Origin: Campylobacteraceae bacterium
GTDB lineage: Bacteria; Campylobacterota; Campylobacteria; Campylobacterales; Arcobacteraceae
Length of the DNA stretch: 64,000 nucleotides
Assembly: GCA_013373175.1 (NCBI GenBank)
Contig: JABXII010000022.1
Span: 1-64,000, forward strand
Reading direction: 5' to 3'
Within the stretch, counting starts at the first letter, position 1. The number at the start of each line of letters is the position of its first letter. Of this stretch, positions 1 to 64,000 are shown one piece after another. The position numbers and the translations under genes were made by a program. The notes under the pieces were generated by a model. It saw only the letters and a list, made by a program, of their open reading frames with translations, did no database searches and was not told where the DNA came from.

Positions 1-44
1 ACTGCAGGGCCCCCTTGTGGAAATGTAGGTCGCTGCCAGCTCTT
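1..44 (+). rRNA. rrf: 5S ribosomal RNA, 3' end (partial)
   Basis: The first 44 bases match the conserved 3' portion of bacterial 5S rRNA. They contain the GTAGGTCGCTGCCAGC signature, which covers the end of the helix IV-V region and the 3' strand of helix I. The 5' part lies before the window. A strong terminator follows within 20 bases, so this is the end of an rRNA operon. The exact 3' end is estimated from where helix I should stop. Identification is by motif recall, not alignment. Confidence 0.85.
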
Positions 45-59
45 GAGTATATTATTCTA

Positions 60-110
60 AAGCTTACCTTTACCAACTTATCTAAGTTGCTAATGGTAAG
101 CTTTTTTTTT
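60..110 (+). terminator. rRNA operon intrinsic terminator
   Basis: A two-tier hairpin: outer stem AAGCTTACC (60-68) with GGTAAGCTT (95-103), and inner stem CAACTTA (74-80) with TAAGTTG (83-89). A run of nine T bases follows at 102-110. It lies just downstream of the 5S end and reads out before the convergent NirA gene. Confidence 0.92.
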
Positions 111-170
111 AGCCCTCTCTTTACGGCTTTCACTCTTTATTATTAAAAGAAGAGATTCCTCTCTCCTTTC

Positions 171-1754
171 TTATAGTGTGTTTTCTTTTAAATCAACTAC
201 ATTCAAATAATTTTTAAATGAACTTTGTTCTAGATTATCTTCATTATATGATTCAATTAATTTACCAATAAAGCTTGGTAGTTCTTTCGCAGTAATCTTA
301 ATTCCTGTTTTATGTGCAAATCTACTTTTATTAACACCGTGTAATTGACCACCTAAGATTACTTCATAACCTTCAACTCTGTTTTTATTTTCATCCCTTA
401 CTTTTGTACCAACAAATCCGATATCTGATATCTGAGGATGAGAACATGCATTTCCACAACCTGAAATAGCAATATTTATATTTTCTTTGAAGTTTGGATG
501 ATTTTTTTCTAATTGAGAAACAACAGTTTTTGCAAACTCTTTAGTTTCAGTTATTCCAAATTTACAAAATTGTTTACCCGTACATGCTTGTAATCTTGCT
601 CTAAAAGGGCTTGGGTTATATGGGTAGCCTAATGCATCAATTTCATCGGCTAATGCTTGTGCATCATCACTCTTGACTCCATATATAATAAAATTCTGTG
701 TTCCTGTTAGTGCCATACCTTTTGCAGAGTATTTATTACATACAAAAGAAATAAGTTCTAGGTCTTCTGCTGCAACTCTTCCTGAATTTGTTGCAAAACC
801 AATAAAGGATTCATTTTCTTGTTTTGCTTTATGAATACCAAAATGATTTCTATTTTCTAATGATGTAATTTTTGGTTCAGCAAATCCATCTTGAAGTTTA
901 TATCCTAATTTTGATTCTAATTCAGTAATAAACTTTTCAAGACCCCATTCATTAAATAGGTGTCGTACTCTTGCTTTATTTCGATTTTGTCTATTCCCAT
1001 TATCTCTAAAGATTTCAGCACAAGCTACTGCTACATCTTTCACTTGTTCTGGCTTTACATACTTGTTGGCTCTAGTTGCAATTTGTTTTGATTTTGCTAA
1101 TCCACCTGCAATAGTTAAATCAAATAAAATATCATCATCTTCAGTTTTAAAAGCAGTAAACCCTAAATCTTGTATTTCATGGGAAGCAGTATGTTTTGCA
1201 CAACCAGAGATTGAAAGTTTGTATTTTCTAGAAAAGTTACAGAATCTGTCATCATTTTTATCAAAATATCCATCAACTTCTTTAACTAAATCAGTTGTGT
1301 CATAAATTTCATTAGGGTCAATTCCAGCTATTGGAGAAGTTACAATAGGTCTAGGACCATCTCCTGACGCCATCCTTGATGTTAGTTCAACAGATTCTAG
1401 TAGTTTGAATATAGTTGGTAGATCTTTTATTTGTATATAGTGAAACTGAACATTTTGTCTTGTAGTAAAATCTACTAAACCTTGGGCATACTCTTTTCCT
1501 ATTTTAGAAAGTACTTCTAATTGTTTTAAATTTATTTTTGCATCAACAATTTTAATTCTTTTCATGAAGTATTTCTTATCTTCAGTTTGTTCTGAATTAA
1601 TATGAGGGTACATTCCATACCACTTTAATAAACCTATATATTCTTCACTTAAAGCAATTCCTTCTTCTGCTTCTTTATATATATCTTCAATAACATGAAG
1701 TGGATTTCTAGAAGCTTTAAGTTGTTCTAATGGAGATAATTCTTTAATACTCAA
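171..1754 (-). CDS. NirA-like nitrite/sulfite reductase
   Basis: Siroheme/[4Fe-4S] reductase of 527 residues, about the usual size of the one-polypeptide ferredoxin-dependent family. It reduces nitrite to ammonia or sulfite to sulfide in six-electron steps in the cytoplasm. The cluster/siroheme cysteines are visible as CTGKQFC (Cys391, Cys397) and CGNAC (Cys433, Cys437). The first motif resembles assimilatory nitrite reductases (CTGxQFC) more than sulfite reductases, so nitrite is the favoured substrate; that is inference. Two ferredoxin-like half-domains flank residues 60-130 and 310-390. The start is TTG at 1754, preceded by AAAAGGA. Transcription converges on the rRNA operon. No nitrate reductase or transporter gene is adjacent. 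Confidence 0.85.
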   Translation of the reverse strand: MSIKELSPLEQLKASRNPLHVIEDIYKEAEEGIALSEEYIGLLKWYGMYPHINSEQTEDKKYFMKRIKIVDAKINLKQLEVLSKIGKEYAQGLVDFTTRQNVQFHYIQIKDLPTIFKLLESVELTSRMASGDGPRPIVTSPIAGIDPNEIYDTTDLVKEVDGYFDKNDDRFCNFSRKYKLSISGCAKHTASHEIQDLGFTAFKTEDDDILFDLTIAGGLAKSKQIATRANKYVKPEQVKDVAVACAEIFRDNGNRQNRNKARVRHLFNEWGLEKFITELESKLGYKLQDGFAEPKITSLENRNHFGIHKAKQENESFIGFATNSGRVAAEDLELISFVCNKYSAKGMALTGTQNFIIYGVKSDDAQALADEIDALGYPYNPSPFRARLQACTGKQFCKFGITETKEFAKTVVSQLEKNHPNFKENINIAISGCGNACSHPQISDIGFVGTKVRDENKNRVEGYEVILGGQLHGVNKSRFAHKTGIKITAKELPSFIGKLIESYNEDNLEQSSFKNYLNVVDLKENTL

Positions 1755-1784
1755 AGTATTCCTTTTATTTTAAATAGTTTTGCA

Positions 1785-1812
1785 TTTGTATTTTAGTTGT
1801 TTTTAGTGTCAA
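1785..1812 (-). promoter_or_regulatory. Candidate promoter of the NirA-like gene
   Basis: On the minus strand a perfect TTGACA lies at 1812-1807, followed after 16 bases by TACAAA at 1790-1785. This would give a leader of about 25 bases. The -10 is weak, and Campylobacterota promoters often lack a -35, so confidence is modest. Confidence 0.35.
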
Positions 1813-1865
1813 GATAGTGGTATATAGATTTCTAAATGATATATAGAGTTATGTGTGAGTAGAAT

Positions 1866-1897
1866 AAAAAAAAGCCCCATATAAAATATGGAGCTTT
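1866..1897 (-). terminator. rpsU terminator
   Basis: On the minus strand, AAAGCTCCATA pairs with TATGGGGCTTT (one G-T pair) around a five-base loop, and a run of T bases follows. It sits about 20 bases after the rpsU stop. The A-rich upstream side makes it potentially bidirectional. Confidence 0.85.
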
Positions 1898-1916
1898 TGG
1901 TATAGAAAACGAATTA

Positions 1917-2129
1917 CTACAGCCTAGATTCGTATCTTCTAAGCATGTATAATCTCTTAAGCATTTTCTTTCTAGCGTTAATTTTTTGTTTTTTTCTGAT
2001 CTCTGTCATTGGCTCAAAAAATCTTCTAGCTCTAGTTTCAGTTACAATAAGATTTCTATCACATTGCTTCTTAAACCTTCTATATGCTTCGTCAAAAGAT
2101 TCGTTATCTTTAACTTTAATGCCTGGCAC
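1917..2129 (-). CDS. rpsU: 30S ribosomal protein S21
   Basis: Small basic ribosomal protein of the 30S platform. It matches Campylobacterota S21 almost throughout: [19 protein letters not shown] at the N-terminus and an Arg/Lys-rich tail ending RRYESRL. The open frame extends three codons further upstream to a GTG at 2138. The GTG at 2129 gives the family's usual 70 residues starting Met-Pro-Gly, and GGGTGAT sits just upstream of it as a ribosome-binding site, so I chose 2129. It has its own promoter and terminator, so it is monocistronic. It is divergent from moaC. Confidence 0.95.
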
Positions 2130-2166
2130 TAAAATCACCCACTTTCTTTTTAAATTTTAGGGTTGC

Positions 2167-2172
2167 ATTATA
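2167..2172 (-). promoter_or_regulatory. rpsU -10 element
   Basis: A perfect TATAAT on the minus strand in an AT-rich tract, about 40 bases before the chosen rpsU start. The predicted transcript begins near 2160. Confidence 0.6.
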
Positions 2173-2211
2173 TTTAAAGTTTACTTAATTTCTATTTAAC
2201 TATTAAAAAGA

Positions 2212-2217
2212 TATAAT
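2212..2217 (+). promoter_or_regulatory. moaC -10 element
   Basis: A perfect TATAAT on the plus strand, 28 bases before the moaC TTG start. It leaves room for a leader holding AAAGG. It forms a divergent pair with the rpsU promoter 45 bases away. Confidence 0.6.
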
Positions 2218-2244
2218 AAAGGTAATAAGAATAAAGGTTTTAAA

Positions 2245-2715
2245 TTGGAATTAACACACCTAGATGAAAATGATAGACCTAAAATGGTTGATGTTTCAAC
2301 AAAGAATGAAACTAAAAGAATTGCTGTAGCTTCTGGAATTATTACAATGAGTAAAGATGCATATGAAGCTATTATTAACAATACTGGTAAAAAAGGACCT
2401 GTGCTTCAAACTGCCGTTGTTGCAGCTATTATGGGAACTAAAAAGACAAGTGATTTAATACCAATGTGTCATCCTTTATTATTGACTGGGATTAATTGTG
2501 ATATTGATGAACTTCCAGAACTTCCAGGATTTAAATTAACTGTAAGTGCAAAACTAAATGGACAAACTGGCGTTGAAATGGAAGCATTAACAGGTGTTTC
2601 TGTAGGCTTATTAACCATTTATGATATGGTAAAAGCTATTGATAAATCAATGGTTATTTCAAATGTTCAACTAGAATCAAAAAGCGGTGGTAAGAGTGGA
2701 GATTTCATAAGATGA
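2245..2715 (+). CDS. moaC: Cyclic pyranopterin monophosphate synthase MoaC
   Basis: Second step of molybdenum cofactor synthesis: it converts the MoaA product (3',8-cyclo-GTP) to cyclic pyranopterin monophosphate. The 156 residues are the normal MoaC length. Family motifs are visible: PMCHP near residue 73, [15 protein letters not shown] near 106, IYDMVKA, and the C-terminal KSGGKSGD. The start is TTG at 2245, preceded by AAAGG at suitable spacing. Its stop overlaps the start of the next gene by four bases (ATGA), so the two are translationally coupled. No other moa gene is in view. Confidence 0.95.
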
Positions 2716-2975
2716 TAGATTTAAGTAAAGAAAAACTTCAATTAGATTATCCTTGCTCATGGAAATATAAAATCGTAATACATGAAAAGTCTAACGCTAA
2801 TAAAATTACAGAAGAGATTTTAATAGAAAGAGAATATTCTATTGAAAAATCAAAAGTAAGTAAAAAAGGTAAATTTAAAAGCTATTCTTTAGAACTATTA
2901 GTTCACAATGAAGATGATAGAAAAGAGATTTACAAAATGTTAGGTGATCACAAAGATATTAAGATGGTGCTTTAG
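2712..2975 (+). CDS. DUF493 family protein (YbeD-like, HP0495 type)
   Basis: An 87-residue protein with the DUF493 pattern: an N-terminal [10 protein letters not shown] strand, a central [19 protein letters not shown] segment and a C-terminal [13 protein letters not shown]. The family has a small alpha/beta fold related to regulatory ACT-like domains; E. coli YbeD and H. pylori HP0495 are structural examples. No enzyme activity is established. It overlaps moaC by four bases and lies nine bases before the Tat-exported peptidase gene, so all four genes from moaC to 5280 are probably one transcript. Confidence 0.85.
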
Positions 2976-2984
2976 GACATTAAT

Positions 2985-3929
2985 ATGAAAAGAAGAGATT
3001 TTTTAAAGTCAACAACCTTAGCTTCATTATTTGGGACTTCAAGTTTATTTGCAAAAACAGATACTTTTGATAGTAGTTTTGAAAGATTAATGGATAATTT
3101 TTTTGGAAACAAAGATAATGAGTTAGATGAAATAAATAAAATTAAAGATGATTATGTATTAAGTGAAGAAGAGTATATAGGTGAAGTAAAAGACTCTTTG
3201 CAAATTAATACTAAAGATAGTAATAATTCTTCTATTGCAAGAAAAAACAAAACAATTCTTGAAGATGTTTTTATTGAAGAAAAATTTCTAAAAGAATTCC
3301 AAAGTGTTAGAAAAAAAATAAATCTTGTACAAAGACACGTTGGATATGGAAATTTCAACATTATTGATTTTGACCATATGTTAAAAATTGCAAGGCATTC
3401 AAGTAAAATTGATAAATTTACTAAAAATGAGTTAGATTTTTTAGAATCTATTTTTTATTATGATCCTTCTATTCATGGTTTTTATGGAAAAAGAATTTCT
3501 CAAAATATCACTGATTCTATAAATATAAAAGATGTTAGAAAGATTCCATATACAGGACACTATTTATTTAAAGGCCATCCTGAAGAGACTTATTATCAAA
3601 TGATTGATGATATTGGAGAAAGTTTAACTTTAACTTCTGGAGTAAGAAGTATTGTAAAGCAAACGAAACTTTTTTTAGATAAAGTACATAGTGTAAATGG
3701 TAATTTAACAGATGCCTCTAAATCTTTAGCACCTCCTGCATATACTTATCATAGTATTGCAGATTTTGATGTTGGTAAAAAAGGTTTTGGTAAAGCTAAT
3801 TTCTCATCTAGATTTGCATTAACAGATGAATTTTTCAAAATGAGAAAATTAAAATATATAGATATGAGATACACAGTTAACAATAAGGATGGGGTAAGGT
3901 ATGAACCTTGGCATGTTAAGATTATTTAA
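2985..3929 (+). CDS. Tat-exported M15-type (VanY-like) peptidoglycan carboxypeptidase
   Basis: The protein begins MKRRDFLKSTTLASLFG, a twin-arginine signal (Arg3-Arg4), so it is likely exported folded with its metal. Residues 120-314 form a peptidase M15 (VanY/D-Ala-D-Ala carboxypeptidase) domain. The C-terminal core has APPAYTYHSIADFDVG (His256, Asp260/Asp262) and EPWHV (His311), the positions of the zinc ligands. The His-to-Asp spacing is a variant of the usual SxHxxGxAxD, which lowers certainty about the ligand set. Residues 30-110 are a low-complexity acidic/Ser-Asn linker. It overlaps the next gene, a second peptidoglycan carboxypeptidase, and both probably trim stem peptides in the periplasm. 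Confidence 0.8.
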   Translation: MKRRDFLKSTTLASLFGTSSLFAKTDTFDSSFERLMDNFFGNKDNELDEINKIKDDYVLSEEEYIGEVKDSLQINTKDSNNSSIARKNKTILEDVFIEEKFLKEFQSVRKKINLVQRHVGYGNFNIIDFDHMLKIARHSSKIDKFTKNELDFLESIFYYDPSIHGFYGKRISQNITDSINIKDVRKIPYTGHYLFKGHPEETYYQMIDDIGESLTLTSGVRSIVKQTKLFLDKVHSVNGNLTDASKSLAPPAYTYHSIADFDVGKKGFGKANFSSRFALTDEFFKMRKLKYIDMRYTVNNKDGVRYEPWHVKII

Positions 3930-5280
3930 GCTTTTATTATTATTTCTTCTTTTACAGAATGCTTATGCGGATAGTCATGATTTTGATTTTGACTTTATTA
4001 AGAAAGGTAAAGAAGATAACAATACCTTACTAATAATTGGTGGTATTCAAGGAGATGAGCCAGGTGGTTTTATGGCTGCATCACTAATCACTACACATTA
4101 TAAGATTAAAAAAGGTTCTGTTTGGGTTGTTCCTAATCTAAATTTCTATTCTATTATTAAAAGAGATAGAGGGCCTTTTGGAGATATGAATAGAAAGTTT
4201 GCAAAAATATCTTCTACTGATCCTGATTATGATTCGATTCAAAGAATAAAAGAATATATTACAGCTGACAAGGTTAAGCTTGTACTAAATTTACATGATG
4301 GAAGTGGTTTCTATAGAAAAAAACACATAGATAGATTACACTCTCCACTAAGATGGGGGCAAAGTGCAATTGTTGATCAAGAATCAATTGATACTGAACA
4401 TTATGGAAATTTAAGTGAAATAGCAAATGAGGTTGTAACTTCAATTAATAGAAATCTTATTACTTCAAAACATAAGTATAGAGTTAAAAACACTCACACT
4501 AGGCTTGGTGATAAAGAAATGGAAAAGACTTTAACTTACTTTTCTATTAACAATAAAAAAGCAGCTTTTGCAAATGAAGCTAGTAAGTCTTTACCTCTAC
4601 ATGAAAGAACATATTATCATCTATTAGCAATAGAAAAATATATGGATATTATGGGAATTGAATATGAAAGATATTTCCCTTTAGAACCAATGGCTGTTAG
4701 AAATGTTATAGATAATGATATTTATATTAGTTTCTATGATGAAAAGATTCAATTACCATTAAGTGAAATCAGAAGCCATTTAGGATACTTTCCTATAAAA
4801 AAAGATGGAAGCTTAGAATTTAGTCCTTCAAGTCCTTTAGTAACTGTTATTAAAAAAGGTGATGGTTATGTAATTCACTATGGAAATAGAAGACTTGCTG
4901 TGTTAAGTCCTGATTATTTAGAGCATGAAAGTATTGATAAAAATATTGATGTAACAATTGATGGTAAAGAGTTTACTGTACCTTTAGGTTCAATTATCAA
5001 TGTGAATAAAAACTTTAAAATTAAACCAATAAAAGATTTAAGAGTAAATGTAATTGGTTTTGTATATAAGAAAAATGATGAAGCTGGTGTAACAGTAAAC
5101 AAAAATAGATTACTAAAGAGATTTTCTATTGATAAAAGTGGAAAAATATTCCGTGTAGAGTTTTACAAAAAAGATAAGTTTGCTGGGATGGTTTTAGTAA
5201 ATTTTGATAAAAACTCTAATGCTACAGCGAGAGTTTCTTATTATAATAAGAATTCTAAGAGTTCTACAAATTCATTGTAG
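3913..5280 (+). CDS. pgp1: DL-carboxypeptidase Csd4/Pgp1 (peptidase M14), cell-shape determinant
   Basis: M14-family zinc carboxypeptidase that trims peptidoglycan tripeptides to dipeptides; in Helicobacter (Csd4) and Campylobacter (Pgp1) it is needed for helical shape. A Sec signal peptide covers residues 1-20. The unusual glutamine zinc ligand is present in GGIQGDEPGG, with the His in LNLHDG and the catalytic Glu in FANEASK. Counted from the ATG at 3913 these are Gln46, Glu49, His128 and Glu222, the numbers I recall for H. pylori Csd4. That supports this start over the in-frame ATG at 3901. The gene overlaps the M15 peptidase gene. Domain 1 is the catalytic M14 fold; residues 240-455 would be two beta-rich domains. 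Confidence 0.92.
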   Translation: MLRLFKLLLLFLLLQNAYADSHDFDFDFIKKGKEDNNTLLIIGGIQGDEPGGFMAASLITTHYKIKKGSVWVVPNLNFYSIIKRDRGPFGDMNRKFAKISSTDPDYDSIQRIKEYITADKVKLVLNLHDGSGFYRKKHIDRLHSPLRWGQSAIVDQESIDTEHYGNLSEIANEVVTSINRNLITSKHKYRVKNTHTRLGDKEMEKTLTYFSINNKKAAFANEASKSLPLHERTYYHLLAIEKYMDIMGIEYERYFPLEPMAVRNVIDNDIYISFYDEKIQLPLSEIRSHLGYFPIKKDGSLEFSPSSPLVTVIKKGDGYVIHYGNRRLAVLSPDYLEHESIDKNIDVTIDGKEFTVPLGSIINVNKNFKIKPIKDLRVNVIGFVYKKNDEAGVTVNKNRLLKRFSIDKSGKIFRVEFYKKDKFAGMVLVNFDKNSNATARVSYYNKNSKSSTNSL

Positions 5281-5290
5281 AACTTTTTAT
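5260..5290 (+). terminator. Terminator spanning the pgp1 stop codon
   Basis: AGTTCTACAA (5260-5269) pairs perfectly with TTGTAGAACT (5275-5284) around a five-base loop, and TTTTTATTT follows. The 3' arm contains the stop codon TAG, so the last codons of pgp1 form the terminator. It ends the moaC-pgp1 transcript. Confidence 0.9.
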
Positions 5291-5551
5291 TTATAAATCA
5301 ACTAGCTCTTTTTTGATTTTTTCTTGATTTACTTTTTTGCAAGCTGCTTTATAAAGTTCTTCAACTCTTTCTTCATCATCTTTGATTAGTTCCATTGTTT
5401 CTTGAGTTGTTTTTCCCTCTTCAATAGCAATAAAAACTTTTAACTCTTTTTTCGTAAGTTTTCTTTTTAATACTTCTTTTAAATCCTCTTCAGATTTTAA
5501 AGTACCTACTAATTTATCAATATGTTTTGTTAAAGATTCTGTAAAGTTCAC
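5291..5551 (-). CDS. Small charged protein of unknown function, surE-linked
   Basis: An 86-residue, highly charged, probably all-helical protein that I do not recognise. Residues 32-75 (LTKKELKVFIAIEEGKTTQE and the following helix) have the rhythm of a sigma-region-4 or LuxR-like helix-turn-helix: a helix, a short turn, and a second helix with Glu/Arg faces. I see no family-level match. The GTG start lies one base after the surE stop and is preceded by AAAGGA inside the end of surE, so it is coupled to surE and dnaE. Being last in the dnaE-surE operon suggests a housekeeping or regulatory role, but that is only inference. Confidence 0.65.
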   Translation of the reverse strand: MNFTESLTKHIDKLVGTLKSEEDLKEVLKRKLTKKELKVFIAIEEGKTTQETMELIKDDEERVEELYKAACKKVNQEKIKKELVDL

Positions 5552-5552
5552 T

Positions 5553-6344
5553 TTATTCCTTTATCCATGTATTTAATTTGCTTATATCATCATAAGAAGT
5601 TAAGTCTAGCATTATAGGAGTAATTGATATATAGTTTGCTTTAATGGCTTCAAAATCACAATCTTTATTCTCACTTTCTTGCCAAATTAAAGGATGAAGT
5701 CCTATCCAATAATATTCTTCTCCTCTTGGATTATGGTGTCTATGTGTATCATTGCCATATTCTCTATATCCTGCTTTTGTGATTTTTATTCCTTTGCACT
5801 CTTCTTTTCTTATAGGAGGAATATTTACATTTAAAAATCTTCTTTGTTCTAAGGGAAATTCATTGGTTAATATTTTTTTTGCTAATTTTGCAATGGTCTC
5901 TTTTGCTAGTGCAAAGTCCCAGCCATTTTTTATATCTTGACATCTATCTTTGCATACTTGAGAAATAGCAATTGCAGGTACTCCTTGAAGTACTGCTTCC
6001 ATAGCACCTGCTGCTGTTCCACTATAAGTTACATCTTCTCCCATGTTTGCACCAATATTTATACCACTTATTACTAAATCAGGTTTGTAACCTTCTTTAA
6101 ATAGATTATTTAAAGAAATAAAAATACAATCAGTTGGAGTTCCATCATCTATCTTATAAAAATCATCATCTACATTTACCATTCTAAGTGGTTTATCAAG
6201 AGTCAAGGAGTGACCACATGCTGATTTGTTTTTAGCAGGAGCAACTACAACTATCTTTGCAATAGGAGATAAAGCTTCAACTAAAGCTTTTAAACCAATT
6301 GCATCAAAGCCATCATCATTTGTAATTAATATTTGTTTCATCAT
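5553..6344 (-). CDS. surE: 5'/3'-nucleotidase SurE
   Basis: Metal-dependent nucleoside monophosphatase of 263 residues, normal for SurE. The catalytic N-terminal motif ILITNDDGFDAIGL supplies the Asp-Asp metal site, and SGINIGANMGEDVTYSGTA is the second family signature with the phosphate- and metal-binding Asn and Ser. The reading frame begins ATGATG, overlapping the dnaE stop, so the start is either 6344 or the next codon. Its transcript comes from the dnaE promoter. SurE is associated with stationary-phase survival in other bacteria. Confidence 0.95.
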   Translation of the reverse strand: MMKQILITNDDGFDAIGLKALVEALSPIAKIVVVAPAKNKSACGHSLTLDKPLRMVNVDDDFYKIDDGTPTDCIFISLNNLFKEGYKPDLVISGINIGANMGEDVTYSGTAAGAMEAVLQGVPAIAISQVCKDRCQDIKNGWDFALAKETIAKLAKKILTNEFPLEQRRFLNVNIPPIRKEECKGIKITKAGYREYGNDTHRHHNPRGEEYYWIGLHPLIWQESENKDCDFEAIKANYISITPIMLDLTSYDDISKLNTWIKE

Positions 6345-9300
6345 GCAACTACATAAGCTCCATCAATTTGTTTAATTAAATTCTCTACTTGGGATGTTAC
6401 AGCGAAGCCTGTTTCTAGTTCTACATCTGCAAGTTTTGATTTTACAATTACTTTTAAACTTCTTTTCCCTTGATTATTTGCAACTATCTCAAAAAGTTTA
6501 AACATAGTTTCATCTGTATGATTAAATGGAAGTGCAACAGTTAAAGGTGGCTCTTCTTTTTCTCTATGTTTAGTTTTTACTTTCTCTTTTTTTGCATCAT
6601 CTAAAGATTCAATTTTTAGAATATTCATTCTTGTAAAGTCACCGTCTTTTGTAACTTTTACTTTAAATGCAATTGGTTCATTTAAATCAAAATTCTCTGC
6701 TAACTCTTTTAGTCTATTTTCAAAAAGCATAATCTCGATATTTCCATGAAGGTCAAGGATATTTGCAATACCGAATTTATTTCCTTTTTTAGAGATTTTT
6801 TCAGTGATTTCTTCAATTTTCCCTACTAGTAAAGCTTGACTTCCATCTGCAACTTCATCAAGTTCTGAACTAAGAGTGTAAGAGATTTTATCAAGGTCTT
6901 CTCTATAACTATCAAGGGGGTGACCAGATACATAAAATCCTAAAGAAGCTTTTTCAAACTCTAAAATCTCTTTAGCTTCATACTCAGGTAAATGTTCAAG
7001 GTCAAGCTCAATTCTTGTAAGCTCTTCACTATCACCAAAAAGTGAACCAGTAGCCATCTTTTTTGCTTGCATTGCTTTACCAACTGTATCACCTATAACT
7101 TCTATTTGGTCTAATAAGGACTTTCTAGAATACATAAAGCAATCAAAGGCTCCTGATTTTGTTAAAGATTCTATTACTCTTTTATTTACCTTACTTCCAT
7201 CAATACGAGAGATGAAATCTGACATATCTTTAAAGTCGCCATTTTCACGTCTTTCTTTTAAAATAGAATTAATAGCAACATCACCAGCACCTTTAATAGC
7301 ACCCATCCCAAACATTACTACTTCTTCCCCATCAATCTTTTTTGCAGAGAATACAAGGTCAGATTTATTTATATCAGGTGGGAAAAGGTCTAATCCTAGT
7401 CTTTTAACTTCATCCACATATTTAACAACTTTGTCTGTATTATCTTTTTCTAGTGTTAGAAGTGCTGCCATAAACTCAGCAGGGTAATAACATTTTAAAT
7501 ATGAAGTATAGAATGTAACTAATCCATATGCAGCAGAGTGAGATTTATTAAAACCATATCCTGCGAATTTTACAATCAGGTCGAATAGTTCTTCACAATG
7601 CTCTTTTTGATAGCCTTTTTTTACTCCACCTTGGGCAAACTCGCCTTTAAGTCTGTCCATTTCTTCTTTAATCTTTTTACCCATTGCCCGTCTAACTAAG
7701 TCGGCACCACCAAGTGAGAAGCCACCAATTGTTTGTACAATCTGCATAACTTGCTCTTGGTAAACAATAACCCCATAAGTTGGTTCAAGAATAGGTTGTA
7801 AGGGTTCAATAAATTCATCATAGAAGTATGAAATTTCTGCTCGTCCATGTTTTCTATCGATGAAGTCATCAAGCATCCCTGACTCCATTGGACCTGGTCT
7901 ATAAAGTGCAAGCATCGCAATGATATCTTCAAATCCTGAAGGTTTAAGTCTTTTTGCAAGGTCTTGCATACCAGCAGATTCTATCTGGAATAATCCAATT
8001 GTGTTACCTGTTTGGATTAAGTCATAAACACCTCTATCATTTACATCTGTTGTTAGGAAATCAACTCTTTTCCCATGTCTTTTTTCTATAAGTTTATTTG
8101 CTTCTTCAATAACTGTTAGGGTCTTAAGACCAAGGAAGTCAAATTTAATTAAGTCAACATCTTCAACGTATTTACCGTTATATTGTGTTGCTATTGTATC
8201 AAGTCCTGAGGGTTTAAATAGTGGAGTTTTTTTCCATAAGGGTTCATTGGAAATAACAACACCCGCTGCGTGAGTACCTGCATTTCTATTTAGTCCTTCT
8301 AAGGCTAAGGCAAATTCCCAAACTCTTTTTGATAATGGATCAGTATCGCAAAGTTCTTTTATCTTTGGTTCTTTTTCATAAGAGTCTGTAAGATTAATTC
8401 CAAGTTCATCTGGAATAAGTTTTGCCATTGCATCTGCTTTTGAGTAAGGCATATCAAGTACTCTGGCAACATCTCTAATAACCCCTTTTGCAAGAAGTTT
8501 ACCAAAGGTAATAATTTGAGCAACGTTTTCCCTACCATATTGTTGAACAACATAGTCAATAATCTCACCCCTTCTACTTTGGCAGAAGTCCATATCGATA
8601 TCGGGCATCGATACCCTTTCTGGATTTAGGAATCTCTCAAATAGAAGACCATAAGGCATAGGGTCAATATCTGTAATATATAAAGAATAGGCAACTAAAC
8701 TTCCAGCAGCTGAACCCCTTCCAGGTCCAACTGGAATTTTCATCTGTTTTGCTACAATAACGAAATCCCATACAATAAGCATATATCCTGGGAATTTCAT
8801 ATTGTTGATAATATCAATTTCAACTTGAAGTCGGTCTCTATACTCTTGATGTTTTTCCTCTGGAACAATTTTAAGTCTATCCTCTAAACCTTTCCAACAC
8901 TCATGGATAAATAAGGCTTTATCGTTTTCTAAAGAGTATTCTTCTTCTGGAAATGGAATTTCAAGGTTTTGTTCTCTTAATTTATCTCTAGTAAATTTAA
9001 AGTTTGGTGGAGTAGGGTCTCCAAGTTTTATCTCTAGGTTACACTTATCAGCTATCTCTTGAGTTGCTTCAATTGCTTCTGGAATATCTGCATAAAGCAT
9101 TGCAATTTGTTCTGGTGATTTTAAATAAAACTCATGAACAGAGTGTCTAAGTCTATTTGGGTCATCATAAAGTTTATTCATTGCAATACACATGAAGGCT
9201 TCGTGGGCATCTGCATCTTTTTGTTTTAAGTAGTGAGTATCATTTGTAGCAACTACTTTGATACCTGTCTCTTTAGCAATTCTTAAAATCTGGTCATCAA

Positions 9301-9886
9301 CAAAGTGTTGGTCACCAATACCATGACGCATAATCTCTAAATAAAAATCATCCCCAAAGATATCTTTGTATTCTAAGGCAATTCTTTTTGCTTCTTCATA
9401 ACCTTTTGCACCATTTTTTACGTTTCTTTCATTTTGTAAATTTAGGTGCCAGTTTACTTCTCCTTGAAGACAAGCAGCACTACAAACTAGCCCTTCAGAA
9501 TTCTCCCTTAACATCTTTTTATTAATTCTTGGATAGTAGTAAAAACCATGCATATATGCTTGTGATGAAAGATACATAAGGTTTTTATATCCAGTATCAT
9601 TTTTAGCATATAAACATAGGTGGAATCTTTGTTTTGTAGATTTATCACCTATCTCTTCTGAGTTGTGAATATATGCTTCCATTCCAATAATAGGTTTAAC
9701 ACCTTGAGCTCTCATTGCATTATAAAAGTCAATAGCTCCAAACATGTTTCCATGGTCTGTCATGGCAACACTGTCCATTCCTAATTCTTTTATTTTTTTT
9801 GCAAGGGGCTTAATCTTATTTGCACCATCTAGTAATGAATATTCTGTATGTAAATGTAAGTGGGTAAACTTTGGTATTTCTGACAT
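6341..9886 (-). CDS. dnaE: DNA polymerase III alpha subunit
   Basis: Replicative polymerase of 1181 residues, a full-length DnaE1-type protein. The N-terminal PHP domain starts THLHLHTEYSLLDG. The polymerase catalytic aspartates are in MPDIDMDF near residue 427 and in KFDFLGLKTL near 585. A helix-hairpin-helix region lies near residues 850-930, and an OB-fold (LLVGKIEEITEKISKKGNK) near 1015. The start ATG at 9886 has no recognisable Shine-Dalgarno; the bases before it are AAAAAGTTTATATC. It is followed by surE with a four-base overlap. It lies head to tail with the patatin gene, separated by 43 bases that hold its promoter. Confidence 0.97.
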   Translation of the reverse strand: MSEIPKFTHLHLHTEYSLLDGANKIKPLAKKIKELGMDSVAMTDHGNMFGAIDFYNAMRAQGVKPIIGMEAYIHNSEEIGDKSTKQRFHLCLYAKNDTGYKNLMYLSSQAYMHGFYYYPRINKKMLRENSEGLVCSAACLQGEVNWHLNLQNERNVKNGAKGYEEAKRIALEYKDIFGDDFYLEIMRHGIGDQHFVDDQILRIAKETGIKVVATNDTHYLKQKDADAHEAFMCIAMNKLYDDPNRLRHSVHEFYLKSPEQIAMLYADIPEAIEATQEIADKCNLEIKLGDPTPPNFKFTRDKLREQNLEIPFPEEEYSLENDKALFIHECWKGLEDRLKIVPEEKHQEYRDRLQVEIDIINNMKFPGYMLIVWDFVIVAKQMKIPVGPGRGSAAGSLVAYSLYITDIDPMPYGLLFERFLNPERVSMPDIDMDFCQSRRGEIIDYVVQQYGRENVAQIITFGKLLAKGVIRDVARVLDMPYSKADAMAKLIPDELGINLTDSYEKEPKIKELCDTDPLSKRVWEFALALEGLNRNAGTHAAGVVISNEPLWKKTPLFKPSGLDTIATQYNGKYVEDVDLIKFDFLGLKTLTVIEEANKLIEKRHGKRVDFLTTDVNDRGVYDLIQTGNTIGLFQIESAGMQDLAKRLKPSGFEDIIAMLALYRPGPMESGMLDDFIDRKHGRAEISYFYDEFIEPLQPILEPTYGVIVYQEQVMQIVQTIGGFSLGGADLVRRAMGKKIKEEMDRLKGEFAQGGVKKGYQKEHCEELFDLIVKFAGYGFNKSHSAAYGLVTFYTSYLKCYYPAEFMAALLTLEKDNTDKVVKYVDEVKRLGLDLFPPDINKSDLVFSAKKIDGEEVVMFGMGAIKGAGDVAINSILKERRENGDFKDMSDFISRIDGSKVNKRVIESLTKSGAFDCFMYSRKSLLDQIEVIGDTVGKAMQAKKMATGSLFGDSEELTRIELDLEHLPEYEAKEILEFEKASLGFYVSGHPLDSYREDLDKISYTLSSELDEVADGSQALLVGKIEEITEKISKKGNKFGIANILDLHGNIEIMLFENRLKELAENFDLNEPIAFKVKVTKDGDFTRMNILKIESLDDAKKEKVKTKHREKEEPPLTVALPFNHTDETMFKLFEIVANNQGKRSLKVIVKSKLADVELETGFAVTSQVENLIKQIDGAYVVA

Positions 9887-9910
9887 GATATAAACTTTTT
9901 AATTGAATTT

Positions 9911-9928
9911 ATTATAAGAGTGATTATA
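9911..9928 (-). promoter_or_regulatory. dnaE promoter region with two -10 elements
   Basis: Two TATAAT hexamers on the minus strand, at 9928-9923 and 9916-9911, lie in the short gap before dnaE. The proximal one would give a leader of about 18 bases with no Shine-Dalgarno. The gap starts right after the upstream patatin stop. Confidence 0.5.
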
Positions 9929-9929
9929 C

Positions 9930-10673
9930 CTAAAAATGTTTTTGTGCTTCTTTATATCCTAAGGTAAAACAATTATTTAGCTCTTTAAAAGTAAACATTT
10001 TGAAGTGCCGTATTTTAGGCGTAGTTATATAGTGATTTGTATGTTCTACGCTATATTTTGCATTTTCAATTAATTGTTTGAAGATTTTTCTTTTTATTGT
10101 CTTAATTGGATTATAACTTACTTTTTCAAGCAAAGTATTTTTACTAGGCATTACATCAACAGTATATATCTCATGATTTGAATCAAGTAAAGGTTTAATA
10201 GGCATATTATCAAACAAACCTCCATCGATTAGTTCCATTTTTTTATATTTAATTGGTCTAAATAGAGGAGTTAAAGCACTTGATGCCATACATAATTCAT
10301 GGCTATCTCCTTTATCAAAATAGTAAAGCTTTTTTGATTTTAAATCATAGGCATTTACATATACTTTTTTTGGTAGGTCTTCAAGTTTTTTTATTGGAAG
10401 AAGTTCATTTAGTATTTGATGTTTTGTATCTATTTTTAATAGACCTTTGTTGAGGTAATTAAATTTTAAAACTTGTTTGATGTCATTTGATGAGAAGATT
10501 TTTAGTTGCTCTTTTGCGCTTATACCACTTGCATGTGAAACTGAGATAATAGCCCCAATTGAACTACCTGAATAAGTATCGATTTTAATATTTTGCTCTT
10601 CTAAAAAATGTAATACCCCAAGATGAAAAGCTCCCCTTGCTGCACCACCACTTAATACTAATCCTAGTTTCAT
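9930..10673 (-). CDS. Patatin-like phospholipase
   Basis: A 247-residue cytoplasmic or peripheral patatin-family acyl hydrolase. The oxyanion-hole motif GGAARGAFHLG is at 9-19, the nucleophile Ser38 is in GSSIG, and the catalytic Asp150 is in DGG; together they make the Ser-Asp dyad. Its length is typical of short single-domain bacterial patatins of the RssA/YlbK kind. The start overlaps the stop of the LpxH-like phosphoesterase gene by four bases, so the two are co-expressed, suggesting a shared role in lipid turnover. Lys-rich segments in the C-terminal half (near residue 190) could aid membrane association. The substrate is unknown. Confidence 0.88.
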   Translation of the reverse strand: MKLGLVLSGGAARGAFHLGVLHFLEEQNIKIDTYSGSSIGAIISVSHASGISAKEQLKIFSSNDIKQVLKFNYLNKGLLKIDTKHQILNELLPIKKLEDLPKKVYVNAYDLKSKKLYYFDKGDSHELCMASSALTPLFRPIKYKKMELIDGGLFDNMPIKPLLDSNHEIYTVDVMPSKNTLLEKVSYNPIKTIKRKIFKQLIENAKYSVEHTNHYITTPKIRHFKMFTFKELNNCFTLGYKEAQKHF

Positions 10674-11407
10674 TTATCTAACCAATTTATGATTTTAAAT
10701 TCTCCCTCTAAAGTTTCAACAACTGCGGTACAAGATTCAACCCAATCCCCACAGTTTAGATATTCGATTGTATCTATATTTCGTATCTCTGCTTTGTGGA
10801 TATGTCCACATATTATGCCATCATATTCTTTATGTTTTGCATGTTTTGCTAAGGTGTCTTCAAAGTCAGTTATAAATGAGACAGAAGATTTGACATTGTC
10901 TTTTACATATTTAGAAAGTGACCATCTTGATTTTATTCCAAGTTTATTTCTAAAGTAGTTTAAGAACTGATTTACATTTAATAATAAGTCATATCCATAA
11001 TCACCTAAGATAGCAAGCCATTTTTTAGTCATAGTTATAGAATCAAAGAAATCACCGTGGGTAATAAGATATTTTTTACCACTTAAGGATTTATATTCCA
11101 ACTCATTTTTAATATCCAATGAATCCCCTAAAATCAAAGGAACAAAGGGTCTTAAAAATTCATCATGGTTACCAGTTATAAATGTAACCTTACAACCTTT
11201 CCTTGCTTTTTTAAGTATTTTTTGGATGACATCTGAATGGGTTTGAGGCCAGATAAACTTTCTTTTTATAGACCAACCATCAATAATATCTCCCACTAAA
11301 AAAAGGTTTTCACTATCATTGTGCTTAAAAAAGTCAAGCAACATCTTTGTGTTTGAATGTTTTGTTCCTAAATGAACATCTGAGATAAAGATACTTTTAT
11401 ATTTCAT
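10670..11407 (-). CDS. LpxH-like calcineurin-type metallophosphoesterase
   Basis: A 245-residue phosphoesterase with the full metal-binding set: SDVHLG (Asp10, His12), GDIIDG (Asp40), TGNHDEF (Asn80, His81), THGD and GHIH. It belongs to the UDP-2,3-diacylglucosamine pyrophosphatase-like COG2908 group. Campylobacterota commonly use LpxJ for that step of lipid A synthesis, so it may act on another pyrophosphate- or phosphate-linked lipid. It forms an operon with the downstream patatin gene and is divergent from a family 4 glycosyltransferase, an association I recall from other proteobacteria. No signal peptide or membrane span is visible. The name LpxH should not be assigned on this evidence. 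Confidence 0.8.
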   Translation of the reverse strand: MKYKSIFISDVHLGTKHSNTKMLLDFFKHNDSENLFLVGDIIDGWSIKRKFIWPQTHSDVIQKILKKARKGCKVTFITGNHDEFLRPFVPLILGDSLDIKNELEYKSLSGKKYLITHGDFFDSITMTKKWLAILGDYGYDLLLNVNQFLNYFRNKLGIKSRWSLSKYVKDNVKSSVSFITDFEDTLAKHAKHKEYDGIICGHIHKAEIRNIDTIEYLNCGDWVESCTAVVETLEGEFKIINWLDK

Positions 11408-11486
11408 AAAAAGAAGTTTATGCCATCTTGGTTACAAGTTAATAACATGTAATACCTTTGTAATTAATAGGTAATAAAATTGCAAG

Positions 11487-12638
11487 ATGAATGATATAAA
11501 AATATGTTTAGTAAGTGATACAGTATATGACTTAAATGGGGTATCAAGATTTATTCAAGACTATTGTAAAGAAGCTAGAAAACATAAGAAAGATTTTTAT
11601 GTACTAACATCAACTGCAAAAAAGCATTATGAAGACATAGAAAATATTTTTAATATAAAACCTATTTTTAAAATCAAAATGCCTTTTTATAACTCTTTAG
11701 ATTTGGTTATTCCTAATTTTTTTAAAATAAAAAATAAAATCAAAGAGTTAAACCCTGATTTACTGCATATTTCTACTCCTGGTACTGTTGGATTATGTGC
11801 TTTAATTAGTGCAAAGCTTTTAAAAATACCAGTTGCAGGAATATATCATACGGACTTTCCTTCATATATGTATAAAAACACAAAAAGCAAATTTGTAAGA
11901 AAAATCACACTTACGTATTTGAAGTTTTTTTATAAAAATTTTACTGCTTTGTTTTCAAGGTCTTGTGAATATATAAATATCATAGAAAAGCAATTGGCTT
12001 TTAAAGAAGAAAATTTATATATTTTGAAAGCTGGAATAAATATTGAAAATTTTGATAAGTCTTATAAAAATGAGAAGATATGGGAAAAGTATAATATAAA
12101 GAAAAATGATTTTAAAGTTTTGTATGTAGGTAGATTATCTGTAGAAAAGAATGTTGATTTGTTAATAGAGCATTGGAAAAAGTTAAAATTAGAAAATGCA
12201 AAACTTATTTTAGTAGGTGATTTAGAGTTTGAGTTAGAAAGAAAAGAAAGGCTTAAAAATATAGTTTTTCTAGGAAGAAAACAAAAAAATGAGTTATCAC
12301 AAATATATGCTTCAAGTGATTGTTTTATTTTCCCTTCTACAACGGATACCTTAGGTCAAGTTGTATTAGAAGCTTTGGCTTCTGCTTTACCTGTAATAGT
12401 GACAAATAATGGAGGTCCTAGTAGTTTTGTAAAAAAAGAGTTTGGATATGTCGTTGATATAAATTCATTTGATGAGGTAAAAAACTCTTTAGAAGAGTTA
12501 TCAAAAAAAGATGATGTTTACTTAAAAAAAGCATCAAATGCCTATGAATATATGAGAGATAAATCTATCTCTCATAGTTTTTTAGATTTTTGGAGTAAAA
12601 ATAAATTAATCTGCAGTAATTCTATTTCTCATCCATGA
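11487..12638 (+). CDS. Glycosyltransferase family 4 protein
   Basis: A 383-residue GT-B glycosyltransferase. The N-terminal acceptor domain starts NDIKICLVSDTVYDLNGVSR. The C-terminal nucleotide-sugar domain begins near residue 208 (KVLYVGRLSVEKN) and holds EALASALPVIVTNNGG, with the Glu that contacts the donor sugar. It resembles MgtA/diacylglycerol glycosyltransferase-like proteins, so a lipid-linked acceptor is plausible. It is divergent from the LpxH-like gene across 79 bases. The two 7-base arms CATCTTG (11424-11430) and CAAGATG (11483-11489) bracket that gap. The 3' end overlaps the convergent cyclase gene by 17 bases. The donor and product are not deducible. Confidence 0.82.
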   Translation: MNDIKICLVSDTVYDLNGVSRFIQDYCKEARKHKKDFYVLTSTAKKHYEDIENIFNIKPIFKIKMPFYNSLDLVIPNFFKIKNKIKELNPDLLHISTPGTVGLCALISAKLLKIPVAGIYHTDFPSYMYKNTKSKFVRKITLTYLKFFYKNFTALFSRSCEYINIIEKQLAFKEENLYILKAGINIENFDKSYKNEKIWEKYNIKKNDFKVLYVGRLSVEKNVDLLIEHWKKLKLENAKLILVGDLEFELERKERLKNIVFLGRKQKNELSQIYASSDCFIFPSTTDTLGQVVLEALASALPVIVTNNGGPSSFVKKEFGYVVDINSFDEVKNSLEELSKKDDVYLKKASNAYEYMRDKSISHSFLDFWSKNKLICSNSISHP

Positions 12639-14739
12639 CAAAATCTAAAACAATATTGTCTTCTTTTGCATTTATATGCTCGTTACATTTCTTTATATAA
12701 AGTTTGTTTATTTTTGAAGAATAGATATCTTCAATCTTTTCAAAAATATTTTTACAGGCAGTAAAATTTTTATCTTGATAGTGATTAATAGCTTTTTCAT
12801 AATCTTCTTGGATATCTTGGTGCTTTTTAAAATCTTTTGGTAAAAGTACTTCATAGAGTTTTATTGAAGTACTTTTGCCTTTTACTATAGTATTTGCTAA
12901 ATATTTCAAATGGTATTTTTCTTTTAGTGATTTTTTTGTAGATTCAGTAATTAGTAAATCAACGCCAAAGTATTTACATAGGCTCTCAACTCTTGATGTT
13001 AGATTTACATTATCTCCAATAATTGTATAGTCACTTCTTCCTTCTGAGCCCATTTCTCCAACAACTGCAATTCCTGTATGAATTCCTATACCTATTTGAA
13101 TAGATAAGTTAAAATCTTTTTCAAGCTCTTTATTTAGTTTTTCTAGTTTTTCAAGTTGTAGTAGTGCACTTTGTACCGCTTTATCAGCATGATTTTTTAC
13201 TTCACATGGTGCATTCCAATATGCCATAATCGCGTCACCTATAAACTTATCAATTGTTCCTTGGTTTTGAATAATGACATCACTCATTGGTTCAAAATAT
13301 TTATTAAGTACTCCAATTAGTTTTTGTGGAGATTTAAACTTTTCAGAGATATTTGTAAATCCTCTTATGTCACTAAAGAAAATAGTTAACTCTTTCTCTT
13401 TTGTTTTAAAATCATTATTGTCATTTGATAATAAATCATTAACAACATCCAATGAAACTTTTTTTGCAAATTTATCTTTTATGAATTCTTTTTGTTTTTG
13501 CTCTTTTTGATAATTGATATAAAAAGCACTTAAACTTGTTAGAACAATTGAGACTATTGGATAAAAAAGATTTAAAATAAGACCTTGGGGAAATAGTAAA
13601 TAATAAAAGCATGAATAAAGAATAGTAGCTAATAGAACAATAACAATTACAATATTAGTAGATGAAAGAAGAAGTAAACATACACCTAAAACTACAGTTA
13701 AAATAAATATAATTAAAATATCTATAGCTTTGCTAAATGTTGGCTCATATAAGAAATCACCCTTTAAGATATTGTCAATCATATTTGCATGTATCTCAAC
13801 TCCTGGTAGAGCTAAATCGTATATAGTTGAACGCAAATCTGCTAAAGTAGTAATTGAAGTTCCTATTAAAACAAATTTTCCATTTATATCTTTTTTGTCA
13901 AAGTTCCCATTTAAAATATCTAAAAAAGAGAGATATTTGAAACTCTTTTTTGCACCTCTAAAATTTATTCTCATAAAACCATGTTTATCTGTTGGTATAT
14001 CAATATTTGAAAGTTTTACTCCAGAAATAGCATAATTGTCTTGAACTATCTTTACATTTTGTGTATTACTTGCAATATTAATCATTTCAAAGACTAAAGA
14101 AGGATAGATTTTATCTTTATATTGCAGTAATAATGGCATTTTTATAATCTTCCCTTGTTGGTCATTAAAAGCATTAAAAAAGCCAGAAGAATAAGCACTC
14201 TTTTGTATAGGAGAAATACTTGTAACTACATTTTTAAAATTTAAAAGGTGAGGGGATGAATTAGGTGTAAATTTTGTAACAGGAATTGGTTTGGAATTTT
14301 TTGGTAAATCATTTGTAAAATAATATCCTAATATAGTAGGTGTCTGGGAAATCACCGTAGCTAAAAGTTGGTCGTTGTCTCTAAAATCACCTTGAACATT
14401 TAACTTTTTTGCCATGTATGAAGGAGAACTTCTATCTGCTTCTGAAAATATAATATCAACACCTATAATTCCAGCACCTGCATTTGTAAGATTTGCTAAA
14501 ACTTGCGCCATATAGTCTCTGCTAAAAGGCCACTGCCCAAGTTGATTTATTGATTTTTCATCAATATCTATTATTACTACTTTATTTGTAGTAGGAATTT
14601 CCCCTCTTATTTCAAAAAATATTTCTCTAATTTTTTCATCAAAATTACTAGTTACTTCGTCAAAATTTAAATAACTAAAAGTGAGTATTATAAAGGATAT
14701 AAAGAAGAATAATAATTTTTGTCTAATAAAAAATTTCAT
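12622..14739 (-). CDS. CHASE2-domain class III adenylate cyclase
   Basis: A 705-residue membrane sensor enzyme. One membrane helix (about 8-25) leads to a periplasmic CHASE2 sensor domain (about 40-330), then three closely packed membrane helices (about 335-405), then a cytoplasmic class III cyclase domain (about 445-630). Metal-binding Asp residues are in FFSDIRGFTNIS and GDAIMAYW. The purine-selecting positions are Lys (IDKFIGD) and Asp (SDYTIIGD), the pair that specifies ATP, and the transition-state Asn/Arg lie in NVNLTSR. It is therefore predicted to make cAMP. The bases before the ATG contain no clear Shine-Dalgarno. It is divergent from the FecR gene across 49 bases. Confidence 0.9.
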   Translation of the reverse strand: MKFFIRQKLLFFFISFIILTFSYLNFDEVTSNFDEKIREIFFEIRGEIPTTNKVVIIDIDEKSINQLGQWPFSRDYMAQVLANLTNAGAGIIGVDIIFSEADRSSPSYMAKKLNVQGDFRDNDQLLATVISQTPTILGYYFTNDLPKNSKPIPVTKFTPNSSPHLLNFKNVVTSISPIQKSAYSSGFFNAFNDQQGKIIKMPLLLQYKDKIYPSLVFEMINIASNTQNVKIVQDNYAISGVKLSNIDIPTDKHGFMRINFRGAKKSFKYLSFLDILNGNFDKKDINGKFVLIGTSITTLADLRSTIYDLALPGVEIHANMIDNILKGDFLYEPTFSKAIDILIIFILTVVLGVCLLLLSSTNIVIVIVLLATILYSCFYYLLFPQGLILNLFYPIVSIVLTSLSAFYINYQKEQKQKEFIKDKFAKKVSLDVVNDLLSNDNNDFKTKEKELTIFFSDIRGFTNISEKFKSPQKLIGVLNKYFEPMSDVIIQNQGTIDKFIGDAIMAYWNAPCEVKNHADKAVQSALLQLEKLEKLNKELEKDFNLSIQIGIGIHTGIAVVGEMGSEGRSDYTIIGDNVNLTSRVESLCKYFGVDLLITESTKKSLKEKYHLKYLANTIVKGKSTSIKLYEVLLPKDFKKHQDIQEDYEKAINHYQDKNFTACKNIFEKIEDIYSSKINKLYIKKCNEHINAKEDNIVLDFVMDEK

Positions 14740-14745
14740 CGCTTA

Positions 14746-14754
14746 TGATATAAT
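14746..14754 (+). promoter_or_regulatory. Extended -10 promoter of the fecR-like gene
   Basis: TGATATAAT, an extended -10 (TGnTATAAT), 34 bases before the chosen ATG. The predicted transcript starts near 14761. The cyclase gene starts on the other strand only 7 bases away, so binding here could affect both genes. Confidence 0.6.
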
Positions 14755-14788
14755 ATTTGTACTAAATTATTGTTTGAGAGGCAAAAAA

Positions 14789-15361
14789 ATGAAAAAAATT
14801 ATAATTGGACTTTGTTCTCTTTTTATTCTAAATGTATTTGCAGATAGTTTAATAAGTTCTGGAGATGTTTATATAAATGGAAAAAAAGCTACAAAAAATA
14901 GTGTTGTAAAACTTGGAGATTTTGTAAAAACTGGTAAAAAATCTAAAGTTAAATTCAATATAGGAAAAGATGCTTTTTTAGCAAATTCTGATACAAAATT
15001 TTCAATAGAAGAAAAGGGTGGATTAAAAACTCTTAATGTACTAACAGGTGGTGTTTTAGCTGTGTTTGGTGAAAGTAATGATAAGCATGAGGTTAAAACA
15101 GAAAATATGACAGCTGGTATTCGTGGAACTGGTGTTTATGTACAACATAAAGAAGGGAAGTCATATTTTTGTACTTGCTATGGAGAAACAGAATTAAAAA
15201 CTGCAAAAGGGCATAAGTTTTATGAAGCAGCTCACCATGAAATGGACTGGGTTTTAGCAGATGGAACTGTAAAACCTGCAAAAAAACTAAAAGGCCATAA
15301 TGATGATGAGCTTAGAGAACTTGAAGCTATGGTAGGAAGAATTCCACCTTTTGATAAATAA
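14789..15361 (+). CDS. FecR-domain periplasmic protein
   Basis: A 190-residue exported protein. A Sec signal peptide (MKKIIIGLCSLFILNVFA) precedes a FecR/LysM-like beta-solenoid segment with SGDVYINGKKA, a KTGKKSKVKFNIG strand pair and GIRGTGVYV, the typical FecR signature. A CTC cysteine pair near residue 131 could form a disulfide or bind metal. The frame is open for 36 further codons upstream, but the ATG at 14789 has GAGAGG at good spacing and begins the signal peptide. There is no sigma factor gene nearby, so this is not an ordinary Fec surface-signalling set. Its neighbour is a CHASE2 cyclase. Confidence 0.82.
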   Translation: MKKIIIGLCSLFILNVFADSLISSGDVYINGKKATKNSVVKLGDFVKTGKKSKVKFNIGKDAFLANSDTKFSIEEKGGLKTLNVLTGGVLAVFGESNDKHEVKTENMTAGIRGTGVYVQHKEGKSYFCTCYGETELKTAKGHKFYEAAHHEMDWVLADGTVKPAKKLKGHNDDELRELEAMVGRIPPFDK

Positions 15362-15367
15362 TAAATA

Positions 15368-15397
15368 GCTATTAGCAATTAGTTATTTGCTAATAGC
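15368..15397. terminator. Bidirectional terminator between fecR-like and DJ-1 genes
   Basis: GCTATTAGCAA (15368-15378) pairs with TTGCTAATAGC (15387-15397). The right arm lies inside the last codons of the minus-strand DJ-1 gene, so coding sequence doubles as terminator. On the minus strand TATTTATTATTT follows; on the plus strand the T tract is weak (CCTTCTTTT). Confidence 0.75.
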
Positions 15398-15927
15398 CCT
15401 TCTTTTACTTCCTTATAAACCTTTTCCTCTTTGAGAAGTTTTACTATTTCAAGTGCAAACTGCATTGCTGTTGCTGGTCCTCTTGACGTGATAACATTCC
15501 CATCTTTTACAACATTTTGATCACTGATATAATTTTCTGGGTCTATTTTTTGCTCAAAACTTGGATAACAAGTATAGTTTTTATTTAAAACTTCTGCTTT
15601 ATGTAAAGCATATGGTGCTGCACAAATAGCTGCAATATATTTATCACTTGCTTTAAACTTTTTTAAAAGTGCTTGCACATGTTCGTTATCAGCTAAAGTA
15701 AAAGCATTTGGTAAACCTCCTGGAAGGACTATCATGTCGAAGTTGCTTTCTTCAATCTCTTCGATTTTGCAATTGGCACTTACTTTTACATTATGTGCTC
15801 CAATTGTTTCTAAGTCTTCAACTCCTGCAATTACAACTTCTATCTCTGCTCGTCTGCAAACATCTATTATTGAAATTGCTTCAATTTCTTCAAAACCATT
15901 TGATATTGGAATTACTATTTTTGACAT
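15379..15927 (-). CDS. DJ-1/PfpI family protein (YajL-like)
   Basis: A 182-residue single-domain DJ-1 superfamily protein. The nucleophile elbow AAICAAPY carries the reactive cysteine (about residue 105). The conserved acidic residue that tunes it is in NGFEEIEA near the N-terminus, and GPATAMQFALEIV is the DJ-1/YajL C-terminal signature. Members include oxidative-stress chaperones and deglycase-like enzymes; the exact activity in this subgroup is disputed. It stands alone between convergent fecR and divergent flgO-like genes. An ATG at 15927 is preceded by AAGGAG, a good ribosome-binding site. Confidence 0.88.
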   Translation of the reverse strand: MSKIVIPISNGFEEIEAISIIDVCRRAEIEVVIAGVEDLETIGAHNVKVSANCKIEEIEESNFDMIVLPGGLPNAFTLADNEHVQALLKKFKASDKYIAAICAAPYALHKAEVLNKNYTCYPSFEQKIDPENYISDQNVVKDGNVITSRGPATAMQFALEIVKLLKEEKVYKEVKEGLLANN

Positions 15928-16058
15928 ATAATCTCCTTATAGATTTTTATTATACTAAAATAAAACAAATTAAATTACTAAATGCTGAAATAAGGAGCTT
16001 TCAAGAATTTATAAGCTGTTTTTAAATAAAATTTATGCAATTATAAAAAGGGGATTTT

Positions 16059-16751
16059 ATGCTTAAAACTTTCGCTAAAGCTTGTCTTGCTACAGCAGCA
16101 ATCAGTTTATTTTCTGGATGTGTGGCTCATTCGTCTGTAAATGGGGCAACTGGACAAAAAGCGCACTCGATTGATGCAGAAAATGAATATACTGTAATCA
16201 AAGAAAATAACAAGGTTCAAGTTACTAAGGAGCATATGAAAATAGCTCAAGACTTACAATTTAATGTGATTAATCAAAGAACATTAGAAGGTTCAATCAA
16301 CTCTCTTGCTACACAAATGATGAGAAACAAAAAGATGAATACTAGCAAGCCTGTTCTTATCACGTCTTTTGTTAGATTAGATAATTTTAAAAAGACTACT
16401 GAATTTGGAAGAATTGTAAGTGAAAGTATGATTAATGAGATGTCAAATAGAGGCTTCAATGTAATCGAATATAGAGGTCAAATGGCAGTTTCTATTAATG
16501 AAAAAGGTGAGTATTTTATTACAAGAAATCCTTATAAATTAAAAGATGAAATTCCAAATACTTATGTTGTAGTTGGTACTTATTCAAGACAGTTTGGAAA
16601 AGTAATTTTAAATGCAAGAGTAATTGATAATATTACTGGAAGAATTATTTCAAGTGCAAGGGCAACATATTTACACAATAGAAGAAACGATTGTATTCTT
16701 TTCAAAGATTGTAAACCAGCTAGAACAATTAAAATCATTCAAGAAAAATAG
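16059..16751 (+). CDS. FlgO-family outer membrane lipoprotein (first copy)
   Basis: A 230-residue lipoprotein with lipobox LFSGC (Cys21) after a short signal. The C-terminal half (about 80-210) is a FlgO-type domain: an amphipathic stretch, VLITSFVRLDNF, the GRIVSESMINEM helix, TYVVVGTYSR and VIDNITGRIISSARA. FlgO proteins in Vibrio and Campylobacter relatives influence flagellar stability or outer-membrane secretion, but many homologues are unconnected to flagella and no flagellar gene is in view. AAAAGGGG precedes the ATG. It is followed after six bases by a second gene with the same domain, so a tandem duplication is likely. Confidence 0.78.
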   Translation: MLKTFAKACLATAAISLFSGCVAHSSVNGATGQKAHSIDAENEYTVIKENNKVQVTKEHMKIAQDLQFNVINQRTLEGSINSLATQMMRNKKMNTSKPVLITSFVRLDNFKKTTEFGRIVSESMINEMSNRGFNVIEYRGQMAVSINEKGEYFITRNPYKLKDEIPNTYVVVGTYSRQFGKVILNARVIDNITGRIISSARATYLHNRRNDCILFKDCKPARTIKIIQEK

Positions 16752-16757
16752 AGATTT

Positions 16758-17411
16758 ATGATAAAGGCTTTTTTACAAATCAGTAAACTAATAGTATTAG
16801 TTTCAATCCCTCTTTTTTTATTTACTTCTTGTTCTCTAAAAAAGATGACAGGAAGTGAAGATCTTCCATCTTTTATGGAAAATATAGCTAAAAAAGCTCC
16901 TAGTAATCATAAAAAAATTACAGGTTCAAATGATTTTAATTCGTTAGTAACGAATCTAATTAAAAAGACTTCTACAAGACTTGATAGATATCTTTTAGAT
17001 GATGATGTTGTATTGGTTTCTGACTTTGTAAATATTGATAAGTTTGAAAATAGGTCTAAATTAGGATTTTTATTATCAGAACATTTAAAAGATGCTTTAT
17101 TAAATAGAAATATTATAGTAAGACAAGTTGAGTTAAGTGAAAACTTTTCTTATGGACAACATGGACTAAATCTTTTAACAAGAGAACAAAGAGATATTAC
17201 TAATAAAACAGTTGATGGTAAATTTGCTGTTGTAGGAACATATACAATTACAACAGAAACTTTGATTGTGTTTATAAAGTTGATTGATGTATCAAATGGA
17301 AATATTTTAGCTTCTGCTAGTTCTAGTACTAGTGTAGATGATGAGATATTAGAGTTAGAAGGGATAAAGAAAGAAAGACAACTTTCTTTACCTCCTAGAG
17401 TTGTTTTATAA
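16758..17411 (+). CDS. FlgO-family lipoprotein (second copy)
   Basis: A 217-residue lipoprotein with lipobox LFTSC (Cys26). It repeats the fold of the preceding gene: VVLVSDFVNIDKF, a LGFLLSEHLKDALLNR helix, FAVVGTYTI and LIDVSNGNILASASS align in order with the first copy, though the sequences have diverged widely. Only six bases separate the two genes, so they are co-transcribed and may form a hetero-oligomer in the outer membrane. The 3' end overlaps the convergent recJ gene by six bases. Function is inferred from the domain only. Confidence 0.75.
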   Translation: MIKAFLQISKLIVLVSIPLFLFTSCSLKKMTGSEDLPSFMENIAKKAPSNHKKITGSNDFNSLVTNLIKKTSTRLDRYLLDDDVVLVSDFVNIDKFENRSKLGFLLSEHLKDALLNRNIIVRQVELSENFSYGQHGLNLLTREQRDITNKTVDGKFAVVGTYTITTETLIVFIKLIDVSNGNILASASSSTSVDDEILELEGIKKERQLSLPPRVVL

Positions 17412-18971
17412 GATATCTTGTATTAAAAACTGAGGGTTAATTTGCCCTCTAAACTCATTTTTGTTTACTGATACAACTAAATCAATAGTTGGTCTATCAA
17501 AATTTTCATCACAATAAAATTTAATAGCTTCAAATAAAAAGCCATCACTATTTAGTGTTAGCTTCGTATGATTTTTATCTTTTCCAAAAAGTTCAGCTTT
17601 TATGATTTGTGAGTTAGTGATTTTAAATATTGGTCTATGGTTTTTTAATCCATATGGTTCAAACTGTTCAATTATATTTAAAAACTCAATATCTACATTT
17701 GAAACATCAAGTTCACCTAAAACATCATGTTCGATATGTAAATCTTCTTTATGCTCTTCAAGTGATTTATTTATTCTTTCTTTGAACTCTTCTAGATTTT
17801 TTGCTTCCATTGATAACCCAGCTGCATTTTTATGACCACCAAAACCAAGAAGTAAATCAGAAGCTTCTGTAATAATAGTATGTAAGTTTATGTTTGCATT
17901 TGCTCTTGCACTTCCTTTTGCAATACCATTATTAATAGAAAAGATAAAAGCAGGCTTTTTAAAGGCATTAGAAAGCTTTGAGGCAACGATTCCAATAACA
18001 CCTTCATGCCAATCTTCTCCCCAAACAACAACGGCATTTTCTTCAGGATTTGTTGCATTAGTGGCTTTTTTTGAAATCTCTTCTTGAAGATTTTTTCTAA
18101 AGCAGTTTAACTCTTCAAGTAATTGAAGTGCATCATTTGCTTCATAATCAGTTGAGGCTAATAAAAAGTTTAGGGCAATAGAAGCATCTTCCATTCTTCC
18201 TGCACTATTTATTTTAGGAGCAATTGTAAAACCAACATCATCAGAGACAAATATTTCCTTTGAAATCATTTCATTGATTTTCTTAAAAGCTGGTCTTGAA
18301 GATGTTTTGATTTTTTTAAGTCCATGTTTAACCATAGTATAGTTAAGGCTTGTCATAGGCATTATATCTGCAATAATAGCTACACAAAGTAAATCAAAAA
18401 ATTCTTGAAGATTTACCTTTGCATTTATCTCTTTTTTTACAGCTGCACAAAGATACCATGCAACTTGTGCCCCACAAATCTCTTTAAAAGGGAAAGTACA
18501 GTCTTCTTGTTTAGGGTTTACTATTGCATAAGCTTCTGGAATTTCTTTTCCTACTGTATGGTGGTCTGTGATAATTAAATCAATACCTTTTTGCTTTAGA
18601 AGTTTAGCTGCACTACAAGCAGAAATACCATTATCAACAGTAATAACTAAACCTTCATCAATTAAATCAACAATTTTAGGACTTAAGCCATATCCATGTT
18701 CAAATCTATTTGGAATGATGTGTTTTACTTTTCTTCCTATTCTTTGGAAAAAATCAACTATTATAGTTGTGGAAACTACACCATCAACATCATAATCTCC
18801 AACAATAGTTATTGTTTCATTATCAAGTAGGGCTTGTTTTATTCTTTGAGAGGCTTTTTTTATATCTTTAAAACTATCAGGGCTAGGAATATTTATAAGA
18901 CGAGAATAAGGATTATTCTCGTGTCTTGCACTTAATAGTTCAAAAAGTCTTTGTTTTGTAACCTTAGGCAT
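17406..18971 (-). CDS. recJ: Single-stranded-DNA exonuclease RecJ
   Basis: A 521-residue DHH-family 5'-3' single-strand exonuclease for recombination and mismatch repair. Motif I is VGDYDVDGVVST, motif III is ITDHHTVG, and the DHHA1 domain carries GGHKNAAGLSM; AGRMEDAS lies between. The C-terminal OB-type domain covers about 430-521. It is shorter than E. coli RecJ (577), as in related species. Its ATG shares one base with the pyrG stop (TAATG), so it is translated by coupling from the pyrG transcript. Confidence 0.95.
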   Translation of the reverse strand: MPKVTKQRLFELLSARHENNPYSRLINIPSPDSFKDIKKASQRIKQALLDNETITIVGDYDVDGVVSTTIIVDFFQRIGRKVKHIIPNRFEHGYGLSPKIVDLIDEGLVITVDNGISACSAAKLLKQKGIDLIITDHHTVGKEIPEAYAIVNPKQEDCTFPFKEICGAQVAWYLCAAVKKEINAKVNLQEFFDLLCVAIIADIMPMTSLNYTMVKHGLKKIKTSSRPAFKKINEMISKEIFVSDDVGFTIAPKINSAGRMEDASIALNFLLASTDYEANDALQLLEELNCFRKNLQEEISKKATNATNPEENAVVVWGEDWHEGVIGIVASKLSNAFKKPAFIFSINNGIAKGSARANANINLHTIITEASDLLLGFGGHKNAAGLSMEAKNLEEFKERINKSLEEHKEDLHIEHDVLGELDVSNVDIEFLNIIEQFEPYGLKNHRPIFKITNSQIIKAELFGKDKNHTKLTLNSDGFLFEAIKFYCDENFDRPTIDLVVSVNKNEFRGQINPQFLIQDIL

Positions 18972-20587
18972 TAAGCTTTTTTATTTGCTTGTTTTACGAA
19001 CTCTAAGATAATAGGATTTGGTGTTTCTAAGTGAGAAGTAAATTCTGGGTGGAATTGTACACCAACAAACCAAGGGTGGTCTTTAATTTCAACTGCTTCA
19101 ATAAGACCATTTGATTGTCCAGAAATAATCATTCCTGCTTCTTCTAATCTATCTTTGTATGTTGGATTTGCTTCATATCTATGTCTATGTCTTTCATAGT
19201 AAACTTTTTCATTTCCATATGCTTTTTGTAAGTTTGTTCCCTTTAATGGCTCAAATGGATATTCTCCAAGTCTCATTGTTCCACCCATTGGTGATTTATG
19301 AGTTCTTAGTTGTTTTTCTCCACTTTGGTCAATAAACTCATCAATTAAGTAGATTACTGGCTCTTGTGCATTTTCGTCAAACTCTATTGAGTTTGCATTT
19401 TCAATTCCAAGTACATTTCTTGAGTATTCTACAATTGATAATTGCATACCAAGACAAATACCTAAATATGGGATTTTGTTTTCTCTTGCGTATTTAATAG
19501 CAGAAAGTTTTCCTTCAACACCTCTGTGTCCAAATCCACCTGCAACTAAGATAGCATCAGAATTTCCAATAACTTCATATGCTCCGTTATCTTCAATTCT
19601 TTCAGAATCACACCAGTGAATATTTACTTTTGTGTTTAAGTGTGCACCTGCATGAATAAGAGATTCAATTAAAGATTTATATGACTCTTTTAAATCTAAA
19701 TATTTACCAACAAATGCGATTGTTACTTCATCTTGAGGTACAAGAATATTTTTAACTAAAGTATCCCATTTTTCCATGTTTGGTTTAATTTTGATATTAA
19801 AGTGTTCTGATAAAGGAGTTAAAATTCCTTCTTTGATAAAGTGTAATGGAACTTGGTAAATTGATTGTGCATCACCTGCTTCAATTACTGCATTTCTATC
19901 AATATCACAAGATAATGCAAGTTTTTCTTTTAAATTCTTTGGAAGCTCTTTTTCTGTTCTACAAACTAACATATGAGGAGTAATACCAATTCTTCTTAAC
20001 TCTTGTACTGAGTGTTGAGTTGGTTTTGTTTTTAATTCACCTGCAGCTTTAATATATGGAATTAAACTTACATGGATATTCATAGTATTTGTTTTAGGTA
20101 GTTCGTGTCTTATAGCTCTAATTGCTTCCATGAATGGTAGCCCTTCGATATCACCAACTGTACCACCAAGTTCGATGATTAAGAAGTCATGTTCATCCGC
20201 AGCATAATAGATTCTATCTTTAATCTCATCAACAACATGAGGGATTACTTGGATAGTTTTACCTAAATACCCACCTTCTCTTTCTCTTTTGATTACACTT
20301 TGGTAAACTTGTCCAGTAGTAAAAGAGTTTTTTGCTGTAAGTGTTTTATCGATAAATCTTTCGTAGTTTCCTAAATCCAGATCTGTTTCCGCACCATCTG
20401 CTGTTACGAAAACTTCTCCATGTTCTAGTGGACTCATTGTTCCTGGGTCTACGTTTAAGTATGGGTCGATTTTAAGCATACTCACTTTAAACCCTGATTG
20501 TTTTAAAATTGTTGCAATAGATGCAGAAGTGATACCTTTACCAAGTGAACTTAGTACTCCACCAGTAACAAATATGAATTTAGTCAT
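18971..20587 (-). CDS. pyrG: CTP synthase
   Basis: Makes CTP from UTP, ATP and glutamine. The synthetase domain begins [18 protein letters not shown] with its P-loop. The class I glutamine amidotransferase domain (about 290-538) has the nucleophile Cys in GICLGMQ and the His-Glu pair in VQFHPEF. The frame opens four codons earlier, at 20599, but the ATG at 20587 is preceded by GGAG at seven bases and gives the canonical N-terminus, so 538 residues is preferred. A promoter lies about 40 bases upstream. It is followed without a gap by recJ. Confidence 0.97.
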
Positions 20588-20628
20588 TAATAGCTCCATG
20601 AATTAAATAAGTAGTAAAATATTTCGCG

Positions 20629-20634
20629 ATTATA
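20629..20634 (-). promoter_or_regulatory. pyrG -10 element
   Basis: A perfect TATAAT on the minus strand, 41 bases before the pyrG start. The predicted transcript starts near 20622. Confidence 0.5.
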
Positions 20635-20663
20635 TCCAATATGAGGTTAATAAGTATTTAAGT

Positions 20664-20689
20664 AAAAAGAGGACGAGAGCCTCTTTTTT
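20664..20689 (-). terminator. ccoG terminator
   Basis: AAAAAGAGG (20664-20672) pairs with CCTCTTTTT (20680-20688) around a seven-base loop. It lies directly after the ccoG stop at 20692. The A and T flanks make it functional in either direction, but only ccoG reads into it. Confidence 0.88.
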
Positions 20690-20691
20690 AC

Positions 20692-22074
20692 TTATTTTAG
20701 TTTGTCAGCTCTTGGGTAAATAAATACAGCATCCCTAATTACTGAAATTCTATTTGGCTCATCAATAGCATAAGCTCTTATTTTTACAGTTATAGGAGTA
20801 TCTTTTGTATTATCATTTACTAGAAGTTTATCTGTTTCAAGTACTACAACTTTTTTTCTAAGTTTTCCAGCAGATAATTTGAAAGGTGAAAATCTTTTGA
20901 TTTCAATATCATCATGGTTTAAAACTTCTATATTATAAGTATGAGTTTTTGAATCAGTATTTTGGAATAATAATAAGAAGTTATTTGAAACTACATTATT
21001 CTCTTTTATTTTATATAATTGAGTAGTTTTATTTACATTTAAAAGCATATACTCTTTTTTTCCACCCATTACAAATAAAAGACCAATAATTACAACTAAT
21101 GCAACTGTGTACATAATTGTTGATTTTCTTATAAATTTAGTTGGTTCATTCTTTTTAATATCTCTTGTACTTGTCCATTGTACTAATGATTTTTTACCAA
21201 GTTTACCCATAACAGTAGTACAAGCATCTACACACTCTAAACAGTTGATACATTCAAGTTGTAAACCTTTTCTAATATCAATGTGTGTAGGACATACTGT
21301 TACACATGCTTCACATGTAGTACATTCGTTTGATTCTTCAGGTAAATCTTTTTGTTTAAAGATTATCTTCTCTTTATTTTCATTATAGATTTCACCACCT
21401 CTATTTGTAGAGTAAATAGCTTGATACGTGTCATCATCATAAAGTACTGATTGAACTCTTGAATATGGACATACATAAACGCAGAAATCTTCTTTTAACC
21501 AAATTACATCATAAACTAAAAAACCAGCAATAGCTAAAACAAAACCAATTAAAAACCAGTGTTCTGTTGGGTTTAGAATGTAAGTAAGAAAATCTTCTGG
21601 TGGAACAAAGTACCACATAAAGTCAGCTGCAGCAACTAAAGCAATTATAGTCCATAAAATAATAGCTACAACTCTTTTAGAAGCATTTTCTGCTTTTGAC
21701 CAGTTTGGTTCTTTTTGTTTGTTTTTGATTCTTCTAAGCCCTAAAAGTTTTGATTCAATTAAGTCTCTGTATATAACTCTAAAAATAGTTTGAGGACAGG
21801 CCCAACCACACCAAGCTCTTCCTCCAATAGCAGTTACAGCAAATATTCCTAAGAATAAAAGCATAAGTAAGAAGGGCATTAAATATAATTCTTGCATATC
21901 AAATGCAATACCCATAAGATGAAGTTGTTTCTTATCGAATGATAATAAGAATATATGATTCCCATCTATTCTTATAAATGGAACAACTAATGCAACAATA
22001 GTTGCAATGATATATCCGTAATATCTTTTAATTCTGTAAGATGTTTTATTTAAAGCAGCAGCATTTTCTTCCAT
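20692..22074 (-). CDS. ccoG: Cytochrome c oxidase accessory protein CcoG (FixG/RdxA)
   Basis: A 460-residue membrane ferredoxin required for cbb3-type oxidase assembly, where it is linked to copper reduction. The N-terminal half has four to five membrane helices with the family motif GRAWCGWACPQT near residue 85. Two [4Fe-4S] motifs follow, CTTCEACVTVCP and CINCLECVDACT (about 250-285), then a further helix and a periplasmic Ig-like FixG C-terminal domain (about 340-460). AGGA precedes the ATG. The upstream gap holds a 10-base inverted repeat. No ccoNOQP genes are in view, so it is detached from its usual cluster. Confidence 0.94.
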   Translation of the reverse strand: MEENAAALNKTSYRIKRYYGYIIATIVALVVPFIRIDGNHIFLLSFDKKQLHLMGIAFDMQELYLMPFLLMLLFLGIFAVTAIGGRAWCGWACPQTIFRVIYRDLIESKLLGLRRIKNKQKEPNWSKAENASKRVVAIILWTIIALVAAADFMWYFVPPEDFLTYILNPTEHWFLIGFVLAIAGFLVYDVIWLKEDFCVYVCPYSRVQSVLYDDDTYQAIYSTNRGGEIYNENKEKIIFKQKDLPEESNECTTCEACVTVCPTHIDIRKGLQLECINCLECVDACTTVMGKLGKKSLVQWTSTRDIKKNEPTKFIRKSTIMYTVALVVIIGLLFVMGGKKEYMLLNVNKTTQLYKIKENNVVSNNFLLLFQNTDSKTHTYNIEVLNHDDIEIKRFSPFKLSAGKLRKKVVVLETDKLLVNDNTKDTPITVKIRAYAIDEPNRISVIRDAVFIYPRADKLK

Positions 22075-22114
22075 AATATATCCTAAATCTTTTTTTTAAT
22101 TCTATATAAATCTC

Positions 22115-22143
22115 GCTTATAATAAGCATAAACTATTATAAGC
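22115..22143. promoter_or_regulatory. Inverted repeat upstream of ccoG, candidate operator
   Basis: Perfect 10-base arms GCTTATAATA (22115-22124) and TATTATAAGC (22134-22143), separated by nine bases. Each arm contains a TATAAT-like hexamer. No T run follows, so a terminator for the upstream gene is unlikely. The site lies 41-69 bases before the ccoG start. Confidence 0.5.
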
Positions 22144-22182
22144 CCAAGTTATAATAAATACCAATATTAATAATCATCAATT

Positions 22183-22863
22183 TTAATTGCTTTTATAATT
22201 AATACAAGCTTTAACAAATTTCTTAAAAATATTTCTGTGATTTTTTAAGTATATTAAATATTCTGGATGCCATTGTAAAGCAAGTAAAAAAGGGTAGTCT
22301 TTCTTTTCAACAGATTCAATGATAGATTCATGTTTTGATGAAACTTCTAAGTCTTTTCCTACTTTATGGATAGCTTGGTTATGAATACTATTAATTAATA
22401 TTTCATCTTCTTCTACAGCAGAGTGTAAAGCGGTATCTTTCTTAACTTTTGCTTCTTTTATTGGAAAAATAGAATTTTGGTGAATTAGGTATTCATCTAA
22501 GTCAAGTATCTTTGCATAAAGATTTCCTTCGAAATAGATATTAATCAACTGTGCCCCTCTACAAATTCCAAGAATTGGAAGCTCTTCTTTATAGGCTTTA
22601 TCAATGATTTCTAATTCAAAGGCATCTCTTTTTTTATCAAGTTTAGTATTGTGTGCATCTTTATTTGCTCCATATAAAGTTGGGTCAATATCACTTCCCC
22701 CACTTAAAATCAAACCATCTAATTTTTTGAAATTAATATTGTTTTTTGATGGTCTTAACCTAACACAAGAAGCCTTTTGTAACTTTAGGTTTAATTTTAT
22801 AAATAAGTATGCAAAAAAATTGCCTTTGTCAGGTAAGCAAATACCAACTAATGGTTTAGCCAT
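22183..22863 (-). CDS. Class I glutamine amidotransferase-like hydrolase (peptidase C26, PuuD type)
   Basis: A 226-residue protein of the gamma-glutamyl-GABA hydrolase family. The triad is visible: Cys in LGICRGAQLINI (about residue 96) and His-x-Glu in LQWHPEYL near the C-terminus. SGGSDIDPTLYG is the PuuD-type substrate/oxyanion segment. These enzymes cleave gamma-glutamyl amides. The frame opens at a TTG at 22884, but the ATG at 22863 starts the conserved domain (KPLVGICLP), so it is preferred. It overlaps the amidoligase gene, which puts bond-making and bond-breaking activities in one transcript. The substrate is probably the amidoligase product, by inference. Confidence 0.85.
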   Translation of the reverse strand: MAKPLVGICLPDKGNFFAYLFIKLNLKLQKASCVRLRPSKNNINFKKLDGLILSGGSDIDPTLYGANKDAHNTKLDKKRDAFELEIIDKAYKEELPILGICRGAQLINIYFEGNLYAKILDLDEYLIHQNSIFPIKEAKVKKDTALHSAVEEDEILINSIHNQAIHKVGKDLEVSSKHESIIESVEKKDYPFLLALQWHPEYLIYLKNHRNIFKKFVKACINYKSN

Positions 22864-23843
22864 GACTCTACTTTCCCGTGCCAAGTTGTTAGATTAATGA
22901 TATTATCTAAATGAGTTAAATACTCTTTTGCCAAAAAGCTTAAAGACTCTTTGTCATTTGCTAAATTTTCCACAAGAATCCATCTATTCCACTCTTCTGC
23001 AACTTCCCATCCTTCATTTCCAATCATTGAATTAGACAATCTATAATGAAAAGCAGGTCTTGGTTTTATCTTCTCCTTAGGAAGGTGGGCTCTAACTTTA
23101 TCTTCATTGATAAAAGCTAAAATTGGAAGAAGGTCTAAAGACCTATTTCGTGTTGCATTAAACTTCAAATAGTCTTCAATAAATTCATCAATTGTTGGTT
23201 TGTATGAGTCATCTAAGACATGTTTAATATAATCGTTTTTAAAGTTATCTATAAAAGGTGTTATTTTTCTTGCTAAGTCTATCTTTGCATCTTTATTTAT
23301 ATAGTTTTGAAGTATTAAGTATGCTTTTGTATAGTCTAATAAACTTTCAACATCTAAAGAGATAACTTCTACATTAATATGCAAACCAAATGCATAATAT
23401 ATTTTATGTTTCGTTCCTTTTGCATTATTTTTTGCTAGTTCTTTTATTATTCTATCTATTATTGCTACTTCATCCAAAGGAAGAGGTGGCGTACTTATTT
23501 CATAGGGAACTATATCTTTTGAAAGCTCACCTATTAATTTTTCAATATTTTCTATATCTTTTTCTTTTATATTTATACCTACTTTTTTAGATAAACTTTT
23601 TGCGTTTTTTTTGATTTTTTGTTGTGTTAAAAGTTCAAAATCAAGTTCAAGTGTAAAATCACCATATTTAGAAATGATTTTAAATAAATAATTGTTCACT
23701 TTCTTTACACTAAAACCAAATTTTTCTTCTAAGATAGATAGGACATCTTCTATATCAATATTTGCAAACTCTAATTCAAAACCAATATGTCTAATTTCAT
23801 CTTTATAATTTTTTGTCACTTTTGGTTCTAAGAAGTTATTCAT
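22848..23843 (-). CDS. Amidoligase family protein (glutamine-synthetase-like fold)
   Basis: A 331-residue protein matching the amidoligase family (PF12224), ATP-dependent ligases related to glutamine synthetase and glutamate-cysteine ligase. The metal-binding GFELEF strand is at 21-26, a second site is in FGLHINVEV near residue 150, and the nucleotide or substrate loop HYRLSNS is near 262. The family is predicted to form amide bonds on small molecules or peptides; no substrate is established here. The frame opens at TTG 23864, but ATG 23843 has AAGGA at nine bases. It starts four bases after the reductase stop and overlaps the C26 hydrolase gene. Confidence 0.82.
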   Translation of the reverse strand: MNNFLEPKVTKNYKDEIRHIGFELEFANIDIEDVLSILEEKFGFSVKKVNNYLFKIISKYGDFTLELDFELLTQQKIKKNAKSLSKKVGINIKEKDIENIEKLIGELSKDIVPYEISTPPLPLDEVAIIDRIIKELAKNNAKGTKHKIYYAFGLHINVEVISLDVESLLDYTKAYLILQNYINKDAKIDLARKITPFIDNFKNDYIKHVLDDSYKPTIDEFIEDYLKFNATRNRSLDLLPILAFINEDKVRAHLPKEKIKPRPAFHYRLSNSMIGNEGWEVAEEWNRWILVENLANDKESLSFLAKEYLTHLDNIINLTTWHGKVESWLNH

Positions 23844-23847
23844 TAAA

Positions 23848-25209
23848 CTATTTCCTTTTTTCAATATTTTTTATTGTATTTATTGCAGCAGGTAAAAGAG
23901 TTTCACTTAAAGCAGGGTGAATATAAAGCATCTCTTTTAAATGCCTAATATCATTATCAATATGCATTACTGTTAATACTTGGTGAATCATTGTTGAACT
24001 TTGTGGTCCAATTATATGACAACCTAAAATTTCATAGCTATTCTTATCAACAATAAGTTTTGTAAAAGGATAGTCTAGTTTCATAGCTTCTGCTTTTGCA
24101 CTTGCTTCCCATGAAGTTTTTGAAACCACAACATCTAAGTTTCTTTCTTGGGCTTGTTTTTCTGTAAGACCAACACTTGCAATCTCTGGAGTAGTAAATA
24201 CAGCATGTGGCATATACTTAAATTTTAGAGGTTCTTTTTTATCTTCAAATAAAATTTTAAAAAGATAATTCATTTCGTATGCTGCTGCATGTTGTAGCAT
24301 ATATTCTCCTGCTGCATCTCCTACAACATACACACCTTTTGCATTTGTTTCAAAGAATTCATCTCTTTTTATATAACCTCTTTCATCAGTCTTAATAGTA
24401 GTGTTTCCTAGCTTTAGACTATGTGCATTGGATTGTCTTCCTATAGCATATAATAAAGCTTCACTTTTATACTCTTTTGTACTTTTGTCATTACTTTCAA
24501 GAGTGATTTCAAAGGCTTTATCTTTGTACTTAGCATCTTTTACAGTTGTATTAAACTCTATATCAATATTTTTACTAAACTCTTTTTTAAAAGTTTCTTG
24601 TATTTCTTCATCTTCATTTGATAAAAGTTCATCTCCTCGTACTAGAAGTTTTGTTTTGATTCCTAAAGCATCAAAAACATTTGCTAGTTCACAAGCAATA
24701 AAACCCGAACCAACAATAGAAATAGAAGAGGGTATTTTTTCTAATGGAAATATATCATCACTTGTCCATGCACCTTCAACAAGAGGCTCTTTTGGCGAGC
24801 TTCCTGTTGCAATGACAATTTTATCTGATGTTAGTTTTTCATTGTTTACTTCAACTACATTATTTGAGAGAAAATAGCCTACACCTCTATATATATCGAC
24901 ATTATCATTTAATCGAGATTTATATTTTCCATCTACACTATCAATAAAGGAGTTGTTGTTTTCAAAGATTTTTTCTACTTTGATATCTTCTATTTTACTT
25001 AAAATAGAGTGTTTTTCAGAACCTTGGATACTTCTGATAACATCAGCATAGCCTATTAGAAGTTTTGAAGGAACACATCCTCTATTTGAACAAGTTCCCC
25101 CTAATCTTGATTTTTCAATCAAGGCAACTTTTTTGCCAAGCTTTCCTATGTTTTTTGCTAAATGAGAGGCTCTTCCCCCTCCAATTATAATAGTGTCATA
25201 AGTTTTCAT
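23848..25209 (-). CDS. FAD-dependent pyridine nucleotide-disulfide oxidoreductase (Lpd/mycothione-reductase-like)
   Basis: A 453-residue class I flavoprotein disulfide reductase. The FAD site is IIGGGRASHLA (the third glycine of GxGxxG is Ser), the redox disulfide is GTCSNRGCVPSK (about 43 and 48), the NAD(P) site is IVGSGFIACELA, the second FAD motif is GVYVVGDAAG, and the C-terminal active-site His-Glu is in HPALSETL. No pyruvate dehydrogenase or glycine cleavage genes are near, so lipoamide is not an obvious substrate. It heads an operon with an amidoligase and a C26 hydrolase, which raises a low-molecular-weight disulfide as a candidate substrate. GAG lies upstream of the ATG. Confidence 0.85.
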   Translation of the reverse strand: MKTYDTIIIGGGRASHLAKNIGKLGKKVALIEKSRLGGTCSNRGCVPSKLLIGYADVIRSIQGSEKHSILSKIEDIKVEKIFENNNSFIDSVDGKYKSRLNDNVDIYRGVGYFLSNNVVEVNNEKLTSDKIVIATGSSPKEPLVEGAWTSDDIFPLEKIPSSISIVGSGFIACELANVFDALGIKTKLLVRGDELLSNEDEEIQETFKKEFSKNIDIEFNTTVKDAKYKDKAFEITLESNDKSTKEYKSEALLYAIGRQSNAHSLKLGNTTIKTDERGYIKRDEFFETNAKGVYVVGDAAGEYMLQHAAAYEMNYLFKILFEDKKEPLKFKYMPHAVFTTPEIASVGLTEKQAQERNLDVVVSKTSWEASAKAEAMKLDYPFTKLIVDKNSYEILGCHIIGPQSSTMIHQVLTVMHIDNDIRHLKEMLYIHPALSETLLPAAINTIKNIEKRK

Positions 25210-25242
25210 ATTTTCTCACTTTTAGTAGAGATATTTTATTTA

Positions 25243-25248
25243 ATTATA
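25243..25248 (-). promoter_or_regulatory. -10 element of the reductase-amidoligase operon
   Basis: A perfect TATAAT on the minus strand, 34 bases before the reductase ATG. The predicted transcript starts near 25236. Confidence 0.5.
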
Positions 25249-25361
25249 GAATAGTTTTATCAAATGAGACTTATTTTTTTATTAAAAACTAAAAAATAAT
25301 AATTATTTATACCAATATGCAGTATTCTTTGTATTTTATTTCAAAAGTGAAAACAAGAGTA

Positions 25362-25414
25362 AAACTAGATTTGACCTTTTAGTTTTTGTAAAATAAGAGG
25401 TAAAAATCTAGTTT
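25362..25414 (-). terminator. Long hairpin downstream of mnmG, probable terminator
   Basis: Outer arms AAACTAGATTT (25362-25372) and AAATCTAGTTT (25404-25414) are perfect complements. An inner stem, ACCTTTTA (25374-25381) with TAAGAGGT (25394-25401), has one G-T pair and sits across a small bulge. It starts 20 bases past the mnmG stop. On the minus strand the T tract after the stem is short (TTTTACTCTTGTTTT), so termination is likely but not certain. Confidence 0.55.
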
Positions 25415-25433
25415 AAATAGTGTGTGTTAGTAT

Positions 25434-27308
25434 TTATTTTTGTGCTTTACTATTAATATTTATATACATGTGAATAATATCAATTGCAGCTGGTGTAACT
25501 CCTGATATCTCACTTGCATTAAATAGTGTTGGTGGCTTGAATTTTTCTAACTTCTCTGTAACTTCATTTGAAAGACCTGGAATTGATTTGAAATCAAAGT
25601 TTTCAGGGATTTTCATTTCAAGCATTTTTTTCATTTTTTCAATTTGTTTCTTTTGCTTATCAACATATCTATAATATTTTGCTTCTACTATAATTTGTTC
25701 TTTTAAATAACTCTCTGTATCTTTAAATGAAGGAACTAATCTATCAAATTTTTCAGCAGTTATTGTATTTCTTCCTACTAAGTCAATAAGTTTTGCTCTA
25801 TCTTTGATTTTATCTTCATCAATTTCTTCTAATAATTCTAGATTCTCTTTTTTAGAAGTAAACCATTGCTCAGCCATAAATTCAACAGCTTCATCAATAA
25901 CTTTTCTTTTATTTTCAACTTTTGCATTTTGTTCATCAGTAATTAATCCGAACTCATGACCATAAGCAGTTAGTCTTAAGTCAGCACTCTCTTCTCTAAG
26001 TAGAAGTCTATACTCAGCTCTTGAAGTAAACATTCTGTATGGTTCATTTGTTCCTTTTGTAACTAAGTCATCAATTAAAACACCAATATATGCTTCATCT
26101 CGTCTTAATACAAATGGTTCTTTACCATCAATTGCAAGACAAGCATTAATTCCAGCCATTAACCCTTGAGCACCTGCTTCTTCATAACCAGTAGTTGCAT
26201 TGATTTGTCCTGCATTGTAAAGGTTATTGATTTTTTTAGTTTCTAAGGTGTGTTTTAACTCTGTTGGATCAACATAATCATATTCAATAGCATATCCATA
26301 TCTAATGATTTTTGCATTTTCTAATCCAGCAATTGAATGAATCATTTGCTTTTGTACATCAATAGGAAGTGAAGTAGATAATCCATTGATATAGTACTCT
26401 GTTCTCATTTCTGTTTGTGGCTCTAAAAATAGTTGGTGTCTATCTCTATCAGAAAATCTATTTACTTTGTCTTCAATACTTGGACAATATCTAGGTCCTG
26501 TTCCTTCAATTTGTCCTGTAAACATTGGTGCTCTATGGAAGTTTCCAGAAATAGTACTGTGTGTTCCTGTATTTGTGTATGTTATAAAACATGGATATTG
26601 AGTAGGATTGAAGTTCTCTTTATCTGTTCTAAAAGAGAATGGCATAGGTTTTTCATCTCCACCATGCTCTTCCATTACTGAAAAATCAATTGAAGAAGAA
26701 TCAATTCTTGCAGGAGTTCCTGTTTTTAGTCTTCCTACATTTAATCCTAACTCTTTTAATTGTAAAGATAAAGTAGATGATGGAAGTTCCCATGCTCTTC
26801 CTGCATCATAAGTTTTTTCACCTATGTGAATTAGTCCTCTCATAAAAGTACCTGTTGTAAGGATTACTTTTTTTGCAGTAAACTCTTCTCCAAGTTTTGT
26901 TTTTACCCCATAAACTTCATTTTCATCTTTTACTAATAAAGATTCTACTTCGTCTTGGTAAACTTCTAAATTAGGAGTGTTGTGACAAACTTTTCTCATA
27001 TACTCTCGGTATTTGTCCATGTCAATTTGAGCACGACTTCCTTGAACTGCTGCACCTTTTGAAGCATTTAAAACTCTAAACTGAATACCTGTAGCATCAG
27101 TACAAAGTCCCATTTCTCCACCAATAGCATCAATTTCTCTTACAAGGTGACCTTTTGCTAGACCACCAATTGCAGGGTTACAGCTAGCTGCTCCAATTTG
27201 CTCTACAAGCATTGTGATTAGAAGAGTTTTTTTACCCATTCTAGCACTTGCTAAACAAGCTTCTATTCCAGCGTGACCTCCACCTACAACTATTACATCA
27301 TATTTCAT
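25434..27308 (-). CDS. mnmG: tRNA uridine 5-carboxymethylaminomethyl modification enzyme MnmG (GidA)
   Basis: A 624-residue FAD protein that, with MnmE, installs (carboxymethyl)aminomethyl groups on U34 of certain tRNAs. The FAD motif [12 protein letters not shown] is at the N-terminus, the conserved cysteine-containing [19 protein letters not shown] follows, and [16 protein letters not shown] is the late FAD segment. The C-terminal helical MnmE-binding domain (about 550-624) includes [20 protein letters not shown]. The length equals the family norm. AAGGA precedes the ATG by five bases; this ribosome-binding site falls directly after the T run of a hairpin that ends a structured leader or small RNA. 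Confidence 0.97.
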
Positions 27309-27318
27309 AGTATTCCTT

Positions 27319-27344
27319 AAAAATAGTCCCTTTTTTTAAGGGAC
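27319..27344 (-). terminator. Hairpin with T tract just before mnmG
   Basis: On the minus strand, GTCCCTT (27344-27338) pairs with AAGGGAC (27332-27326) around AAAAA, and TATTTTT follows. It ends only ten bases before the mnmG start, so it either ends a separate small RNA or attenuates mnmG. Confidence 0.6.
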
Positions 27345-27500
27345 CTTATCTTTTTAACTTCTTTTACCAAGGAGGCAAAGCCACCTTTAAAGAAGCAAAC
27401 TCTAAAGAGAGTAATAACTTACTCTATTCATTGAATGACATGAAATCTCTTAGATAAATGTTTTCTTCCACTTATCTAAAAGATTTACATTAATAAATTT
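27319..27500 (-). ncRNA. Candidate structured small RNA or regulatory leader, class unknown
   Basis: A stretch of about 180 bases between a perfect -10 and an intrinsic-terminator-like hairpin, rich in complementary arms on the minus strand. TTAGATAA pairs with TTATCTAA (27478-27447). GAGTAA pairs with TTACTC. CTTCTTT pairs with AAAGAAG, enclosing AAGGTGGC with GCCTCCTT (one mismatch). ATCTTTT near the 5' end pairs with AAAAGAT near 27350, closing the whole domain. It contains no open frame of note. It matches no riboswitch or 6S/SRP/tmRNA consensus that I know. The 5' end is inferred from the -10. Confidence 0.5.
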
Positions 27501-27505
27501 TCGGT

Positions 27506-27511
27506 ATTATA
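27506..27511 (-). promoter_or_regulatory. -10 element driving the mnmG leader or small RNA
   Basis: A perfect TATAAT on the minus strand (TTGTTATAATACC). The predicted start is near 27500, about 190 bases before the mnmG ATG. Confidence 0.55.
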
Positions 27512-27585
27512 ACAAATTGATATTATGGAATACTTTATATTAGAAATTAATATTTAACTAACTTTTATAAATACAAGGATATTTT

Positions 27586-28200
27586 TTGTTTACTGGTTTA
27601 ATTCGTGAAATGGCAAAAGTTGTAAGCCTTCAAAATAACTTTCTAACACTAAAAGCTAAATACTCTCCAAAGATTGGAGACTCTGTCGCTGTAAATGGTG
27701 CTTGTCTTACTGTTGTTAGATTTACAAATGACACTTTTACTGTAGAGTTATCACCTGAATCACAAAAAATTCTAGCTATGGAAAATTATAGAGGTGAGGT
27801 ACATATCGAACCTGCCATGATGATGGGAGATAGATTTGAAGGTCATATTGTTCAAGGGCATGTTGATTGTCTTGGAACTATCAAAACTATAAAAAAAGAT
27901 GGAAATTCAACTGATTATATAATCTCACTACCAAAAGAGTATTCAAAATATATTATTCCAAAGGGAAGTATTACTGTTGATGGAGTTTCTTTAACTGTAA
28001 ATGATGTTTTAGAAGATGCTTTTAGATTAACAATTATTCCTCATACAATTGAAAATACACTATTTAAAACATACAAAGTAGGAACAAAAGTAAATCTTGA
28101 AACAGATATGTTTGCAAGATATATTTACAACATGTTTAACAATGGTAAAAAAGATGGTCTTACTTGGGATAAAGTAGATTCGATTATGGCTACTTACTAG
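27586..28200 (+). CDS. ribE: Riboflavin synthase alpha chain
   Basis: Converts two 6,7-dimethyl-8-ribityllumazine molecules to riboflavin and a pyrimidinedione. The 204 residues hold two lumazine-binding repeats: MFTGLI with VAVNGACLTV in the first, and GHIVQGHVD with ITVDGVSLTVND in the second. MFTGLI is the near-invariant N-terminus, which fixes the TTG at 27586 as the start; AAGGA lies seven bases upstream. It is divergent from mnmG and convergent with mreC, overlapping it by 11 bases. No FMN riboswitch is visible upstream. Confidence 0.95.
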   Translation: MFTGLIREMAKVVSLQNNFLTLKAKYSPKIGDSVAVNGACLTVVRFTNDTFTVELSPESQKILAMENYRGEVHIEPAMMMGDRFEGHIVQGHVDCLGTIKTIKKDGNSTDYIISLPKEYSKYIIPKGSITVDGVSLTVNDVLEDAFRLTIIPHTIENTLFKTYKVGTKVNLETDMFARYIYNMFNNGKKDGLTWDKVDSIMATY

Positions 28201-29008
28201 AAGTTTTTTCTTCTTCTTTTTCTGTTTTCGCTACTTCTTCATTTTTTGTTTCAAGTTGTTTTTTCTTATAAACAAAGAAATACTTTTGAGTTAGAACTTT
28301 TGCATAAGGTTCTATTTGCACTTCTTGCATATCTTGCATTTTTTTGATACCTACAACTTTTCCTACTTTTAAACCTTCAAAGAAAATATTATCCATACCA
28401 GAAGTTACAACTTCATCTCCTACTCTTATTTTGTACCAAATAGGAATATATTTTGCAATTAAAAGATGTCTGTTTTTTGACTTATGAATAATTCCCGGAG
28501 CTTTAGTATTACCAACAAAAATAGAGTAATTACATTTGTCATTACCATTTAATAAAGCTTTAGCTCTTCCGTCTTGATTTACTACAATCCCTGCTGCAAA
28601 GCCATTTGAAATAACTCCTAAAATAGAGTCATCTTCTTTTTTGTAGTCAATCCAAACTTTTGTAAAATCATCAAATTTCACATATGATAAAACTTTAGTA
28701 AATTTAATATCATCTCTTGTATTTTTCTTTATATTAATTGCATCTAAAACTGAATGTAGTTCATTGTTTGAAGCTAAGTATAGTTCTTTATAGTTTTTAA
28801 GTGTTGCATTCTCTTCTTGAAGTCTACTTATTGTTGCTGCTTGATTAAAATATTTTTCAATATTGCTTTGTAATTTTACAGCATTATCTACGTACACTTT
28901 TTTAAGCGTTGAAAGAGGATTAAAGTTTCTAGCAATTAGCTGGTCTATCTCAAAGATATAACCTAAGCTAACTGCTATAAAAAGAAGAAAGAATAGAAAT
29001 TTATTCAT
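28190..29008 (-). CDS. mreC: Rod shape-determining protein MreC
   Basis: A 272-residue periplasmic scaffold of the elongasome. A single N-terminal membrane helix (4-20) is followed by a coiled coil with LQEENATLKNYKELYLASN (about 62-80) and the beta-rich MreC domain, including GDEVVTSGMDNIFFEGLKVG. The C-terminus is a charged KTEKEEEKTSSK tail. Its start overlaps the mreB stop by eight bases, so the two are coupled. It is the last gene of the queH-to-mreC transcript. The 3' end runs into ribE on the opposite strand. Confidence 0.93.
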   Translation of the reverse strand: MNKFLFFLLFIAVSLGYIFEIDQLIARNFNPLSTLKKVYVDNAVKLQSNIEKYFNQAATISRLQEENATLKNYKELYLASNNELHSVLDAINIKKNTRDDIKFTKVLSYVKFDDFTKVWIDYKKEDDSILGVISNGFAAGIVVNQDGRAKALLNGNDKCNYSIFVGNTKAPGIIHKSKNRHLLIAKYIPIWYKIRVGDEVVTSGMDNIFFEGLKVGKVVGIKKMQDMQEVQIEPYAKVLTQKYFFVYKKKQLETKNEEVAKTEKEEEKTSSK

Positions 29009-30032
29009 TAGTTATTAATTTTAATAATGCAGCCTGATCTAATACATTGCTTGTACCATAAGCAACAGCTAATAATGGCTCTTCAGCAACTTTTACAGGA
29101 AGTTTAATAATATCAGCTAAATACTTATCTAAACCTCTAATTAGTGCTCCACCACCTGTTAGAATAACACCATTGTCAACAACGTCACCAGCTAAATCAG
29201 GTGGCATGTCCTCTAATACAGATCTTACAGCAGATACGATTTCTCTTAAAGGTTCTTTTATCGCTGTTCTAACACCTTCACTACCTAATTCAATAGTAGA
29301 AAGAAGACCTGAGTTATCTCTACCTTTTACTTTGATTTTTAGTTCACTATCAAGTTTAATAGCTGTACCAATTTCAATTTTGATATTTTCAGCAGTTCTC
29401 TCACCAATATAAAGGTTGTAGTTTTGTCTAACATAATCAATAATTGATTTATCAAACTTATCACCAGCTACTTTAATTGATTTAGAAAGTACTAATCCAC
29501 CAAGTGAAGTTACACCAATCTCAGTAGTACCACCACCGATATCAACAACAACATAACCAGATGGGTCAGAAACTGGAATTCCTGCACCAATTGCAGCTGC
29601 CATTGGTTCTTCTACAAGGAATACTTCTCTTGCTCCTGCACTTAAAGCAGACTCTTTTACCGCTTTTCTTTCAACTTGTGTAATTCCATATGGAATACAA
29701 ATAATAATTCTTGGTCTGATAAATGATTTTCTTGCATGAGCTTTTTCAATGAAATATCTAATCATTCTTTCAGTCATTTCAAAATCTGCAATAACACCAT
29801 CTTTCATCGGTCTAACCGCTTGAATATTTAATGGTGTTTTACCAATCATTTGTTTAGCTTCTTGCCCAACTGCAAGAATCTTATCTTTCCCGAATCTATC
29901 ATTTTGTACTGCAACAACTGAAGGCTCATTGATAATGATACCTTTTCCTTTTACAGAAACAATTGTATTGGCAGTACCCAAGTCAATTGCCATGTCACTT
30001 GAAAACAGACCTATTAGTTTATCTAATAACAT
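29001..30032 (-). CDS. mreB: Rod shape-determining protein MreB
   Basis: A 343-residue bacterial actin. Phosphate-binding motifs are DLGTANTIV (phosphate 1) and VVDIGGGTTEIGV (phosphate 2), and the adenosine motif is VILTGGGALIRGLD. It forms membrane-associated filaments that place cell-wall synthesis. It sits between clpX (15 bases away) and mreC (overlapping), an order I know from Campylobacter. With Csd4, M15 and MurB elsewhere in the window it completes a notable set of wall-shaping genes. Confidence 0.97.
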   Translation of the reverse strand: MLLDKLIGLFSSDMAIDLGTANTIVSVKGKGIIINEPSVVAVQNDRFGKDKILAVGQEAKQMIGKTPLNIQAVRPMKDGVIADFEMTERMIRYFIEKAHARKSFIRPRIIICIPYGITQVERKAVKESALSAGAREVFLVEEPMAAAIGAGIPVSDPSGYVVVDIGGGTTEIGVTSLGGLVLSKSIKVAGDKFDKSIIDYVRQNYNLYIGERTAENIKIEIGTAIKLDSELKIKVKGRDNSGLLSTIELGSEGVRTAIKEPLREIVSAVRSVLEDMPPDLAGDVVDNGVILTGGGALIRGLDKYLADIIKLPVKVAEEPLLAVAYGTSNVLDQAALLKLITNE

Positions 30033-30047
30033 ACTCTTCCTTCTTTC

Positions 30048-31274
30048 TTAAGCTATTTTTGGTTCTTTTTTATTTATTACTACATCTTTAGTTATAGTAA
30101 CTGTTTTATTTTCGTACTCAGGTAAATCATACATAATATCAAGCATGATATCTTCTAAAATTGACCTAAGTCCTCTTGCCCCTGTTTTTCTTTCAATTGC
30201 AAGTTTAGCAACTTCTTTTAAAGCAGCTTTGTCAAACTCTAACTTAACATTATCAAGTTCAAATAGTTTGATATATTGTTTGATAAGTGCATTTTTTGGT
30301 TCAGTTAAAATATGAACCATATCATCTTCAGAGATTTCATTTAATGTTGCAATCATGTGAAGTCTACCAATTAGTTCTGGAATAAGTCCATATTTTACTA
30401 AATCGTGAGCTTCTACATTTGCTATTAAATCTTTCTCTTCTTTTGTTCCAGTTTTCTTTTGGTTAAATCCAAGTACATTTGCACCTTGTTTTTTCTTAAC
30501 AATCTCTTCAAGACCATCAAAAGCTCCACCACAAATGAAAAGGATATTTGTAGTATCAATTTGAACTGCATCTTGTCCAGGATGCTTTCTTCCACCTTTT
30601 GGCGGAACATTTACTACTGAACCTTCTACTATTTTTAAAAGGGCTTGCTGAACACCTTCTCCTGAAACATCTCTTGTAATTGATCTATTTTCACTCATTC
30701 TTGCTACTTTATCAACTTCGTCAATAAAGATAATACCAGTTTCAGCTTTTTTTACATCACCATTTGCAGCTTGTAAAAGTCTTGTGATTACATTTTCAAC
30801 GTCATCCCCAACATAACCAGCTTCAGTAAGTGAAGTTGCATCAGCAATTGCTAAAGGAACATCAAGGTATTTTGCAATTGTTTGTGCTAATAAAGTTTTA
30901 CCAGAACCTGTAGGTCCTATTAATAAAACATTTGATTTGTTGATTTCTGTATCATCACCAATTTCATCTTTTCTAAAGATTCTTTTATAGTGATTGTATA
31001 CTGCAACAGATAAAACTTTTTTAGCTCTGTTTTGACCAATGATATAATCATCTAAAATCTCTTTTAGCTGAGCTGGAGTTCTTAGTTTTATCTCTTCTTC
31101 TACTGAAATCTCCTCAGTATAGCTATCATCGTCATTAGAAGGAGCACTTCCTGTCATTATTTCGTGTGCTGCAGTTACACAAGCCTTACAAATAAATGCA
31201 TTGTCGCCAGCAATTACAGGATTTGTTTCGCTATCTTTTGAGCCACAAAAGTCGCATATAATCTCTTTACTCAT
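30048..31274 (-). CDS. clpX: ATP-dependent protease ATP-binding subunit ClpX
   Basis: A 408-residue AAA+ unfoldase for ClpP. The N-terminal zinc-binding domain is CDFCG then CKAC (about 9-33). Walker A is [13 protein letters not shown] (about 120-130), Walker B is IIFIDEVDK, and the arginine finger and sensor 2 are in [20 protein letters not shown] is the pore-1 loop. The IGF-type loop for ClpP docking appears as VLGFNQKK. The ATG shares one base with the lpxA stop. It lies in the lipid A/cell-shape operon, where it is found in other Campylobacterota. Confidence 0.97.
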
Positions 31275-32068
31275 TAATTACTCTCCTGTTTTCTATCAAA
31301 AGGAATTCCTCTTGTTGTATTTAAAACAAAGTCACACATAACTTTTGCATGTTTATTGTTTGATTCTTCTAAAAACTCTGTTGCAGAGTCTTTTAGTGCA
31401 TTTGAACTTCTAAATAAAGCTTTATAAGCTTTTTTTATTTCGTTAATATCTTCTTTATTTTCAAATCTTCTTCGAAGACCTGTAAGGTTTAAACCTTTTA
31501 TTTTAGCTCTATTTCCTTCTGCTAAACAGTAAGGAGGAATATCTTGTGTTACAACTGAACCTCCAGCTATCATAGAGCCAGTTCCTATTTTGCAGAATTG
31601 GTGAATAGGTGTCATTCCGCCAATTACAACAAAATCATCAATCTCTACATGACCTGCTAGAGTTGCGCAGTTAGCAAAAATACAATTACTTCCAATGATA
31701 CAATCGTGTGCAACGTGAACATAACCCATAAATAAGTTATTGCTACCAATTACAGTTTTTGAACCACCACCTTGAGTTCCTGGATTAAATAGAGTGTATT
31801 CTCTAATTTTATTGTTGTCCCCAATTATTAATTCTACATCTTCCCCATTGAACTTTAAATCTTGAGGAATTGTTCCTATTGAAGCGTGAGAAAAGATATG
31901 ATTATTTTTACCAATTGTAGTTTTACCTTCAATAAGCGTATGAGAATCAATAACTGTGTCATCCCCAATTTTTACGTCTTTACCAATAATTGTATATGGG
32001 CCAACAGTTACATTTTTACCTAATTGTGCGCCTTCTTCAATTATTGCTGTTTTGTGAATATTACTCAT
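31274..32068 (-). CDS. lpxA: Acyl-ACP:UDP-N-acetylglucosamine O-acyltransferase LpxA
   Basis: First step of lipid A synthesis: transfer of a 3-hydroxyacyl chain to UDP-GlcNAc. The 264 residues show left-handed beta-helix hexapeptide repeats through the first 190, for example [19 protein letters not shown]. The catalytic His is in [12 protein letters not shown] (about 122-126), and a C-terminal helical domain starts NLTGLRRR. Twelve bases separate it from fabZ, which makes the hydroxyacyl-ACP pathway intermediate, and it overlaps clpX by one base. Confidence 0.96.
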
Positions 32069-32080
32069 TTAAATTCCCGA

Positions 32081-32524
32081 TTATTTATCAACTACCATTG
32101 CTTTTAATTCTGCTTGAGCAACTAGCTTATCATCTACATAAGCTTTTCCATCAAGTACAATTAAAGTACCTTTTAATTTAATAATATCAATTTTATATAC
32201 TAATTGATCACCTGGTTTAACAGGACTTCTAAATTTTGCTTTATCAATGCTCATAAAATAAATAACTTTACTTTTTAACTCTTCATTTGAAAGGTCATTA
32301 CTTTTAAGCGCAAGAACTCCACCTGCTTGAGCCATACCTTCTAAGATTAATACTCCTGGGTAAATTGGATGTCCAGGAAAGTGACCCATAAACGCAGGTT
32401 CACTAATAGAAATATTTTTAAAACCTTCTATGCTTTTACCTTTTTCCATTTCTGTAATTCTATCTACAAGTAAAAAAGGATATCTGTGAGGTAATATTTC
32501 TTGTATTTCATTTATATCTAGCAT
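32081..32524 (-). CDS. fabZ: 3-hydroxyacyl-ACP dehydratase FabZ
   Basis: A 147-residue hot-dog fold enzyme of fatty acid elongation. The catalytic His is in [20 protein letters not shown], which also holds the partner Glu, and [11 protein letters not shown] is the N-terminal signature. It competes with LpxA for 3-hydroxyacyl-ACP, so the shared operon links membrane and lipid A supply. The gap of 55 bases to lpxB upstream is the longest inside the operon, and I see no clear promoter there. Confidence 0.96.
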
Positions 32525-32579
32525 TCTTATTCCTATAATTCAAGTTTTTTAAAAATCATTCATTTTATCTAAAAAAATA

Positions 32580-33623
32580 TTAGCTTTGAATTATGTCAGC
32601 TACATTTTTAGAACTTCCGTGTTTCAAATATTCTCTTAGAACTTTAGAGGTTTCTAAAAAATCATTTTTATTTATATTTCTATATTCAGAATAAAGGTTT
32701 TCAAAAGTCACTTCCTCTTGAAAAAACTCTTTGTGAATAGCCTCTTTACCTGATTTATATAAAAAGATATTTGCTAATCCAATATATGGAAGTTTTACAA
32801 ATAATCTTCCTAAAAAATAATCAACTTTTTTTGCAACATAACTCATCACAAAAGGAGTTCCAATAAGTGCTGCTTCAAGTGTAGCAGTTCCACTACAAAT
32901 AAATCCAAATTCTGCTTCTTTTAATTCCTTATGAGAATCATTTGAAACTTTAAATAATGAAATGTCCCCATAATATTTTTTAATAAACTCTTCATCAAAT
33001 TTTTTAGGAATAATTAACACATGTTCTTTATCTTTTATTTTTGAAGCAAGTTGTCTATATACATTCATATGATTTACAATTTCAGTTTTTCTACTTCCTG
33101 GCATATAGATGATTTTATTTGTATTAGTTAACTCTTCTTTAAACTCATGTATCTCATCAAGTAAAGGGTGACCCACATAAGTTATTTTTTCTTTGTCTGT
33201 GTACATTTGTGATTCAAAAGGTATGATAGAACAAAGTTTTGTACAAAACTTTTCTAGTTTGAAAACTCTTTTTTTCTTCCACGCCCAAGCTTGAGGTAAA
33301 ATATAATAGATAATCTCTTTATTTGGATATCTCTCTTTTAGTTTTTTTGCTAAGGGAAGATTAAAGCCTGAACTATCCATAAGTAGAACTTTATCGCAAG
33401 TTCCTGCAAGTTCTACAAGCTCATCCCTAAGACGAAAAAAGAATCTTAGTTTTTTTATTGCATCTGTAAATCCCATGATAGCCAAAGATGTTAAATCATA
33501 CAAAGGATTTCCTAAAGAGTTATCAAAAACTCCTTTTAGTTCAACATCTTCATTTAGGTGTTTTTTTAACTCTTTTAGGTGAATATTTGATGAAGCTTCC
33601 ATTGCACAAACTAGAAGTTTCAT
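32580..33623 (-). CDS. lpxB: Lipid-A-disaccharide synthase LpxB
   Basis: A 347-residue family 19 GT-B glycosyltransferase that joins UDP-diacylglucosamine and lipid X. Family motifs include the N-terminal CAMEASSNIHLKEL, LMDSSGFNLPLAKKLK, IYYILPQAWAWKKKR, TYVGHPLLDEI, YMPGSRKTEI and the donor-site CSGTATLEAALIGTPFV. It is slightly short of the E. coli protein (382), as expected in this group. The ATG overlaps the queH stop by four bases. Confidence 0.95.
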   Translation of the reverse strand: MKLLVCAMEASSNIHLKELKKHLNEDVELKGVFDNSLGNPLYDLTSLAIMGFTDAIKKLRFFFRLRDELVELAGTCDKVLLMDSSGFNLPLAKKLKERYPNKEIIYYILPQAWAWKKKRVFKLEKFCTKLCSIIPFESQMYTDKEKITYVGHPLLDEIHEFKEELTNTNKIIYMPGSRKTEIVNHMNVYRQLASKIKDKEHVLIIPKKFDEEFIKKYYGDISLFKVSNDSHKELKEAEFGFICSGTATLEAALIGTPFVMSYVAKKVDYFLGRLFVKLPYIGLANIFLYKSGKEAIHKEFFQEEVTFENLYSEYRNINKNDFLETSKVLREYLKHGSSKNVADIIQS

Positions 33624-34693
33624 ATAAGTACTTCCTTAACATCCTCATAGATGGCAGAATCAAGTTCTATTTCATATTTCCCATCAACAACTTCATCCAC
33701 TATAATAATAGCTGATAATCCATATGGATTTTTAGTAATTGCATTTCTAATATTTAATTCAGATTCAAAAGTAGGAGGATTATACATTAGTTTTAAAACA
33801 TTTCTATATGTGCTATTTCCTATTGAGTTAAACATGTCGATACTTAAGATTTTTACTTCATCTCTATTTAGATAGGCTACTTCATCTTTTTCATAAGCTA
33901 TTCTTCCATTCATCTTTTTTCTATTTAAAGTTGAATAACATAGGAAGTAAGAAGGAACTACTTTTTTATCTATTTTAACTTTTGCACTTAGAAGTCTGTA
34001 GTTTAAAAATCTTTGTTTGATGATTTGATATGGAATACCTTGTTCTTCCATTTCATCTCTTTTTTTATAAAGTTCAAGTCTACTTTCTATTGATTCTGGA
34101 AGGATTTGGTGAGAAAGAGGGGAAAACATTTCATCCATGATTTTCTTTTGCTGTTCTCTTTGAGCAGTTAGTCCAAATAGACATCCACAGTAGTTTTGTC
34201 TATAAAGGCTATTCTCTTTTACAACTTCACCTTGTTTTTGTGTTCCACTTCCACTTCTATAATCTTTAAAAATAAACTCACAACCAAGTTCTTCTGTAAG
34301 TTTTGCTCCAATTTTCTCTAATTTATCTTGAGATTTTTTAGGAGAAATAAGAAGTGAAGTAGTAAATTTATCATGTCCTAATTCTAAAGCTTTTTTTGCA
34401 CTAACTTCTAATCTGTCATCATAACAAACTGTGCATCTATCACCTTTTTCAGGCTCGTTTTCTAAACCTTTTACTTTTTTTAACCATTCTTCTAAGTTAT
34501 AAGGACCTTCAAGAAGTTCAATACCTAGCTTTTTACATGAGTATTCAACATCAAGATATCTAAGTCTATATTCATTATAGGGATGAATATTTGGGTCATA
34601 AAAAAATCCTACAAGTTTTTCCTCTGGAAAATCTTCTTGTAATCTTTCTAAAAAATAGTGTGAATCTACTGCGCAACAAATATGTACTAACAA
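33620..34693 (-). CDS. queH: Epoxyqueuosine reductase QueH with C-terminal extension
   Basis: Last step of queuosine synthesis, independent of cobalamin, unlike QueG. The DUF208 core covers residues 1-190: HICCAVD for the first Cys pair, RCTVCYDDRL for the second, and YCGCLFG for the further Fe-S/metal cysteines. QueH proteins of about 180-220 residues are usual; this one has some 160 extra C-terminal residues with no motif I recognise. It heads the lpxB-fabZ-lpxA-clpX-mreBC transcript and overlaps lpxB by four bases. Its upstream gap is shared with a lipoprotein gene on the other strand. Confidence 0.9.
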   Translation of the reverse strand: MLVHICCAVDSHYFLERLQEDFPEEKLVGFFYDPNIHPYNEYRLRYLDVEYSCKKLGIELLEGPYNLEEWLKKVKGLENEPEKGDRCTVCYDDRLEVSAKKALELGHDKFTTSLLISPKKSQDKLEKIGAKLTEELGCEFIFKDYRSGSGTQKQGEVVKENSLYRQNYCGCLFGLTAQREQQKKIMDEMFSPLSHQILPESIESRLELYKKRDEMEEQGIPYQIIKQRFLNYRLLSAKVKIDKKVVPSYFLCYSTLNRKKMNGRIAYEKDEVAYLNRDEVKILSIDMFNSIGNSTYRNVLKLMYNPPTFESELNIRNAITKNPYGLSAIIIVDEVVDGKYEIELDSAIYEDVKEVLI

Positions 34694-34760
34694 GGATAAC
34701 CTTTGATTAATTATAGTTTTTTTTGTATTATAGTGAAATTTTTATAATAAAGGATTAGGA

Positions 34761-35144
34761 ATTAAAAAGTTATCTTTTCTTATTTTTTTCATAATATTTC
34801 TTACTGGATGCTCTTTTAATCAGCCAAAAATTGTTTCAAGCGCCACTATACTTATAAAAACACCAAAACTAAAATTTTATGATAAAGGCTTTATCTCTAA
34901 ATTTCAAAACTTTACTAGAGTTGAGGTATTTTCAGCAGGTGTTACTGTTTTACGCTTAGATATTTATGATAACCAAATTTGTAAAGATACCTTCAAATGC
35001 CAAAAAAGCAAGAACTTTAACAAAGAGTTTTTACATAGTTCTTATGAAAAAAGTTTTTTGAAAAATTTATTTGAAAAAGATGAAAAGATTATTATTCATA
35101 GAGATAAAGAAAACTCAATCTTAATAAAAATCAAAAAAGATTAA
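34761..35144 (+). CDS. Small lipoprotein with apparent ATT start codon
   Basis: A reading frame of 127 codons, open from 34737 to the TAA at 35142-35144. It encodes a clear lipoprotein: [19 protein letters not shown] with lipobox LTGC (Cys17), then a 110-residue mixed alpha/beta domain with two further cysteines (ICKDTFKC). No ATG, GTG or TTG occurs between the upstream in-frame stop (34734) and the lipobox. The only sensible initiator is ATT at 34761, preceded by AAAGGA at six bases. Either it uses a rare start, as infC does elsewhere, or the start codon is mutated. I do not recognise the domain. nfo follows after 43 bases. Confidence 0.72.
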
Positions 35145-35187
35145 TAGTACAATCCCAAAAAAATGGGACATTTTAAAAGGAATGAAA

Positions 35188-36030
35188 ATGAAATATGTTG
35201 GAGCACATGTTAGTGCTAGTGGAGGAGTTTATAATGCTCCAATTAACGCAAGAGAATTAGGTTGTAAAGCATTTGCACTATTTGTTAAAAATCAAAGACA
35301 GTGGAGAGCAAAGGATTTTGAACCTAAAGTTTTAGATAAGTGGTTTGAAGAGATGGAGAAAACAGGTATTGAAGCAAAACATATCTTACCCCATGATTCA
35401 TACTTAATAAACTTAGGACATCCAGAAGAAGAGAAAAGACAAAAGTCTTTAGATGGATTTTTACATGAGATTGAAAGATGTGAAATACTAAAACTTGATA
35501 GACTAAACTTTCACCCAGGAAGTCATTTAAGAAAGATAAGTGAAGAAGAGTGTTTAGATAGAATTGCTTTATCACTTAATCAAGCAATTGATGCAACAAA
35601 TGATGTAAAACTTGTGATTGAAAACACAGCAGGACAAGGTTCAAACTTAGGATATAAGTTTGAGCATTTAGCTTATTTGATTGATAAAGTTGAGGATAAA
35701 AGTAGAATTGGTGTGTGTATTGATACCTGTCATATGTTTACAGCTGGTTATGATATTAGAACAAGAGAAGCCTATGATAAAACTTGGAAAGAGTTTGATG
35801 AGGTTGTAGGGAGACAATACCTTATGGGTATGCACTTAAATGATTCAAAACCAGAACTTGGAAGTAGAGTAGATAGACACCATAGTTTAGGTATGGGACA
35901 AATTGGTTGGGATGCCTTTAAATTTATCATGAATGATGAGAGAATGGATGATATTCCAATGGTCTTAGAAACTATAGATGAAGAGATTTGGGCAGAAGAG
36001 ATTCAAGCTTTATATGATTTAGTAGATTAA
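35188..36030 (+). CDS. nfo: Endonuclease IV (AP endonuclease)
   Basis: A 280-residue TIM-barrel, trinuclear-zinc enzyme that cuts DNA at abasic sites in base excision repair. Signatures visible: [13 protein letters not shown] at the start, [52 protein letters not shown]. Two ATG codons are possible, 35182 and 35188. AAAAGGA abuts the first and lies six bases before the second, so 35188 is the real start. It may be co-transcribed with the lipoprotein gene upstream. Confidence 0.96.
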
Positions 36031-36059
36031 AGGAGTAGTTCTCCTTTAATCTTTATTTT
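36025..36059. terminator. Bidirectional terminator between nfo and MATE genes
   Basis: GATTAAAGGAG (36025-36035) pairs perfectly with CTCCTTTAATC (36041-36051) around TAGTT; TTTATTTT follows on the plus strand. The left arm contains the nfo stop, and the right arm contains the stop of the minus-strand MATE gene, so both stop codons are built into one stem. Confidence 0.85.
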
Positions 36060-37380
36060 CATAAGTTATTTTTTTGGGTACAAATTTAATAAATAAAGTA
36101 ATTGCAATCACAAAAGTAACTGCTTCAGCAATTGGTATTGCTAAAAATATTCCTTTATCATTAAATAAAATAGGCAATACAAATATAAAAATAACAGGAA
36201 AAATAAAACTTCTTAATAGTGCTATAATCATTGAAGGAAATGGTTTATGTATAGCTGTTAAATAAGCAGAAATAATTAGATTAATACCATTAAAAAGAAA
36301 AGCTATCCAAATAAATGAGGCAAATGTTAAAACAATCTGTTTTGTTTTATGGGTATCTTTTAAAAAGATATCTGCTAAGGCATGGGGAAAAAACAAGAGT
36401 AATAATATCATTACAATACCAACTAAACCTGTAGTGATAAAAGCCAGTTTTAAAAACTCTTCTATTCTTTTATGCTTTCTTGCTCCAAAGTTTTTACTAA
36501 TAATAGGTTGTAAGGAGTCACTGATTCCAAAACTTATCATTATACCAATCATTAAAAGATAGTTTATCACGGCAAAAGCAGCAAGTCCTTCCACATTAAA
36601 AGTTTTTATCATAATATAATTAAAGATTAAAGTTGTTATTCCTACAGAAATTTCATTGACAAATTCTGACATTCCATTGTAAGAGGCCTTTATGATTTGA
36701 ATATAACTTCCAATGGGTTTGATAAATTCTAAGGTTGCTCTCTTTGAAAAAAAATGAGGTAAAAGAATGAATAATAAAGCTAGTTGGGAAATACCTGTAG
36801 CTAAGGCTGCTCCAAAAATACCTTTATTTAAATATACAATCATGAACCAATCTAATATGACATTTATAACAGAACTTGAAAGTAAAGCAATAAAAGCAAG
36901 GTTTGGGCGGTTGTCCACTCGTACAAAATAATCTAAAACTACTCCAATCATTAAAAAAGGAATAAATATTAACATAATAGATAAATACTCTATTGCAACT
37001 TTTGTCAAATTGTCATTTGCACCAAAAAGATATAAAATAGTCTCTATATTTAAAAATAAAAGAGCAGAAATTATAAAACTAAAAGCAGTGATACTAACCA
37101 TTGTTTTACTAAAAACTATAGAGGCTTCTTTAATATTTCCTTCACCGATTAACTTTCCAGCAGTAACACTACTTCCAACTGCTAACATCAAAGCAAACCC
37201 AAATAGCAAAGAAAAAATAGGTAGACTTATATTTATAGCAGCAAGTCCGAAATCACCTATGTAATTTCCTATAAAAAATCCATCAACAATACTTGCTGAT
37301 GAAATAGCTAACATGCCTAGAACTGAAGGAATTGAGTATTGAAAAAAAATTGTTGATATTTTAGCTTTTGTTACGTTCAA
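36046..37380 (-). CDS. MATE family efflux transporter
   Basis: A multidrug and toxin extrusion-type cation antiporter of 444 residues with about 12 membrane helices in two bundles. The N-terminal bundle starts YSIPSVLGMLAISSASIVDG with the family's Gly-Asn pattern (FFIGNYIG); the second starts near VNEISVGITTLIFNY. The frame is open to a TTG at 37416 that overlaps the regulator gene and lacks a Shine-Dalgarno. The TTG at 37380 has AAGAGA just upstream and avoids the overlap, so it is preferred. The preceding TetR gene probably controls it. The substrate is unknown. Confidence 0.85.
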   Translation of the reverse strand: MNVTKAKISTIFFQYSIPSVLGMLAISSASIVDGFFIGNYIGDFGLAAINISLPIFSLLFGFALMLAVGSSVTAGKLIGEGNIKEASIVFSKTMVSITAFSFIISALLFLNIETILYLFGANDNLTKVAIEYLSIMLIFIPFLMIGVVLDYFVRVDNRPNLAFIALLSSSVINVILDWFMIVYLNKGIFGAALATGISQLALLFILLPHFFSKRATLEFIKPIGSYIQIIKASYNGMSEFVNEISVGITTLIFNYIMIKTFNVEGLAAFAVINYLLMIGIMISFGISDSLQPIISKNFGARKHKRIEEFLKLAFITTGLVGIVMILLLLFFPHALADIFLKDTHKTKQIVLTFASFIWIAFLFNGINLIISAYLTAIHKPFPSMIIALLRSFIFPVIFIFVLPILFNDKGIFLAIPIAEAVTFVIAITLFIKFVPKKITYENKD

Positions 37381-37390
37381 TGTATCTCTT

Positions 37391-37987
37391 TTAATATTTT
37401 TTTGATAACTTTTCAATTTCTGAAAAGTAGTTTGATAATTCGGTTTTTAAATCATAATTTTCTATCATTACTGATAATAAAAACATTCCATCTGCTGTAG
37501 AACATAAAGCTTTTGCTAAATTTTTTGACTCTGGTCGGAAATTACCTTTTTGAATTTCATAATCAAAGAGTTGTTCTAAATATTTAAATATAGTTTTGTA
37601 TAAATTAGTGTTGAACTCTTTTATTTCCTTGTCCTCTGAAGTAATGTACATATGCAAAGTATTAATATACAACTTTCTTAAATCTGCGTATGCTTTATCT
37701 TCGTTGAGGTATATTTCAAAAATCAAATGGATTTTATTAATAAAGCTTTCTTCATATTCATATTTTTCTTTTATCTTGTTCATCAGCTCAAATGATTTTT
37801 TTGACATAACTTGGTAAATTAGTTGTTCTTTTGTAGAAAAATAGTGATAAAACTGTCCTTTTGACATATTAATGTCAGTAATAAATCTATTTAATGAAAA
37901 TTTATCAATTCCATTTTCAACAAAAGCATTATAAGCTTCATCACAAATATAATCAATTCTTTCCTCTTTGTTGACCATTCTTGGCAT
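37391..37987 (-). CDS. TetR/AcrR family transcriptional regulator
   Basis: A 198-residue one-component repressor-type protein. The N-terminal helix-turn-helix covers about 10-55, with IDYICDEAYNAFVENGIDKF and a recognition helix in MSKGQFYHYFSTKEQL. The C-terminal helical ligand domain is unlike any I can name. It is co-transcribed with the MATE transporter (10 bases away), so sensing of a MATE substrate is plausible. A partial palindrome sits over its own predicted transcript start, which suggests autorepression. Confidence 0.88.
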   Translation of the reverse strand: MPRMVNKEERIDYICDEAYNAFVENGIDKFSLNRFITDINMSKGQFYHYFSTKEQLIYQVMSKKSFELMNKIKEKYEYEESFINKIHLIFEIYLNEDKAYADLRKLYINTLHMYITSEDKEIKEFNTNLYKTIFKYLEQLFDYEIQKGNFRPESKNLAKALCSTADGMFLLSVMIENYDLKTELSNYFSEIEKLSKKY

Positions 37988-38000
37988 AATTACCCTTTTA

Positions 38001-38021
38001 TAAACCGATGGTCTAATTATA
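38001..38021 (-). promoter_or_regulatory. TetR promoter with candidate operator
   Basis: A TATAAT on the minus strand at 38021-38016 is followed at once by TAAACCGATGGTCTA (38015-38001). That is an imperfect palindrome, TA-ACC-GGT-TA, across the predicted transcript start. The site lies 14 bases before the regulator's ATG. Confidence 0.45.
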
Positions 38022-38151
38022 CATTTGAATGCTTAAGTTTAATCTTTTTTTAAACTTTTATCTTTTAAATCTATTAATAATACTTAAAGAGATACTAATC
38101 TTAAAGTTATAAAATACTAAAAAAATTAATATTACTTTTGAAGGATAATTT

Positions 38152-38661
38152 ATGTCAAAAATAGGAATTTTAGTTGCAAGTGCAAACAATAACCTAAAAT
38201 TAGGACAAAGACTACAAGAACTTGCTAAAGAAGTAGGCGTTGAATCTGAAGTTATAAATTTAGTAGATTTAAACTTACCACTATATAGTACAGTAGAAGA
38301 AGAGAAAAATGGACTTCCTGAAGCTGCAAAAGAATTAGCAGGTAAGATATTAACACTAAGAACATTTATTGTTGTTGCTCCTGAATATAATGGAGTTATG
38401 CCTCCTGTTTTAAACAATGCTATGGCTTGGACTTCAAGAACAACAAAAGACTGGAGAGATGCCTTTAATGAAAAAATTGTAGGACTAGCAACTCACTCTG
38501 GTGGTGGAGGTCAAAAAGGTCTTCAAGCTATGAGAATTCAGTTCCAACACTTAGGTGCAAATATCTTAGCAAGAGAGATTTTAACAAGTTATGATAAACC
38601 ACTAAATGAAGATGCAGCAAAAAATATGATTCAACAATTGGATAAACTTTCAAGGGTATAA
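38152..38661 (+). CDS. NADPH-dependent FMN reductase family protein
   Basis: A 169-residue flavodoxin-like-fold oxidoreductase. The FMN phosphate loop is GILVASANNNLKLGQRL, PEYNGVMPPVLNNAMAWTSR is the family's flavin-contacting signature, and THSGGGGQKGLQAMR is the late loop. Likely a quinone, azo-compound or flavin reductase in the cytoplasm. AAGGA precedes the ATG by seven bases. It is divergent from the TetR gene across 164 bases, so the regulator could also control it, though no second operator is evident. Confidence 0.88.
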   Translation: MSKIGILVASANNNLKLGQRLQELAKEVGVESEVINLVDLNLPLYSTVEEEKNGLPEAAKELAGKILTLRTFIVVAPEYNGVMPPVLNNAMAWTSRTTKDWRDAFNEKIVGLATHSGGGGQKGLQAMRIQFQHLGANILAREILTSYDKPLNEDAAKNMIQQLDKLSRV

Positions 38662-38674
38662 ATAACCCTTGAAA
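38648..38674 (+). terminator. Hairpin containing the FMN-reductase stop codon
   Basis: TTTCAAGGGT (38648-38657) pairs with ACCCTTGAAA (38665-38674); the TAA stop lies in the seven-base loop. No T run follows on the plus strand, so it is a weak terminator or an RNA 3' stabiliser. Confidence 0.4.
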
Positions 38675-38716
38675 AAATAATACTTTTAAATTTTTTGCAA
38701 AAAAGCAAAAGAAGTG

Positions 38717-38722
38717 TATAAT
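38717..38722 (+). promoter_or_regulatory. -10 element at the AEC transporter start
   Basis: A perfect TATAAT ends six bases before the ATG at 38728. A transcript starting seven bases downstream would begin at or next to the A of that ATG, giving a leaderless mRNA. No Shine-Dalgarno lies at usable spacing. Confidence 0.45.
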
Positions 38723-38727
38723 CTTAT

Positions 38728-39654
38728 ATGCAAAATATAATTGAAGCCTTATTACCAATTTTTTTCCTAATTATTTTAGGATACTTTTTTAAACGTATAA
38801 AGTTCCCAAACGAAGAGTTTTGGGCTAGTTCAGATAAATTTACTTATTATGTACTTTTCCCTGCATTACTAATATATAAGCTATCAACTGCTTCTTTAGA
38901 AGGCATTGATGGATTTAGTTTTATTCTAAGTGCATTTTTGACAATGGTTATTTTAACCCTTGTACTTATGATATTTAACCGTTTTATTAAGAAGTTCAAA
39001 GGAGACTCTTTTACTTCTATTTATCAAGGTGCTATTAGATTTAATACCTATGTTTTTTTAGCCCTTGTAGATGCTATTTTTGGAGATAGTGGATTAGTTT
39101 TAGCTGCACTTTTGATGACTTTTATGATACCACTTATTAATATTTTTTGTATTTCTATTTTCTCTATTTATGCAGCAAGTAATAAAATAACTATAAAATC
39201 CTTTATGCTTTCAATTATAAAAAACCCACTTATTGTTGGTTGTGTTATTGGTGGTTTATTGAACTTCTTTGGAATAACTCTTTTTACTCCAATAGAGAAA
39301 ACACTTGGTATTTTAAGTTCAGCAGCACTTCCTTTAGGACTTTTATCTGTAGGTGTTGGACTTCACTTATCTCACATAAAAGAGGCGAAATTAGAGTTGA
39401 TTTTAGCAATTTTTGTAAAACTTATTGTTTATCCTTTAGCTATATATTTTATAGGAAAAACTTTAGGTATAACAGGACTTGCTCTTTTAGTACTTGTAGT
39501 ATTTGGTTCTATGCCAACTGCTTCATCAGCTTATATCTTAGCAAGGCAACTTGGGGGAGATTTAAAGCTAATGTCTGCAGTTATTACAATGCAGACATTG
39601 CTTTCGATTTTTTCTATTTCTGTGATTTTAATGTTAATTCAAAATCAGTTTTAA
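38728..39654 (+). CDS. AEC family transporter
   Basis: A 308-residue auxin-efflux-carrier-type permease with about ten membrane helices arranged as two inverted halves. The N-terminus IIEALLPIFFLIILGYFF and the C-terminal FGSMPTASSAYILARQLGG, with its broken-helix Gly/Pro, are family signatures. Bacterial members export or import small organic acids such as malate or malonate; the substrate here is not deducible. The start is leaderless-looking. The gene ends eight bases before the convergent repeat-lipoprotein gene. Confidence 0.88.
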   Translation: MQNIIEALLPIFFLIILGYFFKRIKFPNEEFWASSDKFTYYVLFPALLIYKLSTASLEGIDGFSFILSAFLTMVILTLVLMIFNRFIKKFKGDSFTSIYQGAIRFNTYVFLALVDAIFGDSGLVLAALLMTFMIPLINIFCISIFSIYAASNKITIKSFMLSIIKNPLIVGCVIGGLLNFFGITLFTPIEKTLGILSSAALPLGLLSVGVGLHLSHIKEAKLELILAIFVKLIVYPLAIYFIGKTLGITGLALLVLVVFGSMPTASSAYILARQLGGDLKLMSAVITMQTLLSIFSISVILMLIQNQF

Positions 39655-39662
39655 GAAAGAGA

Positions 39663-42071
39663 TTACTTTTTTAGTTTCTCTATCTTTTTTAACTCTTTTT
39701 TTGCTTTATCATAACTTGAACTAGAATACCAGTACTTGGCTTTTTTTAGGTCTTTTTTCATGTCACCTTTTCCATACTGATAGATAAGTCCAATATTATA
39801 TGCTGCAATATCTTTTTGTGAATCATCTCTATAATTTTTAAAAGCATCTTTATAATAAGTTAACGCTTTTTTAATATCTTTTTTAGTTCCTTGACCTTTT
39901 TCATAAAGAATACCAAGTTCTATTTGAGCTGATGCATCACCTTTGTTACTTGCATTTTTATAGTATTTAAGAGCATTTTTATAGTCTTTTTTATCTCTAT
40001 AATAATTTGCAAGATGCTTAGCTGCATATTTGTCATATCTTGATCCTTTTTCAAATAAACTAACAGCTTTTTTAATATCTTTTTTTACCCCTAGACCATC
40101 TCTATAAAAAATTCCTAGAAGATTCATACTTGGATAGTTACGATTTTTAACCCCAAGTTCTAAGTATTCTTTTGCTTTTTTGTAATCTAATTTAATGATA
40201 TTTTTTTCTTTATTATCTTCATCTTTATAATATAACCAAGCTAAGTTATAGTAAGAAGATGTATATCCTTTTTGTGCTGCTTGAAGATAATACTCTTCAG
40301 CTTTTTTAAGGTCTGGTTCAACTCCTTTTCCATAAGCATAAGCCCATCCCATAGAAGCATAATCTCTAGGTGTCTTTCTTATTTCATATAGTCTTTTCAT
40401 ATAGAAAAAACCAGTTTTTTCATTTATAATTGGAGATTTCTGACAAGAATTGCAAAGGTGGTATCTTACTAGTTCTTCAATAGCTTTAATATCATCTTCT
40501 TTTGCTAACTCTTCATAAATAGCTAAAGCTTTTTTGTAGTTTGGTTTTTTATCTACAGAATAGGGAGGATGTAAATATAAGTCTGCTAATTTGTATGCAG
40601 CTTTTTTATCTCCTCTATCTTTTAGGTTTTGTAAAATTTCTACGGCTTTATCATATTTGTTTACTTTTCTATTTGTATAAAGACTTACAAGTTCAAGGGA
40701 ACTTTTTATGTCTCCTGCTTTGGAAGCTTTTTCATATAGTTTAATTGAAAAGTCAATATTTGAGTATCTGTTCTTCTGAGCAAATTTTCTTAAAGTCAGA
40801 ATATTATCAGAATTTAAAATTTCTTGTTCAAGTTTTTTAATTACTTCAGGGAAGGCTTTTCTGTAACTTCGTTTTTCTATAACTTCTTTAGTAAATTTAT
40901 CTTTTAACTTTGTATTGTTACTTGATAGAATAAACTCTTGCCATCTTTTAGCACTAACATATTCTTCAGGGTTAAAGTTATAGTTAGACGGAATTTTTAA
41001 AGCAAGTTCTAAAATAGCTTCTTGATTCTTATCTTCTGCAAGTTTTTCGAATAAATCTCTTGCTTTTTCTGTATATCTATTTTTCTTGTAGTAATTTGCT
41101 AAAACCAAAATACCTTGATTTGATGATAATAGCTTATTTTTTAACTCTAAGTATTTATCTAAACTCTCTATACTATTTGAATAGGTATCAAGAACCATTA
41201 CTGTAGCTTCTACATGATTTAATTCAACTGCTTTCATAAAGTATTCATTTGATTTTACTTTATTTTTTTCTAGATATTGTAGATATTGGCCTCTATTATA
41301 AATCATTGCAAGATTATAATAAGCATCGGCATTTTTATTATCTAATTTAATCAGTGCAGTATATAGCTTTATAGCCTCTTTATATCCTCGTCTTTTTACA
41401 AGTATATCAGCTAATTTAGTGATTTTTTCAACATCATTAGAAGCAATTGTTCTATCAATAAACTCATTAACTTTCTCTTGTGAACTTGCTCTGTAGATTA
41501 GTGATTTTACTCTTTGAAGTTGTAAATCATAAGGAATCTCTGCTCCTCTTTCAGCTAAGTATGAGGCAATTTTTTCAGCTTTTTCTCTTTTTCTCTTATC
41601 AATATATATAGTATAAAGCTCTTGAAGTTGCTTTACAGATAATTTATCAATAATATTATCTTCTATCTCATTTACTTTTTTAGTATTATATTCAGTAATA
41701 TAATGTTTGATCAAAGATACCTTTGCATCAAGGTTTCCTTCACTTGAAGCTTTATTTAAAAGTTTTAATGCTTTTTCTTTTCCATTTAAAAACATATCAC
41801 TATAGTCATAATAAATATCACCTAAAAGTGCTAGTTGTTTTGGGTCTTCATTTTCATCAATATTTTCATACCACTTGTCAAAGTATTGTAAGCCTTCAAT
41901 AGTTTGAGGAAAGTCAAAATATTTTGAAAGTTCAATCATTGCATTTAGATTTCCATTATTCGCTTGATTGATTAGCGTTTCTTTTGAATATTTACTATTC
42001 TTTGAAAAATTATTTGTGGCACAGCCTGTTAAGAATAGAAATACCAAAAGGCTATATAGTAGTTGTTTCAT
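39663..42071 (-). CDS. Large TPR/Sel1-repeat lipoprotein
   Basis: An 802-residue lipoprotein: MKQLLYSLLVFLFLTGCATN with lipobox LTGC (Cys17). The rest is alpha-helical repeats. TPR-like units run through about 30-560, and clear Sel1-like units of about 36 residues follow from about 570, for example YASMGWAYAYGKGVEPDLKK and AQIELGILYEKGQGTKKDIK. The extreme C-terminus is Lys-rich. Such proteins scaffold envelope complexes, for instance AlgK in alginate export, but no polysaccharide genes are adjacent. It has the strongest Shine-Dalgarno in the window (AGGAGG, five bases before the ATG), implying high translation. Partner unknown. Confidence 0.82.
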   Translation of the reverse strand: MKQLLYSLLVFLFLTGCATNNFSKNSKYSKETLINQANNGNLNAMIELSKYFDFPQTIEGLQYFDKWYENIDENEDPKQLALLGDIYYDYSDMFLNGKEKALKLLNKASSEGNLDAKVSLIKHYITEYNTKKVNEIEDNIIDKLSVKQLQELYTIYIDKRKREKAEKIASYLAERGAEIPYDLQLQRVKSLIYRASSQEKVNEFIDRTIASNDVEKITKLADILVKRRGYKEAIKLYTALIKLDNKNADAYYNLAMIYNRGQYLQYLEKNKVKSNEYFMKAVELNHVEATVMVLDTYSNSIESLDKYLELKNKLLSSNQGILVLANYYKKNRYTEKARDLFEKLAEDKNQEAILELALKIPSNYNFNPEEYVSAKRWQEFILSSNNTKLKDKFTKEVIEKRSYRKAFPEVIKKLEQEILNSDNILTLRKFAQKNRYSNIDFSIKLYEKASKAGDIKSSLELVSLYTNRKVNKYDKAVEILQNLKDRGDKKAAYKLADLYLHPPYSVDKKPNYKKALAIYEELAKEDDIKAIEELVRYHLCNSCQKSPIINEKTGFFYMKRLYEIRKTPRDYASMGWAYAYGKGVEPDLKKAEEYYLQAAQKGYTSSYYNLAWLYYKDEDNKEKNIIKLDYKKAKEYLELGVKNRNYPSMNLLGIFYRDGLGVKKDIKKAVSLFEKGSRYDKYAAKHLANYYRDKKDYKNALKYYKNASNKGDASAQIELGILYEKGQGTKKDIKKALTYYKDAFKNYRDDSQKDIAAYNIGLIYQYGKGDMKKDLKKAKYWYSSSSYDKAKKELKKIEKLKK

Positions 42072-42184
42072 TTTTCCTCCTAAAAATTATTTATAATAAA
42101 CATGCAATCATATATAAATAATCTTAATGTAGATTTAAGCACAAAAAAGATGCTTCATTTGTGGTTAAGAGATTTTAATGTAAT

Positions 42185-42565
42185 ATGATTAATAAAACAT
42201 ATAATTGGAGTAAAATGATTTTTATAATATTTTTTGGAGTTTTAGCTTTTATTTTTGTTGCCTTAAACATTTATGATAATTCAAATTTACAAAAAATTGA
42301 AAATTATTACTTAAAGAAAAAGTGCTTAAATGTCACCTATTCCAAAGGTGAATACAAGGGAATTTGTCAAGATTATATCCTGAAAATACCTAACAGTTTT
42401 AGTCCAGATTTACAAAAAGATAAGGAAATTATTAAATTTAGTGAAATAAATGAAGTAAAAAAAGAAAATTTAATGATAATTATAAATAAAAATTATAAAA
42501 TACGATTTCAAAAAAAAGAGAATCTCCAAAAATTTTATAATGCAATAGAGGAAAGAAAAAAATAG
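42185..42565 (+). CDS. Small single-pass membrane protein of unknown function
   Basis: A 126-residue protein I do not recognise. One hydrophobic helix (MIFIIFFGVLAFIFVALNIY, about 11-30) near the N-terminus is followed by a Lys-rich domain of about 95 residues with two cysteines and predicted short strands. An in-frame ATG at 42215, preceded by GGAG, is an alternative start that would put the helix at the very N-terminus. The stop TAG is directly followed by the ATG of the AAA+ gene, so the pair is coupled and may work as a membrane anchor plus ATPase. Confidence 0.65.
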   Translation: MINKTYNWSKMIFIIFFGVLAFIFVALNIYDNSNLQKIENYYLKKKCLNVTYSKGEYKGICQDYILKIPNSFSPDLQKDKEIIKFSEINEVKKENLMIIINKNYKIRFQKKENLQKFYNAIEERKK

Positions 42566-44296
42566 ATGAAAGAGATAATAGAATTTATAAAGGCAAAAAA
42601 TGTTGAGAAATCAGCATTTTTCAAACAATTAAAATGCTCTAAAGAAGAAGCACAAATTTTACAATATATCACAAGACAATATATCCAAGGTAGAGATACT
42701 TCAATGGTTATAGATATTTTAAGTGAATTTTATGATGTAAAAACATATGAGCATTTAAATAAAATTCAACTAATCAAATCTCTATTAGAATTTGGATGGC
42801 TAGTTCAAAGTGGTTTTGACCAACTAAAACTTAGTGAAATGTCACAATTAGAACTTTTAAACTCTATGATTACTTTATCTCCTGCATTTTTAAAACTTTT
42901 AGAAAAAGGTTCTTTAGAGTTTGTCTTACCTGAAGTTAAAAAATATGAAGATCATTTAGAGTATTTACAAGACCAATTTTTTAGAATAGATTTAGCGCAA
43001 CAGTTAAATCTGGTAAAGAGTAACTTTGATGAAAACTCACCAAATATTAACAGATTAAGATCAAAGTTAACTCTTCTTGAAAATAGAATAAAAGAGAGAA
43101 TAAAAGAGACTGATGGCTCTATTATGATGGAAGATTTCTTTAAACAAAATAGTTTAAATGAACAAGAACAACTACTATTTTTAGCTCTTTTAAAAGAAGA
43201 GTATTCAGGTGGTGATGGAACTTTAAGGGATATGAATTCTTTAATCACACTAATTTCAAGTGATGACTATGAAAAAATTAAATATAGATCACTACTTGAA
43301 GAGGGTTCAAAACTTGTTTCAAGTTCTTTAATTGATTATGATGAAGTTTTAACTCCTTTTGGGGGAATAAACAGAAATTTCTATATTCCAGATGATATTT
43401 TATATAAAATTTCTCATCCAACAAAAAAGGCAAGTAGAAGTACAAAAATGAAGCTTGATTCTTTGATAAAAGAGCAAGAAACGTTTGAACTAATTACTAC
43501 TAATAAAACTTTAGATGACGTTGTTTTAAATGATAAAACAAGAGAAATTCTAGATTCACTTTTAAAGCAAATGGATAAAAATGTATTCAATAGACTTAAA
43601 GAGTGGGGAATAAAACATAAAAGAAATATTGAAGCTAGAATTATCTTTTATGGGTTTGCAGGTACTGGTAAAACATTGACTGCCCTTGCTTTTGCAAAAA
43701 CTCTAAAAAGACAAGTTCTAAGTTTTGATTGTTCAAAAATTCTTTCTATGTATGTGGGAGAGAGTGAAAAAAATGTTAGAGCAATATTTGATAAATATTA
43801 TGAACTAAGAGACAAAAGTAAATCAGAGCCTATTTTATTATTAAATGAAGCAGACCAGTTTTTAAGTTCAAGAACAACTTCAAGTGCAAGTGGAAGTGAA
43901 AAAATGCATAATCAAATGCAAAATATTTTTTTAGAACAAATAGAAAGATTTGATGGAGTTTTAATTGCCACAACAAATCTTTTAGAGTCTTTAGATAAAG
44001 CATTTTCAAGAAGATTTAATTACAAAATCGAGTTTAAAAAACCAAACTATGAGCAAAGAGTAGATTTATGGAAAAAATTACTTCCTTCTACTTTACCTTT
44101 AAGTGATGACTTTGATATTGAAAAGTTAGCAGAACATGAATTAACTGGTGGTCAAATAGAAATGGTTATAAAAAATACTGCATTTAAAATAGCAGTAGAT
44201 GAGGAACCATTATTTACAAATAAATCTTTTGAAGATCAAATTGCAAAAGAATTAAAAGGGAACTTTGATTCAGAGAATAAAGTCGGTTTTTTCTAA
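42566..44296 (+). CDS. AAA+ ATPase with unusual Walker B
   Basis: A 576-residue protein. Residues 1-310 are helical with no known domain. A classic AAA module follows: Walker A GFAGTGKT at 363-370, a pore-like MYVGESEKNVRAIF, a Walker B region ILLLNEADQF near 422-431, and ATTNLLESLDKAFSRRF carrying sensor 1 and the arginine fingers. The magnesium-binding Asp of Walker B (hhhhDE) is Asn here. The C-terminal lid includes LTGGQIEMVIKN. It directly abuts the small membrane protein gene and ends 123 bases before nuoA. The target is unknown; remodelling of a membrane complex is one possibility. Confidence 0.8.
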   Translation: MKEIIEFIKAKNVEKSAFFKQLKCSKEEAQILQYITRQYIQGRDTSMVIDILSEFYDVKTYEHLNKIQLIKSLLEFGWLVQSGFDQLKLSEMSQLELLNSMITLSPAFLKLLEKGSLEFVLPEVKKYEDHLEYLQDQFFRIDLAQQLNLVKSNFDENSPNINRLRSKLTLLENRIKERIKETDGSIMMEDFFKQNSLNEQEQLLFLALLKEEYSGGDGTLRDMNSLITLISSDDYEKIKYRSLLEEGSKLVSSSLIDYDEVLTPFGGINRNFYIPDDILYKISHPTKKASRSTKMKLDSLIKEQETFELITTNKTLDDVVLNDKTREILDSLLKQMDKNVFNRLKEWGIKHKRNIEARIIFYGFAGTGKTLTALAFAKTLKRQVLSFDCSKILSMYVGESEKNVRAIFDKYYELRDKSKSEPILLLNEADQFLSSRTTSSASGSEKMHNQMQNIFLEQIERFDGVLIATTNLLESLDKAFSRRFNYKIEFKKPNYEQRVDLWKKLLPSTLPLSDDFDIEKLAEHELTGGQIEMVIKNTAFKIAVDEEPLFTNKSFEDQIAKELKGNFDSENKVGFF

Positions 44297-44322
44297 ATTA
44301 GACTTTATAAATAAAAATTAAC

Positions 44323-44391
44323 TATAATTAATAACTAAAGAAAAATATTACTTAATCTTATATATAAAAGAGAATTAAGAGTTAGTTATTA
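44323..44391 (+). promoter_or_regulatory. nuo operon promoter and leader inverted repeats
   Basis: A TATAAT at 44323-44328 runs into the left arm of a perfect 10-base inverted repeat, TAATAACTAA (44329-44338) with TTAGTTATTA (44382-44391). A second pair, CTTAAT (44351-44356) with ATTAAG (44374-44379), is nested inside. The transcript would carry a folded leader ending 28 bases before nuoA. Alternatively the arms bind a regulator. Confidence 0.5.
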
Positions 44392-44419
44392 TAAAAACTA
44401 ATAATTTTAAGGATAAAAC

Positions 44420-44809
44420 ATGACACATATGGAGTTTTCACATCCGTATTTTGGCGTTTTTGTTATGTTTGTTTTGAGTTTTGGTGTTTTCCTTACGGTA
44501 GTTTATATTGCAAGGGTTATTGGTAGAAAAATAGCAAGGTTAAATACTGAAAAACTAAAAACTACACTATATGAGTGTGGACCAGAAGTTACAAAGCAAC
44601 CAAGTAGTGTATCTATTCAATTTTATTTAATGGCACTACTTTTTATTTTATTTGATATTGAAATTATATTTATGTTTCCGTGGGCTATAAACTTCCAGGT
44701 TTTAGGATGGTTTGGCTTTGTTGAAATGATTTTATTTATTTTATTACTTACAATCGGATTCATTTATGCATGGAGAAAAGGAGCTTTAGAATGGCACAGC
44801 ATAAAGTAG
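44420..44809 (+). CDS. nuoA: NADH-quinone oxidoreductase subunit A
   Basis: A 129-residue membrane subunit at the quinone end of complex I, with three helices (about 10-30, 65-85, 95-118). The conserved loop YECGPEV after helix 1 is characteristic; the Cys lies near the quinone cavity. AAGGA lies upstream of the ATG. It begins a 14-gene nuo operon with mostly overlapping or tightly spaced genes, and its end overlaps nuoB by 19 bases. Confidence 0.95.
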
Positions 44810-45300
44810 ACTATTTTAAAGATGGTGGAGCTCCAATTGCATTAACTACAGTTGATAAGTTAGTAAATTGGGGTAGGTCAAATTCACTTTGGCCTTTAAC
44901 ATATGGATTAGCATGTTGTGCCATTGAGATGATGGCAACAGGTGCTTCAAGATATGATTTTGATAGATTTGGAACAATTTTTAGAGCAAGTCCAAGACAA
45001 GCAGATGTGATTGTAATAGCTGGTACCTTAACAAAAAAGCATGCAGAGTTTATGAGAAGATTATATGACCAAATGCCAGAACCTAAATGGGTTATCTCTA
45101 TGGGATCTTGCGCGAATACAGGTGGAATGTTTAATACATATGCAACGGTTCAAGGTGCAGATAGAATTGTGCCCGTTGATATTTATCTTCCAGGGTGTGC
45201 ACCTAGACCAGAGACTTTACAGTATGCACTTATGATGCTACAAAAGAAGATTAGAAAAGAGTCTATTTTTAGGAAAATCAAGAAAAAGAGGCTTGTATAA
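44791..45300 (+). CDS. nuoB: NADH-quinone oxidoreductase subunit B
   Basis: A 169-residue peripheral subunit carrying cluster N2, the last [4Fe-4S] centre before quinone. Ligand motifs: GLACCAIEM with the tandem Cys-Cys, GSCANTGG and PGCAPRPE. The frame opens at 44770, but the ATG at 44791 is preceded by AAAGGAG at seven bases, so it is chosen. It overlaps nuoA by 19 bases and shares one base with the nuoC start. Confidence 0.96.
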
Positions 45301-46109
45301 TGAGAAAATATACACCTAAAAATGATGTACAAAAAAAATCATACTTTAGTGATAGATTTTATATTACTCCTTCTACGCCTAAAAAAGAAGTAAGTAGTGA
45401 TGAAGTTTATTTAAAAGATTTAGAGTTTTTAAGTAGCAAATATGAAATTCTAAATTCTTATATTGAAATGGATGAATTAGTTATTTATATAAATCCCGAT
45501 GACAATATAAATATTCTTGCATTTTTCAAAGAAGCTTTAGACTATGAAATGTTAATGGAGCTTTCTGCCATTGATTATATTGCAAAAAAAGGTGGGTTTG
45601 AAATTTTCTATGAGATGCTATCTTTAACAAAAAGAAAAAGAGTAAGAATTAAAACTTTTATTAAAGAAAAACAAGAGTTAAACTCTGTTTATGAAGTTTT
45701 TAAAATGGCAAATTGGTCAGAGCGAGAAATGTATGATATGTATGGCGTAAGAGTTTGTAATCATCCAAATTTAAAAAGAATTATTATGCCTGATGATTGG
45801 TATGACCATCCCTTAAGAAAAACATATCCACTACAAGGTGATGAGGCAGCATCTTGGTACGAAGTTGATAAGATTTTTGGAAAAGAAGCAAGGGAAGAGA
45901 TTGGGGCTGAAATAAGAGACTCAGCCGCAATTGATAGATATGATACAAAAAGATTTGCAAGATTAGGTCATGAAGTTCCATATGGAGTAGATATTACAAA
46001 TGGTAAAGAGCCTGAACATACACCAGTACAGTATCAAGAAGAGGGTGGAATCCCTATAATTAAAAAGTTTGACAAGAACAAGAGTGTTACACTAAAGAAG
46101 AGAAGATAA
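45300..46109 (+). CDS. nuoC: NADH-quinone oxidoreductase subunit C
   Basis: A 269-residue 30-kDa-type subunit of the peripheral arm. The signature [13 protein letters not shown]...[13 protein letters not shown] is present, with [12 protein letters not shown] directly after it. The N-terminal 45 residues precede the core as a charged extension. It is separate from nuoD, unlike the fused NuoCD of E. coli. The start overlaps the nuoB stop by one base (TAATG). Confidence 0.94.
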
Positions 46110-46110
46110 G

Positions 46111-47340
46111 ATGCGACAAACAGCAAATAGATTAAAACCTTTTTTTGAGAATATCAACTTTGAGCGTGAAGATAATACTATGATAGTAAACTTTGGTCCT
46201 CAACACCCTTCAGCTCATGGTCAAATGAGACTTATGCTTGAACTTCAAGGTGAAGAAGTAATAAAAGCAACACCTGGAATTGGATATCTTCACAGAGGTA
46301 TGGAAAAGATGGGTGAGAATATGATTTATAATGAATTCTTACCTACAACTGACCGTATGGATTATATAGCTTCAACTTCAAATAACTATGGTTTTGCTTT
46401 AGCAGTAGAAAAACTACTTGGAATAGAAGCTCCAAGACGAGCTGAAGTTATAAGAACTATGCTTTTAGAACTAAATAGAATTATGTCTCATCTTTTCTGG
46501 CTTGCAACTCATGCCCTTGATGTGGGAGCGATGTCAGTATTTTTATATGCTTTTAGAGAAAGAGAGTATGCAATGGACTTAATAGAAGACTATTGCGGTG
46601 CAAGACTTACTCATAGTGCAGTTAGAATTGGTGGAGTTCCTTTAGATTTACCACAAAACTGGTGTGAAGACTTAGAAAGATTTATTACTAACTTTGAAAA
46701 AGAGATTGATAGATATGAGGGTTTACTTACAGAAAATAGAATCTGGAAAATGAGACTAGAAAATGTAGGTGTGATAGATGAGGAACTAGGAAAATCTTGG
46801 GGATGTTCAGGGATTGTTTTAAGAGCAGCTGGTGTGAAATGGGATTTAAGAAAAGAGATGCCTTATGGTCTTTATCCTGAACTTGATTTTAATGTACCAA
46901 TTGCTAGTACTGGTGATGCCTATGGAAGATATAAATGTTATATCCAAGAGATGAGAGAATCAGCAAAGATTTTAAGACAATTAATTCCTATGTATGAAAG
47001 TAGCCAGAGTCAATTGATGGCTCATGCCCCTGAATATATTTCAGCACCAAAAGAAGATATTATGACTCAAAATTATTCTTTGATGCAACACTTTGTACTT
47101 GTAACTCAAGGAATGAGACCACCAAAGGGTGAAATTTATGTAGCAACTGAATCACCAAAGGGTGAATTAGGATACATGATAGTTAGTGATGGAAGTGCTT
47201 ATGCATACAAAATGAAATTAAGAGCACCATCTTTTTGGCATACAGGAGTATTAGAAGACTTGTTACCTGGACATCAATTAGCAGATGTAGTAACTATTAT
47301 TGGTAACTTAAATATTGTATTTGGTGAAATTGATAGGTAG
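46111..47340 (+). CDS. nuoD: NADH-quinone oxidoreductase subunit D
   Basis: A 409-residue 49-kDa-type subunit lining the quinone site and related to NiFe-hydrogenase large subunits. [19 protein letters not shown] near residue 28 is the family signature, with the quinone-site His, and GYLHRGMEK follows. The C-terminal [25 protein letters not shown] is canonical. One base separates it from nuoC. Confidence 0.96.
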
Positions 47341-47348
47341 AGGGCAGC

Positions 47349-47624
47349 ATGAAAAGATATGATTTAAGACCATTGAAAGATGATTTTTATGACAGAATGT
47401 TAGAACTTATGCATAAGGATATTTCAAAAGGAGAAAATGCAATTTTCCTTTTTGAAATAGGTGACTTTTCATGCGTTCAAAAAAGTGCTGATGTTATAAA
47501 AGAAGCAGGATATACGCTTATGAATTCAATTAAATTCAATGAAGTTGATTGGACTATTGTTGTGAAAAAAGAAAAACCACAAGAAGAAATTGAACAGATT
47601 AATAAAGAAGATAAAGAGGACTAA
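47349..47624 (+). CDS. Complex I accessory subunit in the NuoE position (HP1264/Cj1575-like)
   Basis: A 91-residue acidic protein in the slot where nuoE lies in other bacteria. It has none of the four cysteines of a NuoE [2Fe-2S] site and is far shorter (NuoE is about 160). I match it by position and size to the Helicobacter HP1264 and Campylobacter Cj1575 genes, which replace nuoE in complex I enzymes that use flavodoxin rather than NADH. Residues 1-75 could be a small ferredoxin-like alpha/beta fold, and the tail is Glu/Lys-rich. It abuts the next gene with a one-base overlap. Confidence 0.8.
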   Translation: MKRYDLRPLKDDFYDRMLELMHKDISKGENAIFLFEIGDFSCVQKSADVIKEAGYTLMNSIKFNEVDWTIVVKKEKPQEEIEQINKEDKED

Positions 47625-48433
47625 TGAATACTAAAATAGAAAAAATTTTAAATAGCGATTATATTATCTCATTTGGGTCATTTTTAGCCCAAGATAATGA
47701 GCAAGTAAAAGAAGCAATTATCGAGACTATTGCACAAAGAAACTCAGAGTTTATTTATATGCATCCTATTGATAATATTGATTTAAAAGTTTACTATTCA
47801 CAGTTAATTAAGTATGAAGTAGGAAGTGAAGAAGGTATTGCTTCAATGGTACTTGATACTTTTGCAAATAATGCAAGTGACAAAATAAAAGATTATCTAA
47901 ATGATTTAGATATGGGATATATCTCTGCTGAGAGTTCTGCCGGAGAAGAAGAGTTTGAAGAAGCAAAACAAAAAGCTGAAGAAAGAACTTCAAAAGTATT
48001 AATTGTAGGAAGAGATATTACAACTCATGCTAGAGTAGAAAATATTGTAAAGATATTAGCTGCAATAAAAAAATATAGTGACTTAGAAGTTATTTGCTTA
48101 GATGAAAACACACAAAAACAAGTTGATACCTGTATTGATGAAGATATTGAAGAAGTAGAAGAGTTAGATTCATACAATGGAACAGTAGTTTACTCTATCT
48201 TTGATGAACAAGATTGTCAAAAATTAGTTGGAAGTCAATCCTTTGCAAGAATTGCTAAAGTTCAAGATAAAGATGAGGTTTATTTAAACTACAATGGACA
48301 AAAAGTGAAAAAGCAGTTTATTGTAAATAAAGACCTTTATGGGACAGTAGCTTTATGTCCTATTTTAAATAGCAATGTTAGCTTTTTAACTGAAAACTAT
48401 AGATACAAACAAGTTAGGATAGAGAAGGCTTAA
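47624..48433 (+). CDS. Complex I subunit in the NuoF position (HP1265/Cj1574-like), NuoG-related
   Basis: A 269-residue protein with no FMN, NADH or Fe-S motif of NuoF. Residues 13-45 (IISFGSFLAQDN then FIYMHPIDN) parallel NuoG residues about 375-405 (VISVGSFLKSDL then LYFHPVSD). Residues about 131-170 (KVLIVGRDITTHARVENIVK then KKYSDLEVICL) parallel NuoG about 535-575 (FSLIVGEDLIHSENYEELAK then DKYTSFEVLIL), in the same order. It thus looks like a copy of the C-terminal half of NuoG. An acidic Glu-rich stretch (105-125) links the two halves. It may complete the electron-input module. Confidence 0.82.
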   Translation: MNTKIEKILNSDYIISFGSFLAQDNEQVKEAIIETIAQRNSEFIYMHPIDNIDLKVYYSQLIKYEVGSEEGIASMVLDTFANNASDKIKDYLNDLDMGYISAESSAGEEEFEEAKQKAEERTSKVLIVGRDITTHARVENIVKILAAIKKYSDLEVICLDENTQKQVDTCIDEDIEEVEELDSYNGTVVYSIFDEQDCQKLVGSQSFARIAKVQDKDEVYLNYNGQKVKKQFIVNKDLYGTVALCPILNSNVSFLTENYRYKQVRIEKA

Positions 48434-48435
48434 TA

Positions 48436-50910
48436 ATGAGTGATACAATCAGCTTAACAATTAATGGAAAAGTTGTTGAAGCTAAAAGTGATGAAACTGT
48501 CTTAAATACAGCAAGGGCAAATGATATATTTATTCCTGCTTTATGCTATTTAACAAGATGTTCTCCAACACTAGCTTGTAGACTTTGTCTTGTAGAAGCA
48601 GACGGAAAACAAATCTACGCTTGTAATGCTAAAGTAAAAGAAGGGATGAATGTAACAACTTCAACTCCTAATATCGAAAAAGAAAGACGAGCTATTATGG
48701 AGGTTTACGATGTAAACCATCCATTACAATGTGGAGTTTGTGACCAAAGTGGAGAGTGTGAATTACAAAACTATACTCTTTATATGAAACTAGATTCGCA
48801 AAGCTATTCTATTAAAGATGTTCCAAGACCAACACAACATTGGGGAGTTATGAATTATGACCCAGGTCTTTGTATTGTCTGTGAAAAGTGTGTAACTGTT
48901 TGTAAAGATATGATTGGTTCAAATGCCTTAAGTACAGTAAAAAGAGGTTCTGAGGCAATTGATAAAACCTTCAAAGATGAGATGCCAAAAGATGCATACT
49001 CTATGTGGAATAAATTAAATAAATCACTTATAGGTTTTGAAGAAGATAATTGTACTGATTGTGGTGAGTGTATTTCTGTTTGTCCTGTTGGAGCTTTAGT
49101 TTCACATGATTTCCAGTACAAATCAAATGCTTGGGAGCTTACAAGAATTCCAGCTGCTAACCCTCATTCTAGTGATTGTGCTTTTATGTATTATGAAACA
49201 AAACATACCTCTGTAGATGATTCAAGTCCTAAGATTTATAGAGTTACAAATGAACATCACTATTCGACACTAAATGGGGCTGCAAGATTTGCTTATGATT
49301 TTGAAAATAAAACCCAAGGAAAAGATGAAAAAGCTTTTGGTGAAGCAATAGAAGCTTTCAAAAAAGCTGACTCTATAAAGTTTAATTCATATATTACAAA
49401 TGAAGAGACTTTACTTTTACAAAAAATAGCTCAAAAAACAGGAGCAAAATTAGTAAATAAAGATGCTTTTAGATTTAAAAGATTTATGGAAAACTATACT
49501 TTAACTTCTGGTAAATCTCTTTATTCTGCAACATTAAAAGATGTACATGAATCAAATTTTGTAATCTCTGTTGGCTCTTTTTTAAAATCTGATTTACCAA
49601 GTGCTAGATATGCTTTTAATAACTCTGTTATTATGAATAAAGGCGCAGCACTATATTTTCATCCTGTAAGTGATAAAGTTATAGAAAAAGTTGGAAAAAA
49701 GGGAAAAACATCAGAGTTTATCTACCACAAACCAAATGTTGAAAGCTCAATTTTATACCTTATCTTACATCTTTTTGCAAAAGATTTACCAAGTGAAATT
49801 CAAGAGTATATTGACTCTAAAAAAGAAACAAGAACTAAAACAGTTGTTGAATCTAAAAAAGAGCAAGTAGTTGAACTTGTAAAAGATGAAGAGACAGGCG
49901 AAGAAAAAGAGGTAAAAAAACTTGTAACTAAGAAAGAAGAAAAAGAAGTAGAATTTGAATATACAAAGTTCTTAGATGTAATTGAAAAAGATGAGACTTT
50001 CTTAGAATTAATTGATTCAATGCTTGCTAAAAAAGATAAGTTCTCACTAATAGTAGGAGAAGATTTAATTCATAGTGAAAACTATGAAGAATTAGCAAAA
50101 CTTTGTGGATTAGTTGATAAATATACTTCTTTTGAGGTGTTAATTCTTCCTACTCAAACTAACACTTTAGGAGTTAGTTTAATTTGTGATGAATTGTTTG
50201 AAGATGAAACTGGTTTTGTCCTTGGATACAATGAAAAAGCTGATTTTGAATTAAGTGCTTTAGGAGATGGAAATCTTGATATTCCTGCCCTTAATCAACA
50301 AGAAGGAACTTTTACAAATATTGATAAGAGAATAATTCCTACTAATGTAGCTATTGATTATAAAGGTTATGTTTTAAATGAGCTTGCAAATGAGATTTTA
50401 GAGTGTGATGTTGATTATACCATTGAATATACAAGTGAACTTCCTGAAGAAAAAGGCTATTGTAAAATAGAGTTTGATGAACTTCCTAACTATTTTGGAA
50501 ATGATAGAGTTGAGTATAGAGGTTATGATTTAAAAGTTAGTAATAGTGAAATAGAAGAAAAAATAGATTTAAAAACTTCAACTGCTTTAGTTTCAAAAGA
50601 AGATGAAATTATTATCTACAAAGCTAATCCTATAAATCAGTTCAATGAATTTACTGCAATTGCCCATGAATTTAAAGACAAACTTCAAAGTGGTATTTTC
50701 TTTTCAAAAGCATTATTTGAAAAACTTGAACTAGAAGAAAACCAAGAAGTTATAGTTGAAGTAGCAGATGTGAAAAGAACTTTAAAAGCTTATTTAGATA
50801 AACAAATTGATGGAGAGATTGCTTTAGTTTCTACTTTTGAAAAAGATTTAGATACTAAAGTATTCTTTGAAAACTCAAGATATGCAATAGCAAAAGTTAT
50901 GAGAGACTAA
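48436..50910 (+). CDS. nuoG: NADH-quinone oxidoreductase subunit G
   Basis: An 824-residue subunit holding most peripheral Fe-S clusters. N-terminal [2Fe-2S]: CYLTRCSPTLACRLC then CNAK. His/Cys-ligated [4Fe-4S]: HPLQCGVCDQSGEC. A ferredoxin-type pair follows: CIVCEKCVTVC and CTDCGECISVCPVG. The C-terminal part (about 260-824) is a degenerate molybdopterin-oxidoreductase-like domain. It is interrupted near 460-510 by a Lys/Glu-rich insertion (KKEQVVELVKDEETGEEKEV). Electrons likely enter here from flavodoxin, since no NuoF is present. It starts three bases after the previous stop. Confidence 0.94.
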   Translation: MSDTISLTINGKVVEAKSDETVLNTARANDIFIPALCYLTRCSPTLACRLCLVEADGKQIYACNAKVKEGMNVTTSTPNIEKERRAIMEVYDVNHPLQCGVCDQSGECELQNYTLYMKLDSQSYSIKDVPRPTQHWGVMNYDPGLCIVCEKCVTVCKDMIGSNALSTVKRGSEAIDKTFKDEMPKDAYSMWNKLNKSLIGFEEDNCTDCGECISVCPVGALVSHDFQYKSNAWELTRIPAANPHSSDCAFMYYETKHTSVDDSSPKIYRVTNEHHYSTLNGAARFAYDFENKTQGKDEKAFGEAIEAFKKADSIKFNSYITNEETLLLQKIAQKTGAKLVNKDAFRFKRFMENYTLTSGKSLYSATLKDVHESNFVISVGSFLKSDLPSARYAFNNSVIMNKGAALYFHPVSDKVIEKVGKKGKTSEFIYHKPNVESSILYLILHLFAKDLPSEIQEYIDSKKETRTKTVVESKKEQVVELVKDEETGEEKEVKKLVTKKEEKEVEFEYTKFLDVIEKDETFLELIDSMLAKKDKFSLIVGEDLIHSENYEELAKLCGLVDKYTSFEVLILPTQTNTLGVSLICDELFEDETGFVLGYNEKADFELSALGDGNLDIPALNQQEGTFTNIDKRIIPTNVAIDYKGYVLNELANEILECDVDYTIEYTSELPEEKGYCKIEFDELPNYFGNDRVEYRGYDLKVSNSEIEEKIDLKTSTALVSKEDEIIIYKANPINQFNEFTAIAHEFKDKLQSGIFFSKALFEKLELEENQEVIVEVADVKRTLKAYLDKQIDGEIALVSTFEKDLDTKVFFENSRYAIAKVMRD

Positions 50911-50911
50911 A

Positions 50912-51904
50912 ATGGAAACTTCAATTTTAATAGAAACAGTTGTTAAAGCCGTAGTTGTACTTTCTGTATTTGCTGCACTTGCAGGATTTACAACATATAT
51001 TGAAAGAAAAATATTAGCTTTTATGCAAAGAAGATTGGGACCTATGAATGTTGGACCTCATGGTCTTTTACAATTAGCAGCGGATGGAATAAAGCTTTTT
51101 ACAAAAGAGGACTTTATTCCAGCAAATGCAGCGAAACCTGTATTTATGATAGCTCCAATTATAACTGCAGCAACTGCATTTATAGCCATGACTGCAATTC
51201 CATTTTTTCCAGAGTTTGAACTTTTTGGATATACCGTAAGACCAATTATTGCTGATATCAATGTTGGGGTTTTATTTGTTTTAGGAGTAGCTTCAGTAGG
51301 TCTTTATGGACCACTATTAGCAGGAATGAGTAGTGCTAATAAATGGGCTCTTTTAGGGGGAGCTAGAACTGCAATTCAACTTCTATCCTATGAAGTTGTT
51401 TCAGGACTTGCACTTCTTGCACCTCTTATGCTAGTAGGAAGTCTGTCTTTAATAGATATCAACAACTTCCAAGCAGGTGGTTTCACAAACTGGATTGTCT
51501 GGTCTCAACCCTTGGCTTTTATTTTGTTTGTAATAGCAGGTTTTGCAGAGACAAATAGAACTCCTTTTGATTTATTAGAGCATGAAGCAGAGATTGTTGC
51601 AGGATATGCAACAGAGTATTCAGGACTTAGATGGGGAATGTTTTTTATAGGTGAGTATGCAAATTTATTTACAGTATGTTTTTTAATCTCACTTATTTTC
51701 CTTGGAGGTTTTAATGACCTTTGGTTTATTCCAGGTGGTTTAGCAATTGTATTAAAAGTAATGATGTTGATTTTCTTCTTTCTTTGGACAAGAGCTTCAT
51801 GGCCTCATATTAGACCAGACCAACTTATGTGGCTTTGCTGGAAAGTTTTAATGCCATTAGCCGTGATAAATATTTTAATCACTGGCTTAGTATTGATGTT
51901 TTAG
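50912..51904 (+). CDS. nuoH: NADH-quinone oxidoreductase subunit H
   Basis: A 330-residue membrane subunit forming the quinone chamber with NuoB and NuoD; about eight helices. ERKILAFMQRRLGPMNVGPH is the family signature near residue 31. The loop GFAETNRTPFDLLEHEAEIV carries the conserved acidic residues of the E-channel. It starts one base after nuoG, so the two are coupled. Confidence 0.97.
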   Translation: METSILIETVVKAVVVLSVFAALAGFTTYIERKILAFMQRRLGPMNVGPHGLLQLAADGIKLFTKEDFIPANAAKPVFMIAPIITAATAFIAMTAIPFFPEFELFGYTVRPIIADINVGVLFVLGVASVGLYGPLLAGMSSANKWALLGGARTAIQLLSYEVVSGLALLAPLMLVGSLSLIDINNFQAGGFTNWIVWSQPLAFILFVIAGFAETNRTPFDLLEHEAEIVAGYATEYSGLRWGMFFIGEYANLFTVCFLISLIFLGGFNDLWFIPGGLAIVLKVMMLIFFFLWTRASWPHIRPDQLMWLCWKVLMPLAVINILITGLVLMF

Positions 51905-51913
51905 GATTTAGTA

Positions 51914-52537
51914 ATGAGTTTAGACAAACTAAAAAATAGAGACGTTAGCGTTGATGACTATATAAATATATTTGAAGATAAATATCCAAAAACTTCATGG
52001 GAACATTTTAAACAAGTTGTAAAAAGGTCACTAAAGGGTGAACTTTTTAAAGGACTTGGAATTGTTTTAAATATCATGAGACAAGCACTTTTCAAAGGTG
52101 AAATGCAAACAGTTCAATATCCAGCTGAAAAACTTCCTATTGGACCTAGATATAGAGCAGTACATAAACTACTTGCCCTTTTAGAATCTGGTGAAAATAG
52201 ATGTATTGGGTGTGGTCTTTGTGAAAAGATTTGTATTGCTGATTGTATTAGAATGGATACTAGAATTGATGAAAATTCTAGAAAAGAAGTACTTGAATAT
52301 ACGATTAATATGGGTAGATGTATCTTTTGTGGTTATTGTGCAGAAGTTTGCCCAGAGCTTGCAATTGTTCATGGTGGAAGATATGAAAATGCAAGTGAGC
52401 AAAGAGCTCACTTTGCTTTAAAAGAGGATTTATTAACACCTCTTGATAAGTTAGTAGAGCAAAAAGAGTATCCAGGGTTTGGTGCTGTATCCCCTGATGC
52501 AGATGAAAAAATTAAAAAAACACCACTATCATATTAA
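51914..52537 (+). CDS. nuoI: NADH-quinone oxidoreductase subunit I
   Basis: A 207-residue 8Fe ferredoxin-type subunit carrying clusters N6a and N6b. The motifs are CIGCGLCEKIC and CIFCGYCAEVCPELAI. After the last Cys of the first set, the usual Pro is Ile (CIADC), and an extra Cys follows. An N-terminal amphipathic stretch holds it to the membrane arm, and the C-terminal 50 residues include KTPLSY. Nine bases separate it from both neighbours. Confidence 0.95.
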   Translation: MSLDKLKNRDVSVDDYINIFEDKYPKTSWEHFKQVVKRSLKGELFKGLGIVLNIMRQALFKGEMQTVQYPAEKLPIGPRYRAVHKLLALLESGENRCIGCGLCEKICIADCIRMDTRIDENSRKEVLEYTINMGRCIFCGYCAEVCPELAIVHGGRYENASEQRAHFALKEDLLTPLDKLVEQKEYPGFGAVSPDADEKIKKTPLSY

Positions 52538-52546
52538 GGAGTTTGA

Positions 52547-53119
52547 ATGTTTGAGATTGTAGCCTTTTATCTTTTTGCATTTTTAACTGTATCAATGTTT
52601 TCAATTACAGTTTTTACAAATAACTCTTTATATGCATTAAGTTCCCTAGCAGCTGGAATGATATTTATTTCTGCTTTCTTTTTTCTTTTAGAAGCAGAGT
52701 TTTTAGGAGCTGTACAAATTGTAGTTTATACAGGTGCTGTTATGGCTTTATATGCCTTTGGTATGATGTTTTTTGATTCTTTATCAACTGTAAAAGAGAA
52801 TATAAAAAACCCAAGGTTAGTATTTTTATTAACGGGTGTTTCTTCTTTAATTGTAGTTTTAATTTTTACAGCTCCAATTATTGCAACAAATATTCATGCC
52901 CACTATCCTGTTAATACAGAGTGGGGAAACTCTCAACAAGTTGGGATTGTATTATTTACTAAATATTTAGTTCCCTTTGAAATTGCAGCAGTAATGCTTT
53001 TAGTTGCAATGATAGGTGGAATTATTTTAGCAGGTAAAAAGATGAATGTTTCATATACTGAACTTAGTGAAGAAGAAATTGACGTTTTTGAAAAAGAAGA
53101 AAAAGAGAGAAACAAATGA
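52547..53119 (+). CDS. nuoJ: NADH-quinone oxidoreductase subunit J
   Basis: A 190-residue membrane subunit with five helices. YTGAVMALYAFGMMFF in helix 3 contains the pi-bulge region important for coupling. The C-terminus is an acidic tail (ELSEEEIDVFEKEEKERN). The last four bases overlap the nuoK start (ATGA). Confidence 0.94.
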   Translation: MFEIVAFYLFAFLTVSMFSITVFTNNSLYALSSLAAGMIFISAFFFLLEAEFLGAVQIVVYTGAVMALYAFGMMFFDSLSTVKENIKNPRLVFLLTGVSSLIVVLIFTAPIIATNIHAHYPVNTEWGNSQQVGIVLFTKYLVPFEIAAVMLLVAMIGGIILAGKKMNVSYTELSEEEIDVFEKEEKERNK

Positions 53120-53415
53120 GTTTAAATGCATACTTAATTTTATCTGCAATACTTTTCTTTATAGGAATGCTTGGTGTATTAAGAAGAAAAAACCTTTTAA
53201 TGCTTTTCTTCTCAACGGAAATAATGTTAAATGCAGTAAATGTAGGATTAGCAGCAGTATCAAAATTTCAAGAAGATATTACTGGACAAATGTTTGCCTT
53301 TTTTATTATTGCAATCGCTGCAAGTGAGGTTGCTATAGGACTTGGACTTCTTATCCTTTGGTACAAAAAGAATGGTTCAATCAACCTTGATACTTTACAA
53401 AGTATGAAAGGCTAA
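53116..53415 (+). CDS. nuoK: NADH-quinone oxidoreductase subunit K
   Basis: A 99-residue membrane subunit with three helices. The two conserved buried glutamates are visible: TEIMLNAVN in helix 2 and AASEVAIGLGLLI in helix 3. It is a homologue of MrpC in Na+/H+ antiporters. A four-base overlap couples it to nuoJ. Confidence 0.96.
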   Translation: MSLNAYLILSAILFFIGMLGVLRRKNLLMLFFSTEIMLNAVNVGLAAVSKFQEDITGQMFAFFIIAIAASEVAIGLGLLILWYKKNGSINLDTLQSMKG

Positions 53416-53426
53416 GGGTAAAATTT

Positions 53427-55370
53427 ATGGTAAACTATCTATATATAGCCCTTTTTGCTCCACTTGTAGGGTCACTAATAGCAGCTTCTTTTGGAAATAG
53501 TAAAAAGCAAAATTTCATAGGTGTTTTAGCAACACTTTTTATTGCTATTTCAATGTTTGCTTCTTTAAAACTTTTATATTTTGTTTATTTAACAGATGTT
53601 GTAATTACAGCAAAACTTTTTTCATGGATAGAAATAGGTAACGTATCTATTCCTTTTGGTTTTGTAGTTGACCAAGTAAGTGTTGTAATGATGGTAGTTG
53701 TAACTGTTGTTTCAACTATGGTTCATATTCACTCTATTGGTTATATGGAACATGATAAGAGTTTTAATAGATTTTTTGCATGGCTTAGTGCCTTTGTATT
53801 TTCAATGATGATACTTGTTATGAGTGATAACTTTGCAGGACTGTTTATTGGATGGGAAGGTGTTGGAGTTTGTTCTTGGGGATTAATTGGTTTTTGGTAT
53901 CACAAAAAAGATCAAAAATTATCAAATGATATTAAAAAATCACCATTTTCTACAGTTTCACCATTCTCTTCTATTTCTCCTAGCTTTGCAGCAAATGAAG
54001 CTTTTATAACAAATAGAATTGCAGACTTAGCAATGCTTCTAGGAATGTTCTTAATTTTTTGGAATCTTGGAAGTTTACAATATGATGTGGTATTTGCCAA
54101 TATAATTACTTTAGATAATAGTTTGATTGTAGCTATCGCAGCACTTTTATTTATTGGGGCTATGGGAAAATCAGCACAATTTCCTTTTAATCAATGGTTA
54201 GCAAATGCCATGGAAGGGCCAACTCCTGTTTCTGCCCTTATTCACGCAGCAACAATGGTAACTGCTGGGGTTTATTTAGTAATAAGAGCAAATGATATTT
54301 TTGTAGCAGTTCCTAGTGTTGGAAATTTTATAGCAGCACTTGGTGCTTTTGTTGCAATAGGGGCTGCCCTTATGGCATTAGTTGCAACAAATATTAAAAA
54401 AATTATTGCCTTTTCTACTTTATCTCAACTTGGATATATGTTTGTAGCTGCTGGACTTGGAGCTTATTGGGTAGCACTTTTTCACCTTGCAACCCATGCT
54501 TTCTTTAAATCAGTTTTATTTTTAGGTGCAGGAAATGTTATGCATGCACTTAATGATGAAATAAACATCAAAAATATGGGTGGTTTATATAAGCATATGA
54601 AAGGTACAGCAATTATTATGATAATTGCAACAGTAGCCCTTGCTGGTATTTTCCCATTTGCTGGTTTCTTCTCAAAAGATTTAATCTTAGAAGTTGCCTT
54701 TGGAAGCCAAAGTTTTATAATCTGGACAGTGTTATTTATAACAGCAGGACTTACTGCCTTTTATTCATTTAGACTTATTATGTATGTATTTTTTGGAAAA
54801 GAAAACTTCAAAGAGTTTAACTATCATCCCCATGAAGCAAAAAGTTTTGTAATAGCTTCAATGTCTATTTTAGCACTTCTTTCTATAGTTGCAGGATGGT
54901 TTAAACCTATCTTTGTTGAGTTTGTGACAAAAAAACTTCCAGTAGTAAATATACATTTAGATTATTCAACTATGTATCTTTTAATAGTTGCAACATCAGC
55001 TATTGTTTTAATCTCTATAGCTTTTGCTATTTTTAGATTTAGAAAAAAACAAACTTATTTCTCTTCTTCTTTAGAGAATAGATTTTGCTATAAATTATTA
55101 GCAAATCAATTTTACATACCTCATTTTATAGATAGTATTGTAAATAAGTCATATCTAATCCTTTCAATAATTGCATATAGAATTTTTGATATGAAAATAA
55201 TAGATTTTATAGTTGATGGAATTGCTAAAGTGATTTATAAAAGTGGTGAAAAAGCAAGAGTTACACAAAGTGGAAACTTATCAAGTTCATTAAGGCTAAT
55301 AGTTTCAGGAATTGTTTTTCTTTTAGTTTTAGGTATTGTTCTAGCAGTAGCAAGCCAAGGGGTTTATTAA
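53427..55370 (+). CDS. nuoL: NADH-quinone oxidoreductase subunit L
   Basis: A 647-residue antiporter-like, proton-pumping subunit at the distal end. WEGVGVCSWGLIGFW carries the conserved Glu, GAMGKSAQFPFNQWLANAMEGP the key Lys, and the C-terminal long lateral helix is expected near 560-600. Between helices 5 and 6 there is a Ser/Pro-rich loop (SPFSTVSPFSSISPSF, about 173-188) longer than in the E. coli protein as I recall it. It starts 11 bases after nuoK and ends one base before nuoM. Confidence 0.95.
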   Translation: MVNYLYIALFAPLVGSLIAASFGNSKKQNFIGVLATLFIAISMFASLKLLYFVYLTDVVITAKLFSWIEIGNVSIPFGFVVDQVSVVMMVVVTVVSTMVHIHSIGYMEHDKSFNRFFAWLSAFVFSMMILVMSDNFAGLFIGWEGVGVCSWGLIGFWYHKKDQKLSNDIKKSPFSTVSPFSSISPSFAANEAFITNRIADLAMLLGMFLIFWNLGSLQYDVVFANIITLDNSLIVAIAALLFIGAMGKSAQFPFNQWLANAMEGPTPVSALIHAATMVTAGVYLVIRANDIFVAVPSVGNFIAALGAFVAIGAALMALVATNIKKIIAFSTLSQLGYMFVAAGLGAYWVALFHLATHAFFKSVLFLGAGNVMHALNDEINIKNMGGLYKHMKGTAIIMIIATVALAGIFPFAGFFSKDLILEVAFGSQSFIIWTVLFITAGLTAFYSFRLIMYVFFGKENFKEFNYHPHEAKSFVIASMSILALLSIVAGWFKPIFVEFVTKKLPVVNIHLDYSTMYLLIVATSAIVLISIAFAIFRFRKKQTYFSSSLENRFCYKLLANQFYIPHFIDSIVNKSYLILSIIAYRIFDMKIIDFIVDGIAKVIYKSGEKARVTQSGNLSSSLRLIVSGIVFLLVLGIVLAVASQGVY

Positions 55371-55371
55371 A

Positions 55372-56898
55372 ATGGAATATCTTTTATCAATATTAATATT
55401 TTTTCCAGCATTTGCAGCATTAATAGGTTTTTTAGTAAAAAAAAATTCTATTAAAGCTTATGGAGTATGTGTTACTGCAATGCAGTTTGTTTTATCACTT
55501 GTTCTTTGGCTAAAGTTTGATGTAACAGAAGGACAAATGCAATTTACTCATATAATTCCTCTTATTAGTTCTTATGGAATTAATTATAGTGTTGGAGTTG
55601 ATGGGATTTCATTATTCTTAGTTATTATGACAACTTTTATGACAATGATTTCTCTTATTGGACTTAGTGAGAAAAGAGATTTAAAAAATCTAATCATTAC
55701 AATTTTATTTTTAGAAATGACAATGGTAGGAGTATTCTTAGCCCTTGATGCAATTATCTTCTATGCATTCTGGGAATTATCATTAGTACCAATGCTTTAC
55801 ATTATTGGAGCATGGGGTGGAAAACTAAGAATATATGCTTCTATCAAGTTTTTCTTATATACCTTTTTAGGTTCTTTAATAATGCTAGTTGGAATGCTTT
55901 ATTTAGGATATATTTATTATATAACAACAGGAACATATAGCTTTAATTTAGAAGATTGGAATATGCTTGTTTTACCCTTTGATATGCAGTTTTGGTTATT
56001 TATTGCATTCTTTTGTGGTTTTGCTGTTAAAGTTCCAATGTTTCCATTTCATACTTGGCTTCCATATGCCCATGGTCAAGCACCAACTATTGGTTCTGTA
56101 ATTCTTGCAGCTGTTTTACTTAAAATGGGAACATATGGTTTTGTAAGATTCTCATTGCCACTTTTCCCTGATGCAAGTGTTTACTTCTCAATACCAATGG
56201 CAATCTTAGCTTTAATTGCAATTGTTTATACAGCAATGGTTGCCTATGCCCAAGAAGATATGAAACAAGTTATTGCTTATTCATCAGTTTCTCATATGGG
56301 TGTAATTATCTTAGGAATTTTTGCACTAAATGTTGAAGGAATAGGTGGTGCAATTTTTCTTATGATTTCTCATGGTATTGTATCAGGAGCTCTGTTTATG
56401 TTAGTGGGAGTTGTTTATGATAGAACTCATACTAAAATGATAAAAGATTATGGAGGTATAGCTTCTGTTATGCCAAAATATGCAACTATCTTTGCAATTA
56501 TGCTTATGGCTTCAATAGGACTTCCTTTGACAATAGGTTTTGTAGGTGAGTTTTTATCTCTTCTAGGCTTTTTTAAAGTAAGTGCTTCTTTAACTTTAAT
56601 AGCAGGTCTTACAATTATCTTTGGAGCTGTTTATATGTTAACAATGTATAAGAAAGTTTTCTTTGGTCCAATTAAAAATGAAAAGAATAAAGAGCTAAAA
56701 GATTTAAATAAAACAGAATTAAGTGCTTTAATTCCACTTGTAGCTTTAGTGATATTATTGGGAGTTTATCCAAAACCTATATTAAAACCAGTGGAAACTT
56801 CTGTTAATTATGTTGTTGAGGTTATGAAAATAAAAGCTTTAGAAGACAATACAAGAGTTGAGATATTAAATAGAAACTCAATTGAAGGAGCTAGATAA
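55372..56898 (+). CDS. nuoM: NADH-quinone oxidoreductase subunit M
   Basis: A 508-residue antiporter-like subunit with 14 predicted helices. The proton-path residues lie in YAFWELSLVPMLYIIG (Glu), VKVPMFPFHTWLPYAHGQAP (Lys) and the second-half Lys in helix 8 (QEDMKQVIAYSSVSHMG). The stop shares one base with the nuoN start region (TAATG). Confidence 0.96.
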   Translation: MEYLLSILIFFPAFAALIGFLVKKNSIKAYGVCVTAMQFVLSLVLWLKFDVTEGQMQFTHIIPLISSYGINYSVGVDGISLFLVIMTTFMTMISLIGLSEKRDLKNLIITILFLEMTMVGVFLALDAIIFYAFWELSLVPMLYIIGAWGGKLRIYASIKFFLYTFLGSLIMLVGMLYLGYIYYITTGTYSFNLEDWNMLVLPFDMQFWLFIAFFCGFAVKVPMFPFHTWLPYAHGQAPTIGSVILAAVLLKMGTYGFVRFSLPLFPDASVYFSIPMAILALIAIVYTAMVAYAQEDMKQVIAYSSVSHMGVIILGIFALNVEGIGGAIFLMISHGIVSGALFMLVGVVYDRTHTKMIKDYGGIASVMPKYATIFAIMLMASIGLPLTIGFVGEFLSLLGFFKVSASLTLIAGLTIIFGAVYMLTMYKKVFFGPIKNEKNKELKDLNKTELSALIPLVALVILLGVYPKPILKPVETSVNYVVEVMKIKALEDNTRVEILNRNSIEGAR

Positions 56899-58385
56899 TG
56901 AATAGTATCCCAGCAGTTGCAATTGAGTTTGCAAGTTTAAACTTTCCAACAATTGTTCCTATGATTATAGCTATTCTTGGGGCACTTGTTATTTTAGTAA
57001 TTGATTTAATAAATAAAAACCTTGATAAATCACTTTATGTGATGATAGCTGTTTTATTTTTGGTGATAGATTTAGGTGTGATTATTGGTTTTACTTCTGA
57101 TGTAAGAGGTTTCTTTGACCTTTTATTAGTTGATGGAATTTCTATTTTATCTCAAGGAATTATAGTACTTGCTTCAATATTTTTTGTTCTTACCGCTATG
57201 GGAAAACTTAGATTTCAAGAGTATAGATATCCTGAATACTTTGCACTGTATTTGTTTATGATAGCTGGTTTCCAGTTTATGGTAAGTTCAGACTCTTTAA
57301 TCTTAATACTTGTAGGACTTGAAACAGCTTCAATGGCCTTATATACTATGATTGCTATGCATAATAGAGCAAGTGCCCTAGAAGCTGCTATAAAGTACTT
57401 TACAATGGGTGCTTTATCAACTGCATTTTTTGCATTTGGTTCTTTGATTTTTTATGCAGTAACAGGAACTGTAGAACTTGGAAAAGTATCTGAAGTTTTA
57501 GTTGCTTCAAATTATGAAAATTATCCAATGGTTCTTTTAGGTGTAGTCTTTATGCTTGGTGCATTAGGCTTTAAATTATCACTAGTTCCTTATCATACTT
57601 GGGTTGCAGATGTATATGAAGGTTCAACAGCAGCACTTGCAGGGTTTTTATCTATTGTTCCAAAGTTAGCTGCTTTTGTTGTAGCCTTAAGATTCTTTGA
57701 AATATTTATTGCAAGTGGGGATCCTTTTGTTGAGATAATCTTATATATGACAGTAGTATTAACAATCACTATTCCAAATATTATTGCACTTTTACAAAGA
57801 GATTTAAAAAGAATGCTTGCATACTCTTCTATTTCAAATGCAGGTTTTGCAATGACTGCTATTTTAATAGGAAGTACTCAAGCAACGGAAGCTTTATTTT
57901 TATATTGGATAATGTTTTTAATCACTAATCTTGGAGCATTTTCTCTTATTTGGATAAATAGAAGTAAAGATAATAATAACTTTTCTTCTGATAATTCAAT
58001 GGAAAAATATTCAGGTTTAATAAAAAAACAACCTTTCTTTGCTCTTCTTCTTGGTTTGTTTTTATTTTCCCTTGCAGGAATTCCTCCTTTTGCACTATTT
58101 TGGGGAAAACTATATTTGATTGGAAGTGCAGTAAATGGTGGGTATTTAATCCTAGCATTAATTATGGTATTAAACTCTGCAATTGCAGGCTACTATTACT
58201 TAAAACCAATTGTATTTATGTTTTTTAAAGAAGTAAAAGAAGAAGAAACTAATATCTTAGCTAATGCGACAACACCAATAAAAGCAGTGGTAGGACTTTG
58301 TGCTATTTTAGTTGTATTTTCAATTCTTCTAATAGAACCACTATTAGAAATTATCTCATATTATGTTCAAATCTCAGGGTACTAA
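56898..58385 (+). CDS. nuoN: NADH-quinone oxidoreductase subunit N
   Basis: A 495-residue antiporter-like subunit, the last gene of the operon. Signatures include VGLETASMALYTMIAM (Glu position), GFKLSLVPYHTWVADVYEG (Lys position) and QRDLKRMLAYSSISNAGF. It is close to full length for the family. A hairpin, but not a strong terminator, overlaps its stop; the opposite-strand flavodoxin-fold gene ends 23 bases away. Confidence 0.95.
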   Translation: MNSIPAVAIEFASLNFPTIVPMIIAILGALVILVIDLINKNLDKSLYVMIAVLFLVIDLGVIIGFTSDVRGFFDLLLVDGISILSQGIIVLASIFFVLTAMGKLRFQEYRYPEYFALYLFMIAGFQFMVSSDSLILILVGLETASMALYTMIAMHNRASALEAAIKYFTMGALSTAFFAFGSLIFYAVTGTVELGKVSEVLVASNYENYPMVLLGVVFMLGALGFKLSLVPYHTWVADVYEGSTAALAGFLSIVPKLAAFVVALRFFEIFIASGDPFVEIILYMTVVLTITIPNIIALLQRDLKRMLAYSSISNAGFAMTAILIGSTQATEALFLYWIMFLITNLGAFSLIWINRSKDNNNFSSDNSMEKYSGLIKKQPFFALLLGLFLFSLAGIPPFALFWGKLYLIGSAVNGGYLILALIMVLNSAIAGYYYLKPIVFMFFKEVKEEETNILANATTPIKAVVGLCAILVVFSILLIEPLLEIISYYVQISGY

Positions 58386-58400
58386 AAAGTATTAGTACCC
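58377..58400. terminator. Hairpin between nuoN and a convergent gene
   Basis: GGGTACTAA (58377-58385) pairs with TTAGTACCC (58392-58400) around six bases. The left arm contains the nuoN stop TAA. No T run follows on either strand, so it may end transcription only with help or protect the long nuo mRNA. Confidence 0.45.
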
Positions 58401-58407
58401 AAAGAGC

Positions 58408-59001
58408 TTAATCTTTCAAAGAATTAATTAAATTATCAGCCATATTTTTTAGTCTACTGCTATAACTTTTTATAAGGTTATCTTTTGGAGTTATGGCTTC
58501 CCAATCTAACACTTTTGCCCCAATAGAAGTTGAAGCATGTTCCATATATTTTTTAGCTGTATAAAAACTATGGTTTAGAAAGTACTTTGTTGTATTGTAG
58601 TTTATTAAAATAGATTTTTTTTGGAGGCTTATTCTTCTTGGTGTTGAATTTGTTTGGCTAAAAGGCCAATAATAGTAAGCAACTAAACGTTCAGAAAACT
58701 TTTCATGAATTTTATTTTTTGAAAATAGGTTATTTCTATCTGCTAAAATAATATAAGCGTCTGCTTCTTCTATCTCATCAATTGTTTTATTCATATCATC
58801 TTTAATGACACATTTAACAGGGGAATCTGCTTTTTTTAGAGTACAACATCTGCATTGTGTACATCTAACAATTTTCATTTCACTTAATTTTAGTTTGTAG
58901 GTTTTTATACTTTTAGATTTAAGGTAATTAGAAAAAAATTCTATAATTTTATTCATATCTTGGTGATAAGTTTCGGTACAGTCAATAAATTTTACAATCA
59001 T
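58408..59001 (-). CDS. Flavodoxin-fold NAD(P)H-dependent oxidoreductase-like protein
   Basis: A 197-residue protein similar to multimeric flavodoxin/FMN-reductase (WrbA-like COG0655) proteins. A cysteine-rich segment near residue 47, CTQCRCCTLKK, with a further Cys before KDDMNKTIDEIEEADAYI, matches the iron-sulfur flavoprotein style Cys cluster preceding a DDM motif. Where most relatives have a Pro-Val-Tyr flavin loop, this one has LADRNNLFS, so flavin binding may be altered. It is convergent with the flavodoxin-dependent complex I operon and divergent from mqnD. Its electron partner is unknown. Confidence 0.7.
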   Translation of the reverse strand: MIVKFIDCTETYHQDMNKIIEFFSNYLKSKSIKTYKLKLSEMKIVRCTQCRCCTLKKADSPVKCVIKDDMNKTIDEIEEADAYIILADRNNLFSKNKIHEKFSERLVAYYYWPFSQTNSTPRRISLQKKSILINYNTTKYFLNHSFYTAKKYMEHASTSIGAKVLDWEAITPKDNLIKSYSSRLKNMADNLINSLKD

Positions 59002-59042
59002 TTTCTTACCTTTTTATTAATCTAAAAAGATATTAACAAATG

Positions 59043-59128
59043 AATATAACTTTTAAGTGACATCTTGATTTATCAAATATAGTCAAATTATGAAAGTTAG
59101 TAGTAGATTCTTCTTTCAAAGTTATATT
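59043..59128. promoter_or_regulatory. Nested inverted repeats in the flavodoxin-like/mqnD intergenic region
   Basis: Perfect 11-base arms AATATAACTTT (59043-59053) and AAAGTTATATT (59118-59128), 64 bases apart. The palindrome TTGATTTATCAA (59065-59076) lies between them. It is FNR-like in its half-sites but with two central bases instead of four. The 193-base region separates two divergent genes, so shared control is possible. Confidence 0.4.
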
Positions 59129-59194
59129 AAATGAAAAAGTAATCCATAACTTGCTACAATCCCTTTTAAAAATGTAAATAATGAAGGAATAGCT

Positions 59195-60058
59195 TTGAAA
59201 GAAATAAGTGTTGCACACTCTCCTGATGCAGATGATATTTTTATGTATTATGCGATTAAGTTTGGTTGGGTTAGTCCAAAGTATGCAAAGTTTACAAATA
59301 TTGCAGCTGATATTGAAACATTAAACCAAGCAACTTTAAAAGGTGAGTATGACATTTGTGCCATCTCTTTTGCTCTTTATCCTTTTGTAAAAGAAGATTT
59401 TGCACTATTAAAAACAGCAGTATCTTTTGGAGAAGGTTATGGTCCAAAACTTGTAAAGAAAAAAGATGTAAAGTTAAAAAGAAACTTCAAAGTAGCTCTT
59501 AGTGGAGAGTATACAACAAATGCACTACTTTTTAAAATAGCTTATCCAGAGGCTCGAATCACATATATGAACTTCTTAGATATTGAACAAGCAGTATTAG
59601 ATGGAACAGTTGATGCGGGTGTTTTAATCCATGAATCAATTCTTACTTTTAATGAAGCTTTAGAAGTTGAAAAAGAGATGTGGGATATTTGGGAAGAGTT
59701 AAGTGGTGGAGGTTTACCCTTACCACTTGGAGGAATGTGCTTAAGAAGGTCAATTCCTTTAACAAATGCAATTGATTATGAAAACACTTTAATCAAAGCA
59801 GTTGATGTTGCAAATAAAAACAGAAAAGTTTTAGCTCCAATGTTACTTGAAAAAGGTCTTATTAGAGTAGATGCTGATACTTTAGATAACTATTTAGACC
59901 TTTATGCAAATGATAATTCTGTACAATTAAGTGATATTCAATATGAGGCTTTAGACAAATTATATGAGCTTGGATTCCAAAATGGTTTCTATGATAGTCT
60001 TGTGAAATCAAAAGAGTTTTTAATTCCAAGTGAGTATGAGGAACTAAGAGCTAATTAA
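59195..60058 (+). CDS. mqnD: 1,4-dihydroxy-6-naphthoate synthase MqnD
   Basis: A 287-residue enzyme of the futalosine menaquinone pathway, splitting cyclic dehypoxanthinyl futalosine. The fold is that of a periplasmic binding protein but cytoplasmic, with no signal peptide. AHSPDADDIFMYYAI is the N-terminal signature, GEYDICAISFALYPFV and LIHESILTF hold active-site residues including the conserved His, and GLPLPLGGMCLRR is the late motif. The start is TTG at 59195 with AAGGA nine bases upstream. The stop shares one base with the murB start. It supplies the quinone that complex I reduces. Confidence 0.92.
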   Translation: MKEISVAHSPDADDIFMYYAIKFGWVSPKYAKFTNIAADIETLNQATLKGEYDICAISFALYPFVKEDFALLKTAVSFGEGYGPKLVKKKDVKLKRNFKVALSGEYTTNALLFKIAYPEARITYMNFLDIEQAVLDGTVDAGVLIHESILTFNEALEVEKEMWDIWEELSGGGLPLPLGGMCLRRSIPLTNAIDYENTLIKAVDVANKNRKVLAPMLLEKGLIRVDADTLDNYLDLYANDNSVQLSDIQYEALDKLYELGFQNGFYDSLVKSKEFLIPSEYEELRAN

Positions 60059-60858
60059 TGTCAACAGATATAGAAGATTACAATAACTATTTTAAAGAAA
60101 TAGATTTTTCAAAATATTCATCAATACACATTGGACCTAAAGCACAGGTTTTAGTTATAAATGAAATAGGTGATTATAGTAGCTATATTATTTTAGGTAG
60201 AGCAAATAATGTTCTTATTTCTAATATGCATCCAAATTTTGCAGTTTTAGGTGAAGCTTTTGATTATATTAGAAAAGAAGATAATCTATTATATGTAGGG
60301 TGTGCTACAAAATCTGGTAAACTGCTTTCTTATGCAAAAAAAAATGATTTAGCAAATTTAGAGTTCTTAGGTAAACTTCCTGGAAGTCTTGGTGGTTTAG
60401 TAAAAATGAATGCAGGACTTAAACAATGGGAAATTTTTAATTATGTTCATTCAATTAGAACAAAAGATGGATATATTAAAAAAGAAGATATAGAGTATTC
60501 ATATAGAGAAACTAAAATTGATGAAATAGTTTATGAAGTTGTATTTAATATAGAGTATGGTTTTTCAAAAGAACAAGCAGAACTTTTTAAACAAATGAGA
60601 GATAATCAACCACAAATTGCAAGTGCAGGAAGCTGTTTTAAAAATCCAAAAGGTGACTTTGCAGGAAGATTAATTGAAGCAGTTGGTTTAAAAGGTTTTA
60701 AAAAAGGTGAAATGGGTTTCAGTGAAAAACATTCAAACTTTTTAGTTAATTATGGCAAGGGTAGTTTTGAGGATGCAATTTTTTTAATAAACCTTGCAAA
60801 ACAGAGAATAAAAGATGAGTTTAACGTAGAAATAGAAGAAGAAATAATTATATATTAA
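60058..60858 (+). CDS. murB: UDP-N-acetylenolpyruvoylglucosamine reductase MurB
   Basis: A 266-residue flavoenzyme that reduces UDP-GlcNAc-enolpyruvate to UDP-MurNAc, the second committed step of peptidoglycan synthesis. The FAD motif KLPGSLGGLVKMNAG and the catalytic loop SAGSCFKNP, with its Ser, are clear, and MGFSEKHSNFLVNYG is the C-terminal signature. It is shorter than E. coli MurB (342) and lacks the Tyr-loop insert, a type II enzyme as in other Campylobacterota. Its start overlaps the mqnD stop (TAATG). Confidence 0.93.
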   Translation: MSTDIEDYNNYFKEIDFSKYSSIHIGPKAQVLVINEIGDYSSYIILGRANNVLISNMHPNFAVLGEAFDYIRKEDNLLYVGCATKSGKLLSYAKKNDLANLEFLGKLPGSLGGLVKMNAGLKQWEIFNYVHSIRTKDGYIKKEDIEYSYRETKIDEIVYEVVFNIEYGFSKEQAELFKQMRDNQPQIASAGSCFKNPKGDFAGRLIEAVGLKGFKKGEMGFSEKHSNFLVNYGKGSFEDAIFLINLAKQRIKDEFNVEIEEEIIIY

Positions 60859-60866
60859 GCTTAATA
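60853..60866. repeat. 14-base perfect palindrome at the murB stop
   Basis: TATTAAGCTTAATA is fully self-complementary and contains the murB stop TAA. Its core AAGCTTAA recurs at 60897-60904, next to the predicted topA transcript start. A short loopless palindrome suggests a protein site rather than a hairpin. Confidence 0.35.
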
Positions 60867-60883
60867 GAGTTTTCATTTTTTTA

Positions 60884-60892
60884 TGTTAGAAT
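60884..60892 (+). promoter_or_regulatory. topA extended -10 promoter
   Basis: TGTTAGAAT, an extended -10 with one mismatch to TATAAT, 31 bases before the topA start. The predicted transcript starts near 60899. Confidence 0.45.
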
Positions 60893-60922
60893 TCAAAGCT
60901 TAAAATTAGTGTAAGGTATGAT

Positions 60923-63295
60923 TTGGTGAAAAATTTAGTAATAGTAGAGTCTCCCGCAAAAGCAAAAACGATATCAAAGTTTTTAGGAAAAGATTTCAAA
61001 GTAATGGCTTCAATGGGGCATGTTAGAGATCTTCCAAAGTCAAAGTTGGGATTTGATCCTGAAAACAATTTTGAACCAAAGTATCTGGTTTCAACTGATA
61101 AGAAAAAAGTTATTAGTGACTTAAAAAAAGAGATTACTAAAGATACAACAATCTACCTAGCAGCCGATGAAGATAGAGAGGGAGAAGCTATCGCATGGCA
61201 CTTAATTCCTGCACTAAAAATTGAAAAAAATCCATTAAAAAGGATTGTTTTCCACGAAATTACTAAAGATGCTATTATAGAAGCTATCAATAATCCAAGA
61301 GAAGTAAACCAACACTTAGTAGATGCTCAACAAGCAAGAAGAATCCTTGATAGAGCAGTTGGGTATGAACTTTCTCCATTACTATGGAAAAAAGTTAGAT
61401 ACGGTCTAAGTGCAGGTAGAGTTCAAAGTGTTGCAGTTAGAATTATTGTTGATAGAGAAAATGAGATTAGAGCCTTCGAGCCAGAAGAGTTTTGGAAGAT
61501 AAAATCAATTTTTTCAAATCCAGAACTTGAAGCAATATTAGCAAAAGTTGATGGAAAAGCAAAAAGAATTAAAAATGAACAAGAAGCAAAAGAGATAGAA
61601 AGTTCTGCTTTAGCTTCTAACTTTACTTTAATAGATATTGAAGAAAAAGAATCAAAAAGAAATCCAGCAGCTCCATTTACTACTTCAACACTACAACAAG
61701 AAGCAAGTAGAAAAATAGGTCTTTCTGTTAGACAAACAATGGTAATTGCTCAACAACTTTATGAAGGAAATGTTGGAAATATTCCAAATCATACAGGTGG
61801 TTTGATTACTTATATGAGAACAGACTCACTTAACCTTTCAAAAGTTGCAACAAGTGCAGCAAAAGAAGTAATTGAAGCTGAATATGGGAAAGAATACTCA
61901 TTAGATAAACCAAGAGCATACAAATCAAAAGCCAAAGGAGCTCAAGAAGCTCACGAAGCTATTAGACCTGTTAATATGGCTTTAAAACCAAGTGATATTA
62001 AAGCATATGTTGAGCCAGCTCAATTTAGACTTTATTCTTTAATCTGGAAGAGAACTCTTGCTACTCAAATGGCTCCTGCTGTTATTGCAAATACTACATA
62101 TAAAATAGAAGCAGGAAAAGATAAAGAGTTAGAGTTTCAATCAAAGGGACAAAGAATAGTATTCGCAGGATTTATGAAAGCATATACTGAAGGAAGTGAT
62201 AATCCAGAAAGTGCTTTAGATAGTAGTGAAAAAATCTTACCTACAATCAAAAAAGACACAGTTTTAAATCTTGAAAAATTAGATTTAGAACAAAACTTTA
62301 CTAAACCCCCTGCAAGATATACAGAAGCTTCTTTAGTTAAAAAATTAGAGAGTGAAGGAATCGGAAGACCTTCTACTTATGCTCCAACAATTTCTACTAT
62401 TCAGCAAAGAGAATATGTAGAAAAAACAGAAGATAAAAAACTTACACCAACGCCAACAGGTGAGATTGTAAATAGTTTTTTAGTTGATCACTTCCCTGAA
62501 ATTGTAGATTTAGGATTTACAGCAAAAGTTGAAGAAGAGTTTGATGAAATAGCAGAAGGAAAAATTGCTTGGCAACAAGTAATGACTGATTTTTATGGTG
62601 GTTTTAAAAAGACTATTGATGAAAAAGAAGAGAGTGTAAATAAAGAAGACTACTTACAAATTAGAGAAATAGGAATCGACCCAGAATCTGGAAAACCTAT
62701 TAGTGCAAGAGTTGGAAGATATGGTCCATTTGTTCAAATAGGAACAAAAGATGACGAAGAAAAACCAAAGTTTGTTGCTATTCCTGATCATTTAAACATG
62801 GATACAATTACACTTGATGAAGCACTATTTTTATTTACTCTTCCAAGAGTTGTGGGGCAAACAGACGAGGGTGAAGATATTAAAGCAAATATAGGAAGAT
62901 TTGGTCCTTATTTACAAGTTAAATCGACATACTATTCTTTAAAAGAAGATGACCCTTATACTATTGAAGAAGCAAGAGCTAAAGAAGTTATAAAAGAGAT
63001 TTCAGAAGCAAAAGCAAAAGCTTTAATAAAAGATTTCCCAGAAGAAAAAGTTCAAGTTTTAATAGGAAGATATGGTCCATATATAAAACAAGGAAGAAAA
63101 AACTTTAAAATTCCAAAAGGTATTGAAGCTGAAGATTTAACAGTAGAGCAAGTATTAGAAATAATAGAAAAAGACCCTAAGTCAAAAACAGGTGCAAAAA
63201 AGACTACAGCTAAAAAAGCACCAGCAAAGAAAACAACTAGAAAAAAATCTACTACAACTAAAAAAACGACAGCTACCAAAAAAACAACTAAATAG
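60923..63295 (+). CDS. topA: DNA topoisomerase I, zinc-finger-free form
   Basis: A 790-residue type IA topoisomerase that relaxes negative supercoils. The Toprim domain starts VIVESPAKAKTISKFLG, and its acidic centre is LAADEDREGEAIAWHL. The catalytic Tyr297 is in ITYMRTDSLNLS. The C-terminal part (about 590-740) has repeats built on GRYGPFVQ, GRFGPYLQ and GRYGPYIK instead of Cys4 zinc fingers; I find no cysteine in the protein. The last 40 residues are a histone-H1-like Lys/Thr/Ala tail. Start: TTG 60923 or the next codon GTG 60926, with AAGG upstream. It abuts the phosphoesterase gene (TAG then ATG). Confidence 0.95.
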   Translation: MVKNLVIVESPAKAKTISKFLGKDFKVMASMGHVRDLPKSKLGFDPENNFEPKYLVSTDKKKVISDLKKEITKDTTIYLAADEDREGEAIAWHLIPALKIEKNPLKRIVFHEITKDAIIEAINNPREVNQHLVDAQQARRILDRAVGYELSPLLWKKVRYGLSAGRVQSVAVRIIVDRENEIRAFEPEEFWKIKSIFSNPELEAILAKVDGKAKRIKNEQEAKEIESSALASNFTLIDIEEKESKRNPAAPFTTSTLQQEASRKIGLSVRQTMVIAQQLYEGNVGNIPNHTGGLITYMRTDSLNLSKVATSAAKEVIEAEYGKEYSLDKPRAYKSKAKGAQEAHEAIRPVNMALKPSDIKAYVEPAQFRLYSLIWKRTLATQMAPAVIANTTYKIEAGKDKELEFQSKGQRIVFAGFMKAYTEGSDNPESALDSSEKILPTIKKDTVLNLEKLDLEQNFTKPPARYTEASLVKKLESEGIGRPSTYAPTISTIQQREYVEKTEDKKLTPTPTGEIVNSFLVDHFPEIVDLGFTAKVEEEFDEIAEGKIAWQQVMTDFYGGFKKTIDEKEESVNKEDYLQIREIGIDPESGKPISARVGRYGPFVQIGTKDDEEKPKFVAIPDHLNMDTITLDEALFLFTLPRVVGQTDEGEDIKANIGRFGPYLQVKSTYYSLKEDDPYTIEEARAKEVIKEISEAKAKALIKDFPEEKVQVLIGRYGPYIKQGRKNFKIPKGIEAEDLTVEQVLEIIEKDPKSKTGAKKTTAKKAPAKKTTRKKSTTTKKTTATKKTTK

Positions 63296-63814
63296 ATGAA
63301 AATAGGAATATTATCAGATAGTCACTATAAAAGTGACTATACTAAAGAAGTGATAGAGCACTTAAAAGAAAAGAAGTGTGAATATCTTGTTCATGCTGGA
63401 GATTTATGTATAGAAGAAAACTTACAGCACTTAGAAAATTCTAAGCTTAAATATATATCAGTTTTTGGAAATAATGATTCTTCTTTATTATCATATGTTA
63501 ATAAATATAATATAAAACAAGAGCCATATCTTTTTAAGATAAAAGATATAAAGTTCAAGCTAATGCATTTGCCTTTTTATTTAAATGCAAATGATAGTGA
63601 TGTGGTGATTTTTGGACATACACATGTTTTTGAGTGCCAATATAATAATGGAACTTTGTTTATAAACCCAGGGGAAGTCTGTGCTAGAGAGAAACCCTTG
63701 ATTGAGTGTGTGATGTTAGAAATTAATGAAAATGAGTATATAATCAATTATTACTCAAGAAATATAAATGAAAATAGTTTTTTAGAAAAAGAGATAAAAT
63801 ATGAGCGAAAATAA
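63296..63814 (+). CDS. YfcE/MJ0936-type metallophosphoesterase
   Basis: A 172-residue calcineurin-like phosphoesterase. The metal ligands are in GILSDSH, HAGDL, FGNND and IFGHTHV, all in the family order, and FINPGEVCAREKP is the C-terminal loop with the conserved Asn-Pro-Gly. Small members hydrolyse phosphodiesters such as bis-pNPP in vitro; physiological substrates are mostly unknown. Its ATG follows the topA stop directly, and its last codons overlap bioB by 14 bases, so it is expressed with both. Confidence 0.85.
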   Translation: MKIGILSDSHYKSDYTKEVIEHLKEKKCEYLVHAGDLCIEENLQHLENSKLKYISVFGNNDSSLLSYVNKYNIKQEPYLFKIKDIKFKLMHLPFYLNANDSDVVIFGHTHVFECQYNNGTLFINPGEVCAREKPLIECVMLEINENEYIINYYSRNINENSFLEKEIKYERK

Positions 63815-64000
63815 AGAAATATTTTTATGTGCTATTTGTAATATAGAAAGTGGTACATGTAATGAAGATTGTAAGTTTTGTACTCAAAGTGTAAAATACA
63901 AAGCTGATATTCAAAGATATAAGAAAAAGGCCATTGAGCAAATTGTAGAAGAAGCAAAAAGAGCAAGAGCAAACAATGCAAATGGATTTTGTCTTGTAAC
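63801..64000 (+). CDS. bioB: Biotin synthase BioB, 5' part (cut by window end)
   Basis: The first 66 codons of a radical SAM enzyme. CNEDCKFCTQS carries the CxxxCxxC motif that binds the SAM [4Fe-4S] cluster, and the context FLCAICNIESG...CTQSVKYKADIQRY matches Campylobacterota BioB, which lacks the longer N-terminus of the E. coli enzyme. BioB inserts sulfur into dethiobiotin. The frame is open to the end of the window. It overlaps the phosphoesterase gene by 14 bases. The topA-bioB neighbourhood is known from Campylobacter. Confidence 0.9.
   Translation, partial: MSENKEIFLCAICNIESGTCNEDCKFCTQSVKYKADIQRYKKKAIEQIVEEAKRARANNANGFCLV

Follow-up and report, generated by a model that had tools for sequence, protein, structure and literature searches.

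Three minus-strand genes lie in close succession within the window, by which is meant the whole stretch of 64,000 nucleotides that was analysed (contig JABXII010000022.1 of a Campylobacteraceae bacterium). These are a class I (Cys-Cys) FAD disulfide reductase of an Arcobacteraceae clade, probably NADPH-dependent (23848..25209; PF07992 184 bits, PF02852 102 bits), a GS/GCL-like amidoligase of the Amidoligase_2 family (22848..23843; Pfam profile PF12224, 211 bits against a curated cut-off of 22) and a Peptidase_C26 protein, that is, a class I glutamine-amidotransferase-like hydrolase (22183..22863; PF07722, 153 bits against 20.5). The tight spacing described in an earlier note on this DNA, a 4-base gap followed by a 16-base overlap, was borne out by the coordinates: the stop codon of the reductase (TAG, 23850-23848) is separated by TTTA from the ATG of the amidoligase (23843-23841), whose own TAG (22850-22848) lies beyond the ATG of the C26 gene (22863-22861). 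That note had also placed a single -10 element ahead of the operon. The hexamer TATAAT (25243..25248, minus strand) was indeed read in the sequence as a possible operon -10, 33 bases from the reductase ATG; however, a promoter scan of the region listed no two-hexamer site at this position, with promoter-like sites occurring at the shuffled rate (22 against a mean of 21.8), and a single promoter for all three genes is only plausible. The unit is flanked by two syntenic minus-strand genes that lie outside it, ccoG (20692..22074; TIGR02745, 490 bits) and a gene that we take to be mnmG (25434..27308), matched in 101 of 104 genomes of the family. The gene content between these flanking genes varies among related genomes.

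An AlphaFold2 model of the amidoligase (pLDDT 92.5, pTM 0.89) had a plant glutamate-cysteine ligase as its best Foldseek match (2gwc, E = 7.1e-4) and was aligned with glutamine synthetases by VIA-align (Z up to 12.9, rmsd 3.4 over 208 residues); the protein is predicted, from this model, to have the glutamine synthetase/glutamate-cysteine ligase fold. A phage origin was considered and rejected, there being no relative confirmed in viral_contigs and no match in phage records. The C26 protein carries the triad Cys, His and Glu, which were kept in 86, 85 and 84, respectively, of the 86 C26 partners of amidoligases. Besides the match to Peptidase_C26, it scored 62 bits with the profile for class I GATases, and its best PDB match was PuuD (E = 2.4e-20). 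Its best NCBIfam scores all fell below the cut-offs; these were the PuuD-type (gamma-glutamyl-GABA) hydrolase (88 bits, equivalog cut-off 266), the gamma-glutamyl-CDP-amidate hydrolase (77 bits, cut-off 250) and a GMP synthase subunit (47 bits). The second of these enzymes is termed a C26 peptidase in PMC9953165.

The pairing of amidoligase and C26 extended far beyond this genome. Of the 88 loci with at least 800 nt of flank available, 84 carried a C26 gene immediately downstream of the amidoligase and in the same orientation, the pairs spanning 13 named phyla, while none was found within up to 1.45 kb upstream at any of 91 loci. The same arrangement was seen in every one of 27 additional Campylobacterota genomes. 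L027 and L028 were dropped before the 88 loci were counted, their contigs being those of L018 and L019. A single match without a locus (G419) was left aside. The two genes overlapped in 72 of 86 pairs (median -11 bases), and the active-site residues of both proteins were nearly invariant across all 86. Fusion was considered as a sign of an amidoligase-C26 complex and rejected, no fusion protein being found among these pairs. Four of the 88 loci had an amidoligase with no adjoining C26 gene, as did five of the eight examined among 11 more distant plasmid amidoligases. The family most often found alongside after C26, whose sequences resemble ABC ATPases, occurred at only 14 of the 83 loci counted, and no middle enzyme was consistently found among the neighbour families of these loci. 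Most likely, the amidoligase and the C26 protein are a functional unit. Relatives numbered at least 565, and the genus names of the 80 best-scoring ones suggest that the pair may lean towards salt habitats. A limited literature search returned no report of an amidoligase coupled with a peptidase C26 or a gamma-glutamyl-gamma-aminobutyrate hydrolase.

The three genes are not one conserved module; the amidoligase and C26 genes are. The proposal that all three act as a unit therefore stood for the pair alone, since the reductase adjoins it only locally, and a single conserved three-gene pathway was rejected as the default for the same reason. The three-gene order was found in more than one genome, but direct adjacency was seen in only three species among the related genomes examined; in three more species a fatty-acid cis/trans isomerase (CTI) gene lay between the reductase and the pair. 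One species had a same-strand, overlapping chain of reductase, CTI, amidoligase and C26, and the reductase adjoined a CTI gene in four genomes. Across the 104 genomes of the family, the reductase was present in 44 and the amidoligase in 17; the reductase occurred in 16 of the 17 amidoligase genomes compared with 28 of the 87 others (p = 1.9e-6 by Fisher's test, with phylogeny disregarded), such that 28 of 44 reductase genomes had no amidoligase. A quick one-gene tree of 81 of the 104 genomes, that of the window included (20 with an mnmG match were left out and three had no match), provided only four independent pairs on supported branches, of which on average 1.5 were for the association, 0 against and 2.5 showed no difference. 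Moreover, co-occurrence with the amidoligase was not specific to the reductase, because CTI overlapped the amidoligase about as much: among 37 family genomes, nine of which have the amidoligase, CTI was present in 15 overall and in eight of the nine, and the reductase in 18 overall and in all nine. No reductase was seen in the available flanks of the pair in the 27 further Campylobacterota genomes. When the 91 loci were searched by tblastn, remote relatives of the reductase were found in 6 of the other 85. At five Balneolales loci a true Lpd gene was positioned divergently and directly upstream of the pair, exceeding the TIGR01350 cut-off in four of the five (the fifth, L083, ends at the contig end). 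At L054 an Lpd gene lay approximately 4.4 kb from the pair, beside an apparent E2 gene.

The reductase scored below the cut-off of every NCBIfam model among the matches listed (25 of 41 matched), the best being the dihydrolipoyl dehydrogenase model NF004947 (389/592 bits), and this included the models for dihydrolipoyl dehydrogenase (also TIGR01350; 361/408.8), glutathione reductase (329/480), mycothione reductase (340/501 and 319/636) and trypanothione reductase (147/738). In phylogenetic analysis, its orthologues formed a distinct clade of 17 rows (support 100/100), to which mycothione reductase was nearest (91/84), over long branches. Firm clustering with Lpd, which the earlier note would have taken as refuting its proposal, was not seen: the first tree, which left out a Halomarina plasmid protein and a C25 protein that is GltD-like by sequence, placed the reductase outside the Lpd clade, while a second tree, lacking twelve rows of the first, did not reject a grouping of the reductase with Lpd (p-AU = 0.08). 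By sequence, then, the reductase represents a separate Arcobacteraceae clade that is not firmly outside the lipoamide dehydrogenases. The substitution of Ser for the third Gly of its FAD motif was correctly noted (GGGRAS), yet it is a feature of the clade rather than of this protein, being shared by 16 of 17 orthologue rows, with Ala in the other; the two mycothione reductases compared had Asn at this position. All 17 rows carried GxGxxA and the Arg, and all had CVPSK where the two glutathione reductases compared had CVPKK. From such motifs, the enzyme is probably NADPH-dependent.

The earlier note remarked that no lipoamide-dependent complex lies nearby; the genome does carry one elsewhere, on contig C37, where a 2-oxoacid dehydrogenase E2 gene is followed by its own Lpd. 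A role for the reductase as the Lpd of that complex was rejected, since that operon already carries one. Of 14 Pyr_redox_2 match rows in the genome, class I was identified only in the reductase and in this Lpd; three proteins were looked at among the other rows, and these are a presumed GltD-like protein, a presumed TrxB-like protein and one of 339 aa. The genome also encodes a glutathione synthetase (NF003573, 293 bits against a cut-off of 272). For gshA, PF08886 alone was tried; it gave no match in this genome, and three sub-threshold matches in the 104.

The preferred reading, held tentatively at a probability of roughly 45%, is that a gamma-glutamyl-amide ligase/hydrolase pair lies beside a separate, general disulfide reductase. 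By analogy with glutamine synthetase and glutamate-cysteine ligase, the amidoligase would activate a carboxylate with ATP and join it to an amine, the most likely product being a gamma-glutamyl amide. The C26 enzyme would then cleave this kind of amide, whether to recycle it or, on the model of the Puu pathway, following an intermediate step whose enzyme is encoded at another site; a role as amide hydrolase is suggested because its best-scoring named relatives, PuuD and gamma-glutamyl-CDP-amidate hydrolase, act on gamma-glutamyl-amines. The reductase would likely reduce a general low-molecular-weight disulfide and would have come to the locus by local rearrangement, and glutathione is a possible substrate given the glutathione synthetase. 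Several observations weigh against this reading: gshA gave no match with the one family tried (PF08886), so that glutathione synthesis is only putative here; no consistent middle enzyme is found nearby and amidoligases occur without C26; the presence of the reductase in 16 of 17 amidoligase genomes of the family may mean a real link; and the Balneolales Lpd is a flavoprotein of the same superfamily neighbouring the pair in a second lineage.

Alternatively, the two proteins could form an amidotransferase of two subunits, in which the C26 protein, as glutaminase, would supply ammonia from glutamine and the amidoligase would use it to amidate a carboxylate. The fixed order, the near-constant pairing and the gene overlap (72 of 86 pairs) would fit a stoichiometric complex, and the GATase match (62 bits) and the want of any other gene consistently linked to the pair also speak for this reading; it is possible but rather doubtful, since the protein is far better matched as a Peptidase_C26, its best named relatives are hydrolases, 0 of 86 pairs are fused and amidoligases without C26 occur. 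For the reductase, a plain housekeeping role in disulfide reduction, as the glutathione reductase or otherwise, and unrelated to the pair, has somewhat less than an even chance: its score of 329/480 bits for glutathione reductase, the CVPSK motif in place of CVPKK and the lack of a gshA match by the one family tried (PF08886) speak against it, while it is favoured by the class I type having been identified, among the match rows looked at, only here and in the 2-oxoacid dehydrogenase operon, by the glutathione synthetase, and by how widespread the reductase is without the amidoligase.

The proposal of the earlier note is that all three genes serve one pathway, which yields a glutamyl amide bearing a thiol, with the reductase acting on its disulfide form. 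This has lost its main basis, because the three genes are not supported as one pathway. It draws on the tight operon of three species and the four-gene chain of a fourth, the co-occurrence in the family (16 of 17 against 28 of 87, phylogeny ignored), the NADPH-type motifs of a reductase that is not firmly Lpd, and the divergent Lpd of five Balneolales loci; but that neighbour is a standard Lpd on the opposite strand, 28 of 44 reductase genomes have no amidoligase, the available flanks of the pair in 27 further Campylobacterota genomes contain no reductase, and there are just four independent pairs (1.5 for, 0 against, 2.5 without difference), with CTI co-occurring similarly. It is accordingly judged unlikely. 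More improbable still is an extended version, in which the reductase, CTI, amidoligase and C26 would be the remains of one stress cluster making a glutamyl amide with a redox-active group. The reduced state of this amide would be maintained by an NADPH reductase of a novel class, distinct from Lpd and from the glutathione and mycothione reductases, and the Balneolales Lpd would be a second answer to the same need.

The analysis tells a deep association, that of amidoligase and C26, apart from a local one with the reductase. Finding what the pair makes would shed light on two enzyme families together, and the reductase constitutes a clearly bounded clade that could be assayable alone. With respect to known systems, phage amidoligases have also been reported close to a glutamine amidotransferase, or encoded in the same genome as one (PMC3890496 and PMC10945688), the amidotransferase being class II (GATase_6) in PMC3890496; the subfamily described here differs in having no match in viral_contigs or phage records. 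The reductase shares its family, CxxxxC and HPxxxE with mycothione reductase, glutathione reductase and lipoamide dehydrogenase, and its GxGxxA plus Arg with glutathione reductases and one of two mycothione reductases compared, whereas the other has the Arg but not GxGxxA. Gamma-glutamyl-CDP-amidate hydrolase, which we take to be Campylobacter Cj1417c and which has a role in capsule phosphoramidate, is likewise a C26 hydrolase and was the second-best NCBIfam match (77/250 bits). The Puu pathway, comprising the PuuA ligase and the PuuD hydrolase, similarly combines a GS-fold ligase with a C26 hydrolase, and PuuD was nearest in the PDB; however, the ligase here belongs to Amidoligase_2, no recurring middle enzyme accompanies the pair, and the PuuD score is far under its cut-off. 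Finally, the amidoligase belongs to the same family as the GS/GCL-like amidoligases (Amidoligase_2) and is, like them, predicted to form amides with the use of ATP, a prediction reportedly made by Iyer et al. in 2009, while its subfamily is set apart from these generally by a near-constant C26 partner.

The three minus-strand genes at 22183–25209 comprised a reductase (25209–23848), an amidoligase (Amidoligase_2, 211 bits; 23843–22848) and a C26 hydrolase (Peptidase_C26; 22863–22183); the coordinates, gap, overlap and families assigned in the earlier note were all confirmed by reading the sequence and by profile search. The reductase possessed both redox cysteines (CSNRGC), an HPxxxE pair and an NAD(P) motif, while the C26 protein retained its Cys, His and Glu. 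The TATAAT proposed behind the operon was found exactly at 25248–25243, but a promoter scan of this AT-rich region returned no more sites than expected by chance. Comparison of gene content showed that the block occupies a variable insertion site between mnmG and ccoG (22074–25434, and the same place in relatives, L299–L318); five Arcobacteraceae genomes (G012, G005, G001, G007 and G013) had no called gene in this interval, and in others it was filled by the reductase block or by genes unrelated to it. In G091, G107, G110 and G098 the mnmG match contained one or two in-frame stops, whether genuine or through error.

The conserved element is the ligase-hydrolase pair. Among 60 relatives the amidoligase was present in 13 genomes, including that of the window, and was followed by C26 in 12; in the other, G058, the contig end was too close. 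At least 565 relatives came out of a scan of genome contigs, and the analysis went on with the best 80. Of 91 distinct loci, 88 had at least 800 nt of sequence available, and in 84 of these C26 lay immediately downstream in the same orientation; upstream, over up to 1.45 kb, it occurred in 0 of the 91. The four exceptions (L048, L055, L065 and L097) had no C26 anywhere in the fetched stretch. The 86 measurable pairs spanned 13 named phyla plus unnamed relatives, although many are metagenome bins and single phyla are perhaps wrong. Genes overlapped in 72 pairs (median -11 bases), with gaps of 1–30 bases in seven and longer gaps in seven, and no pair was fused. The catalytic residues of C26 were retained almost throughout (Cys 86/86, His 85/86, Glu 84/86), and Arg18, Glu23 and Glu25 of the amidoligase, counted from ATG, were invariant in all 91. 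Within Campylobacterota, the amidoligase occurred in 31 of 397 sampled genomes, and the pair was found in 27 of 27 further genomes. Pairing fades with amidoligase distance, since only three of eight distant plasmid relatives examined (11 found; 24–34% identity) had an adjoining C26. Gracilimonas, Aliifodinibius, Halomonas and Ectothiorhodospira are saline or alkaline genera, and such genera were frequent in a biased list of named carriers (L037, L049, L050, L058, L077, L085, L098, L101 and others); an osmotic role is an idea that this biased list raises.

An AlphaFold2 model of the amidoligase (60 sequences; pLDDT 92.5, pTM 0.89) had a single Foldseek match below 1e-3, plant glutamate-cysteine ligase 2gwc (E = 7.1e-4), followed by YbdK (0.018). 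In VIA-align the top-scoring glutamine synthetase had Z = 12.9 (rmsd 3.4 over 208 residues), and 2gwc had Z = 11.4 (rmsd 4.2 over 239 residues); a sequence-profile search of the PDB gave no chain at a meaningful E-value (best 0.18). The favoured reading is that the pair makes and cleaves a gamma-glutamyl amide, with C26 as a glutaminase subunit close behind. The thiol-bearing metabolite of the earlier note is possible, but support for it was not found.

The reductase is best read as an enzyme separate from the pair. Among 104 family genomes, 44 had the reductase and 17 the amidoligase: 16 had both, 28 the reductase alone, 59 neither, and only G104 (84% complete) the amidoligase alone. Fisher p for this co-occurrence was 1.9e-6 with phylogeny ignored, but on a tree of 81 genomes only four independent pairs stood on supported branches; on average 1.5 of them favoured a link, 0 opposed it and 2.5 showed no difference. 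The reductase directly adjoins the pair in G000, G015 and G008, but it was absent from the available flanks (about 1.5 kb or less) of the 27 further Campylobacterota genomes. A gene for a fatty-acid cis/trans isomerase (CTI) was the immediate neighbour of its orthologue in four species (L017:5949–9579, L135:4602–8235, L024:10835–14482, L025:11000–14644). Reductase, CTI (PF06934) and amidoligase formed one overlapping chain in G017, with CTI in the middle; in G010 and G002 reductase-CTI was convergent to a diverged pair; and in G013 reductase and CTI overlapped, with the amidoligase on a separate contig. The adjoining CTIs formed one clade (100/100), while those of G000 and G015 clustered with those of G004, G012 and G009, which have neither reductase nor amidoligase. 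Reductase-CTI and amidoligase-C26 may thus have been distinct units that came together, with CTI later lost in the window's lineage. In two species the orthologue adjoined a small protein that we take to resemble a parvulin-type peptidyl-prolyl isomerase (L136:7477–9147, L137:7178–8852).

Against this separation stand flavoproteins beside the pair elsewhere. Searching the 91 loci by tblastn identified remote reductase relatives (27–31% identity) in six, all ordinary lipoamide dehydrogenases (Lpd) outside the window's reductase clade. In five Balneolales loci the gene was directly upstream of the amidoligase and divergent (L096:6368–7789, L086:6291–7715, L103:5867–7288, L066:1–1094, L083:1–909); four exceeded the Lpd cut-off, the L083 gene being incomplete at a contig end. 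Of the 20 Balneolota loci, these five, which share two more same-strand genes downstream, look like a single lineage. The Lpd of L054, an Acidobacteria bin, was about 4.4 kb upstream, adjoining an apparent E2 gene. A flavoprotein therefore neighbours the pair in two lineages, which counts against reading the reductase as separate and is not explained away.

The reductase fell under the cut-offs of all 25 NCBIfam models listed (25 of 41 matched), as did three orthologues for the models listed for each. A tree of 43 rows placed its 17 orthologues in a single clade (100/100), nearest to mycothione reductase (91/84) at a meeting of long branches. That clade stood outside the main Lpd clade, but neither a forced grouping with Lpd (p-AU = 0.08) nor one with glutathione reductase (p-AU = 0.167) was rejected. 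The 2-oxoacid dehydrogenase operon of the window's genome includes an Lpd of its own. The genome also encodes a homologue of glutathione synthetase that scores over the NF003573 cut-off (L348:1387–2415, contig C14); PF08886 gave no match for gshA. All 17 rows contained CVPSK, and the third FAD glycine, noted earlier as Ser, was Ser in 16 and Ala in one. NADPH is the likely cofactor, judging from sequence, because 17 of 17 have GxGxxA, as well as an Arg where the second strand ends. The glutathione reductases compared share both features; of two mycothione reductases, one has both, like the reductase clade, whereas the other has the Arg only.
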